Positions 1 through 64,000 of a stretch of 64,000 nt of DNA are shown piece after piece. How positions within the stretch are numbered: the first letter of the stretch is position 1; every line of letters starts with the position of its first letter. The notes under the pieces were generated by a model. That model was given only the letters and a program-made list of their open reading frames with translations, was not told where the DNA came from and did no database searches. The DNA is from Acanthochromis polyacanthus (lineage: Eukaryota; Chordata; Actinopteri; Pomacentridae). A program made the translations under genes and the position numbers. The stretch lies in NCBI RefSeq assembly GCF_021347895.1, contig NC_067127.1:39008916-39072915 (forward strand), in the 5' to 3' direction.

Positions 1-129
1 GTTTACAGCAAAAGGTTTTCCTTTCATGCAGCTCTCAGATACAGTAATTCATCAAAGTACCGAGATGGAGCTTCAGTTAATGCTGGAGCTACAAAAACCA
101 GAGCTGCACTGGAAAAAAGAATGTTTTAG
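1..129 (+). other. Possible last-exon fragment of an upstream gene
   Basis: Reading frame 1 is open from the window edge to a TAG at 127-129, and an AATAAA lies at about 194-199. The composition is plausible for protein, but 42 open codons are expected by chance fairly often. I recognise no family. It could equally be intergenic sequence. Confidence 0.15.
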
Positions 130-822
130 CTGTAAATATTAATGTAATTTGTTATTTATTCTTGTTAAATCACAGATAATATCTAGTAACATCACAATAA
201 AAATGTCAGACATATAGATTTTCATATTAACCCTTAAAAAAGGCCGAGATTGTAAATAATGTTCACATCAAAAATCATTGTCTTTACAAATTAGAAGCTG
301 ATTGATTAAAAAAAATTACAACCTGTATAAAATGGCAGCAATGATGTCAGGAAAAATATGTTAATATTAACAGTGTAATCCTGTAATATTCAAAAACTGT
401 AAAAACACAAGAAAAAAGCAGAAAAGAAGAGAAGAAGAGAAAGCTGCTCAGAGTCTGGTCTATTATGATCCTGACTAACAGTCATGTCCAGACAAACACA
501 ACTCATCAACGTACAAATGACGTTTTACTGCAACAGATGGAAAATAAAATAGAAATGTGTAGTTACCAATCATTACCACCAGAGGGCGCTGTTACATTTC
601 AGATTTTGTACACATGACAAAACTGCAGCGTCTGTAAATAAGCTGCTTGGAATGAATGACAGAGATGAACAAATAAGTCCACAGTAAATGACACATGATG
701 AATATGTAAAGAAAGAAAAACACTAAAAGAATGAACTGAGCTGTAAAAGAGCAGTTTATGGACTGTTATTGGTGTTCATCCCTCGGATATTTGACTGAGA
801 AAAAACAAGGTGGAATAAAGTC
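130..822. other. AT-rich non-coding stretch
   Basis: No gene or repeat that I can name. It contains a candidate polyadenylation signal near 194 and A/T-rich sequence. It lies downstream of the minus-strand NLR gene, so part of it may be that gene's 3' flank. Confidence 0.4.
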
Positions 823-1458
823 CAATGTGCTTCATTAAACTCTGTCTGGGCTCCAAGGCTTCAGCTGACATGCTTCCAGGACACTTTGTTCTCATCAGCT
901 CAATGTGCTGCAGGTAGAGAAGCTCAACAACTTTGACTGCAGCTGGAAATAGAAAGTCCACTGAAATAGAATCCTGCACCGACACAAACATTCTGAAACT
1001 TCCTGCACACTCTGCAACCTGACATCAACCTCCAACAGATCATGTCAACATTAACTGCACTTCTCCATCATTCAGTGTGGAGCTGCAACACTAAACTATA
1101 CAGTGAGAACAACACACTTTACACTGGTTCCCAGTCCACCTCCCAGTAACACGGTCCATCAGAGTCTCTGCACACCAGCTGCTGCTTCAACATCTGGATC
1201 ATCAGGACTCATGTCACCACCTCAGCACCTGATCCCATCTGCAGAGAGAAGAATAAAGACCAGAGGAGCTGAATGAGTTTGATGAGCAGCTCATCAGGAC
1301 TTCAGACGTGTTCAGAGCAGCAGCTTCATGTTAACGTGTTGGAGTGAACACACTGAGCTCCAAGCTCACACACCTGCACACACTGTCAGCATCAGGTGTG
1401 TTTCTCTGCACATTTCACTGCAGTCCACAGTGGAAACAAACTGCTGACAGTCATCAAG
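823..1458 (-). repeat. NLR 3'-flank block, copy 1 (paralogue of 54,075-54,895)
   Basis: This stretch is nearly identical to 54,075-54,895, starting at the shared words about AATGTGCTTCATTAAACTC. It continues after the gypsy insertion at 7,228-7,322, matching 54,893-54,990. Copy 1 has about 54 bases near 1,100-1,155 that copy 2 lacks, while copy 2 has an 18-bp minisatellite that copy 1 lacks. Position relative to the LRR exons suggests a 3' untranslated or downstream part of a duplicated NLR gene. The open frame at 776-991 on the minus strand is partly preserved in the other copy but shows no recognisable domain. Confidence 0.7.
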
Positions 1459-1468
1459 CTTCATATCA

Positions 1469-1637
1469 TGATATGAGCCTACAGGCCACTGTAGTGTCTA
1501 CGTCATCACGCACTTACGTAAACAGAACTGTGTCTGTTGTTGACTCGCCTGTAACGTACCGAAATGCTGCCCAGTAAAAAGCACTGTTAAGAAGTTAAGA
1601 TGTCTCTTCCTTCATGTATTGATCGCTGTACACGACA
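1469..1637 (+). repeat. 5' LTR of the gypsy element
   Basis: Starts TG and ends CA. From 1,506 onward it matches 7,095-7,227 with only a single-base insertion and a T/C change visible. Its first 37-38 bases are absent from the 3' copy. A short LTR of this size is within the range of Ty3/gypsy elements. Confidence 0.8.
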
Positions 1638-1655
1638 TGGTGTCAGAAGTGGCCG
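1638..1655 (+). promoter_or_regulatory. Candidate primer-binding site
   Basis: The sequence TGGTGTCAGAAGTGG follows directly after the LTR's terminal CA, where the tRNA primer-binding site of an LTR retrotransposon is expected. TGGT complements the universal ACCA tRNA tail. I cannot assign the tRNA. Confidence 0.5.
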
Positions 1656-1679
1656 ACAGGATGCCTGCATAACGGAGCA

Positions 1680-3943
1680 ATGGCAAAGTTTGGATCGCCA
1701 GAGCAGTTTGATTTTTCGAAACCGGCCGAATGGACAATATGGCGCCGCCGCTTCGACCGCTACAGAATAGCCTCGAAGCTTAATAAAGACAGCGGCGAGG
1801 TTCAAGTAAACACACTTCTCTACGCCATGGGAAGAGAGGCAGAAGCCATATATGATTCGTTCGTGTTTAGTGACAGCGAAGATTCAGAAGCAGACGAGGA
1901 CGAAGAAGGTACGGAGAGAACGCGTTCAAAGTTGGACTATAGTAAAGTCATTCAAAAGTTCAGCGACCACTTTGTGCCGAAGCGCAACGTTATTCATGAC
2001 CGCGCATGCTTTTACAAGCGAGTACAGACGCCCAGTGAATCTGTGGAGGCGTTTGTGAGGAGTTTGTACAAACTAGCCCAATACTGTGAGTTTGGAGCCA
2101 TGAAAGACGAACAAATCAGAGACAGAATTGTGATAGGCATATCAGACAGCGATGTGTCTCAGAAACTACAGCTTGAAACTAACCTCACACTCGAGAAAGC
2201 TATTCAAATAGCAAGACAAAGCGAACAGATAAAGCAACAGAACACCACTATGCGCGCAGACTGCACACTAGATGCAATGAAACAAGGCAGGAGAAGGTCC
2301 TATGATAAGAAATGGACTGCGCACAGCCAGCGAGGGAGAGCTGAGGACTGCGAGCCGAGTTCTACAAGCTGCACCCGCTGTAAAAGACAACACGGAAAAA
2401 CTCAGCCCTGCCCAGCAAGAAACAAAAAGTGCAGGAAATGCAACAAAATCGGACATTTTGAGGTAGCTTGTTTTTCAAAGACTCTCAAGGAAGTAACTGC
2501 TGTTCCCTGTGAGCTGGACACTGATGATCAGTTTTTCATTGGAGCAGTGAACAAAGACACTGTTATTGAGCAACAAGGTACGGATGAGGGATGGTTGGTG
2601 AACTTACCTGTGAATGGCAACATGGTAGAGTTCAAAATAGATACAGGAGCCGACATTACAGTCATGACACAGGGTGAAGTTAAGAAGCTACAACACTGCC
2701 CCCGTCTGGTCGCTCAGCATAAGTCACCGCACGTCACAAGCCCAGGAGGAAAGGTACAGTGCACAGGCAAATTCCTGGCCACAAGCTACTACAAAGGACA
2801 AAAGTACAAGTTTTGGATAACTGTTATTACTGGCCCTTATGCACATAACCTGCTTGGTGGGAGTGTAGCCAAGAGAATGGGTCTAGTAAAACGAGTTGAT
2901 GGCATAAACACAGAACTGTTGGAGGATGTTTTCGGGGACATTGGCCTTCTCAAATGTGATCCGGTAAAGATTGAACTTAAAGCCAATGCAGAGCCCTACT
3001 CCTTAACCACACCACGAAGAGTGCCTTTTCCCCTTTTGCCAAAAGTTGAGGCTGAAATAAAACGTATGTTAACACTGGGGATAATCGAAGAGGTCACAGA
3101 GCCCACTGATTGGTGTGCCCCTATGGTACCGGTTGAAAAGATAAACAGAGAAAGAGTTCGGGTGTGTGTTGACCTCAAGTGTCTAAATAATGCAGTCAGA
3201 CGTGAAAGGTACATGCTGCCGACACTGGAGGACATAGCCCCAAAACTAGCGGGAGCAAAAGTGTTCTCCACATTGGATGCATCCTGTGGATTCTGGCAGA
3301 TCCCTTTGGAAGAAAGCAGCAGAAAACTAACTACTTTCATCACACCTATGGGGCGATTCTGCTTCAAGCGTTTACCTTTTGGGATTACGTCCGCCCCTGA
3401 AATTTTCCAAAGACAAATGTCTGAGCTGCTGAGGGGTCACGACGGTGTAGTAGTCGTGATGGACGATGTACTGGTATATGGCACAACAAAAGAAGAACAC
3501 GATAAGCGTCTGAGCAGAGTTTTGAGAACTATCAAAGAAAGCGGACTAAAACTCAACAAGCAGAAGTGTCATTTTGCACCATCAGAAATACAGTACTTTG
3601 GACACATTATCAGCGCTGAGAGAATGAAACCAGACCCCGACAAAGTCAAGGCCATAACCGAAATGCCAAGCCCAACAAACGTGGAAGAGCTCAGGCTGGT
3701 CTTAGGCCTCATCTACTACGTGGGACGGTTTCTCCCAGATCTCTCAACCAAGCTCCATCCAATCACAGACCTGCTCAGGAAGGAGAGCAAGTGGACTTGG
3801 AACTACGCACAAGAGCAAGCGTTCAAAGAAGTGAAGGAGATGCTTGTATCAGCACCAGCGCTTATGTATTACGATCCAAAAAGAGAGACTATCATTAGTG
3901 CGGATGCCAGCAGCTATGGTTTGGGAGCCACTCTGCTACAGGT
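1680..3943 (+). pseudogene. Gypsy gag-pol, first part (Gag, protease, RT, start of RNase H)
   Basis: One long open frame begins 42 bases after the 5' LTR. The N-terminal ~240 residues are Gag-like. Two cysteine-rich knuckles follow, the second fitting CX2CX4HX4C (CRKCNKIGHFEVAC, about residues 255-270). The aspartic protease motif is IDTGAD. The reverse transcriptase shows the conserved LPFGI block and a catalytic box VMDD in place of the usual YxDD. RNase H begins with an SADASS block near the end. The frame is cut by the Tc1 insertion at the TA at 3,943-3,944; the last codons before the stop at 3,980 come from the Tc1 repeat. Coding continues at 5,580. Gag and Pol share one frame, as in many Ty3/gypsy elements. 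Interrupted, so classed as a pseudogene. Confidence 0.88.
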
Positions 3944-3944
3944 A

Positions 3945-5578
<1,634 letters not shown>

Positions 5579-5579
5579 T

Positions 5580-7110
5580 ACACGAGGGCAAGTTAAAGCC
5601 AGTAGCTTTCTGTTCCCGCACTATTACAGACTCTGAGAAAAGATACTCACAAATTGAGAAAGAGTGTTTGGCAGGAGTATGGGCCTGTGAGAGATTTGCA
5701 CGGTATGTACAGGGCATGGACAGTTTCCGATTACAAACAGATCACAAACCACTGGTCCCTTTGATAAACACGTACGATTTAGACAGAGCTCCTCCCAGGT
5801 GCCAAAGACTTCTAATGCGGCTTTTGAGATTTCAGGTGATTGCAGAGCACGTTCCGGGGAAGCAACTAACTGTGGCGGACGCTCTCTCCAGAAACCCGCT
5901 GAGCAACACAAGCGACAGCAGCACTGATGACGAGGTACAAGTTTACTTGCAGTCTGTAGTAACGAACGCACCAGTGTCATCTCAAAAACTTAGAGAAATT
6001 AAAGCAGCCACACAACAGGACGAAGAGTTGGCAAAAGTCATCAGCCTAATACAAAAAGGCTGGCCCCCCAAACAGTCACTGCATCCTTCTCTTCATGGCT
6101 ATTATTCAGCACACTCACAGCTTTCAGAGGCAGACGGACTAGTATTGTATCAGGACAGACTGGTCATTCCTGCAGCTCTCAGGCAAGATGTTCTAAAACG
6201 CATCCATGAGGGACACCAAGGACTAACGAAGTGTCGCACCCGAGCAAGGATGTCAGTGTGGTGGCCACGCATCAGCATGGATATTACTCAGCTTGTTTCT
6301 ACATGCAGATTCTGTATCGAAAATAAACCTTCACTAAGACATGAGGCTCTTCTCACTACTCCCCTACCAGAAGGACCCTGGCAGCGCATTGTGGCCGACC
6401 TATGCGAGTTTGAGAAACAAAACTATCTGATTGTGACTGACTACTATTCCAGAGGCATTGAGATTGGTCACCTGTCAAGCATTTCAAGTAGACAGGTCAT
6501 CAGCAGACTAAAAAGTTTGTTTGTGAGATGGGGAATACCTCTGGAGTTAGTTACCGATAACGGCATGCAATTCACTTCAGACGAGTTCAAGCAGTTTTGT
6601 GCGGAGTATGGATTCTCACACGTAACTTCCAGCCCGCACTTTCCACAAGCAAACGGGGCTGCAGAGCGTGCCATCCAAACAGCAAAACATATCCTGAAAC
6701 AACCAGACCCTCATCTAGCACTAATGTGTTACAGAGCTACTCCAAATACTGCAACTGGTGAGAGCCCAGCAAAGATAATGACAGGGAGACGCATTAGAAC
6801 CACACTGCCAATGCCAGACAACAAAATGCAGTTTGAGCCTGCGAATAAACAAAGCATTCTGCTAAAGGACACTCAAACCAAATCATCTTACAAGTTTTTC
6901 CATGACCGCCATCACTCCGCTCGACCACTTCCCGAGTTACTTCCAGGACAGGACGTCAGAGTAAAGTTGGACGGAGAAAAAGTGTGGAAAACTTCTGCCA
7001 AAGTTCTCAGCAAATGTGATGAACCGCGCTCATATTTGGTGAAGATGGACAATGGGACGGTATCACGCAGGAACAGGAGACATCTCCAACTCGTTCACGC
7101 ACTTACGTAA
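5580..7110 (+). pseudogene. Gypsy pol, second part (RNase H end and integrase)
   Basis: Resumes the frame that stops at the Tc1 insertion. It has the remaining RNase H blocks (including TDHKPL), then the integrase zinc domain (a pair of His near HEGHQG and a CX2C near STCRFC), then the catalytic core with Asp in VADLCEF, Asp in VTDNGMQF and Glu in NGAAERA. The C-terminal segment is basic and ends just where the truncated 3' LTR starts, so the true C-terminus and the polypurine tract are probably lost. No internal stops are seen, so apart from the Tc1 insertion and the 3' deletion this copy was open. Confidence 0.87.
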
Positions 7111-7227
7111 ACAGAACTGTGTCTGTTGTTGACTCGCCTGTAACGTACCGAAAATGCTGCCCAGTAAAAAGCACTGTTAAGAAGTTAAGACGTCTCTTCC
7201 TTCATGTATTGATCGCTGTACACGACA
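7096..7227 (+). repeat. Truncated 3' LTR of the gypsy element
   Basis: Matches 1,507-1,637 of the 5' LTR but lacks its first ~38 bases, and no polypurine tract precedes it. It joins directly to the end of the integrase frame. The simplest reading is a deletion spanning the end of pol, the polypurine tract and the start of U3. It ends in CA, then host sequence CTTCAT resumes. Confidence 0.8.
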
Positions 7228-8122
7228 CTTCATTACTGCACAAACTCTTCACTCATGGATTTACTGCTGCTCCATTTAAACCAACAGTCTCTGAGTGTCC
7301 ATCAACATCTCATCTGCTCTAGAAAAACTCAGAGTCTGGCAGCAAAGGGACAATAAATATGTTCAGATGCTTCTGGAAGCTTCAAAACCTGGAAAAATGC
7401 AAATAGTCCAACAGGAAATATCTAAAATAGAGAGATTTTTAGCAGATTGAAGTCCAGATAAACAGTCATTTATGGTCAAACACTGGAAAAGAACACACTG
7501 ATATTTGTAAAAGTACATCATTGTACAAACAAAAGGATTTACAGTTTGATCCTCTTTTTATGGTTTGTGTGTAAATTGACATTTTTTCTCCTGATTTGAT
7601 TCCAAATTCTGTAGAATTGAACAAAAGGATCCAACATGTAAAATGAGAGGAAATGTTGAGAGAATGACTGAATGTAAAGATGCTGCTGTGAAATAAGAGG
7701 CGCTGGTTTGCAGGCTTCAGTCTCACTGATCTCAGAGCTGTGACAAACATCACACTGATCAGCTGATCACTGTTGGAATGAGACAACAAACAGTGAGATC
7801 AGATCTGATGGACACTTTGATGAAGGAGGACCACTGTCTCTGCACATCTGGAAGGCTGTCAGCTGGAATCAGCTTTACTTCCTCAACACATCAACACAAC
7901 AACAACAGTAGGCTTCACATCCATCAAACACACCATGACAACAAGCTTGTGGCTCCTCTGATTGGCTGACTGCTGTCTCTGTGTTTCTGTCTCCATTCTG
8001 CTCTCACAGCTTCACTGAGAAGCTGCAGGTTTACAGGAGACACTGGATCTTTGCTTCGATACTGACTGTGTTTAGTAGAAAACTGCTGGAAGCAGCAGAG
8101 ACTGATGGAACCTTCTACTGAC

Positions 8123-8296
8123 CTCAGAGTCTTCAGGCTGCAGTCTGGACTCTCCACAAGATCTAACAGATGTTTCACTGATGATTCCTGCAGGTTGTTC
8201 TCACTCAGGTCCAGATGTTCCAGATGGGAGGGGTTGGACTTCAGAGCTGAGACCAGAGAATCACAGCTGATGTCTGACAAACTGCAGTCATCCAGT
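8123..8296 (-). CDS. LRR exon of NLR gene 1 (last recognisable)
   Basis: A 174-bp exon in phase with the other LRR exons: acceptor TTCAG just above 8,296 and donor GAG|GTCAGT at 8,122-8,121. It encodes one ribonuclease-inhibitor-type repeat pair ([16 protein letters not shown], then a [11 protein letters not shown] block and LKTLR). If the donor is not used, the frame reads on for about 66 residues to a stop at 7,924-7,926; that tail has no known domain but is preserved in copy 2. I cannot tell whether the tail is the real C-terminus or intron. Confidence 0.82.
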
Positions 8297-8922
8297 CTGA
8301 ATAAAGAAGAAAAGTTGTGAGTTGAGGAGACAAAGTTCTTGCTTGAAATCATTCAGAGTTTCATCAGGAGTTCAGAGCTGCAGAAATCTGGATTTCTATG
8401 CATCAAGTCAACCTTAAATCTCCTTCAAATCTTCTTTTCATACGTGCAGCTTCATCAATGAGATCTGTTCATTTATTCTACCAGAGGAGAAGCTGCTGGA
8501 CCACAGAGGACAAATACATTTGCTTCCAGGACAGAAAGGTGAAAAGCATCTAAAGGTTGAGCAGCAGATAAAGCCACTGTCTTTACTTCAGTCATCTTAC
8601 AGCTCCAAATGCTGGAAAGGATGAAGGAGAGAGTTTGTGCCACTGGTGAGCTTCCAGTTAAAGTGTTGCAGTGATGTGACACACAACAGGTGCTGACAGG
8701 TGAGGAGAGTTCTTCTACTCACTGACTTCTATCAGCTCAGCACAGAGAACTTTAAGGACACTTTAGCTTTGACTCTGGACTGAGTCTAGACTTTATGACT
8801 CCCTACTACATTTAAAAAGAAAAACTCTGGATGATTCACAGCAGTCATTAAAACTGATGAGAATAAAAGAAACATTCACCCAAAGATGAGAACTTTGAAT
8901 CACTGAAAACATGATGTCTGAC

Positions 8923-9099
8923 CTCAGAGTCTTCAGGATGCAGTCTGGACTCTCCACAAAACCACTCAGATGTTTCACTCCTGAATCCTTCAAGTCTGTG
9001 TTCAAGCTCATGTCCAGATGTTCCAGATGTGAGGGGTTGGACTTCAGAGCTGAGACCAGATAATCACAGCTGATCTCTGACAAACTGCACCACACCAAT
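8923..9099 (-). CDS. LRR exon of NLR gene 1
   Basis: A 177-bp exon, one codon longer than its neighbours because of an extra residue in the [13 protein letters not shown] block. Acceptor ATTCAG above 9,099 and donor GAG|GTCAGA at 8,922-8,921. It has the same phase as the other LRR exons (one base in, two bases out), so any exon can be skipped or duplicated without shifting the frame. It contains [16 protein letters not shown]. Confidence 0.82.
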
Positions 9100-9339
9100 C
9101 TGAATAAAGAATCAAAGATGTGTATAAAATCATTGATGATCCATCAGATGTGTTCAGGTTCTGAATGTGCAGATCAACATTACTTTGTCCTCATCAATCA
9201 GCTTTTCTCTAAAAGCAGCACAGTGACTTTGTCCTTCTCTTATTGTGGATCATCATCATGTCAGCCTTCTACACACATCATCCACATGTCAGCACAACAT
9301 TCATCCACCTATTCATGTCCACACATCAGTAACATCTGC

Positions 9340-9340
<1 letters not shown>

Positions 9341-9371
<31 letters not shown>

Positions 9372-9768
9372 TTAATTTATAATGCACTTTACATTTGAAA
9401 ACCAAATCTCAAAGTGCTACAGATAAAAACGTCAACAATAGAAATACATCAAATTAAGAAAACGCTTTTAAAAACATAAAAGTCTTCAGCTGCTTTTTAA
9501 AAACTTCAAGCGACTGTGGTGCCCTCAGGTGGTTGGGGAGGGCGTTCCTGAAAGTCGCCTGAAGGGCCCTATCTTCCATGGAGTGGAGTTTGGACCTTGG
9601 ACCCTGGGGTTGGTGGCTGTCGGAGGAGCGGAGGTGCCTGGTCGGGTTGTGTTGACTGATCAGATCTTTAAGGTACACTGGTGCACTGCCGTAGACACCG
9701 TGATAGGTCAGGAGACAAATCTTAAATTCAATCCTGAACGTGACTGGGAGCCAATGGAGATGGTAGTG
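9341..9768 (-). mobile_element. L2-type LINE, 3' fragment
   Basis: On the minus strand it reads LHWLPVTFRIEFKICLLTY, a YLKDLISQ block, LRSSD, then ALPNHLRAPQSLEVFKKQL, the C-terminal signature of the L2 reverse-transcriptase protein. The lower-coordinate end is a (TAA)n run at 9,341-9,370, the usual simple-repeat 3' tail. The 5' part is missing, and the protein reading has lost the usual FN/LW block, so it is old. Confidence 0.75.
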
Positions 9769-9769
9769 T

Positions 9770-10850
9770 CTCCAGATACGGACCCGTACCCGCAGCCTGT
9801 GACCTACGGATATGGCACTTTCCCTTACTATAAATATTAATGAGACGGACATGAATATTAATGAGCCGGCTGATGAACGCGCTTTGTGATTGGCTGGTAA
9901 TCCGACGTACATAAATATTAATGAGCCGGTTTGGTAATCCGAGTGATGAAGGCGCTTCCGTGATTCGAGGTGAATCTGCGTGCCGAGCCTGTCATGTCAG
10001 TCATCTGCTGTTCTATTTTCTATCATGCATAATGTCTTATAAATATCATTATCTGACTTTTTCACGGACAGCGATTTGGGAGTTGAAATCAGCACTACTA
10101 TTAAAAATAGCAAAACTTTTTATTCACGTGACCCTGTTCTAATAAAGCACAGACAGCAAACAAAACAAATGGCGGAACGAACAGCCAGCAAACTACAAGT
10201 ATTTTTTTACCTTCAAAAGTAGCGACAGACTATTACATTTTAAGAACCTAAACAAAACCCTGACGTATTTTCTGCGTCTGTCAACACAGACACTGCACGT
10301 CAGTCACTTTAATGTTAGCGGACTCTGTTGAATGGCTAAGTTACATCACCACAAACAAATTTCACAATATCACAGTAAATCGAGTTTGTGTTTTTTTTTA
10401 ATTCATGCCGAATTAAAGAGCTGCTCCTCACCATTCACGAGTGTTTGTTTCATATTCGACATCCTTAACTTCATCTTGTAAATTAGCGTCCGAAATTAAA
10501 TGGGAACATTTGCAATGGAGTTTGTCAGCCGCTTCCACCACTGAACGCAGTAAACTAATTAATAGGAACTGGACTTCAAACAATTTAGACACGGCGTCTA
10601 AAAGCGTAAAAACTGCAATGTCTAAAGTGTGAGAGGAGACGGTGTATTTTTGGTTAAATTATACAATGTTCGCCGTCAAAGTCATTCATATAAACTGCCT
10701 GTAATGTGCAGCAAATAGTAGTTAACCGGCGCCAGCTCTTCAGTGACCTTAACGGGTCCGTACCTCTAGTACCTGTAGCATCAACCTTAATGAAACACTT
10801 CAGAGAAAGGGTTGATGCTACGGGTACGGGTCCGTACCCGTAGCATCAAC
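9770..10850. repeat. Unclassified AT-rich repeat with palindromic edge
   Basis: The left edge carries ACGGACCCGTACCCGCAGC directly against the LINE, and the right edge ends in a related perfect palindrome, which suggests a non-autonomous element of about 1.1 kb with inverted ends. Near the left end the word TAAATATTAATGAG followed by CGG recurs about three times (9,830, 9,852, 9,910). No target duplication was resolved. No coding sequence recognised. Confidence 0.35.
10811..10850. repeat. Perfect 40-bp palindrome
   Basis: Two 19-base arms (GTTGATGCTACGGGTACGG and its complement) around a GT spacer. A partly decayed third copy of one arm lies at about 10,754-10,787. It could fold into a long hairpin or mark two abutting transposon ends. 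Confidence 0.8.
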
Positions 10851-10949
10851 CAATGGAGATTATGGAGGATCGGTGTGATGTGTTGAGATTTGCGCGCCCT
10901 CATGAGGATCCTGGCAGTGCAGTTCTGGATGTACTATAGTATGTGAAGG

Positions 10950-11530
10950 CTCACACAAGATCCAGAAAGGCGAACAACCCAGTGAAAATGAAAGAGAAGG
11001 AGAGCAGGCGTAACAATATAGTGATCCATATGTGTCTGGTGTGTCTGAAAAACTGAGGAGGATTTTCAACAAACACCAGATCCCTGTCTTTTTTTAAGCC
11101 AAATAACACCCTCAGGCAAAGACTGGTCCACCCAAAAGACCCCACACCACACAGCCAGAAGAGCAACCTGGTGTATGCAGTTAAATGCAGCGAGGAATGC
11201 TCAGATCTCTTCATAGGGGAAACCAAACAGCTACGTAACAAGTGCATGGCTCAACACAGGAGAGCCAGTTCCTCAGGACAGGATTCGGCAGTCTTCCTTC
11301 ACCTTAAGGAAGAAGGACACTCGTTTCAGGACACCAATGTTCAGATTTTGGACATGGAGGACAGATGGTTTGAGAGAGGAGTGAAAAAAGCGATCCATGT
11401 CAAAGTAGAGAAGCCATCTCTGAACAGGAGGGGTGGTCTGCAACATCATCTTGTGCCGATTTACAATCAGGTCCTTTCAAAACTCCCCAAAAGAACTACT
11501 CAGCAGACTCATGCTAATGACCACCATTAG
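10950..11530 (+). pseudogene. Penelope-like element fragment with GIY-YIG endonuclease domain
   Basis: The frame from 11,171 to a TAG at 11,528-11,530 reads as the C-terminal GIY-YIG region of Penelope-like retroelements: VYAVKCSEECSDLFIGETK, then AQHRR, HLKEEGHSF, a DRWFERGVKKAIHVK block and NRRGGLQHHL. The canonical GIY tyrosine motif is degraded (LFIGE). Upstream, 10,990-11,165 contains the linker with frameshifts. The reverse-transcriptase body is absent. It lies in an intron of NLR gene 1 on the opposite strand. Confidence 0.75.
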
Positions 11531-11768
11531 CACACGAGGGCTCAGTGATTATTACTGTGACCTGCTGATATGAAGGAACATGATGATGATCAGAGTTAAT
11601 CACAACAAATGACTCCACGTATTCATTTCAACAGCTCAGGTTCCTTTTCCATTTCACAGTTCTGACACAAATATCGACTTTAGAAGGAAAACCGACAGAT
11701 GGAGGAAATCAGCATCAACATGAACCTGAAGCAGGATTTAATTGAACTGTCAACAGCTGTACTCTGAC
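11531..11768. other. Intron sequence, nothing recognised
   Basis: Intron of NLR gene 1 between the first LRR exon and the Penelope fragment. No feature seen. Confidence 0.4.
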
Positions 11769-11942
11769 CTGAGAGACTCCAGTTTACAGTTTGGATCCTT
11801 CAGTCCAGCAGAAAGACTCTTCATTCCTGAATCCTGCAGCTTGTTGTAGCTCATGTCCAGTTGTTTCAGACTGGAGGACGGAGAGCTGAGGACTGAAACT
11901 AGAGCTTCACAACTTCCCCTTGAGAGGTTGCAGAGGCTCAGC
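11769..11942 (-). CDS. First LRR exon of NLR gene 1
   Basis: A 174-bp exon with acceptor TTCCTCAG above 11,942 and donor CAG|GTCAGA at 11,768-11,767. Joined to the NACHT exon it keeps the frame (two bases plus one). It encodes [20 protein letters not shown], then [19 protein letters not shown] and a KLESLR block: an LRR_RI-type repeat pair. The solenoid built from such exons is thought to sense or restrain the NACHT module. No stop or frameshift is present. Confidence 0.88.
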
Positions 11943-12034
11943 CTGAGGAAGAATTAGCAAAGAACACAAACAAAATGTTTCAATCATCATGTACAACAAT
12001 AAACACGATGGAAATAGTTGATGAATCCACCTAC

Positions 12035-13832
12035 TCAGCTTTGTCGGAGGCTTTGACCACTGGCAGCAGCCTCAGAAAAGCCTCCTCTGAACCAGAGTAT
12101 TTCGTCAGGTGAAACACGTCCAGATGTTCTCCTGATGACAGTAAGATGAAGACCAGAGCTGACCACTGAGCGGGAGACAGTTTATCTGTGGACAGACGTC
12201 CTGATCTCAGGGACTGTTGGACCTCCTCCACTAGAGAAACATCCTTCAGTTCATTCAGACAGTGGAACAGATTGATGCTTCTCTCTACAGACACCTTCTT
12301 CCTGATCTTCTCCTTGATGTACTCCACTGTGTCCTGAATAGTCTGTGAGCTGCTTCCTGTCTGTGTCAGCAGACCTCCTAGTTTCTCCTGATTGGTCAGC
12401 AGTGACAGACCCAGGAGGAAGCGCAGGAACAAGTCCAGGTGTCCGTTTGGACTCTGTAAGGCCTCGTCCACAGCTCTCTGGTAGAAAGCTGTTGTTGGAT
12501 CAACTTTCTTTCTAAACACTTTAGACAACATAGATGCTTGTTGTTTTTCCAGCAGGTTGATTCCAGACTTGATGAAAATCTGATGGACATGAAGAGCAGC
12601 CAGAAACTCCTGCAAACTCAGATGGATGAAGCAGAACACAGTGTTGGTGTACAGCTTACCCTCCTTTTTAAAGATCTGTGTGAACACTCCTGAGTACACT
12701 GAGGCTGCTTCCAGATCAATGCCACACTCTATCAGGTCGGACTCATAGAAGATCAGCTTTCCTTTCTGCAGCTGCTCAAAAGCCAGTTTTCCCAGAGACT
12801 CAATCATCTTAATGCTGTCTGGACTCCAGTGTGGATCTGTCTTACGTCCTCCATCATACTTGACCTTCTTGACTTTGGTCTGAACCACCAGGTAGTGGAT
12901 GAACATCTCAGTCAGGGTTCTGGGCAGATCTCCTCCCTCTGTGCTTCTCAGCAGCTCCTCCAGAACTGTAGCAGTGATCCAGCAGAACACTGGGATTTGG
13001 CACATGATGTGGAGGCTTTGTGACTTCTTCATGTGGGAGATGATGCTGCTGGTCTGCTCCTCATCTCTGGATCTCTTCCTGAAGTACTCCTCCTTCTGTG
13101 GGTCGGTGAACCCTCTGACCTCCGTCACCATGTCCACACAGTCAGGAGGGATCTGATTGGCTGCTGCAGGTCGTGTGGTTATCCAGAGGCGAGCAGAGGG
13201 AAGCAGATTCCCCCTGATCAGGTTTGTCAGCAGCACATCCACTGACGTGGACTCTGTAACATCAGTCAGGACCTCATTGTTGTGGAAGTCCAGAGGAAGG
13301 CGACACTCATCCAGACCGTCAAAGATCAATACAACCTGGAAGTATTCAAACCTGCAGATTCCTGCTGCTTTGGTTTCACTGAAGAAGTGATGAACAAGTT
13401 CCACCAAACTCAATTTTCTCTCTTCAAGTAAATTTAGCTGTCTGAAAGTCAATGGAAACATGAAGTGGATGTCCTGGTTGCTTTTGTCTTCAGCCCAGTC
13501 CAAAGTCAACTTCTGTGTTAACACTGTTTTCCCGATGCCAGCCACTCCCTTTGTCATCACTCTTCTGATTGGTCCATCTCTTCCAGGTGAGCTTTTAAAG
13601 ATGTCTTCTGGTCTGATGCTTGTTTCTGCTCTGTCTGCTTTCCTGGATGCTGCTTCAATCTGTCTGATCTCGTGTTCATCACTGATATCTGCAGTCCGTC
13701 CCTCTGTGATGTACAGCTCTGTGTAGATCTCATTCAGGAGGGTTTGTTCTTCTGTAGAGACGCCCTCAAACACTCTCTGGAACTTTTTCTTCAGTGTAGA
13801 CTTCAGGTTGTGTTGACAGTTACTGAGAATCT
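12035..13832 (-). CDS. FISNA-NACHT exon of NLR gene 1
   Basis: A single 1,798-bp exon, open throughout. Acceptor GATTCAG lies just above 13,832 and donor CTGA|GTAGGT below 12,035. The first ~80 residues are the FISNA domain of fish NLRs (LKSTLKKKFQRVFEG, then TLLNEIYTELYITEG). NACHT follows: Walker A GVAGIGKT near exon residue 96, Walker B VVLIFDGLDEC near 167-177, and the ITTRPAAA sensor segment. The rest fits the NOD2-like winged-helix and helical domains, ending LLPVVKASDKAE. The product should be a cytosolic ATP-binding oligomerising receptor. All key motifs are intact. I avoid a symbol because the many fish paralogues cannot be told apart by eye. Confidence 0.95.
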
Positions 13833-14862
13833 CTGAATCAATAAACAACAAATGGCAGCAATAAGAAGACACAGTAAAACAATGATGGAGACATTTTCTG
13901 ATCAGTGGGATCTGTTCAGATCCTCAGACTGTCACGTCCTGACTGGGTAGAAGGTTTAAGAAGGAATCATCCACTAATATTTAACAGTAACCAAAATGTT
14001 GTCACAAAGGGAAAGCCTGGCGGAGGATCCAAACAATCCCAGAGACCAGACAGAAACAGTTTTACGGTGTTTTACTGACAGTACAGCAGGTGGACAGGTA
14101 GACCAGTAAACAGAACCAGAGAACAACCAAAGTCCAAAAACATGTGAGGTCAGAACAGGTGAGACCAAACAAGGATGGAACGCTTAGCTGAAGGAACAAA
14201 GACAATGTGGTGAAGGGTTTACAGCAGGAAGGAGGAGAGTGGAAACAGGTGAGCTGGTTGGGACACTGGGAGCAGGTGAGGTGGGTGTGGCAGACAGGAC
14301 TGAACACCTGAGGACACCTGGAGGGTGGAAGAGGTGCTGCATGGAGAACAAACATGTTCAGTGTGTGTCCACTCTGTAAGTCTGTCTGTGTGAGGTCTGC
14401 TGTGAACCTCCTCCACAGGTTTACATCTTTTATTTTACTCAATTCCAACATCAACATCAACTCAGAGGAAACCACAAACTGCATCAGCTGATCTGAGGAG
14501 GACTGAAAGTCGTCACGTCTCTGATCATCAGAAACAAGGAACCATGAGGCTTCTGGACCATCACGTTTTCATGTTTGTTGTACCACTGATAATAAATGAC
14601 ATTTGTTTGGTCCATGTATGGAGTCAGAATCATTATCATTGTGGAACGTGGATATTGTAATAAACTCACTACAGCACATATGATGAATGCTGCCAGTTTC
14701 CTCTGTGATAAAACAAGAACAAATAAAACTAAAGTGGGTCGAAGTCGCTCACATTTTCACAATGAACTACATGAAACTGGACTTTGTCTTCAACCATGAT
14801 GGGCCAAGAAAAGGCCATAAAGACCTGGACCAAAGTTTGAAACCTTCAGAGAAGCTTCAGAT
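13833..14862 (-). other. Intron between PYD and NACHT exons (near part)
   Basis: Non-coding by inspection. Several open frames of 60-140 codons are present on both strands but have no domain, and their composition matches intron sequence. A hAT-type MITE follows directly. Confidence 0.5.
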
Positions 14863-16043
14863 TAGAGATGGGCGGCTTGATCCCAAATATTGATAATATC
14901 GATCCCAGCGTGGGTATCGATATCGAATGATACCAGTGTTGTGATATCGATACTTTAGTTTCAATTTCCGTCGGGTATGTTTGAACCGATGCGGCTTCAA
15001 TGAACAGGCGATCTGCCTGTCAGTCAGAGATCCTCCATCTGAGGAGCAGCTGCTAATCCTCCTCTTGTGATTGGATGTTGACCGTCCAATCCGCGGCACC
15101 AGACAAACAAGCAAGCAGGCTCAGCTACATCATAAATCATAGTGGTGGAAAGTATAGCTTTAATTTCTTCCGTGGCTCTGTCAGTCTGTTCCTGTCTAAT
15201 GTGTAGAATGAACTGTTTAGCTGTTGTACATTCCTCAACCAACACTGAGGAAAGAGGAGGCAGAGAAGGAGACAGACTGAGACACAGCTGATGATCATGT
15301 TACGGTGGAACTGAACCCAGAGTGAGAGCTACGCAGAGCAGGCGGCATGCAGGTCGAAATTAAACAGGTTTTATTCACAGAATGAATACCAAGTTACTAT
15401 AATGCCAACATTGGCCAGAAACTCACAACCGGAGAGGGAGGGGGAGAAAGGCTCCCGGAGGGGGGCGACAGTAGAGGGGGGAACGCGGCGGCGCTCACGG
15501 CGATCCGTGGAGGGCGGCCACGTCCTGCAACTAATCTCATTCATACAGATCACCTGCAGCGGCCGTGACGGATCAGACTGCAGGCAGGAAGATACTGAAC
15601 CAGAGACAATTACAAAGACTAATGCTGTAAAAAATAAATAATCATTCATCACAATCATAATTTTTAGCTTCTAACCACTATAAGAGAACAACTTACTGCG
15701 GCCTTTACAATTTAAAAATGCGCTCCCCTCTTAAAAGAAATAGCGCACTTACGTGTGCTGTTTTCTCTTTATTTTCTCTCTGCTGTTTGGACTAATCTAA
15801 AATGAGGACACTTTATCTGACTCTTTTAAAGAAGTAAATTTTGCTCTCACACTTGTCTGATCACTCACCCACTGAGCAGCATGTACCATAGTCTGCGCTC
15901 TGAGGCGTTCAGGGAACATTGGTAAATATTACAACATATCTCTGAAATATTAGAAAAGTATCGAAATCGATATCAAACTTTTTGACCAAAAAGTATCGAT
16001 ATCGTATTGATTTTTAAAAAAAAGTGGTATTGACCCATCCCTA
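14863..16043. mobile_element. hAT-type non-autonomous element (MITE)
   Basis: Ends TAGAGATGGG and, inverted, TAGGGATGGG, flanked by the identical 8-bp duplication CTTCAGAT (14,855-14,862 and 16,044-16,051). An 8-bp duplication with this kind of terminus points to hAT. Both subterminal regions are rich in ATCGAT words. It has no transposase. The middle (about 15,300-15,660) is unusually GC-rich and may be a nested insertion; its edge begins TGTTACGG and the minus strand has AATAAA near it, but I could not confirm a target duplication. It sits in the PYD-NACHT intron. Confidence 0.85.
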
Positions 16044-16051
16044 CTTCAGAT

Positions 16052-16717
16052 GATCATTTTACAACTGATGTGACCAACATGGAGGTGTGGGTCTTCCTGT
16101 GTTTAAACGTTATTACTGGACAGCTAATGTCAGGTGATGCTCCACTACCAGTCAGGTTCTCCATCAATCACTCACTTCTGCCCCCCTGTGGTTAAAATTA
16201 CCCCTGATGTCATTAATACCATCCAACACCTCACTGTCCTGTCACTTTGTACTGACCTCCTGTTAGTGAATCACTGAGTTACAGGTTGGTAGAAATTCAG
16301 TCACATTTTAACTCCAGGTTACAGTCTCATGTAGACGATGGTTGTGATGCTTTGTGGAACATCATCTACTGTCAGCTGCTACTGTGTGTGTTTGGAGGTT
16401 GTGGCTGCTGGTTTCTGTCTGGATTATTTGTCCTGATGGTTGCTGATCAGTAACGTGTCTCCTGTGTGAGACGTTAAGAACTGGATCAGAAAACATCGGC
16501 ACATTCTCTCCACGTTTGTTTTCTCCAAAGATCTCAGAGATTTAGTCCAGTCTGATGTTCTCAGGTTTCACTACATATTATTTGTTCTGCTGCTGTGGAT
16601 TTCCTTGGTCCTGTGGATGGTTGAGTCAGAGCTATCATGTTCACTGATCATTCTAACATCTACATATTGTCCTTCATATCTCTGCTACGTCCCACTTTTC
16701 ATCTTTCTCTGACTTAC
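16052..16717 (-). other. Intron sequence, nothing recognised
   Basis: Intron of NLR gene 1 between the hAT MITE and the PYD exon. No repeat or exon identified. Confidence 0.4.
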
Positions 16718-16992
16718 CTTCAGGTTGTTTGATGCTTTTTGGGATGTTCTCCACCATATCATTTCTGGGAATCTTCTCCAAAGCCTTTACAGCGACTTTA
16801 ATGGTGTAGATGCAGTAGCTCTGAAACATCTGATCCACTGTTTCTGTCGTGTCTGTTTTCTCCAGTCGACGCTTTGGGATTGGCTCAAAGTCTTTGAGGA
16901 TCTTCTGACACAAAATCCACTTGAATTTTTTAAAATCATCTTCTTTCAAATCCTCCAAAATCCCATAAAGGACTGTTTGAGGTGTTTCTACC
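16718..16992 (-). CDS. Pyrin (PYD) exon of NLR gene 1
   Basis: A 275-bp exon: acceptor CTTTACAG above 16,992, donor GAAG|GTAAGT below 16,718. It ends with one base over and the FISNA-NACHT exon begins with two, so splicing restores a glutamate codon and keeps the frame. The peptide has the fish PYD pattern: LYGILEDLKEDDFKKFKWIL, then IPKRRLEKTDTTETVDQMF and ALEKIPRNDMVENI. PYD is a death-fold domain for homotypic adaptor recruitment, for example with ASC. The frame also runs upstream without splicing to an ATG at 17,049-17,051, adding a hydrophobic 23-residue leader; that ATG is immediately followed by a donor-like GTGAGT, so the true start is undecided. Confidence 0.88.
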
Positions 16993-17051
16993 CTGTAAAG
17001 ATCCAAGAGAAGCAATAAGAAATAAATCAGTTCTGTAAAACCACTCACCAT

Positions 17052-18677
17052 GATTGAAGCAGCAGTTTAAAGCTTCATTAGCAGGTCAAACTGCTTCATT
17101 CTTTCTAATTAACAAAAGATCAGCAGGATTCTTGCTTCTATGATTCCAGGCACTTTGAACTTGTGAGCTGCTTTACAATCCACTGACTCAGACAGTAAAT
17201 CATTCTTAAAGTCCTTCTCTGGGTTGATTCTGAAATGTCTCAGAATCAACTTGAGGAACAGAGCTGGAAGAGAAGCGATAATAAAATCTTTCTGAGCTCA
17301 GAGTTCTAGATGAAGCTTCAACTCTGACTTTCATCAGAAGAAAGAGGAATCCTGGAAGAGAGTGAGACATCGCTGTTTTATCAAACGCTCTGATGACGTG
17401 AAGTCTGACAGTTTGAAAATTATGAAAGAAATAAATTCTGTGCATTAAAGACAGATGAAGCCACCAGCTGTGAAAAGAGAAGAAAATCAAGAAGTGACTA
17501 AAAGAAGTGTGAACACAGCAACACATGCACTTCAGTAAAACCATGAGGCCTCAAAGATGTCGCTGCTGTAAAAACCAATGAAACAGACTAGATTGATCAG
17601 GTTTATAGTGTAGCAGATAACTGCAAAATACCCCCATGATACTCCAGTTTGTGATCCAAGCATGAAATTTGGCAAAAATACTCTTTGAGGTCCACTTTTT
17701 GTAAAAAAAAAAAAAAAAAAAAGGCGTTAGCCACGCAAAATTCCAAGATGGCAACCATTTTTCAAGATGGCCGCCATCTTGATTGAAAAGTTCAATTTTC
17801 AAGCCAAGTATTTGAATGAAAGATTATATTTTGCATGTATAACTAGATTTTATGGACTAAAGTATCTAAAAGAAAGGTTTTCTGAGCTAGAGTACTGAAT
17901 CAAATGATCAAACCCTACCCTGATTACCCTGTGTCAGTGTGTCAGGTTCACCCACCCTACATGTCTTATGTTCTGTAACAGCGTTACTGGTTGTGTACCC
18001 TGTGAGGGCTCTGCATGGCAGGAGTCAAGCCCCAGTGTGTGCTGAACATGGCAGGGACACATAGAAATCCAATCCTGATTATGCAGAGTCGTGTGATGTT
18101 TGTGGCATATGCGAACAAGACCCGAAACAAATTCTGACTTTTCCACGTTGCCATTACCACAGCAACCCCACTGTAGGCCAACTGACCATGCACATGTGTT
18201 TGTAGGCTTTTGTCACGTTCTGTCATGGGCCACAACAGTCGCGCCATGCACTTTATTTTCATGAGCCGGTACAAACACAGTGCAGACTATATTGTCACAA
18301 ATTGGTGAAAACCATATCAAGTCAGCAAATCATACAAACCCTAATTTAGTTCTAATTGCTAGTTCGTGAACAATGATTTATGGCTATTGTAACAGTCATA
18401 TTGGACTGCATCTTTGTTTCAGCAATACACATGATAACTAGGAATGTAGAATGGTGTCCATCAAATGAATTGATCCCAAAAACCTAGTGATAGATCAAAA
18501 ATCACTATTCTATGTCTATTATTTCCTGAAGTATGAGCATTTTTTGGTTTCGTGGCAGACATTTTGGACACCATCTCTGTTACAACTATGCTGTGTGATG
18601 TTACATAACAAAAAATAATCAGGCTAAAATGTTAGACACTAGAATCTTTGGTTTTTGCCCTTAATGTTGCATTTTGT
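17052..18677. other. Intron or 5' flank with repeat-like pieces, no gene recognised
   Basis: Contains a poly(A) run at 17,703-17,722 followed by an inverted word around CAAGATGGC and GCCATCTTG (about 17,752-17,780), suggestive of an old repeat. No domain-bearing frame was seen on either strand. Confidence 0.4.
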
Positions 18678-19263
18678 TAGCCTAGCCATGCTAGATCCCA
18701 TGTTTCTGACGGCACAAGGGTCTAGGGAAGCTCGACAGGGAGGGAGGCGGGCTAAAAGGTTGTCTATCAAATCCCTCTGCAGCAATTGGGTAGGTATACA
18801 ACCAATCAACGCAACGAACAGGCTGACGTGGTTCCTAGAGCACCAGCGGATTGTGTGGCTAAGTCCCATTAGCTTCCCAACCAGCGGAGCCGCAGAGCCA
18901 ACTGGTATATTAAGGATTTGCCATATCCCGTCGGCATAAGTCCAAATACGTCTTTCTTCTCAATGAAACACTTCAGTGCCGTCCTTTGTTTATCTTTCAA
19001 GTTGAATTTTAGCTTCAAATCTTTAAGGGCTGTGGCCAAAGCCGAGTCGAAAGATAACGGTTTATTGTGCGCCGGTTGTTTCTGTCAGAATCGTCACGCC
19101 TCTGTCGTCACTTCGTTACGCCCGCCTTCTGACTCTACACTTCATGGTGATTGGTCCGGCCAGTTGTAGGAGAATCCAGCCTCGAGCCTTATGGAGGGTA
19201 ACTAGACCCACCCTGGCAGAGAATTAAATTCGTTGCCGTGGGTTGTCTAGCGCGGCTAGGCTA
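18678..19263. mobile_element. MITE with 18-bp inverted ends and 9-bp target duplication
   Basis: Inverted termini TAGCCTAGCCATGCTAGA and TAGCCTAGCCGCGCTAGA, flanked by an identical 9-bp repeat GCATTTTGT (18,669-18,677 and 19,264-19,272). A 9-bp duplication suggests Mutator-like mobilisation, but the family is not identified. The element is 586 bp, fairly GC-rich, and has no transposase. Confidence 0.85.
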
Positions 19264-19280
19264 GCATTTTGTTTCAAATA

Positions 19281-20640
19281 CAGTGCCTATCATAAGTATT
19301 CACCCCCTTTGATGTTTTACCCTTTTATTGCTTTCATAAATCAATCATGGTCAATAAAATTTAGCTTTTTTAACAAAAAAAATTATTGGAAAAAACTCTT
19401 TAATGTCAAAGTGAAAACAGATTTCTATAAAGTAATGTTAATGAAAGAAAATTATATAAATGAAAATAATTGTTTGCATAATTATTCACCCCCTTCAAGT
19501 CAGTATTTAGTAGATGCACCTTTTGGCTGCAATCACAGCAGTGAGTCTGTGTGGATAGGTCTCAGTCAGTCTTGCACATCTGCCCACCGCAATTTTGCTC
19601 CATTCTTCTTTGCAAAACTGCTCAAGCTCTGTCAGGTTGCGCAGGTATCGGGCATGAACAGCCCTTTTCAAGTCCAGCCACAAATTCTCTATAGGATTGA
19701 GGTCTGGGCTTTGACTCGGCCACTACAGAACATTTACCTGGTTCTTTTTTAACCATTCCTGTGTAGCTTTTGCAGTATGTTTTGGATCATTGTCTTTTCT
19801 GGAAAATAAATCTTCTCCCAAGACGTAGTTCTCTTGCAGATAAAGATTGTCCCCCAGGATTTCAGTGTATTTTGCAGCATTCATTCTGCCCTCTATCTTT
19901 ACAAGCCTTCCAGGTCCAGTTGCTGAGAAACATCCCCACAGCATGATGCTGCCACCACCATGCTTCACAGTGGGGATGGTGAGTTTTTGGTGATGTGCAG
20001 TGTTTGGTTTCCGCCAAACATGACGTCTTGTCTGATGGCCAAAAAGCTCAATTTTGGTCTCATCAGACCAAAGAATCTTCTTCCACTTGACCATGGAGTC
20101 TTCCATGTGCTTTTTGGCAAACTCTGGTCCAGATCTTCAACAGTGGCTTTCTCATTGCCACTCTCCCATAAAGCTTTGACCGGTGAAGAACCCGGGCAGC
20201 AGTTGCTACATGCACAGTCTCTCCCATCTCAGCAGCTGAAGCTTGTAACTCCTTCAGAGTAGTTGTAGGGGTCTTGGTGGCTTCTCTCACTAGTCTCCTA
20301 CTTGTAGGTCACTCAGTTTACGAGGGCGGCCTGATCTAGGCAGATTCACACAAGTGCCATAGTCCTTCCATTTCTTGATAATTGATTTCACTGAACTCCG
20401 GGGGATGTTCAGTGCCTTGGAAAGTTTTTTGTAACCATCCCCTGAATTGTACTTCTCAGTAACCCTTTCCCTGAGTTGCTTAGAGTGTTCTTCTGTCTTC
20501 ATGGTGTAATGGTAGCCAGGAATACTGATCAACCACTCTCTGGACCCTTCAGACACACATGTTTTACAACTCTTCTTTTTTTTCTTTTTCTTTTTGTCTG
20601 CAAATCCGCTCAAAAATGACACCAACCAACCATGGCGTCA
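19281..20640 (-). pseudogene. Tc1-like transposon, family B, decayed copy
   Basis: The lower-coordinate end is a Tc1 terminus (CAGTGCCTATCATAAG) preceded by TA. The minus strand carries transposase pieces in three frames: an N-terminal helix-turn-helix (YKKLSKALNIPRSSVKSIIK, then LPRSGRPRKL), a middle part, and a DDE core with WSDETK, KDNDPKHT and, in a shifted frame, SPDLNPIEN. Several frameshifts make it non-functional. The other terminus is missing, so the 5' end was deleted. It begins 8 bp beyond the 9-bp duplication of the neighbouring MITE. Confidence 0.85.
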
Positions 20641-21545
20641 TTACTTAAGCTTTATGCAATTTTTTTTTCTTATTTGTGACTGTGACCATCACCTGCCCTC
20701 ATGGCAAATTAACCTATCATGTTTATTTCAAGCTGTTTTCTACATTATGCCATTGAGGGCTGTGCACACCCAAGTGAAACATAAAACAAACACAGGACAG
20801 ACAGAAAGGTGAGGCATAGACAGTGTTCTAAGAGAAAAGGTGCATTTTATTTGTTTGTACTCTTTAATTCACACCTTAAAACCATTTACAAATCTAAGAC
20901 CCTTCACAAACACCTAATACGACAAAATCCCAACTGGATCAATCATGAAGATGTCAGGAGGCCACAAGAAGGATAGATAGAGCAGAGTGAGATCCACAGA
21001 CACTAACCCAGCAACCTCCACTGACTCAGCAACCGGAGGAACACACTCTATTGAGTTTTGGTAGGTGCCGGTGTGGTGGGTCTGGCATGCATGAAAACCT
21101 CCACCAAAAGGAGGGAGCTGTCCCCTCCAGCCCAAGGAGGTCCACCCAGCCCCCCCGCAGGAGCCACCGAGTGGAGACCCAGCCCAGGAACCCGGAGCGA
21201 CCCCCGCAGACACAGCCAGAGCCCCAAGGCCCGCGCAGCAGAACAGGCCATAGCGGACCCCCACGGCGCCCCACCGGCCCACAGCCCCACCTCCCCTACG
21301 ACCCCCTCCCACAACCCGTCTAATGACACCCCACCCCATAACCACCCATTCCCCAGGTAGTGTGGTGCATTAAAATTGGAGGGGAATTGTGGAGCAAGAA
21401 TAGTACATTTCCACCCCCCCCCCAAGGGATGTGTTGATAGATAGATAGATACTTTATTAATCTCCAAAGAGAAATTCACATTCATTGTTGTGTGTCCTAT
21501 GTGTCTATTTACAAGGTGTATTGTGCGAAGCTAGTGAAGTGAGTT
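20641..21545. repeat. GC-rich dispersed-repeat-like segment with (GATA)n tail
   Basis: A very GC-rich core (about 21,050-21,340) is open in several frames on both strands because of composition, not coding. It is followed by a C-run and GATAGATAGATA then CTTTATTAATC at 21,436-21,463, a common kind of 3' tail of fish retroposons. I cannot name the family. Confidence 0.45.
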
Positions 21546-21795
21546 AAGAGGAGTGACCAACGGGGCCCCACCCAGCCAGGCGGAGGGAGGTGCGTCTGTT
21601 TCTGCTCCGTATCTCTGCTGTTCTAGCGCTCAGGTCTGATCCACACATACAGACATCAGAACTCTGAAGCTGGCAGAGCTTTGCTGTGTTAGTGGTGATA
21701 CAACGGTTCAACTCATCTGACAGACGCAGCAGCATTTCTTCTTCCTGCTCACTCAGTCATCTTCAGCTCACTTTACAGCACAAACACTTTCTTAC

Positions 21796-21926
21796 TTTGT
21801 GTCTGAGGGTTCAGCTTCTTTCCTGGACTCTGGAGGATCTTTGGATGGGTCACTCTTCATGGACAGACGGCTGGATGCTGGAGGCTCTGCTCCGTCCTCC
21901 TCTTCCTCCACATCACTCTTCATCAT
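21796..21926 (-). CDS. Acidic N-terminal exon of an NLR gene
   Basis: Beginning at an ATG pair (21,926 downwards), it encodes about 43 residues: MMKSDVEEEEDGAEPPASSR, then LSMKSDPSKDPPE, ending SDTK. Acidic leaders with an SMKSD motif are characteristic of the N-terminal repeat exons of fish NLR proteins. Donor ACAAA|GTAAGA lies at 21,795. The exon ends two bases into a codon, whereas the PYD exon needs one, so at least one exon between them is missing, lost or unrecognised, or this exon serves another isoform. Same strand and upstream of PYD. No in-frame stop. Confidence 0.7.
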
Positions 21927-23379
21927 CACTCAGTCTGAGAGTTAAACCAGCAACACTGAGTGACACACAACAAGAATCACAACAAACACGTCTGTTCCAG
22001 AGTCACAGTTCAAAGTTTCACATCAGGAAATAAAACACAGAGTCCAGAGAGGAACAGAACCAGTCAACAGTCCACCTGGTAAATGAATACATCCTGATCT
22101 TCTGTAACAGTCCACAGAGACACAGAAGATCAATGAATGCTTTTCATGTTGTCTTTGTAATATTTTCAGTCTCAGAGGTTCATTGAACAAGGTTGTATTT
22201 TAAACATCCAACAGTCCAGTCAGTGATACAACACAGTGATCAGACATTTACACATTTCTCTGGAGGATTCTCACCTGCTCAACTCACTTCAGCTCCACTC
22301 AGAGACACTTTCCACCTTCATGTGTCCAGGAAACAGCTGGAGAGAAGAAGCTGATGGTTCTGCTGGTTCTCCTGTTTGATGTGAGGACGCCGTCACATCC
22401 TCAGAACTTCAGAGTCTGAAAAACATCAGAGTGACGTCAGAACCAGTCAAACCTGCAGCACAAACCCAGTCAGTGTCAGAGAAAGCTCCCGTCAGATGAT
22501 GGAGGTCTACTGTGTGTCCACCAGATGGAGCTGACTGAGCAACCACAGATCAGAAGCATGAGGAGGAGGAGCAGCAGTCTGGATCACAAACACCACTACA
22601 CGCTATGTTGACATGTTGGCTTGTTCTGAGGCACAAAGCAGCCTGAGATTCCTGTCAGGGACCTTCACTCTGTCCTGGCTGCACATGCTGCCTGCTTTTA
22701 AAGCTGCTCTTTAACTGGACTTTTACTTCCAAACACTTTTCCTAAAAAGCCTTTTCAGTCCCATAATCCCTGACGTTGTGTTGCTGTGCTGCCTATAAAC
22801 GCTCACAGCCCCTCTCTCAGTGTGGACACAGTCTGATGAAGTTCAACAAAGGAAGGACACTTTAACATTCAGGGAGAGTCTGACAGCAGATGTCAACATC
22901 TGTTGGTGGTTCTGTGATTCTGAAGAAGGTGGAGCTGCTTCAGTCCAACTTTACTCTGAAAACAGTCCTGAATAAAAGGTCAGGAACAGATGCAGGAGCT
23001 GAACAGATCAACCAGAGCAAAACAAGAAGACGACAAGAGAAAAGGATGTTGGAAAGCAGCTGAGTCATGTCAGAGCAGAGAATCTTTTCCTCATCAGGCT
23101 CTCACAGTCCTTTAAATAGAGATCACATTAGTAGCTGAAGTTCAGGAGCAGTACCACACCTCAGCCTCTCCACTTCCTGTCATGTGACTCTTCATACCAC
23201 TCTGTCTTTGACACTGGTTCATTCTTGCTTCTTGTGCCCCTCCCTTCCTCCCTCCCTTTACTTCGGCCTCCTCTTCCTCTCTACTCCGTCTCCTGATTGG
23301 TCGGCCGGCCCAGGTGCTGATCCCTGATGCAGATTTCTCTCACACTGCAGTCGTCACCAACATAACCCTCATTTACATT
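21927..23379. other. Probable 5' flank of NLR gene 1, no gene recognised
   Basis: Unique-looking sequence. CTCTCAG just upstream of the N-terminal exon could be a splice acceptor, implying a further 5' UTR exon here, but I could not fix one. No conserved core promoter stood out. Confidence 0.4.
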
Positions 23380-26230
23380 TAATAAAAAACTTTTAAATCT
23401 ATACTGTGGTTCTTGTCAGTAAAATGCTGTTTTACCACCAACCGACCGTTGCGCTGCAGCGTCCCGCCTGCAGGACGCTTTGAGATCTGCATAAGCATTT
23501 TACTAAATGTCTGAAGCTGCAAATGCCATTATACAAACACGATACACTCATGGAAAGCTTAGATTCTCATGAATCCGCCAGTATAAACCACTTTCAGATG
23601 TGATTACCACAGCGGGTAATATAAACACATTTGTCCAACAAACAACAAAACATTTAAAGGGCAGAACTCACCTTTGGACGCTCTTTTACTGGTCAAAGAT
23701 GAAAATAATCCACAAAACCCTTCCAGAATCCAAGAGTAGTCATCCAGACAAAACTAACAAGTATAATATTTTGTCCAAAACATGTCTTGAAATCAGTAAA
23801 TAATCCACAAATAGTTTGGCTCCGTGCGCACGCACGCGGCGCATGGTGGCGCTGCACGTTTCATATTCACTGTATTTATGTCCATATTTTTATACAGCAT
23901 ACAAATATCCACGTTGTTTTGCAGTCAAAATGGCGACTGAACTCTATCCTTTTGGTTTACACCACGTTTCAACCAATCAAGTGACTCTGGATTGCCTCCC
24001 AGGCCTAAACGGCCAACCGTAGCCGAGACTGACGGATCTGGATCCACCTCATTTCGTCAGTAAATTCTGAGCAAATCACGTCGGAGGAAACATTTGACTG
24101 ACAGGGCAGGTAGCCAATGAGCTGCTGAATAGCAGGATATAAATAGAGCCTCTGCCAGCGGGGTTGTGTGACTTCTCACACGTCTGCTCCGGGCTGCACC
24201 TGCAGCCTGTCTCTGTCCCTCTCAGTCTCTGCATCTGATAAACACTGAAGGTGCTCTGAACTGCTTTTTTTGAGTTCTTTATGAGTTTTTGGAGTGAAAA
24301 TAATGTGAAAACGGGCTGAAAAATGAACATATACCATTTTTGCCCAGGGAGTGCAGAGGGTGTACAGAATTGACAGCGCCTGGCCATAGCAGTACAAATA
24401 CTTGTGTGAAACACTCATTTCTTGTAGTATTGCTCTGAAATTTTGACCTGAACTATGTAAGACCCCAGGCTGTTGCCTTTTTGTGTTTTCAAGCTGTCAC
24501 AGTGCTGCCACACTTATTTTCAGGTGTTTTATTAGGGAAAAAATTTAGGCGAGAAAAAAATTCATCCTAATTCAGTGTGTGCCAACATGAAATACTCTGT
24601 GCCAGTAGCACCTAGAGTAATTGTGACTGCACTGGGTGAAAATTCAGGTTGTCAGCTTTCAAAGGAGACCACAACCATGCATGTACTCCAAACAGTTCAA
24701 GAACAGCATTCAATTTACTTTCTGTACATCTTCAGTAGAAAATTCAGGCAAAAATTGACTGAAGCTGCACCCACAGACCAGCAGAGTCAACACGGTCCCA
24801 AACAAACACTCCACATCAGCCCAACGTCACATTAAACTGACCTGAGGTCTGATTTAAAAACCACACATGTTTGTGTTGTCTGTCACAGACCCAACATGAG
24901 GGCAGTTTGACATTTTCACATTTCTCTGCTGTAAACTTAGAGATAAACAGCTGCAAATTCAACTATAACCAACTTCCACTGAGGTCAGACAGTTTACCAC
25001 AGCTGTCATTATTTAACATTGATTACTGATATTGATCATCATCCTGGACTGACAAGGAGCAGAATAAGTTCATCTTACCTCACATTTGGCAGACTCCTCG
25101 TCCTTTTCTCCCCACATCTGCAGGAATCTCATTGGTCCTGTTCTGACTTTAAAACAGTGAATGTGACTGAAAGGTGAGGAGTGTGAATCTGTGTTTCAGT
25201 AAAGCAGCCGATACATTCACAAACTGTTGGACACTCAGAGCTGGAAGCAGCCTGCAGACACACCTTTCTACCTGCTGAGACATGAAGTCTGACCAGTCTG
25301 ATAAACCAAACAGCTCCACAGAAATCTGACGTCAGATGGTGTCGGGTTACTGTGAGTCCATCAGAGTTTTACATTTAATTACCAGCAGCATGTTTTACTG
25401 CGAGGAGATCACACACCTGAGAAACACAACAAACACACCTCCTGACTCCCAGCAGCAGATCACTGACATTAACGTATCCTGGTTGGAAGATGGAGGCAGC
25501 AGAGACACAGGAAGAGGAGGCAGAATGAAGGGAGGGAGGGGCAGGAGAAGGAGAAGTACCCAAGAGGAAGTGCAGAGTGGTACGTTTGACCACATAACAG
25601 GAAGAAGAGAGACTGAGGTGTGGTCCTGCTGCTGAACCATTTATCCTCCACTGCTTCTATTTCCTGCATTCACAGACTTTACTCATGAATCTTGTGTTTC
25701 CTATTTTCTTCTTCCCTCCTTATATTTCACCTCTGATAATAAATCCAAATGTTGTTGCCCAAATACCCCAACAGAGTTTCCTTCTTTTGGACCTGCTTCT
25801 TTGCTGCACCAACACACCTTTATTTACTAAGATTTTAACTATCTGCCATGTTTAAAATGGAAAAGAGGAAGTGAAGCAGTTTCCATCAAAGATCATCCAT
25901 CAGATAAAAGCTTCCTCAGCAGTCAGTATTAAAACATTCCTGTGATTTAAAAACACCAAGAACAGAAATCAGGTTTTCTGACAGCAGAATAATAATAACG
26001 TTGAACTAACTCTCACCCTGTTGTCCTCCTCTGTCAGCGGTAAAATGGAATCTGAACTGTTCATTTTTTCGTTCTTCTGTTCCTCCTCTGTTTCCTAGAA
26101 ATCGCATGACTACAGCTAATTCCAGCCAGCTGTGGGATTTCCTGCCTTCTTCCTCTAGAACCCAAACTGGGAGCTGATCAACAGTAGATTAGCTGATAAC
26201 TGAAGGCTCTGCCTCCCATTCTACTTTTAG
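23380..26230. other. Non-coding stretch, family unknown
   Basis: About 2.8 kb with no recognisable protein domain on either strand. The part 23,440-24,260 is CpG-richer than its surroundings and looks like the regulatory part of a mobile element or an old promoter. The rest shows short imperfect purine-rich tracts (about 25,500-25,560) and nothing else. Confidence 0.4.
24114..24145 (+). promoter_or_regulatory. CCAAT/TATA promoter-like pair
   Basis: CCAAT at 24,114-24,118 and TATAAATA at 24,138-24,145 lie 19 bases apart, followed by GC-richer sequence. This is a good core-promoter spacing, but no gene follows on the plus strand within several kilobases, so it may be chance or an old retroelement promoter. 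Confidence 0.25.
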
Positions 26231-26239
26231 AAATTCTAG

Positions 26240-26571
26240 GAACAACAAGTAAGCCTGCAGTTTGAGAGCGAAGAGTTCTACTAGGATAATAAGGTACTAT
26301 CAGATCTTTAAGATATGATGGAGATTGGTTATCAAGAGCTTTATATGTCAGAAGAAGGATTTTAAATTCTATTCTAGATTTAACAGGAAGCCAGTGAAGA
26401 GAAGCAAGTATAGGAGAAATATGATCTCTCTTTAACTCCCATCAGTACTCTCACTGCAGCATTTTGGATCAGCTGAAGATGTTTCAGAGAACTATTGGGA
26501 CATCCTGATATATTAATTTTGAGATCCAAATACTCGGATCCCCTGCCACCACCACTCAGTAGCTGCTTCAT
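26240..26571 (-). mobile_element. L2-type LINE fragment
   Basis: The minus strand reads LKHLQLIQNAAVRVLMGVKE, then (after frameshifts) TYKALDNQSPSYLKDLIVPY and LRSQTAGLLVVP, hallmarks of the L2 reverse-transcriptase C-terminus. It is truncated at both ends and frameshifted. Confidence 0.8.
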
Positions 26572-26794
26572 TGTTATAAAGCAGTGGTATATCTGAGTGT
26601 TGTGGACTGCAGTGACCTCTGGGGTTAGCCTTACTTTTGATTGGTCAGTTGGCTGGCTGTATCATGACCAACCAACTCTGCTTCACTTGGCCCATGTTTG
26701 TACACTGAAGACGGAGATGTCCAAGCTAATGCTAATGCTGTTAAACTCCGATGATGAACAGCCTGAGGAGCCAGATCAAAGTGCTGAGTGAGAG

Positions 26795-27034
26795 ATGAAG
26801 CAGTATTTTACTAGAGCCCAGTGTGGCCCACTTGGATGGTGGAAGCTCAACTGTGATCGCTATCCAAAACTGGCATTAGCAGCCAAATACTACCTGTGTG
26901 TTCTGGCCACTTCCACCCAGTTGGAGCACATTTTCTCCAAGGCTAGCTACATTGAGAATGAAACCAGGAGTTCATTTTTGCCTGAAAATATAGATATGCT
27001 CATTTTCCTGGCAAATAACATGAAGAGAGTGTAG
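26795..27034 (+). pseudogene. hAT transposase C-terminal (dimerisation) fragment
   Basis: Encodes LGWWKLNCDRYPKLALAAKY, then LATSTQLEHIFSKAS and SSFLPENIDMLIFLANN, matching the hAT family dimerisation region of ZBED-type transposases. The usual SERVFS block has become LEHIFS. The upstream catalytic domain is absent. No start codon is claimed. Confidence 0.8.
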
Positions 27035-27096
27035 GCTGGCAACTGAAATGTCTGCTCACTCTCTCTCTTTCTCTCTCTATATATGTATATGTATGT

Positions 27097-29447
27097 CAGT
27101 CCTTCCAGTATTTCGCGGGCGTTTTTCATGATTGTTGCGGCCGAGAAAGCCTGAACTCGCGGCAGCTTTTCTAAAAAAATTGCGATAAAAGTTGCCATGT
27201 TTTAAGCTTACTTGTTGTGATGAAATTGCAGGAGACAGTGACAATTGCTAAAAAGCTGCATTTTTTCCAAAATGATAATTTACTATTGGATGAACCATAT
27301 TTGGACATGTCTGTCAGTGGCTTAAAAAGTTAATTTCACTTCCTGGCACACACGTGTTCTCACACACGCTCACGGCTTGTCACATCAATTAACAAGAACA
27401 GCACTGAGAGCGGGCAGCACTCCACCAAGACTGTTCATTACCTGACCTTGTGCTGAACACAGGTGTGTGTTCTGCATGTTTACATACCGAATCACGTGAT
27501 GTAAATATGTAGCTGGGAACTGGAATTGATGGGACTCAGAAACACCCCCACAATTTCATCAACTGTTCCTTGTATCATTTCCGATACGTCCACAGTGGTA
27601 GATTTGTTGTAGGATCACAATCATGTGATCATCAGCAGGCCGCTGAGGTAGCGCTCACCTGTTGCCATGGTTACCGTGCTGCTACCTCAATGGGAAATCC
27701 TTAATAAATTCATGGATCCAAACTTTAAGCCATATCTGTCACAGATTTAGGGGACAGGACCCGAGCAGAGAAACACACTACCAAGGCAGGGATGTAAGCA
27801 AAGGAGTTTATTGTAGGGAAAAAGGGGTGGTGGAGAGGGTGAGAGGAGCCAGGGTGCGTGTGGGAGGGGATGACGGAATGAGTCCAGGTCGGGGGCTCCG
27901 GAGCCGGGGATTGGTGGTCGCAGTTGGTTCCGAGGGGACCAGAGTGCGGTGGCTGATGGGAGGATGGATCCCTGGTGGCTGGAGGTAGGTGGAGGACGAG
28001 GAGCCGGAGGAGGGGAGGACGTTGGAGGCGTAGGGACGCCAGACGCTGACGATCCGGGAGAGCCGAGATGGTAGACGGCCGGGAGGCGGCTGATGGATCC
28101 GAAGCCTCGGGGAAGCCGGAGGTAGGAGTGGAGCCGGTGGGGGCCAGGAGGAGAGTCCGAGCCGGGGAATGACAGGCGAATCCGGGAAACGCAGGAGGGG
28201 AAGCCGAGTAGGAGATCCAGGGGGGAAACTCGGTGCCAGAGGGGTCCAGGAGGGGAGTCGGGGAGAACACGGCAGGAGGGAATCTGGACAGCTGGTTCTA
28301 GGCAAGGCAGAAGAAAGGGTTAAATGTGTTTCAATCACAGAGAGAATCACAAGGCCAGAGAGCAACTGACTGAGAAGTCGAGTTAAAACCTGTTAAAGTA
28401 CGCCGGCCCGCGGGCGGGCCGTTTTGATATCGGTATACGCTTTTTTTTAACAATCTGGCAGGGTGTGGAGGGATGAGCCGGTCTTTATTGCAGTCGGTGT
28501 AATCAGTGGTATGAGCTCCAGCTGTCCGGACGCCGGGGAGGTGGCTAATCACCTGAGTGGAGGCAGTCTTGTGGCTACACTCCACCCAGTGCAGTGCTGA
28601 AGAGAGAGAGGGACAACAGAGGGAGAGGAGAGAGGGAGAGAGGAGCAAAAGAGGGAGAGAGGAGCAAGAGAGGGAGAGAAAAGGGGGAGACAGATGGGAA
28701 AAAGGGGATTTGGGGATGCCAGGTGGGACAGGGGGGAGGAGGAGGCCCTGACAGTATCACTGCTGAAGTCTAATCATTTGGTCCTTGTGTCATTTCTGAC
28801 CGACCCTGAAAACTTCATTCAATTCCCTGAGTCTTCTTTTGAGTGATGTTGGTCACAGAGGAAGGATTCACACACGCTGATCGTCACATAACTCCGTCGT
28901 GTTCTTTGGTGGAATAATTAATCTAATTTACCTTCATTCTTTCAGTGCTCTAATGGATCTAGATGCAACAGTTTCCATCGTGGTGATTTGTCTGGTCTGT
29001 TGTCTGATCATTTCAGCCGTTCTAATATGTTTCATGTTTTTTTAAAAAAAAGTGTGGATCAATCGATGATTATTTTTTCCTTTTTCTGTATTCCACCACA
29101 GTATTGCACGGGTATAAAACAGTTTAGCTGCGCTTTGGTGAAGAACATCAGTGAATTAATTGTTTATCACGGTCTTCAGCAGTAATTTTTGTGGGTAAAT
29201 GAGAGACATTAGTATCACACATGTCTGCATCTTCAAACCATAAACAAGGAAGTGAATTTGGTGACGTACGTGCATTACGTTAGCGCTTGGAGCTGCTATG
29301 ATTGGTGGAACTCACGGAAGGCGGGCCAAAATTGTGGGAAAGTTGCAGTGATTGGACAAAATTGCAAGGCCGTGCAAAATTCGTGGAGATTGGTTGAATT
29401 TGCGTGAATTCGCACGATTGCAACATTGCAAATTCCTGGAGGGACTG
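27097..29447. mobile_element. hAT MITE split by a solo LTR
   Basis: Inverted ends CAGTCCTTCCAG and CAGTCCCTCCAG with similar following sequence. Without the internal LTR it is about 1.3 kb and has no transposase. The flanks are TA/TG-rich (ATGTATGT and GTATGTAT), so an 8-bp duplication cannot be fixed. It interrupts the 3' region of the hAT remnant. Confidence 0.75.
27737..28751 (-). repeat. Probable solo LTR
   Basis: About 1,015 bp that begins TGTCA and ends TGACA in both orientations, flanked by ATATC and GTATC, a near-match 5-bp duplication. On the minus strand an AATAAA lies about 60 bases before the end, as in an LTR's R region. It is GC-rich with a purine-rich tract (28,600-28,740), and its long open frames are compositional. 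No internal retroelement genes are attached, hence a solo LTR. Confidence 0.65.
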
Positions 29448-29460
29448 GTATGTATATATA

Positions 29461-31087
29461 CAGTGGATACGGAAAGTATTCAGACCCCTTGAAATTTTTC
29501 ACTCTCTGTGTCATTGCAGCCATTTGCCAAAATCAAAAAAGTTCATTTTATTTCTCATTAATGTACACTCAGCACCCCATCTTGACAGAAAAAAACAGAA
29601 ATGTAGAAATTTTTGCAAATGTATTAAAAAGAAAAAGTGAAATATCACATGGTCAGAAGTATTCAGACCCTGTGCTCAGTATTGAGTAGAAGCTCCTTTT
29701 CAGCTCGTACAGCCATGAGTCGTCTTGGGAATGACGCAACAAGTTTTTCACACCTGGATTTGGGGATCCTCTGCCATTCTTCCTTGCAGATCCTCTCCAA
29801 TTCTGTCAGGTTGGATGGTGAACGTTGGTGGACAGACATTCTGAGGTCTCTCCAGAGATGCTCAATTAGGTTTAGGTCAGGGCTCTGGCTGGGCCAGTCA
29901 AGAACGGTCACAGAGTTGTTCTGAAGCCACTCCTTTGTTATTTTAGCTGTGCTTAGGGTCATTGTCCTGTTGAAAGGTGAACCTTCGGCCCAGTCTGAGG
30001 TCCTGAGCACTCTGGAAGAGGTTTTCCTCCAGGATATCTCTGTACTTGGCCGCATTCATCCTTCCTTCAAATGCAACCAGTCGTCCTGTCCCTGCAGCTG
30101 AAAAACACCCCCCCACAACATGATGCTCCCACCACCATGTTTTACTGTAGGGATTGTATTGGGCAGGTGATGAGCAGTGCCTGCTTTTCTCCACACATAC
30201 CGCTTAGAATTAACACCAGAAAGTTCAATCTTGGTCTCATCAGACCAGAGAATCTTATTTCTCATAGTCTGGGAGTCCTTCATGTGTTTTTTCAAACTCT
30301 ATGCGGGCTTTCATGTGTCTTGCACTGAGGAGAGTCTTCCGTCGGGCCACTCTGCCATAAAGCTCCGACTGGTGGAGGGCTGCAGTGATAGTTGACTTTG
30401 TGGAACTTTCTCCTATCTCCTGACTGCATCTCTGGAGCTCAGCCACAGTGATCTTTGGGTTCTTCTTTACCTCTCTCACCAAGGCTCTTCTCCCACCATT
30501 GCTCAGTTTGGCTGGACGGCCAGGTCTAGGAAGAGTTGTGCTCGTCCCAAACTTCTTCCATTTGAGGATTATGGAGGCCACTGTGCTCTGAGGAACCTTG
30601 AGTGCTGCAGAAATTCTTTTGTAACCTTGTCCAGATCTGTGCTTTGCCACAATTCTGTCTCTGAGCTCCTTGGGCAGTTCCTTCCACCTCATGATTCTCA
30701 TTTGCTCTGACATGCACTGTGAGCTGTAAGGTCTTATATAGACAGGTGTGTACCTTTCCTAATCAAGTCCAATCAGTTTAATTAAACACAGCTGGACTCC
30801 AATAAAGAAGCAGAACCATCTCGAGGAGGATCAGAAGAAATGGACAGCATGTGAGTTAAATATGAATGTCGCTGCAAAGGCTCTGAATACTTCTGATCAT
30901 GTGATATTTCAGTTTTTCTTTTTTAATACATTTGCAAAAATTTCTACATTTCTGTTTTTTTCTGTCAAGATGGGGGGCTGAGTGTACATTAATGAGAAAT
31001 AAAATGAACTTTTTTGATTTTGGCAAATGGCTGCAATGACACAGAGTGAAAAATTTCAAGGGGTCTGAATACTTTCTTTACCCACTG
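29461..31087 (-). mobile_element. Tc1-like transposon, family C, full-length but broken
   Basis: 1,627 bp with TA on each side. The inverted ends start CAGTGGATACGG and CAGTGGGTAAAG, both then reading AAAGTATTCAGACCCC. Transposase lies on the minus strand. It starts only 13 bp from the end of the hAT MITE, within TA-rich sequence. Confidence 0.92.
29663..30713 (-). pseudogene. Tc1 transposase, family C (frameshifted)
   Basis: From the start MSEQMRIMRWKELPKELRDR the frame has a helix-turn-helix (YKRISAALKVPQSTVASIIL) and a GRPAKL basic hook. The reading then shifts: WSDETK lies in a second frame, and a C-run near 30,103-30,110 breaks it again. The Glu motif reads SPDLNLIEHLW, with Leu for the usual Pro before the catalytic Glu. 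At least two frameshifts, so inactive. Confidence 0.88.
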
Positions 31088-31358
31088 TAAATATACATAA
31101 TATGTATATATGCTGTTAATATATTTCTTTAGATAAATGTGTCATTTTCTAAATTAGTGTTTAGTTTGTATTTGAGTATGTTTACATGCCATTTCCTGTT
31201 TTAAATAAAGAAACAAATAATATAAATAAATGAACAACATTCCCTCCCTTAAATAGCAAAGAGTTCTGGTATCGGAATAGTATCAGTATTGGTAGATATC
31301 CAAATTCAGGCATCGGGATCGGATTGGACGTGAGAAAATGTGGATCGCTGCATCCCTA

Positions 31359-33124
31359 CTTGGTAAACATGCTTTCACTCCCTAATTAGGATCAAACTCT
31401 CTGAGGTGTGATCAGTAAACTGGAGCTCTGCAGAAACACCAGAACTCCACAGGACAACAGCTGTGATGGAGTGAGACATCCAGAGCTGTTCACCGTCTTT
31501 ATGGGTCTAAAGTTCAGTCGTCTCCACCACAAACAGTCGCTGTGTGGCCTCACAGTCCACTTTATCTCTGAGCTCAGCCTGCTGCTCATCAGCCTTCAAC
31601 CATCACACACTCGTCCACACAACACACATCTACACTCACACACACACTGAGGTCCAGCTTCAGGAGACACTGATTCAGGGTGAGAGCTCCAAACTAACCT
31701 GCTTCCTGCAGCCTCTTTGTCTCCATGCAGACAGCTGTCCAGTCATGTCCATCATTGTGGTAGAACAGGGGAGCTGTCCTCACTGTCCTCAACAACACTC
31801 ACATCCACAGAGACACACTCACAACAGCTGCTCACAACAAAACACACTTTAACATCCACAACTCAACCGCTCACATGTTCACTCACAACATTCAAGCTCA
31901 CACAGCCTCACATCTACACAACTATTGTGTATCTAGTCAATAAACTGCTCTCTGCTGACAAACACTCACACCAAATGATTGTGTGTCCATCCTGGTGTGA
32001 TCCCAGCCTCAGCAGCTTGTCTCAGGTTGTGTAGCGTTTCGACCAATCGGGTCACTTGCGGGTCTGATTAATACAGCTGTGCTCCTCTCCACACACACAC
32101 TGGTGAGGAGACGAGCCACAGGATCACTGCTAACACGAGATCGGCTACCGCCGCTTCGGAGAACAGGGTTTTTGCTGAGACTGATAATCGAAGGGAATTG
32201 GCCAGGTGTGCCCTCTTGGGTACATACATCTATCACAAGAGGCGAGCAAGAGCCCACGAGCCTGAACCTCACTCAACAACATCCCGCTGCGGTCTGGTAG
32301 GCGGTTGTTAGCAGCCAGTCTTCTCCCACCTAATTTTTGCCACCTTTTCAGGGTCATATTTGTACTCTGGTTTTGCGCGCTCATGGACATTCAACAATAA
32401 CTCAGGAACTCTGGTTGAAACCTATGGACAATTACCCACACTGCATTGTGGGAGAAAAGTATCAATCTTGTATACCTTGAATTGTGGTTGGGACATTTTT
32501 ATACTGTGCTGATTGTGACTGTGTTCTTGGTGAAACTTAAAGGAAAAAAATAGTTGATGTGTACTTGTTCATAGAGTGTTGCTATCTGAAACATTGTTAT
32601 CTGCAGATTGTAAATATTGTAAATATATTTTTCCTACTCTGTTTTTTCACAAGCAAAATAATAAGGCACTTAAACCAAAATTTTTGCCTCAAGTGTTTTA
32701 CTGTACCTCTACCTCCCAGAGCCGAATCAGAATCTTCTGAACTAGTCAAAAATCTTGTTACATCTTTTTTATAAATTTTATAAACATGCTAGCATGAAGC
32801 TAAAAGGAGCACTCGTTTTTGTTCACCGTTTGTACTGACCAAACCAGGACTGTTTCTCTGAATGTATAAAAAACACACTGCCCCGTGCGCGGTCCCATTG
32901 AACAAAACGAGCGCTCCTTTTAGCTTCATGCTAGCAGTTGGGTGTGTGGATGGAATCATGTAACAATAAAAATATTGTCAGATTTCTGATTGAGATTGCC
33001 CTGTTTTTGACTTAATATGAAAACGGTTGAGAATTGTTGTCATAGACAGTAACAACATGATGTAAACTACAGTTATCCCTCTTTACTCTCGGTATAGGGT
33101 GTTAATCACGTTTATTTTATTCAG
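31359..33124. other. No gene recognised; one short foldback repeat inside
   Basis: Unassigned sequence with CA-rich patches (31,620-31,650). Just after 32,780 lies a foldback repeat listed separately. The last ~100 bases lead into the first ISL2EU exon. Confidence 0.4.
32787..32936. repeat. 150-bp foldback MITE
   Basis: Arms of about 33 bp (TGCTAGCATGAAGCTAAAAG and its complement) enclose an ~80-bp centre. The same element, with longer arms, occurs inverted at 52,035-52,323. Non-coding. Confidence 0.8.
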
Positions 33125-34604
33125 GCTGCCCAAGTGCTGTCACAGATGTAGACTCTCCAGACTGGTCTCTGACGCTTCATCTCGGCTACCAGAGAGGTAA
33201 ACCAGTGACAGAGGCATCACGTCAACGTGAGGAAAGACTGAGGGCCAGAAAAGCTAATGAGACCAACACTGACGCAGAAGAGACCTGCACCAACACCACC
33301 AGGGCTTTGCTGGAGCTCAGTGAGGGCTCACAGATCCCAGAATCAGAACACTTAAAAGGTAAATTAAATATAATATTAAAACACTCAAAAGGTAAATGAA
33401 ATATAATATTAGAATGCTTAAACGGTAAATCAAATATAATGCATGGAGGTTTGATGTAGCCGTTACTTTAACTATTTTGATAACTGATCATATCCATGTA
33501 TTTGTTCACCCCAGAATTTATCCTAAGTTATTACCACCACTTTGATGAATACAATTCGTAAATTATACAACTAACCTTTCTTTCTTTCTCTCATCCCCTT
33601 TGCCAAATATATTCTATGTAGATGTCGGATGCCAGACTGACCTGACCATGAATGACCTTCAGAAGATGCAGGATGTTCTCAGTCACTCAACAGATGAGCT
33701 GACTGACCTCAGGAAAAAAAGCACTGGATGCAGAATTTAATCCAGAGGCTTTTCAGAACAATGAAAAGACAAAATTTTACAAAGGATTGCCCAGCGCCTT
33801 AGTTTTAATGCAGGTGTTTAGGTTATGTGAGCCATACATCACCTCAAGTGGTTTGTCTGCACTTTCCAAATTTGAACAGCTCATTTTGGTCTTAATTCGG
33901 TTGAGACTTAATCTTCCACTGCAGGATTTGGCTTTTAGATTCAAGATGTCTTGTTCCACTGCTTCTTGAATTTGGCACAAGATGATTGACATACTTCATG
34001 CAAGAACAGAGTTTCTAATTGAGTGGCCGGAGCGAGAGGTGTTGCAAGCATTTGGATGCAAAGTTGCAGTAATTGTGGACTGTTTCAAAGTGTTCATAGA
34101 AAGGCCTTCTAATTTACTAGCAAGAGCACAAACCTGGTCCAGTTATAAACACCATAACACTGTCAAATTTCTCATTGACATTGCACCTCAAGGATATGTC
34201 ACATACATCTCTCGTGCTTGGGGAGGGAGAGTAAGTAACAGTTAACTGAAGAGAGTGGTCTGCTGAAGAATTTGTAGCCTGGTGACATTGTTCTGGCAGA
34301 TCGCGGCTTTAGGGAAGGTGTTGGATTTTACTGTGCTTCATTGTATATGCTTGCATTCACAAAAGGGAAGAGCCAGCTATCTGCATATGAGGTTGAACAA
34401 ACAAGAAAACTTGCTAATGTGCACATTCATGTGGAAAGAGTAATACAATTAGTGCAAAGAAAGTACCACATTCTGCAGAGTAGGGCAATGCCCATTGAAC
34501 ATATGGCTGCAAAAGCAGGAGATTCACTGGCACTGATTGAGAAGATTGGGGTTATTTGCTGTGCATTAGCTAACCTTTCTGTCTCTGTTGTCCCACTGGA
34601 GTAA
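33125..34604 (+). pseudogene. ISL2EU/Harbinger-like DDE transposase, decayed
   Basis: Exon 1 (33,125-33,358; acceptor TTCAG, donor AAAG|GTAAAT) encodes a linker containing SPDWSLTLHLGYQRG, as follows the THAP region in ISL2EU-type proteins. Exon 2 (33,622-34,604) has LRLNLPLQDLAFRF, the first Asp block [16 protein letters not shown], the second Asp in VLADRGF and the Glu in HVERVI: a DDE_Tnp_4-type (IS5/Harbinger-like) catalytic domain. Broken by an extra base in an A-run near 33,714-33,720, a TGA at 33,967 and two further stops between 34,210 and 34,275. The paired nuclease gene lies downstream on the same strand. Confidence 0.85.
33349..33441 (+). repeat. Tandem repeat covering a splice donor
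   Basis: A unit of about 33 bp beginning CACTTAAAAGGTAAATTAAA occurs almost three times, each copy carrying the exon-end and GTAAAT donor. Only the first is needed; the others are duplicate donors inside the intron. Confidence 0.75.
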
Positions 34605-35329
34605 GCAATAGACATTATATTCATCCAAAGTAAAACAGGAAAAAAAAAACACTTGTATGTATTGACAGAACGGGCAGAAAACTACAGTCCCACCATCACT
34701 GTGCAATCTTTGAGAAATACCATCTCCTCAGCTTTGACAACCTCAGAACTTTCAAAAAGTTCTTAAAAAGTGCAAAAAATTTGTCTACTCCATGATTGTT
34801 TCAAAGGAGAGTTTCTGTTTTGTAAGTGTAAACATTAGCCTAATTGTAAAGGAAGGTTTCTCCCTCCTTTTAAAACTGGAAATATTAGACTAGAAGTACA
34901 AATATCAGCCTAAGTCTGATGTTGTCAAAGGCGGGTTTCACTCTTTCATATAAAATAAATGAAGTATGTATATGTGTATTTGTCAACAACAAAGACAGGA
35001 GTGCTTATATGAAGCTTGTTTTTGTAGGTTGGTTAATGTTGAGTGATTCTGTATATATTCTGTTAATTAATATGCTGTAGTTATGTTTTAACCCTCCTGT
35101 TGTCCTCACATCAAGGAAAGGACAGAGGTGAAGAAGCTAGGAAGGATGGAGGAAAGAAGCATTTTCTGTCTCTTACTATGAAAATCCAAAAAAGATTTTC
35201 AATGTTTAACTTCATACTTTTACTTGAGTAAAGTTCTTTTTACACAAGTATCTGTTCTATTAAAGAATGTGTGTACCTTTGGCACCTCTGTATATTGTAA
35301 ATATGTTTTTATATTTATGTTTACTTATA
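34605..35329. other. Non-coding spacer of the ISL2EU-like element
   Basis: Separates the transposase remnant from the first Tc1 insertion. AT-rich, no gene recognised. Confidence 0.4.
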
Positions 35330-36964
<1,635 letters not shown>

Positions 36965-37097
36965 TATATAGGCATTAAAAATATTTCATACTTTGAAGAC
37001 TGTCATAATATCCATAAAACATCCTGATATGCTTCCAGGGAAAGATGATAGACAATATTGAATTATCACCCTGCAATATTTGTAATTGTAACACCTA

Positions 37098-38733
<1,636 letters not shown>

Positions 38734-39969
38734 TACAATCAGTTTTTCAAAGAATTATACACAAACTCCCCAAGAAGTGCAGCGCTGATGTCCAGGGCCC
38801 CATATTACTAAGAATTTGTCCCAAAGTCTGTTTGCAAGCGACCTAAACCACTAACTGCATATAGGACCCCAGAGACACTGCAGTTATCTCCAACAGAGTT
38901 GCAGAAAGCATGCATGGATTTCAGACTCGAAGAGCTTACTCAGGCCCAGGTCCAGGCAGTAGAGGAAGAGACCAGAAAACAAAGCTCATCAAAACTCTGG
39001 TTCAGCCAAAAAGCAGGAAGAATAACAGTCTCTAGATTGAGGCAGGTTCTACAGACTAGTCTCTCACAACCATCAAAGTCCTTGGTCAAGTCCATATGCT
39101 GCCCAGAGGCACACAGGTTCTCTACCAACCCAGTCTCACATCAAATTGTGACATAGTCACGTTTGTCCACAATGCAAAACGTTACAATCTCACAATTTGG
39201 CCCTGAAAATTGTGAGATGCTCACGTTTTTTCCCCCAATTCTTTTCTATGGGTCTGACGAAGGGTCATGTGACTGCTTGCTGTAGCTTCTCAAAATGAAA
39301 ACATGGCGGCTTTTCCTTTTATTTTCCGTGGAAAATGCATTATTTTAAGATAGTTTGGACAGAAAAAAACATTTTGATGACATTTTTAGCGAGAAATATA
39401 TATAACACTTTCACATTATCCATTCAGTTATTGGAAATGATCTTTGGTTTGGTTTGTTTTTACGCTGAATTTCACTTCACGGCATTAAATTGTGACAGTG
39501 TCACATTTTGTACGTTATGCTGGTTGATTAGGACGCTGCCACAGACGAAAACAAGCGGTGTGTTTATTTTTGTATTGTTGCATTGTGTAATTTTTGAGTT
39601 GTTAAATCATTTATGTAACTCTTGGTGATTACTGCTAGTTACTGAGATGTCTTCCCCGGCCGTTCATTAGTTGACGCGCTTCGCTCCCTTGTTAACAAGT
39701 TGCATTTCAATGATCCACAAGTCGCTCGTTGTCAATGCAAACAACCGTATTTATTTCCATGAACGTGCTTTTACCGCAATCATTTGTTGAGCTCATCCAT
39801 AAACCAGTCAGCGCACAGCGATCTAAAAACTTTATTCCTGCCCACAACAAGATCCCCCTGTCTTTCTTTAGCCCGTGGAAGCGTCCATAGCAACCACCAT
39901 AGCAACGGTGGGAAACGTAACAGTTCCACTCCGAGACGTGAAAGATTCATCGTCATAGCAAACCAGAGA

Positions 39970-40203
39970 TCATACACAAGAACTGAACGAATATTGTGAA
40001 ATTAAAATGTATATTTTTTTGGTGTCGCTGTAATGCCTGAGGCTTTGCTGCTGTCCGCTTACAGTTGTCAAAACACGGGAGAACGACGTGCATAACCTGC
40101 TGCACCTTTCTTCTTCGGTGGTGTCTGTGTAAAACAATGTCCAACATGCAAACAGCACACCTAGCGCCATGAAGCACAAAATGCAGGTGTAAATCAATGA
40201 CAT
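39970..40203 (-). other. Short open frame with membrane-anchor-like N-terminus, left arm
   Basis: ATG frame beginning MSLIYTCILCFMALGVLFAC, a hydrophobic segment of signal-anchor type, then TDTTEEERCSRLCTSF. The right arm repeats it with one Cys-to-Gly change and an indel in an A-run that alters the end. No family recognised. A donor-like GTAAGC lies inside it. It may be a captured exon or chance. Confidence 0.25.
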
Positions 40204-40262
40204 CTTACAATTACAATGTCCTGTCTTTTAACTAATAAAGACACATATATAAAGAACTTTAC

Positions 40263-41080
40263 ATCAGTTTGTTTGTTTGTTTGTTTGTTTGTTTGTTTGT
40301 TTGTTTTATTAAGATCCCCTATCAGCTTTTGCAAAGCAGCAGCTATTCTTCCTGAGGTCTTCATAATTTCATTTGTGACAACACCAAAAAGCAACATGTA
40401 CACAAAATACATACAAATCAAATTACAAAATACATAAACAATGCATACAAAAATACACGTATACAATATAAATAACATGCATATACAAAACCTGTACTAA
40501 CCAAAAGCATACAACACATAATACTCCCACCTTGAATTATAAAAATAAAATGTTCTTCTTCAAAGATACCATGACCTAACAGTAATAATTAAAGAATAAT
40601 CTACCTCAGAAACCAACTATAACATAAATCACATAAACAGTGACATTACAGTCACTACATTTAAGTTTAAGATTTAATTTAATGAATTATTGTATTTTAC
40701 AAATTTATATTCCCAAGCAACCCAGTAAATTAATAACTAAAATTTTGTGCTACGTAATGCTCTTTTAGTTTTATTTTAAAGTTTTCAATATTACCCGTTT
40801 TTGAGAAAATCCGGATGTTATCACTCGCTCCCGACAAAATCATCATTTTTTTTTTAAATATTTTGGATTTCGATTAATTAGACAATGAACAAATTGCCGT
40901 AATTTCCTGGTGGGTGTGTTTATGCAGCCTATTAAACACTTTTTTCCCCATGAAATAAAGTACAATCCATACATCATGGTCCAGTGTTCATTGTTTGTTT
41001 TGTTCACTGACATAGTGCAATAAAGTTTTGTTTTTTAAACCATCCAGTACCGTAATGAATATTGAATGAATATGGCATCT
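40263..41080 (-). repeat. LINE 3'-end-like segment in the left arm, with (TTTG)n
   Basis: On the minus strand it ends GGGGATCTTAATAAAACAAAC followed by (AAAC)n, seen as ten GTTTG units at 40,268-40,307: the pattern of a CR1-like LINE 3' tail. The same segment is in the right arm with fewer repeat units. It must have been present before the arms were duplicated. The upper boundary is approximate. Confidence 0.55.
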
Positions 41081-42015
41081 TGTTTACATCTCTAATTAAG
41101 GAGCAAGAAATTTACTGACGTTGATTTATGATTCAAGACAAGCAGAGGACACACTGTGTGCCCCTTTAATGTCCAAAAGGCCAATTAAGGTCAAAATCTC
41201 ACAGATTCTTTGACCAATTTGGACCAATCTGCACATGTTTGATATTGGGTCCTAAACCAATACTGGTGTACGTTTGCAGACCACCAGGACCTACAACGGC
41301 AAAATAGGAGCAAAGAAGACACTGGAACAGGGGCCTTTGTTAAAATGAATGAGAAACACTGTGAGAACATCAATCAAAGTGCACCAAAGAGCATAAAGTC
41401 ATAGAACAGGGTGTGCTGAATGCTCTGGGAGCAAGTCTGCAGTGAAAACACCTTTGAAGGGGTCAAGGGTCACTAAATCTGAAGACTTCAAATGAAGGAG
41501 ACAGTTTGTGCAACATATCAAGTATCATAAAAGTCATTCCCAGTGGAATTCAAGTCTGATATTGTGTGGGACTATTCAGAGCAGTCACATGAAGCACTGT
41601 ATCTGTTTTCAAGGGTCTAGCTCCATGGGAATCTGCTTTTTTCAGCAGTGAGGCCTGCTAGCAGTGATGAAGCCTGAGGCCTTCAAACATGTAAAAATCA
41701 TTCCTGCTCGGTCATTTTTGGGTCTAGTGACACCAAATCGGACACACTCCTACTAGATCACCCCCTGACCTTGCATATTTTTTTTCAGAGAGTTAGCTTA
41801 AAAGGGGACTGAGCACGGCCCTGTTTCTGACTCTACGATTAACCCTTTCATGTCCAAATGCTTCAAAACGGACTAAAAAGGTCAAAATCTCACACATTCC
41901 TTAATCAATTTGGACCAAACTGCACAGGTTCTAGATATAGAGGCTAATGTGAATGCTCATGCACGTTTCAGACCTCCAGGGGCCCTGAAGAAGGAATGAG
42001 GGCCAAAAAAAACCA

Positions 42016-43469
42016 AAGTGCATTTTTTCGGTTCTCTATACTTCTATCCATGGTTGTGCTGTTTTCATAGAGGCACACAACTTTATATTGCAGTAAAAAC
42101 AATGAGCCCAGGGGGATTTAAAATACGACTGGAGCCACTAGAAACTACTTCAGGGAGTTAATGACACACCAGCATAGCAACACAACTACAGCAACAACAA
42201 ATAACACAACATCTACAGAGAAAAATATCATTATTGCTCTCCTCATTATTACGAAATATACAGACTCTTTATATATGAGGAACCATAAACACGCTAAAGA
42301 CACAATAAAGTAGCCAAAAAAAGGTAATGAATAAAGTTTCACACAAACAAACATAAGTTTTGTGTGTGTGGGCAAAGTGTTCTTTTCAGAGTCAGTCAGC
42401 GCAGCACAGTGAGGTGCACCAAAGAAAATTAATGATAAAATGATGACTAAATGCTGAGATGTTATGATGAATAAAACAGAGATTTTTCAGTGATGGAATA
42501 TTCTTTTCCACTTGTACAATGACTGCAAGGAAATTGTGCTACAACCAAACAGCAAACTCTTTGAATGAACAATAAAGGCAACATGGAAATGCAGAAAATT
42601 ACAGTTTGTCAAACGTCTGCTTGAAGCTGCTTCAAAAACGAGTTAATCTCTATGGATCCCTGCGTTAAAATGTCCAAGTTTACAGCAGTCTTTTTTGCTC
42701 CTGTTTTGCCGTTGTAGGTCCTGGTGGTCTGAAACCGTACACCAGTATTTGTTTAGGACCCAATATCAAGCATGTGCAGGCTGGTCCAAATTGGTCAAAG
42801 AATCTGTGAGATTTTGACCTTAATTGGCCTTTTGGACATTAAAGGGACACACTTCCAAACTTCAACATGGTACCATCTGGCCCCCTGTTGACCTAGGAAG
42901 CTGATATTGTGTATACAGACTCACAGGGGGCCCTAGTACTTGTGGTTAAAATTTCGTCCCGTTCGGGTAAAAAATGAGGGTGAGGGTCTAATTCCACTGG
43001 CAGAAGGCTCTCAGGGTCAATGAGTCTAACAAGACCTGATTTTCCAACATGAACACTTGGTCAGATTTTTCTACTGGGACCCTGGGGCTGATCTTTTACT
43101 ATGTTATACTAGGCTATATTTGGAGCTGAACTGTGGTGGTTTGGTGTCTCTGTGACCTTCCTGTGACCCCTGGCACAGGGTCAAAATGTCACATTTTTGG
43201 ACATTGAAGCCCCATAAATTAGTAATTTTTGCATCAAATGAGCTGAAACTTTTAGGGGTGATTTAGGTGACCTTGGTGAACAATTGATTTGAAGCACAAG
43301 TCTCTAGGTTGTTCCTGGAGCTACTTCCGGTTTGGGAGGGGCTAGCAAAATAGTTCCAGTGGATTTAGATTTTAGATGTTTCAGAGGTACCAGATCCCAG
43401 GTTTCAGCTCTCTGAGTGTAACAGAAGTGAAATGAGAGCAAAAGAGGGACAACTATTGAAAAACATGTT
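42016..43469. repeat. Loop of the giant element, with an internal subrepeat
   Basis: Contains at 42,690-42,845 another copy of a ~150-bp unit (GTCCTGGTGGTCTG..., then GGTCCAAATTGGTCAAAGAA, ending TTGGACATTAAAGGG) that also occurs at 44,163-44,315 and inverted at 41,165-41,320. More diverged versions lie at about 43,490-43,640 and inverted at 41,845-42,005. No gene is recognised; a 76-codon minus-strand frame at 42,145-42,375 is hydrophobic but unassigned. Confidence 0.65.
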
Positions 43470-45256
43470 TTTTTTGCCCCTCATTCCTTCTTCAGGGCCC
43501 CTGGAGGTCTGAAACGTGCATGAGCGTTCACATTAGCCTCTGTATATAGAACCTGTGCAGTTTGGTCCAAATTGGTTAAGGAATGTGTGAGATTTTGACC
43601 TTTTTAGCTCGTTTTGAAGCATTTGGACATTAAAGGGTTAACCGTAGAGTCAGAAACAGGGCCGTTCTCGGGCCCCTTTTAAGCTAACTCTCTGAAAAAA
43701 AATATGCAAGGTCAGGGGGTGATCTAGTAGGAGTGTGTCCGATTTGGTGTCACTAGACCCAAAAATGACCGAGCAGGAATGATTTTTACGTTTGAAGGCC
43801 TCAGGCTTCACACTACTAGCAGGCCTCACTGCTGAAAAAAGCAGATTCCCATGGAGCTAGACCCTTGAAAACAGATACAGTGCTTCATGTGACTGCTCTG
43901 AATAGTCCCACACAATATCAGACTTGAATTCCACTGGGAATGACTTTTATGATACTTGATATGTTGCACAAACTGTCTCCTTCATTTGAAGTCTTCAGAT
44001 TTACTGACCCTTGACCCCTTCAAAGGTGTTTTCACTGCAGACTTGCTCCCAGAGCATTCAGCACACCCTGTTCTATGACTTTATGCTCTTTGGTGCACTT
44101 TGATTGATGTCCTCACAGTGTTTCTCATTCATTTTAACAAAGGCCCCTGTTCCAGTGTCTTCTTTGCTCCTATTTTGCCGTTGTAGGTCCTGGTGGTCTG
44201 CAAACGTACACCAGTATTGGTTTAGGACCCAATATCAAGCATGTGCAGGTTGGTCCAAATTGGTCAAAGAATCTGTGAGATTTTGACCTTAATTGGCCTT
44301 TTGGACATTAAAGGGGCACACAGTGTGTCCTCTGCTTGTCTTGAATCATAAATCAACGTCAGTAAATTTCTTGCTCCTTAATTAGAGATGTAAACAAGAT
44401 GCCATATTCATTCAATATTCATTACGGTACTGGATGGTTTAAAAAACAAAACTTTATTGCACTATGTCAGTGAACAAAACAAACAATGAACACTGGACCA
44501 TGATGTATGGATTGTACTTTATTTCATGGGGAAAAAAGTGTTTAATAGGCTGCATAAACACACCCACCAGGAAATTACGGCAATTTGTTCATTGTCTAAT
44601 TAATCGAAATCCAAAATATTTAAAAAAAAATGATGATTTTGTCGGGAGCGAGTGATAACATCCGGATTTTCTCAAAAACGGGTAATATTGAAAACTTTAA
44701 AATAAAACTAAAAGAGCATTATGTAGCACAAAATTTTAGTTATTAATTTACTGGGTTGCTTGGGAATAGAAATTTGTAAAATACAATAATTCATTGAATT
44801 AAATCTTAAACTTAAATGTAGTGACTGTAATGTCACTGTTTATGTGATTTATGTTATAGTTGGTTTCTGAGGTAGATTATTCTTTAATTATTACTGTTAG
44901 GTCATGGTATCTTTGAAGAAGAACATTTTATTTTTATAATTCAAGGTGGGAGTATTATGTGTTGTATGCTTTTGGTTAGTACAGGTTTTGTATATGTATG
45001 TTATTTGTATTGTATACGTGTATTTTTGTATGTATTGTTTATGTATTTTGTAATTTGATTTGTATGTATTTTGTGTACATGTTGCTTTTTGGTGTTGTCA
45101 CAAATGAAATTATGAAGACTCCAGGAAGAATAGCTGCTGCTTTGCAAAAGCTGATAGGGGATCTTAATAAAACAAACAAACAAACAAACAAACTGATGTA
45201 AAGTTCTTTATATATGTGTCTTTATTAGTTAAAAGACAGGACATTGTAATTGTAAG

Positions 45257-45460
45257 ATGTCATTGATTTACACCTGCATTTTGTGCTTCATGGCGCTAGG
45301 TGTGCTGTTTGCAGGTTGGACATTGTTTTACACAGACACCACCGAAGAAGAAAGGTGCAGCAGGTTATGCACGTCGTTCTCCCGTGTTTTGACAACTGTA
45401 AGCGGACAGCAGCAAAGCCTCAGGCATTACAGCGACACCAAAAAAAAATATACATTTTAA
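45257..45460 (+). other. Short open frame with membrane-anchor-like N-terminus, right arm
   Basis: Right-arm counterpart of the frame at 39,970-40,203, ending earlier after a shifted A-run. See that entry. Confidence 0.25.
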
Positions 45461-46357
45461 TTTCACAATATTCGTTCAGTTCTTGTGTATGATCTCTGGT
45501 TTGTTATGACGATGAATCTTTCACGTCTCGGAGTGGAACTGTTACGTTTCCCACCGTTGCTATGGTGGTTGCTATGGACGCTTCCACGGGCTAAAGAAAG
45601 ACAGGGGGATCTTGTTGTGGGCAGGAATAAAGTTTTTAGATCGCTGTGCGCTGACTGGTGTATGGATGAGCTCAACAAATGATTGCGGTAAAAGCACGTT
45701 CATGGAAATAAATACGGTTGTTTGCATTGACAACGAGCGACTTGTGGATCATTGAAATGCAACTTGTTAACAAGGGAGCGAAGCGCGTCAACTAATGAAC
45801 GGCCGGGGAAGACATCTCAGTAACTAGCAGTAATCACCAAGAGTTACATAAATGATTTAACAACTCAAAAAATTACACAATGCAACAATACAAAAATAAA
45901 CACACCGCTTGTTTTCGTCTGTGGCAGCGTCCTAATCAACCAGCATAACGTACAAAATGTGACACTGTCTCAATTTAATGCCGTGAAGTGAAATTCAGCG
46001 TAAAAACAAACCAAACCAAAGATCATTTCCAATAACTGAATGGATAATGTGAAAGTGTTATATATATTTCTCGCTAAAAATGTCATCAAAATGTTTTTTT
46101 CTGTCCAAACTATCTTAAAATAATGCATTTTCCACGGAAAATAAAAGGAATACCCGCCGTGTTTTCATTTTGAGAAGCCTGCAGCAAGCAGTCACATGAC
46201 CCTTCGTCAGACCCATAGAAAAGAATTGGGGGGAAAAACGTGAGCATCTCACAATTTTCAGGCCAAAATTGTGAGATTGTAACGTTTTGCATTGTGGACA
46301 AACGTGACTATGTCACAATTTGATGTGAGACTGGGTTGTCTCTACAGCTGCAACAAG

Positions 46358-46560
46358 GTATTTATTAGGGAAATGTGAGGGTTAGGTAAGGACATCCACA
46401 ACTCGCAGTATGATGCAAGTGTTAGGGCTGGCTAGAAGTATGTTCAAACTTTGAGATCAGGAATACAGTGATGTAAACCAGTGCAGTGGAATTAAAAGAA
46501 AAACGGTAACTCATTTTATCTGTTCAATTCTCTCTCTGTTATAACTGTTGTGCATTGCAG
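46358..46560 (+). other. Intron of the YqaJ-like gene
   Basis: A 203-bp intron with GTATTT donor and a pyrimidine-rich TTGCATTGCAG acceptor. It separates the two halves of an in-frame join (AG|G). Confidence 0.75.
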
Positions 46561-47100
46561 GTATGGATGCAAATATGTGGCAACAGCGACAAAACAATAT
46601 GAAAGATTGATAAGTGTGGACCATGAGGGTTTCTCCTGCATGGATACTGGACTTAGGCTGAATCCAACGTGGCCATACATGGGAGCCTCACCAGATGGAG
46701 TTGTAACATGCGCATGTCATGGACCTGGGATTTGTGAGACAAAGGTATAATTTATTTCTTCAGTATGGACATGTACTACACATTTATACACTGGCATATT
46801 AGGGTCAGGCATCACGAAAAAAATTAAATCATAAAAGCTCATCATGATAAAAAAAAAAAAAAGATTTTCTTCATGCCTGCCACTAATACACAATTGTAGA
46901 CTGACAGTCATTAAAAACTTTGAGACCATATTTTTCAACATAATTTTTATTTTGAAGCCCCAAACTGGATTTTCTTCATATGAATCATTTGTTTAGCATA
47001 TTGGCATGCAGAAACAAAAATGTAAAGTTTCAAGAATGATTTCAAAATAAAGAATTTAACAAAAGAAAACGTCACCTGCCAAACACAAAATCACAGCAGT

Positions 47101-47285
47101 CAATACCGAGCATGGCCTCCATGTGCTTGGATGCAGGCAGCAATCCGTCGGCGCATGCTTTGGACCAGGCTTCTGATTGTGGGTTGGGAACAGCCCATAC
47201 GCCTGGATACATCACTGTAGCTCAAAGCGGCCTCCACCATACCCAGTGCCCGGAGACGTTGTTCATGTGATAGACGCGGCATGAT
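47101..47285 (-). pseudogene. Internally deleted Tc1 transposase (family D)
   Basis: A short frame joins a Tc1 N-terminus (MPRLSHEQRLRALGMVEAAL, then SRRMGCSQPTIRSLVQ) straight to a Tc1 C-terminus (MRRRIAACIQAHGGHARY). Everything between, including the DDE core, is missing with the frame kept. This is a family distinct from A, B and C. The terminal repeats were not resolved. Confidence 0.75.
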
Positions 47286-47459
47286 GCTGTTCACTGGACT
47301 AACAATGGTGGCCTTTTTTGGGCCTTTATGTAGGCCTTCAAACCCATTCTCACATTGTGCAGATACTCACTGAGTATTGCTTGGTGTGTATTTGGTTCAC
47401 TTTTGCAAAGTGACCAACCCATGTGCAATGAATCATGACAAAATGACAACTCATCATTA

Positions 47460-47569
47460 TCTCAACTACCAGGGCACTAGATCATCAGTAAATCCACAAT
47501 GAACTAGAAAAGCACTCGGAGAGCGCATACCTTCGCCATGCCGTTTGTCTGTCTGTCTGTCTGTCCGTC

Positions 47570-47659
<90 letters not shown>

Positions 47660-47879
47660 TGTCTGTTTGTCTGTTAACAAACAGACACACAATTGAGAGA
47701 TGGCCGCCAGGCCATCTCTCAATTGTCCTTCGACCTTCAAAAAAATCCTGGATCCAGACGGTGATCCGGATCACCTCCAAAATCTAATCGATTGTTACTT
47801 GTGCTCTTCCGGACATCCTGTAAAAATTTGGTGAAAATCTGTCCATGACTTTTTGAGTTATGCTGTTAACAGACAAACA

Positions 47880-47918
<39 letters not shown>

Positions 47919-47975
47919 GGACAGACAGACAAACAAACTCCGGTGATTACATAACCTCCTAGCGGAGGTAATAAT
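47460..47975. repeat. Microsatellite-rich repeat with central hairpin
   Basis: Contains (GT)n at about 47,573-47,658, (AC)n at 47,880-47,913, and flanking (GTCT)n-type runs in inverted relation. Ends with CATAACCTCCTAGCGGAGGT (47,950-47,969), itself an inverted word. Between the microsatellites 47,689-47,726 forms a perfect 17-bp stem with a 4-base loop. A common fish repeat of unknown class, probably non-autonomous. Confidence 0.55.
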
Positions 47976-48621
47976 TACAACAACCCTACAAGTAGAATTC
48001 TGCCTACATTTCTACCTCAAAGTTTCTATTGACTGTCAGTATACATTTATCATTCATGCTGTGACCACTCAATAACACAGTAAAAAGCAGTTATATTTGC
48101 TTTGAGACCTATGACTAATGGAATTGGGATTTGTGAGAAAAGTGACTTTAATGCTATGCAAAGTTGAAGTTCTCATACATGTTGTAAAAACATAAAACTA
48201 ACATTTTTGGTGCATGTGCATAAGAGAAACTAACATATCTTGGAACTGGAAATTTGAACAAGGAATGCTATGCAGATGACTTTTTTCTTTTGTGAATTTT
48301 TAGTGCCACACAGCGGACAGGATGAGGCCGATCTACGCCTGTGTTCTGGAGCTGAGGGTTTCTGTCTCCTCAAAAATGAGGATGATGTAATTCTGGACAA
48401 GAACCATGCATACTACTACCAAGTACAGGCTCAGCTTCACATTGTAGGTGCTGATAATTGTGACTTTGTAGTGTGGAACAAAAATGACATCTTTGTGGAG
48501 AGGATTTTGCCTGATGCTGAACTCTGGGACAGCATCATTCCCAAAGTTGAAGAGTTCTTCAGGTACTGTGTCCTTGCTGAAGTGTTGGGACAGCAATTTA
48601 CAAAGAGTGAAAAATCAGGTC

Positions 48622-48624
<3 letters not shown>

Positions 48625-48696
<72 letters not shown>
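48625..48696 (+). repeat. (GT)n microsatellite
   Basis: About 36 uninterrupted GT units directly following the last recognisable YqaJ-like codons. Confidence 0.95.
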
Positions 48697-48698
<2 letters not shown>

Positions 48699-48862
48699 TT
48701 TCTCTATTATGAGACTTATGAATTTTAAATCTTAGATTTACTACTCTATTATGTTTTTCAGTCTGGTTTAACTATATTATCTCCAGTGTTGTTAAAATGA
48801 ATCAAATGTTCTTGTGTCTATACATGTATTTCCATAGGTATTCATAGTATGTAACTGTAATA

Positions 48863-50496
<1,634 letters not shown>

Positions 50497-50696
50497 TAAG
50501 TCTCAGATCCTCGCTCCACTCTTGGACACTGGACTAAAGGTCTCTCTGTTTGTTGCTCACCTGCAAATGTGGAAAGAGTACTGAAAAGTTTCACTACTTA
50601 AGTGAAAATTATTTAAAGTGCAAGTAAAATGACTACTTCAGGAAATTACTCTATATCTCCATTATCTGTAGTTTTTTTTAAAGTAGTCAATTTAAA

Positions 50697-50935
50697 GTAA
50701 CAATCAATCAATCTTTATTTGTATCGCGCCAAATCACAATATACATCGCCTCAACGTACTTCAGAGACATTACAGAAGGGGGGAAGAAGGGGGGAGAGAG
50801 AGGGGGGAAGAGGGGGAGAGAGAGAAAGAGGAGAAGAGGGGGAGAGAGAGGGGAGAAGAGAGGGGAGAAGAGGGGGAGAGACAGAGAGGAGAAGAGGGGG
50901 AGAGGCAAAGAGGGGGAGAGCGAGCGAGCGACCAG
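50697..50935 (+). repeat. Retroposon-tail-like start and polypurine tract
   Basis: CAATCAATCTTTATTTGTAT at 50,707-50,726 followed by CGCGCCAAATCAC is a common start of fish dispersed repeats. From 50,776 to 50,925 nearly all bases on the plus strand are purines (G-rich runs with GAGA), explaining long open frames in both directions. Not coding. Confidence 0.6.
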
Positions 50936-52034
50936 GCATAGCTGGAAACACTGTCGTCATCAGGCGTTGTCAGGCTCGAGTACTCAATTAAAAGTGCATT
51001 TGTCCTACTTCAATAATGTTTTTATAATTATGTATCCTGATTACATTTCACACATCCAGCACACGTTAGCTAAGCTATCTCCTACCTTAACTGTCTTATC
51101 TTTCATACTGACCAGCTCATTCAGTAATCTACACCTCGGCTCACCTGTCTTCCCTGCAATGGCATCATCTAGTTCATGTTTTTTTGATTTTGCTGATGAA
51201 AAGTCTATCTTCACAACTGGAGCAGCATGAATCTAAAAGTTTGAGAGGCAAGGAGAATAGAAGCGCTCTAAATGTATCTTTGAAATCAGTTCACACTGAC
51301 AAAAAAAACTACATCATATGCATTTGATTACCTTTTTGACTTTTGACGGCATTAACCACTTGCACTGTCCCATAGTACAAGATTCACTCGCTTTAATTTT
51401 AACACCTGCTTCAATGGCAAACAGAACTGCCCCGACATGTGAGCAGGATTCTGACAATCTGTTAGTAAAAAGGACAGCGAAAGGGAATTAGTATGCATTT
51501 ACAGATAAGCTCTGTTCATAGTGACATGCGCAGTGATACGAATAAGTAACACAAAGAGCTAACAGGCTGCCTTGTTTATAGGGTTTACGGGGAGAACCTA
51601 ATTTTACATACAAAAGCTGTGCTTCTCTGCTTTCTGAACTTTCTCGTAAACACCAGTTCTCCATGTTATGATATATAACACACATTGACTGTTTACCACT
51701 TAAAATAAAGTCACTATAAGCTAATACCTCACTGGAAACAAACTAGTGATCTTCAGCTCAGACGACTCACGATAGTTCTGTGTCACATTTTCATGTTCAC
51801 TACTGAATGTTTAAGCAAGGGGGACGGTGGCCTAATTTTGAATGTTTACATGTTGATGAGATGTTCATTTATAATGACTTACCCTGCCATGCAATCACAA
51901 TGTGCTGTAACGACTTCTCTGTTTTCTTTAGCCCCGACCCACATTTTCAAAGGTGTCTCATTAGACCTCTGAGAATGGTTGACCAAGAAACATTAGGTAG
52001 AAACTCGTTAGTATTTATGATTACCCAGTTAGCA
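50936..52034. other. No gene recognised
   Basis: Unassigned sequence with no domain-bearing frames. The last ~30 bases lead into the foldback repeat. Confidence 0.4.
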
Positions 52035-52323
52035 GTTCTGAACTCTGCTTATCTCAAGTCACATTAGCCCTTTCTGTATTTACAGTAGTTGGACTGCTTC
52101 GGTTGAAGCTAAAAGGAGCGCTCGTTTTGTTCAGTGGGACCGCGCAGGGGGGCGGTGTGTTTTTTTTTATACATTCAGAGAAACAGTCCTGGTTTGGTGA
52201 GTAGAAATGGTGAACAAAAACGAGTGCTCCTTTTAGCTTCATGCTAGCATGCAAACCGAAGCAGTACAACTGCTATAAATACAGAAAGGGCTAATGTGAC
52301 TTGAGATAAGCAGAGCTCAGAAC
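52035..52323. repeat. Foldback element, long-arm copy
   Basis: Arms of about 100-115 bp (outer word GTTCTGAACTCTGC, then TATCTCAAGTCACATTAGCC) enclose a ~75-bp centre. The inner ~150 bp match 32,787-32,936 in inverted orientation; the outer arm parts are absent there. No target duplication was seen. Confidence 0.85.
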
Positions 52324-52489
52324 AATAGACGAAGCACTGTGGTATTCATTAACTTCATTAAAATAATTATTTACCGTTTGGCGTATAATGATCCAGGGTG
52401 ATGATCAGCCGGTCTGCCAAGTAAGACTGCTGTACTCGGGCCAAAGACGAAGTCCGTCTTTAAACTCGAAGTCCGTGTTTGAAAAATAA

Positions 52490-52605
52490 ATGCGGAGGGA
52501 AAAAACACACACGTGAAGGAGAGAAAATACAAGGCGGAGGAGAGAAAATAAAAGGCGGAGGAAAAAAGCACACAGGCGGAGGAAAAAACACACACGCGAA
52601 GGATG
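52490..52605. repeat. Short minisatellite
   Basis: Irregular tandem words GGCGGAGG(A/G)AAAAA with ACACAC or GAGAAAATA spacers, about five units. It lies at the broken 3' edge of the neighbouring transposon fragment. Confidence 0.6.
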
Positions 52606-53691
52606 TCCCCTTGGGGGCTCCGTATCTCTGAGCTGCATCGGGCCACATCACCTCATCCACATCACAGGCTATATTCTCCCTATAGACCCTATAGACCTGT
52701 TTCACCCGCATCTTTTGGTGCCGGAGAACTCGGTCTACTGTGGCCAAGCTGACGTCAATGTTCTCAAAGTTGACATTATCGGCAATGACTTTGTCTCTGA
52801 TCTCCTGGAGTGTGATGAGGTTGTGCTCACGAACCATATCCACAATGAGGGTTTCTTGTGAGCTGTAAATATGGCAACCCTCCCGCCTCTATGTGGCATT
52901 CTGTCAACTCTAAAGAAAGAAGTAACGTGTTGTCAATTGACATGTTTTGCAATAGCAACTGAGATGAAACCAATAGACTGCTTTCACAGGCTTGTAAAAC
53001 TGTATTGTGACAAAGAAAGCAATAGAGTACAATACCTGTTGTGTTGTCTGCATGCCCTGATAATGGTGGCCACTGTGAAGCTACTCAGGTTTGGACGGAC
53101 TCTTAGTCCTGCTTCAGCCATTGTCATGCCATGGACAATGACATGGTCAATGACTGTTGCTCACATCTCGTCCGTAATGATGGTGCGAGGCTGTCTTGCT
53201 CTTCCTCCTGGACCTTCTCCTCTCCCTCGTTGGCCTCCTCTCCCTCATCTGACTCAAATTCCTCTTACCCTGACTCTGCCTTCATCCATTGTGTTTGTTT
53301 GAATCTTCAGCAAACTGTGCACTCTGAACTTGTTTTTATACGTGTGGTCACATCATTAGCAACAAGTGTCTTCAATTTCGAGTTGTTGTGTGTAATGAAT
53401 GACGCCAGGTGTGTTCATTGTGCTCAAATATTGCTGACTGTGGCAAGCATTTTGGGTCACACGAGCTTTCATTTGAGAATATGAGCAGAGTTCTTTTGCA
53501 ACTTGTGTTTTAACAAGGTAAAATGTGTTTAGATTTATGAGAACGGAGGATTGTGTTTTGTGAATTGTGTCTTCATGTGAAATGTATTTATGATATTGGC
53601 AAATGAGGGCTAGATTTACTAAATGTGTTTAGACAATTGGTCATGTCGTTTAGAGGATTGGCTTTTGTGTTTTAGCATTTGAGAAAAACTG
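52590..53691 (-). pseudogene. Deleted copy of the intron-bearing IS630/Tc1-mariner-type element
   Basis: Upper end is a terminus (CAGTTTTTCTCAAATGC inverted, next to TA at 53,692-53,693), like that of 57,703-60,052. On the minus strand, exon-1-like sequence (about 53,035-53,260; GRARQPRTIITDEM, a stop, then VHGMTMAEAGLRVRPNL) precedes exon-2-like sequence (52,690-52,850; NLITLQEIRDKV, VDRVLRHQKM). This runs directly into the protein's C-terminal words (ENIACDVDEVMWPD). The whole catalytic region is deleted. The other terminus is lost. It is a related but distinct family, as the protein differs at many positions. Confidence 0.82.
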
Positions 53692-53699
53692 TAAACTGT

Positions 53700-54074
53700 T
53701 GAAACACATTTTACACCAAATTTATTCATATTTCACAAACATCTCCTTTTATTTAATAGAGACGATAAAATTTAGCTTTGATATATTTCTCACATTACAT
53801 ACAATTAGTGACAGTTAACAAATAAAAGTGAGATTTTAGGGATTTTTCATGAAATGACCGATTTCTCATCTCATTCCAGAAGTCACATTAGAAAAATAAA
53901 CATGATCTGATGTGAAATTAATGACAGAAATTGAAGTGAGGAGCTCAGAAAGGTCAAAGGATGTTCAGATTAAATGTGAACTCTGAGCTTAACAAGCTGC
54001 TGCTGGACCTTTGAGGACTAAACTGGATTTATCTTCAGTTTGTGGCCTCAACATGATGTGATCTAAACCCAGTA
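53700..54074. other. No gene recognised
   Basis: Joins the deleted transposon to the second NLR 3' block. AT-rich. Confidence 0.4.
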
Positions 54075-54990
54075 AAATGTGCTTCATTAAACTCTGTCTG
54101 GGCTCCAAGGCTTCAGTTGACATGTTTCCAGGACACTTTGTTCTCATCAGCTCAATGTGCTGCAGGTAGAGAAGCTCAACAACTTTGACTGCAGCTGGAA
54201 ATAGAAAGTCAACTGAAATAGAATCCTGCACCGACACAAACATCCTGAAACTTCCTGCACACTCTGCAACCTGACATCAACCTCCAACAGATCATGTCAA
54301 CATTAACTGCACTTCTCCATCATTCAGTGTGGAGCTGCAACACTAAACACGGTCCATCAGAGTCTCTGCACACCAGCTGCTGCTTCAACATCTGGATCAT
54401 CAGGACACACTTCTTCCTCTCACCACCAATCTGGTTCTGGACTCCAATCTGGTTCTGGACCCCAATCTGGTTCTGGACCCCAATCTGGTTCTGGACTCCA
54501 ATCTGGTTCTGGACCCCAATCTGGTTCTGGACTCCAATCTGGTTCTGGACTCCAATCTAGTTCTGGCTGCCAATCTGGTTCTGGACTCCAATCTGGTTCT
54601 GCACTCCAATCTGGTTCTGCACTCCAAACTGGTTCTGCACTCCAAACTGGTTCTGAACGTGGTGACTCCCATCTGTAGAGAGAAGAATAAAGAGCAGAGG
54701 AGATGAATGAGTTTGATGAGCAGCTCATCAGGACTTCAGACGTGTTCAGAGCAGCAGCTTCATGTTAACGTGTTGGAGTGAACACACTGAGCTCCAAGCT
54801 CACACACCTGCACACACTGTCAGCATCAGGTGTGTTTCTCTGCACATTTCACTGCAGTCCACAGTGGAAACAAACTGCTGACAGTCATCAAGCTTCATTA
54901 CTGCACAAACTCTTCACTCATGGATTTCCTGCTGCTCCATTTAAACCAACAGTCTCTGAGTGTCCATCAACATCTCATCTGCTCCAGAAA
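54075..54990 (-). repeat. NLR 3'-flank block, copy 2 (gene 2)
   Basis: Counterpart of 823-1,458 plus 7,228-7,322. It has no gypsy insertion (continuous through AAGCTTCATTACTGC at 54,891) and so serves as the empty site. It carries an 18-bp minisatellite that copy 1 lacks. Confidence 0.8.
54427..54655. repeat. 18-bp minisatellite
   Basis: About 12-13 copies of the unit AATCTGGTTCTGGACTCC with variants (GACCCC, GCACTCC). Because 18 is a multiple of three, all frames without stops stay open, giving artificial repetitive open frames on both strands. Copy 1 (about 1,213-1,240) has none. Confidence 0.92.
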
Positions 54991-55916
54991 AACTACCTCA
55001 CAGCCTGAGTCCAGTCTAATTACAAACCATTTTTTGGATATTTTTGAAAACTGAGACAGCAAAGACACAGGTCTGTAATTTGATCAAATGTGTTTGTCAC
55101 CATTTCTATAGATTGGGACCACCTTAGCCTTTTTCATCCTATTAGGAAAAATAGCTGTTTGGAAGGATTTATTCCATCTATAAGTAAATGGTTTGAGGAC
55201 ACAGTCCATGACTTCCTATATAAGTGCCATATCAATAATATTATCATCTGTAGATTTTTATCTCTCAAACTTCCAGACCACTTCTAATACATCACTCTCA
55301 CAAACTCCACCAAGGAACATTGAATTGTTGCTGTTGAATGTAAACTCATAATAATAATCTACATGGATAATTTCACTGCTAAATTTGGGGCGACATAAAG
55401 AAATCATTAACCTCATTAGCAATTTTCTCATTATTTTCAATCAATAAATTGTCATTATTTATAAAAAAAAATGTTGGAGAATGATTTTTTTTATGGTTCT
55501 ATTGAGCTCCAGGTACCTTCATGTTATTTTGGTGTCTTAGCAGCAGTTGATCGTAATAGATGTCAGTTTGTTTTCATATTTATTGTTCTTGTCCTTCTTA
55601 TCCTTTGTTCTGTGTGATTAATTCCCTATAGAGACCATTTTTCTTTTTACAAGCGTTTTCCAACCCTTCAACCATGGGTTTTCCTTCTTTCTAGGATTCT
55701 ATCTATGTTCTTTTAATAGGAAAATATACCTAAAAATGCATCATGATTGATTGGTATCGTCTCCATAAACTTCCAGCCAGTCATGAGGTCTGCCTTCGGT
55801 GCCATGATTGCCTCTGGTGATTTTATTCTAACTAAACTACTAGTCTGTGTATTTGTTCCTATTTTTAACTTTTTCTAATTAATGATGTGTTAAGAGACAT
55901 GATTAATCATTGAGTT

Positions 55917-57489
55917 TTTGTGTATCTCGACAATATTCTGATTTATTCACAGACCCTGGAGGAGCATGTTGGTCATGTGCGCTGTGTCCTGGAGAGGCTC
56001 CTGAAGAATCACCTTTTCGTTAAGGCTGAGAAATGTGAGTTTCACGCAACCACTATTTCTTTCTTGGGTTACGTTATCTCTCCCGGACAGATCCAGATGG
56101 AACCTGGGAAGCTGACCGCAGTACAGCAGTGGCCGGTCCCATCAACTCGGAAGCAGCTCCAGCGTTTCCTGGGTTTTGCAAACTTCTATCGATGGTTCAT
56201 CAGGAATTACAGCAAGGTAGCAACACCACTCACAGCACTAACATCCACTCTCAGACCGTTTCAGTGGACCCCGGAGACTGAGCGAGCTTTCCTGGAGTTA
56301 AAGCACCGGTTCACCACCGCACCAATACTCACGCAGCCAGACCCCGCTCTCCAGTTCATCGTGGAAGTGGATGCCTCCGACACTGGAGTGGGGGCAGTCC
56401 TTTCACAACGTTCTCCAGAGGACCAAAAACTTCACCCCTTTGCCTTCTTCTCACAGCGGCTCTCAGCAGCAGAACAAAACTACGATGTGGGTAATCGCGA
56501 GCTATTAGCTGTCAAGTTAGCCTTGGAGGAATGGCGACACTGGTTGGAGGGGGCAGAGCAGCCATTCATAGTATGGACAGATCATAAAAATCTGGAATAT
56601 GTTAAGTCAGCCAAGAGACTGAACCTCCGTTAGGCTCGATGGGCGTTGTTTTTTGATCGTTTTAACTTTTCCCTTTCCTGTCGCCCTGGTTCGAGGATTG
56701 TCAAGCCTGACGCCCTCTCCCGGCAGTTCACAGTGGAGGAGGACACTGGGGTCCCGCACTCTATTTTACCGAAGTCCTGCCTCGTCTCCTCCCTTACCTG
56801 GCAGATTGAGGATGACGTACGTAGAGCCCAGAGACTGAACCCGGTCCCATGTAACTGTCCCAAGGGGAGAATGTTTGTGCCTGAGTCTGTTCGCCCCCAG
56901 GTTCTCTAATGGGGACATGCCTCTTGGATCTCCTGCCATCCTGGGGCAGCCCGTACCCTAGAGGTGCTCTGCCGGAAGTTCTGGTGGCCAACCATGACCG
57001 CGGACACCAAGGAGTTTGTTGCCGCATGCTCCACCTGTGTGCGGAGTGAGACCCCGAATCAACCCAGCCCTGGCCTCCTTCAACCGCTCCCGGTTCCTCG
57101 TCGTCCCTGGTCACACATCGCTATGGATTTTGTCACCCGTCTCCCTGTCTCCTGAGGTAACACAGTTATATTCACCATTGTTGACCAGTTTTCTAAAGCG
57201 GCTCACTTTGTCCCCTTGCCCAAGCTCCCCACAGCTAAGGAGACCGCCGAGGCGCTGGTCCAGCATGTGTTCCGCCTCCATGGGATCCCCCAAGGACATT
57301 GTGTCGGACCGCGGACCTCAGATTACCTCGGAGGTTTGGAGAACTTTCTGTGACTCCCTGGGAGCTAAGGTTAGTCTCACTTCAGGGTTCCATCCCCAGT
57401 CCAATGGCCAGACCAAGCAGACCAATCAGTCGTTAGAGGTTTTTCTTAGTTGTATGGTGTCTGAGAACCCGTCCTCATGGAGTCAATAA
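55917..57489 (+). pseudogene. Chromovirus-type Ty3/gypsy pol fragment
   Basis: Starts inside the reverse transcriptase at its catalytic box, which reads YLDN where YxDD is expected. It runs through RNase H ([18 protein letters not shown]), the PDALSR tether and the integrase zinc and core segments (DIVSDRGPQ), ending soon after SNGQTKQ. In-frame stops occur at 56,631, about 56,908 and 57,153, and there is a frameshift near 57,290. No LTRs are present. This family differs from the gypsy element at 1,469. Its words resemble fish sushi-type chromoviruses. Confidence 0.85.
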
Positions 57490-57702
57490 TCAGTCAATAA
57501 TAATCCACTAACTATTGTAAAAATATCATCAGTGTTGCAGCATCTTTGGTTATCCTGCTCGGTTTTACAATTAACGGATGGAAACTCAGACTAAACAGAA
57601 TATTAACAAACTCTGTGGTTTTCACATGATCATTAGATTTTAATAAATCAGTGTTAAAGTCACCACAAACCAAAACAGTCTTATCATTATGATTTCCACG
57701 TA

Positions 57703-60052
57703 CAGTTTTTCACAATTGCTAAAACACTAAACCCCATTCTCTGAACCAAATTCTCAGTGGCCTAAACTTATTCATCGAATCAAACACTCTTTTGGCGAAA
57801 ACTTAAACACTGTTCAGGTCCTATGCTGAATTTGCAAAACTCATCTGCTCTTTTTTGCAAAACCTGAGACACATTCTCAGTCACTAAACACATTTCACCA
57901 CATTTTTGCAAAATTGTAATCACTGGCGGCAAAATGTGAACACAACTCCAACACAGCTGTCATCTTTTACACACAACTCAAAATTGAACACGCATGTCTC
58001 TAATGATGTGATCAGACCAAGTGGGAAGGATAAAAGCCAGTTCAGAGTGCACAGGTGGCACATGTGCTTCCATGGACAATGGATGGAAAAATACAGAGAG
58101 GCAGAGGAGTTCGCGTGAGAGGTGGTGGACAAGGAGGAAGAGGCAGAGGACGAGGAAGGGGAAGACCGAGAACAGTCATCACGGATGAAATTCAGGCAAC
58201 TATTGTCCACCATGTCCTGGTTCATGGGATGACAATGAGAGAGGCAGGACAAAGAGTCCAACCCAATTTGAGCAGGTTCTCTGTCTCCTGCATCATCAGG
58301 ACATTCAGAGAAGACAACAGGTAATTGTGTCTTCGACATACATGTATTTACTGTATATGTTTTTGACATCAAGAATACTACTGTACTTTACTGTAAGTAC
58401 TGTAATGCATATTACAATACTGTTTTTACTGGCTGGATATGTTTGTAAGTGCATTTTCCTCTTTGTAGATTTGAAAGACGACCACATGAGGGAGGAAGGC
58501 CTTCTATGTTCTCCCAACAGCAAGAAAGACTCATTGTTGACATGGTCCTTCAACATAATGCCATCCGACTCCGGGATATCCAGCAGAGAGTGATTGAAGA
58601 CCATGTCAACTTTGATGGAATCAATAGTGTGTGTCTGTCAACTACTGATCGTGTCCTCCAACGAAACAGACTCAGCATGAAACAAGTGTACAGGGTACCC
58701 TTTGAGCGAAACTCTGCAAGAGTCAACGATCTAAGATATCAGTATGTGCAGGTAAATGTAACCTACACACACTTTCCGCACTGATGCTTTCAGTACAACT
58801 GTCTGCTCAGAGGCCGACTGTTACTGTAGGCTAGTAGTTGCAGTTGCTCCTTTTACAGTGCTGTAAACTATGTTGTATGTAAATCTGGACTGTATACTGT
58901 AAATACACTATTGAAGTAGTCTGTCTTTCTGTATTACTTACTGTACTAAACAACTTTTTATCTATTTTTATAGAGAGTGTTTGAACTGGATTCCATGGAA
59001 AGGCCCCATGAATACATTTTCATAGATGAAGCAGGGTTCAATCTGGCAAAAAGGAGGCACAGAGGCAGGAACATAATTGGTCAACGTGTCATTGCGGAAG
59101 TCCCTGGCCAGCGTGGTGGCAATGTCACCCTTTGTGCAGCCATAAGTAACTGGGGGGTTCTCCACCGTCATGCAAACCTGGGGCCATACAACACTGAACA
59201 TCTCCTGGCATTTCTAGGTGGTCTACAGAATGTTATGACGGAACGTGAGCAGCAGAATCAGCAAGAAGTGCATCCTATGTATGTCATAGTTTGGGACAAT
59301 GTGAGGTTTCACCATGCTGTCCTGATTTGTGAGTGGTTCACTCACAACCAGCGCTTCATCAAGGTTTTCCTTCCACCCAACAGCCCCTTCCTGAATCCAA
59401 TAGAGGAATTTTTCTCTGCATGGCGGTGGAAGGTCGATGACCAACAGCCCAACACCAGGGAACATTTATTGGAGGCAATGGAACAGGCCTGTGATGAGAT
59501 AACTGCAGAGTCTTGTCAAGGCTGGGTTCGGCACACCAGAGGGTTCTTCCCCCGTTGTCTGGCAAGGGAAAAAATTGCCTGCGATGTAGATGAAGTCCTC
59601 TGGCCAGACCCCGCACAAAGACAAGTTGTTGGAGACTGAATCTCCATGACTGTGACTATGCAGTAGTGTGCTTTTGTTTAGTTTGTTTTGTATTTATTTT
59701 TTGTTATGAAAGTGAATTTAGATATCACTTTGACTTCAATGATTTATTTTTGCTGAATACATTTACAGTAAAATAAACATTTTCTGTTCACTACATGGAC
59801 TGCGCACTGTGTCCTAAGTTATTTCATGTAGTGTTGATCTGAGGTGAACATGTTTTTACTTGCTGTGTGTAAGATCTGAACGCATAGTTTGGTTTTGAAC
59901 ACAGGAGAACTGGTTTTGAGGTGATAGTTTGATTTTGACAGAAAAGTCTTGAGGTTTTGTGAATGTAGTTTGAAATTTTGGATTTGTGTTTAAGGTTTTG
60001 AGAAAATGGGTGGAGGTTTCAAGAAATGTGTTGTAGCAATTGTGAAAAACTG
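57703..60052 (+). mobile_element. Complete intron-bearing IS630/Tc1-mariner-type transposon
   Basis: 2,350 bp with TA on both sides (57,701-57,702 and 60,053-60,054). The inverted ends read CAGTTTTTCACAATTGCTA and, from the right, CAGTTTTTCACAATTGCTAC; homology fades after about 25 bases. It carries one gene of three exons whose splice sites all join in frame. It is inserted in the LINE remnant. Both ends and the coding frame look intact, so this copy could be recent. Confidence 0.92.
58079..59639 (+). CDS. IS630/Tc1-mariner-type transposase, three exons
   Basis: Exons 58,079-58,320, 58,469-58,751 and 58,974-59,639. Donors CAACAG|GTAATT and GTGCAG|GTAAAT; acceptors TTTGTAG and TTTTATAG. They join without a shift into about 396 residues. 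The N-terminus is arginine/glycine-rich (RGRGRGRGRPR), then a helix-turn-helix (MTMREAGQRVQPNLS) and a second DNA-binding part (LRDIQQRVIEDHVNF). DDE core: Asp in FIDEAGFN, Asp in VIVWDN, Glu in FLNPIEEFF, with 35 residues between the last two by my count (DD35E). It ends CDVDEVLWPDPAQR. The first in-frame ATG was chosen as start; a GTG lies 24 bases earlier. No stop or frameshift seen. Confidence 0.9.
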
Positions 60053-60072
60053 TAAATCATAAATCTTTTTGA

Positions 60073-60076
<4 letters not shown>

Positions 60077-60132
<56 letters not shown>

Positions 60133-60147
60133 CACACACATATATAT

Positions 60148-60196
<49 letters not shown>
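60077..60196. repeat. (CA)n/(TA)n compound microsatellite
   Basis: About 23 CA units, then alternating ATATAT and CACACA blocks, then about 19 TA units. Potential cruciform or slippage site. Confidence 0.95.
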
Positions 60197-60197
<1 letters not shown>

Positions 60198-61216
60198 GCT
60201 GTATATAAGCAGCATAATGAGTGAAGTTACTGCAAAACATTATTTCTGCAGCCCTTTGATGTCCTTTAATGTTAAATCACATTTTCTCTGCTCCATTATT
60301 TTCTTTGCCATGAAATCAGGACTCATATGAACCAAAATAAAAACCAGAGATCCTTTCTCAGATGGAAAACATGTCATCTCTGACAGCATTTAAAACTATA
60401 ATGGTCACAAATAGTCCCACACTAATGTTCCTCCATAGCAACACAGTGAGTTGCTGTTCCAGTCTGGGTCACATTCTAGGATTTTCTGACAGTAAAACTA
60501 AGAGTGACATCATGACGGTAGCTGAAGACAGACAGCAATGTTCATCATTTGAACTTTTTCTCTTAACTTAAATGGGACACGTGTTGAGTCATTGTTAATT
60601 TAACAACATGGTTCTGAATTTACCTGTTGGCTCCGCCCACTCCTGTAATGTCACCTGGCTGTAGTTTACTCCTGCGGTGAGGACTGAGGACTGGATGGAG
60701 TCAGAGCTCCATGGATCGGACAAACGGCTCAAGAACATCATTCAATCATTTACTGTTTTATGAGGAATTAAGAACATATCGGCGTTTAATCGGCAAACTC
60801 CGGCCGAGGATGATTTTTTTTTAAAAGAGCTATAATCTACAGATTTATCAGCCAGCCAATAAATCAGTCAGGTCCGACTGTTTACCGTCTTCCATGTGGA
60901 ATTGTTTGGTTCTGTCACTACTGGATTAACTGTCCATTTACACAACAGTAAGTCTACTGGGACAAACTGCCTGAAATGTGCTGCCAGAGACATTTCAGGG
61001 ATTTAGAGTCATTCTGAGGGGCAGATGTGTTAAAATTTGAAATAAGATTAATCATGATAATGATTAATCAACATTAATGTTGACAGCCTTAATTTTTACT
61101 GATTTAAACAGTGAAAATGTGTCATTTTAGAGGAAAACACCGGAAAACATTGATATTTGTAAAAGTACATTAATATTGAGCTTCTTTTTTTGGTTTGTGT
61201 GTAAATTGTCATTTTG
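60197..61216. other. No gene recognised
   Basis: Unassigned. Near 61,140-61,200 a short duplicate of the start of the following NLR block occurs (GATATTTGTAAAAGTACATT repeated at 61,151 and 61,244). Confidence 0.4.
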
Positions 61217-62275
61217 GCAGCAAACATTGAAAAAGAACACACTGATATTTGTAAAAGTACATTATTGTACAAACAAAAGGATTTACAGTTTGATCCTCTT
61301 TTTATGGTTTGTGTGTAAATTGACATTTTTTCTCCTGATTTGATTCCAAATTCTGTGGAATTGAACAAAAGGATCCAACATGTAAAATGAGAGTAAATGT
61401 TGAGAGAATGACTGAATGTAAAGATGCTGCTGTGAAATAAGAGGCGCTGGTTTGCAGGCTTCAGTCTCACTGATCTCAGAGCTGTGACAAACATCACACT
61501 GATCAGCTGATCACTGTTGGAATGAGACAACAAACAGTGAGATCAGATCTGATGGACACTCTGATGAAGGAGGACCACTGTCTCTGCACATCTGGAAGGC
61601 TGTCAGCTGGAATCAACTTTATTTCCTCAACACATCAACAACAGTCGGCTTCACATCCATCAAACACACCATGACAACAAGCTTGTGGCTCCTCTGATTG
61701 GCTGACTGCTGTCTCTGTGTTTCTGTCTCCATTCTGCTCTCACAGCTTCACTGAGAAGCTGCAGGTTTACAGGAGACACTGGATCTTTGCTTTGATACTG
61801 ACTGTGTTTAGTAGAAAACTGCTGGAAGCAGCAGAGACTGATGGAACCTTCTACTGACCTCAGAGTCTTCAGGCTGCAGTCTGGACTCTCCATAAGATCT
61901 AACAGATGTTTCACTGATGATTCCTGCAGGTTGTTCTGACTCAGGTCCAGATATTCCAGATGTGAGGGGTTGGACTTCAGAGCTGAGACCAGAGAATCAC
62001 AGCTGATCTCTGACAAACTGCAGTGCTTCAATCTGAACAAAGAATAAAAGATGTAGATAAAATCATTGATGATCCATCAGATGTGTTCAGGTTCTGAATG
62101 TGCAGATCAACATTACTTTGTCTTCATCAATCAGCTTTTCTCTAAAAGCAGCACAGTGACTTTGTCCTTCTCTTATTGTGGATCATCATCATGTCAGCCT
62201 TCTACACACATCATCCACATGTCAGCACAACATTCATCCACCTATTCATGTCCACACATCAGTAACATGCTGCAT
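61217..62275 (-). repeat. NLR 3'-region block, copy 2 (gene 2)
   Basis: Paralogue of 7,470-9,330 but shorter by one LRR exon and its intron. Identity is very high through the whole block, so the duplication is fairly young or homogenised by gene conversion. Confidence 0.8.
61859..62032 (-). CDS. LRR exon of a second NLR gene, apparent hybrid
   Basis: A 174-bp exon, acceptor TTGTTCAG above 62,032, donor GAG|GTCAGT below 61,859, in the same phase as the gene-1 LRR exons. Its start (SLSEISC) and upstream intron match the gene-1 exon at 8,923-9,099, while its later part ([17 protein letters not shown]) and downstream intron match the exon at 8,123-8,296. The upstream exons of this gene must lie beyond the window. 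The same read-through tail to a stop near 61,660 exists. Confidence 0.85.
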
Positions 62276-62612
62276 CATCAACAGGATCAGGATCAGTCAA
62301 ATAAAACTCAACACAACCAAAGAAATATTTAGACTTCACTCACTAAACTTTGTCTCTTCAGACTGATCTGAGTTCAGAGGATCTTCTGGATCCAGATGTG
62401 ACTCTTCAGCTCAAATTACAAACATTCATTTGCTTTAACAACTAACACTCAACATTTTATACACTTTCTGATACAAACACTCCACTTTCGTCACAACAAA
62501 CTCAATTTAGGACAAAAACAGAAAATGTGAACCAGAGCAGATTTACAGCTTCATGGATGGAAGTTCTGTTGAACAGAAATGAGCTTCAGTTGTCATTAAA
62601 CACATGAGATCT
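62276..62612. other. Intron or flank of NLR gene 2, nothing recognised
   Basis: No repeat or exon identified before the hAT terminus. Confidence 0.4.
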
Positions 62613-64000
62613 CAGTGTTGGGCAGTAACGTCATTACAAATAGCGTCGTTAGTAGTTTAACTACATTTTTCTGTAACGACGTGATAGCGTCGTTGTTTAC
62701 AAAATCAAATAACGTTTCAACAGCTTAGCTAATCTTTTGGTCATGTAGCGCGGTAGCGAACGCAAAAAGCTACATTAAAAATGCTGAATGTTGAACTGCT
62801 TGATGCAGAGCTTTCTGCTCTGCTGCAGTCTCATCTCACACTTTTAAGGATCAGACAGTGACATCCTCTCCAAACGCCGACATGTCTGTGTCGACCAATA
62901 GAAGCGGAGGAACTGTTGATGTCGTCATTCAACAATCCCTTCCACTGGATCCACACACACACACACACACACACACAGACGCTCGCTTCAGTTCACTGAG
63001 AGATGGCAGAGAAGGAGTCAGAGTCACCGTGGCCCTACCTAAATAGTTATATGAGTTTTTGTGAAAAAACGGAGAAAAGTTGTTTTCAGATGCCTACTCA
63101 ACTTCAAAGACGTCAAATACAAATCAGAGAACCCATATACAGGTGACTACCGAATATGCACAACCAGCAGCAGTTAGCTAACCACCACATGTCAACCGTA
63201 GTATAAGATGCACACACAAACGAGCTACTTTTCAACATCTAAAATTCGCGTGGCAGTAAATTAATTAAATTAAGCGTAAGGTTGTGGTGGCAGTGTGTGA
63301 ATATGTATAAATTGGAGGATTAAATAATTAAACTGATACATATAGGAGGGAAGAGGTACGGGAGAAAACAAGGTAATAGTAAAACCAAAATCTGTCTTCT
63401 TCAGTATTACTGTTAACACTAATGAGCAAATGGCTGAAAAAAATAACAGAAAGGATAGCAAAAGTGATGGCATAAATGATTAAATATCTTAATCTTACGC
63501 TCAAGACCAAAATTGAGTTAAGTAGCAGTGGATACAGCACTTTGGGAAAGCATTGAATGATTTTACATAGATATTAGACTTAAGAAATAAAACTTGATTT
63601 AATACCCAACGTGAATACCCAAATTATGTATAAAATTGTCTTACTATAACATTGCTTACTTTATATGGAAATGATATCAAATGCAACCTATTATACCCTC
63701 CAATGTAAGTGGTGTGTTAATATAAGCTACTGCAACTTAATTATCAGATACATTATGTCTGCAATACAAACTAAAAAGAAAATCAAAACAATGATTTCTA
63801 CTGTAAAAAGGTTGATTCATTTTAAATATAGCTCCACATATTCCTCAGTGCATCAACTTACTAAGTTTGGAGCACTGAGAACAAAAATGATGGTTTAATA
63901 ATAAACAAGTCAGCATTTTCTTGTCTCCGTTTGACTGACTTCATTAGTCCCTGAAATTTTTTGGTAAGAAAAAAAAGTAACTTGAATGTATTAAGCTACT
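62613..64000 (+). mobile_element. Start of a hAT element running off the window
   Basis: CAGTGTTGGGCAGTAACG at 62,613 is a typical Ac-like hAT terminus, followed by repeated short words around GTCGTT and AACGAC in the subterminal region, as expected for hAT binding sites. A possible exon around 63,050-63,140 (a cysteine-containing frame ending at CAG|GTGACT) might be transposase N-terminus, but I cannot confirm it. A (CA)n run lies at 62,952-62,977. The rest to the edge is AT-rich without clear coding. Confidence 0.55.

Follow-up and report, generated by a model that had tools for sequence, protein, structure and literature searches.

Among the described systems closest to the element studied here, Galileo of Drosophila is a foldback-like transposon of the P superfamily with 7-bp target-site duplications and terminal repeats of up to about 1.26 kb. 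According to the same description, there are copies that contain transposase sequence, the longest repeats are confined to copies that lack transposase, and the terminal repeats grow by recruiting internal sequence (PMC3573991). For Tetris/DAIBAM of Drosophila virilis, duplications of 8-10 bp, a suggested affinity to Mutator and a flanking domain of up to 866 bp are described, and only three structurally complete copies are reported in that account (PMC4079207).

The window analysed here is a stretch of 64,000 nucleotides from the genome of the fish Acanthochromis polyacanthus. A first-pass annotation, made from the letters alone, had described in it a non-autonomous transposon of 7.2 kb with nearly identical inverted arms of 2.9 kb and TCTCTAC on both flanks, inserted precisely, with a 7-bp duplication, into a nuclease exon that its deletion would rejoin in frame. 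Our data support this description, and we consider it very probable that the element is one copy of a family of non-autonomous foldback (giant-palindrome) DNA transposons, amplified as a palindrome and with arms that exchange sequence. That the family is multicopy and recently mobile, and that its arms evolve together, goes beyond the earlier observation.

The element and the exon that it interrupts

The element spans positions 39126-46338 (7213 bp) and its parts are collected in Table 1. The coordinates given for it by the first-pass annotation proved exact, and reading the flanks confirmed TCTCTAC on both sides. The left and right arms are 97.925% identical over 2892 alignment columns, in agreement with the near identity claimed for them, with 36 mismatches of which the first is at 39199, and the outer 73 bp carry no difference at all. 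The tip sequence of the family is CAACCCAGTCTCA, and the outermost 165 nt fold better than their shuffles (z -3.6; 1 of 200 shuffles was equally good). The tip-like motif at 39483, about 360 bp inside the end of the element, barely exceeds its shuffles.

Table 1. Features of the element and of the interrupted exon, in positions of the window
Feature	Position	Strand	Evidence or remark
YqaJ-type nuclease exon of the host, split by the element	38812-39125 plus 46346-46357	+	Pfam, colinear fish homologues
Left target-site duplication TCTCTAC	39119..39125	+	Perfect 7-bp duplication in 24/29 family loci
Left arm, 2888 bp, tip CAACCCAGTCTCACATCAAATTGTGAC...	39126..42013	+	
Outermost 73 bp, same in both arms; presumed transposase site	39126..39198	+	First 23 nt: 170 exact occurrences in genome
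Internal tip-like motif, possible second transposase site	39483..39521	+	Score 18.5 vs best of 200 shuffles 18.0; weak
165-bp internal repeat unit, left arm	41156..41320	+	Further copies: spacer 42688-42852, right arm 44157-44321
Spacer, 1453 bp, without protein domain	42014..43466	+	At least 1243 bp of spacer in 15/19 copies compared
Right arm, 2872 bp, inverted copy of left arm	43467..46338	-	
Right target-site duplication TCTCTAC	46339..46345	+	

The start of the host exon in Table 1 marks the start of the open frame only and need not be the true exon start; the next host exon begins at 46561. Joined without the element, the flanks read ...PEAHRFSTAATRYGCKYV... over a normal splice junction: once the element and one TCTCTAC are removed, the exon ends in ...HRFSTAATR and is followed, after the intron, by YGCKYV. 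The Pfam YqaJ match of the joined peptide spans the joint (E 5e-8), and the fish homologues (P0001-P0004) are colinear through it with no interruption, at identities of 79% in Pseudochaenichthys, 78% in Pogonophryne, 62% in Merluccius and 59% in Nothobranchius. Both results bear out the restoration of the reading frame. The window also holds a FISNA-NACHT gene, which like these homologues indicates a teleost, and, just upstream of the element, two Tc1-like elements arranged head to head.

A multicopy family and its target sites

The tips were searched for, as had been proposed, in the genome to which the window belongs (957 Mb, 81 contigs). Exact matches to the 23-nt tip number 170 (87 forward, 83 reverse), against 0 for the reversed control, which makes this a multicopy family. 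Among the 100 tip positions listed of this total, 84 form 42 inverted pairs and 16 are unpaired; 33 of these 42 listed pairs are 6.5 kb or longer, 22 of them within 7.0-7.3 kb. A query consisting of the element's first 301 bp found 278 candidates, and a 451-bp piece of the spacer found 109; in each case 40 were scored, and all of them were 98-100% identical.

Twenty-nine loci were read, namely the window, 20 loci from the matches of the 301-bp query and 8 with shorter tip pairs. Tips are present on all 20 further loci from the 301-bp query, with the right tip altered in two (L089 and L090). Uninterrupted arms of 2.74-2.89 kb were observed in 11 of the 19 giant-type copies compared, the window included, and the remainder have deletions or insertions. 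Nested insertions confined to one arm, as found in L098, L086 and the 14-kb C3 copy, indicate that arms can diverge by insertion. Shorter members also exist: L101 and L103 have terminal repeats of 45 bp and contain part of the spacer, while L104 and L105 have a single arm with a 346-bp terminal repeat. To nearly all giant arms L105 shows a similar identity of about 94-95%, so that it represents an old branch; it could be either the progenitor of the giant form or a deletion product of it.

The length of the duplication across many copies, another check that had been proposed, is 7 bp, and the duplication is perfect at 24 of the 29 loci (the window, 16 of the 20 loci from the 301-bp query and 7 of the 8 with shorter pairs). 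When flanks were compared, over up to 400 bp at the first 21 loci and over some 100 bp at the 8 with shorter pairs, they proved common to L079 and L094, to L101 and L103 (in opposite orientation) and to L104 and L105, so that each of these pairs represents one insertion; after merging the three pairs, a perfect 7-bp duplication is found in 22 of 26 independent insertions. The duplication of the L079/L094 insertion is imperfect (6 of 7 bases alike), that of L090 is 8 bp long, in a copy of which one arm is only about 75% like the tip region of the window, and L085 and L106 have none. Base counts of 23 duplications, with one insertion counted twice, reveal no strong consensus to the eye.

Inheritance of the palindrome and exchange between its arms

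The copies L082 and L083 are 99.86% identical, with 3 aligned bases differing and 7 gaps over 6930 bp, yet their duplications are different (ATATGAT and GGCTGAG), from which it is evident that movement has been recent. An alternative to the copying of a finished palindrome is that the palindrome is built anew at each insertion, from a single-arm element and an inverted duplication produced by template switching or aberrant gap repair, the arms being alike because they are young. This would fit the closer likeness of arms within copies than between copies, and also the existence of the single-arm and short-repeat members, with their repeats of 346 bp (L104/L105) and 45 bp (L101/L103). However, when the 26 arms of 13 copies are placed in a tree, left clusters with left and right with right for the window copy, L086 and L087; the arms of L082 and L083 show the same arm-specific clustering, these two copies have in common a deletion in one arm only, and the inner breakpoints of the arms are alike among full-length copies. 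Since differences specific to one arm are common to close relatives, a ready-made palindrome must have been inherited and not rebuilt at each jump, and we judge the alternative unlikely. The palindrome thus transposes as a unit, and the agreement of the inner breakpoints suggests that the amplified form is probably of single origin.

The inner ends bear also on the hypothesis of a composite, according to which two elements were inserted head to head and the outer ends mobilise both. The Tc1-like pair in the same window indicates that such pairs do arise, but no second full tip was seen at the inner ends of the arms, the best internal tip-like match lying elsewhere, at 39483, and these ends are alike in full-length copies; a composite origin is thus very improbable. 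That the assembler duplicated the arms in inverted orientation, the artefact named by the first-pass annotation as a possible refutation, is scarcely credible: although long inverted repeats are difficult to assemble and L094, whose flanks are common with L079, adjoins 5000 N, the artefact is ruled out by the number of independent copies that have duplications of their own, perfect at most loci, by arm-specific differences common to several copies and by nested insertions restricted to a single arm (L098, L086).

Concerning the palindrome inherited ready-made, we asked how its arms evolve by comparing them in 13 copies, with L081, L085, L088, L094, L097 and L098 (damaged, reduced or carrying a nested insertion) excluded, together with L089 and L090. 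The mean divergence is 1.06% between the arms of one copy, while between copies it is 2.26% for the same arm and 2.30% for the opposite arm. Mere divergence since one ancient palindrome does not explain these values, because same-arm distances would then be clearly smaller than opposite-arm distances. The copies had been chosen by the likeness of their first 301 bp, which introduces a bias there, and the test was therefore repeated on arm positions 302-2600: arms of one copy differ there by 0.92% on average, a value reached in none of 20000 shuffles of the partners. Changes private to one copy number 27 in both arms and 89 in one arm, where about 0.02 chance double hits would be expected (an estimate from the counts of private changes that takes hits as independent). 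On the strength of these alignments, the low divergence within copies and the 27 double changes demonstrate that sequence is exchanged between arms, although exchange from copy to copy could also place one change in both arms.

It should be noted, however, that the nearest arm is the own partner for only 13 of the 26 arms and that, among eight representatives, the maximum distance within a copy (1.68%) exceeds the minimum between copies (1.28%), so that homogenisation is incomplete or lags behind recent transposition. Of the 13 copies, 4 have sister arms in the outer region and 1 in the inner. In the window copy 12 of the 36 arm differences fall within 206 bp, a clustering reached by none of 5000 shuffles; when differences are binned, this cluster corresponds to the inner end of the arm, and differences become more frequent again in the outer 200 bp.

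In the mechanism that we propose, a transposase from elsewhere would recognise the tips and excise the element, which would be inserted by a 7-bp staggered cut, as the 7-bp duplications indicate. The palindrome may have arisen by inward extension of a shorter element's terminal repeats, and the giant form was then amplified as a ready palindrome, as the arm-specific differences common to close relatives show. Between jumps, or in gap repair after excision, transfer from arm to arm would maintain their likeness; conversion could proceed by repair following excision or by hairpin formation. A bolder reading, which we hold to be possible but rather doubtful, is that the giant palindrome is itself the successful transposing form, with arms of 2.9 kb tolerated in tens of copies and homogenised by conversion through excision and gap repair, and with a transposase lineage undescribed for vertebrate foldbacks.

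Instability during replication is to be expected of near-perfect palindromes several kilobases long. Here tens of giant palindromes persist in one vertebrate genome, with at least one pair showing only 3 aligned-base differences in 6.9 kb. With many independent palindromes, relative ages legible from the sequence and empty sites marked by the duplications, the family represents a natural experiment on the formation, survival and homogenisation of palindromes. It is also a possible source of inversions, as Galileo is in flies, for which copies whose flanks do not match, L085 among them, are candidates.

Coding content, superfamily and known foldbacks

The first-pass annotation had recognised no transposase, and this was borne out: the six read-through frames of one arm and the spacer contain no Pfam domain (the only match, YmgD, with E 0.2, is below the cut-off). 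For the short frames within the element all Pfam matches were below the cut-offs, a protein search with the 109-aa left-arm frame had no match at E <= 1, and no match was found in Rfam. In the genome, PF21787 (P-type, THAP9-like transposase) has 39 matches, the nearest of which lies 34 kb from the 115 known tips, a set that includes only 100 of the 170 exact tips. The family tips are absent from the five P-type loci that were read among these 39 (L099, L100, L110-L112); as for terminal repeats enclosing P-type loci, a 7-bp candidate at L099 and an 8-bp candidate at L111 were rejected, their tips being unlike those of the family. Transposases of hAT type are abundant (1867 candidates, 150 scored). 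Two members were considered as autonomous candidates and rejected: the 14-kb C3 pair is a giant copy with a gag-pol retroelement nested in its right arm, and the frames and sequence of L103 reveal a nested element, which we take to be Tc1/mariner-like. Among the loci and tips examined in the genome, no autonomous element with the family tips was found, and for this reason mobilisation in trans is something that we only infer.

Searches with the tip in other collections gave 69 IMG/VR contigs for 14 nt, where the likeness is confined to the pattern, one match attributable to chance in viral and prokaryotic collections for 19 nt, and 0 matches among GTDB contigs for 21 nt. The microsatellite primer Lun05, described for the butterflyfish Chaetodon lunulatus, includes the 19-nt tip CAACCCAGTCTCACATCAA (PMC3298945), a match suggesting that the family may occur in other fishes too. 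That the element might be a known family had been named as a refutation; no description of it was found in the literature searched, which consisted mainly of open-access papers and did not cover Repbase or Dfam.

Like foldbacks in general, the element has long inverted terminal repeats around a middle domain, moving as a unit, internal repeats (165-bp units in the arms and in the spacer) and a repeat length that varies among members (45 bp, 346 bp, 2.74-2.89 kb). As to its superfamily, the duplication falls within the 7-8 bp of the P superfamily (Galileo, 1360, P), while the 7 bp observed at 24 of 29 loci differ from the 8 bp of hAT elements, seen at L090 only, and from the 8-10 bp of Mutator (MULE) elements; some hAT lineages have other duplication lengths, and the range in Mutator is wider than 8-10 bp. 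Given duplications of 7 bp, tips starting with CA and the parallel with Galileo, the P superfamily is our leading guess for the family, one that falls a little short of being probable.

Among fish elements, Dada is similar in its duplications of 6-7 bp, but the U6 and U1 families of Dada, as described, lack terminal inverted repeats and target small RNA genes (PMC3706591), whereas here the terminal repeats are long and the window copy lies in a protein exon, not in a small RNA gene. The P-like Pdre2 of zebrafish shares tips that start with CA and, with 8 bp, a duplication of similar length; it differs in its terminal repeats, of 13 bp and of other sequence, and in encoding a THAP9 transposase (PMC10983969). 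Tetris/DAIBAM is described as non-autonomous, with modular arms containing repeats of about 200 bp, a non-coding middle and no autonomous copy found, all of which recall the fish element, from which its longer duplications, Mutator affinity, shorter flanking domain and three complete copies set it apart (PMC4079207). The comparison with Galileo is one of description, not of sequence: its repeats of about 1.26 kb contrast with the 2.9 kb of the common form in the fish, where no transposase was found. Nevertheless 7-bp duplications, long terminal inverted repeats that are internally repeated and a repeat length that is variable between copies are common to both, further parallels being the confinement of the longest repeats to copies lacking transposase and the recruitment of internal sequence by the repeats, and the element works like Galileo and other foldbacks.

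Family loci with unusual ends or flanks

Both ends of L085, a copy of the giant palindrome family from the same genome, are the exact terminal tips of the element, and comparison of the two flanks found no target duplication; this copy is possibly a product of recombination between copies and hence possibly a rearrangement breakpoint. L090 is a chimeric copy, the tip region of its right arm deriving from a related family: this tip reads CAACCCAGTCTCATGG... (about 75% alike), and the target duplication is of 8 bp. L079 and L094 have common flanks in opposite orientation, and 5000 N lie within the stretch of L094, so that they represent either a duplicated locus or a misassembly. Flanks are also common to two pairs of short members, L101 with L103 and L104 with L105; here the insertion sites themselves have been duplicated.

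Positions of family loci and of window features
Feature	Position	Strand
L079	C1:69.32 Mb	
L085	C24:5.94 Mb	
L090	C8:25.74 Mb	
L094	C1:36.95 Mb	
L101	C3:40.48 Mb	
L103	C13:22.59 Mb	
L104	C9:4.95 Mb	
L105	C9:4.92 Mb	
Tc1/Sleeping-Beauty-like, copy 1	window 3943-5580	
Tc1/Sleeping-Beauty-like, copy 2	window 35328-36966	
Tc1/Sleeping-Beauty-like, copy 3	window 37096-38735	
Tc1/Sleeping-Beauty-like, copy 4	window 48861-50498	
FISNA-NACHT (NLR) gene exon, fish-specific	window 12031-13923	(-)

Transposase matches and Tc1-like elements

The whole genome holds 39 P-type transposase matches, and the open frames in several of these span 200-583 aa. Among the hAT matches (150 scored of 1867 candidates), some have open frames of equal length, grouped in families. 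The four 1.64-kb Tc1/Sleeping-Beauty-like elements of the window are about 99.1-99.8% alike, and a 378-aa frame is present in three of them. Immediately upstream of the interrupted nuclease exon, two of the four are arranged head to head with 129 bp between them.
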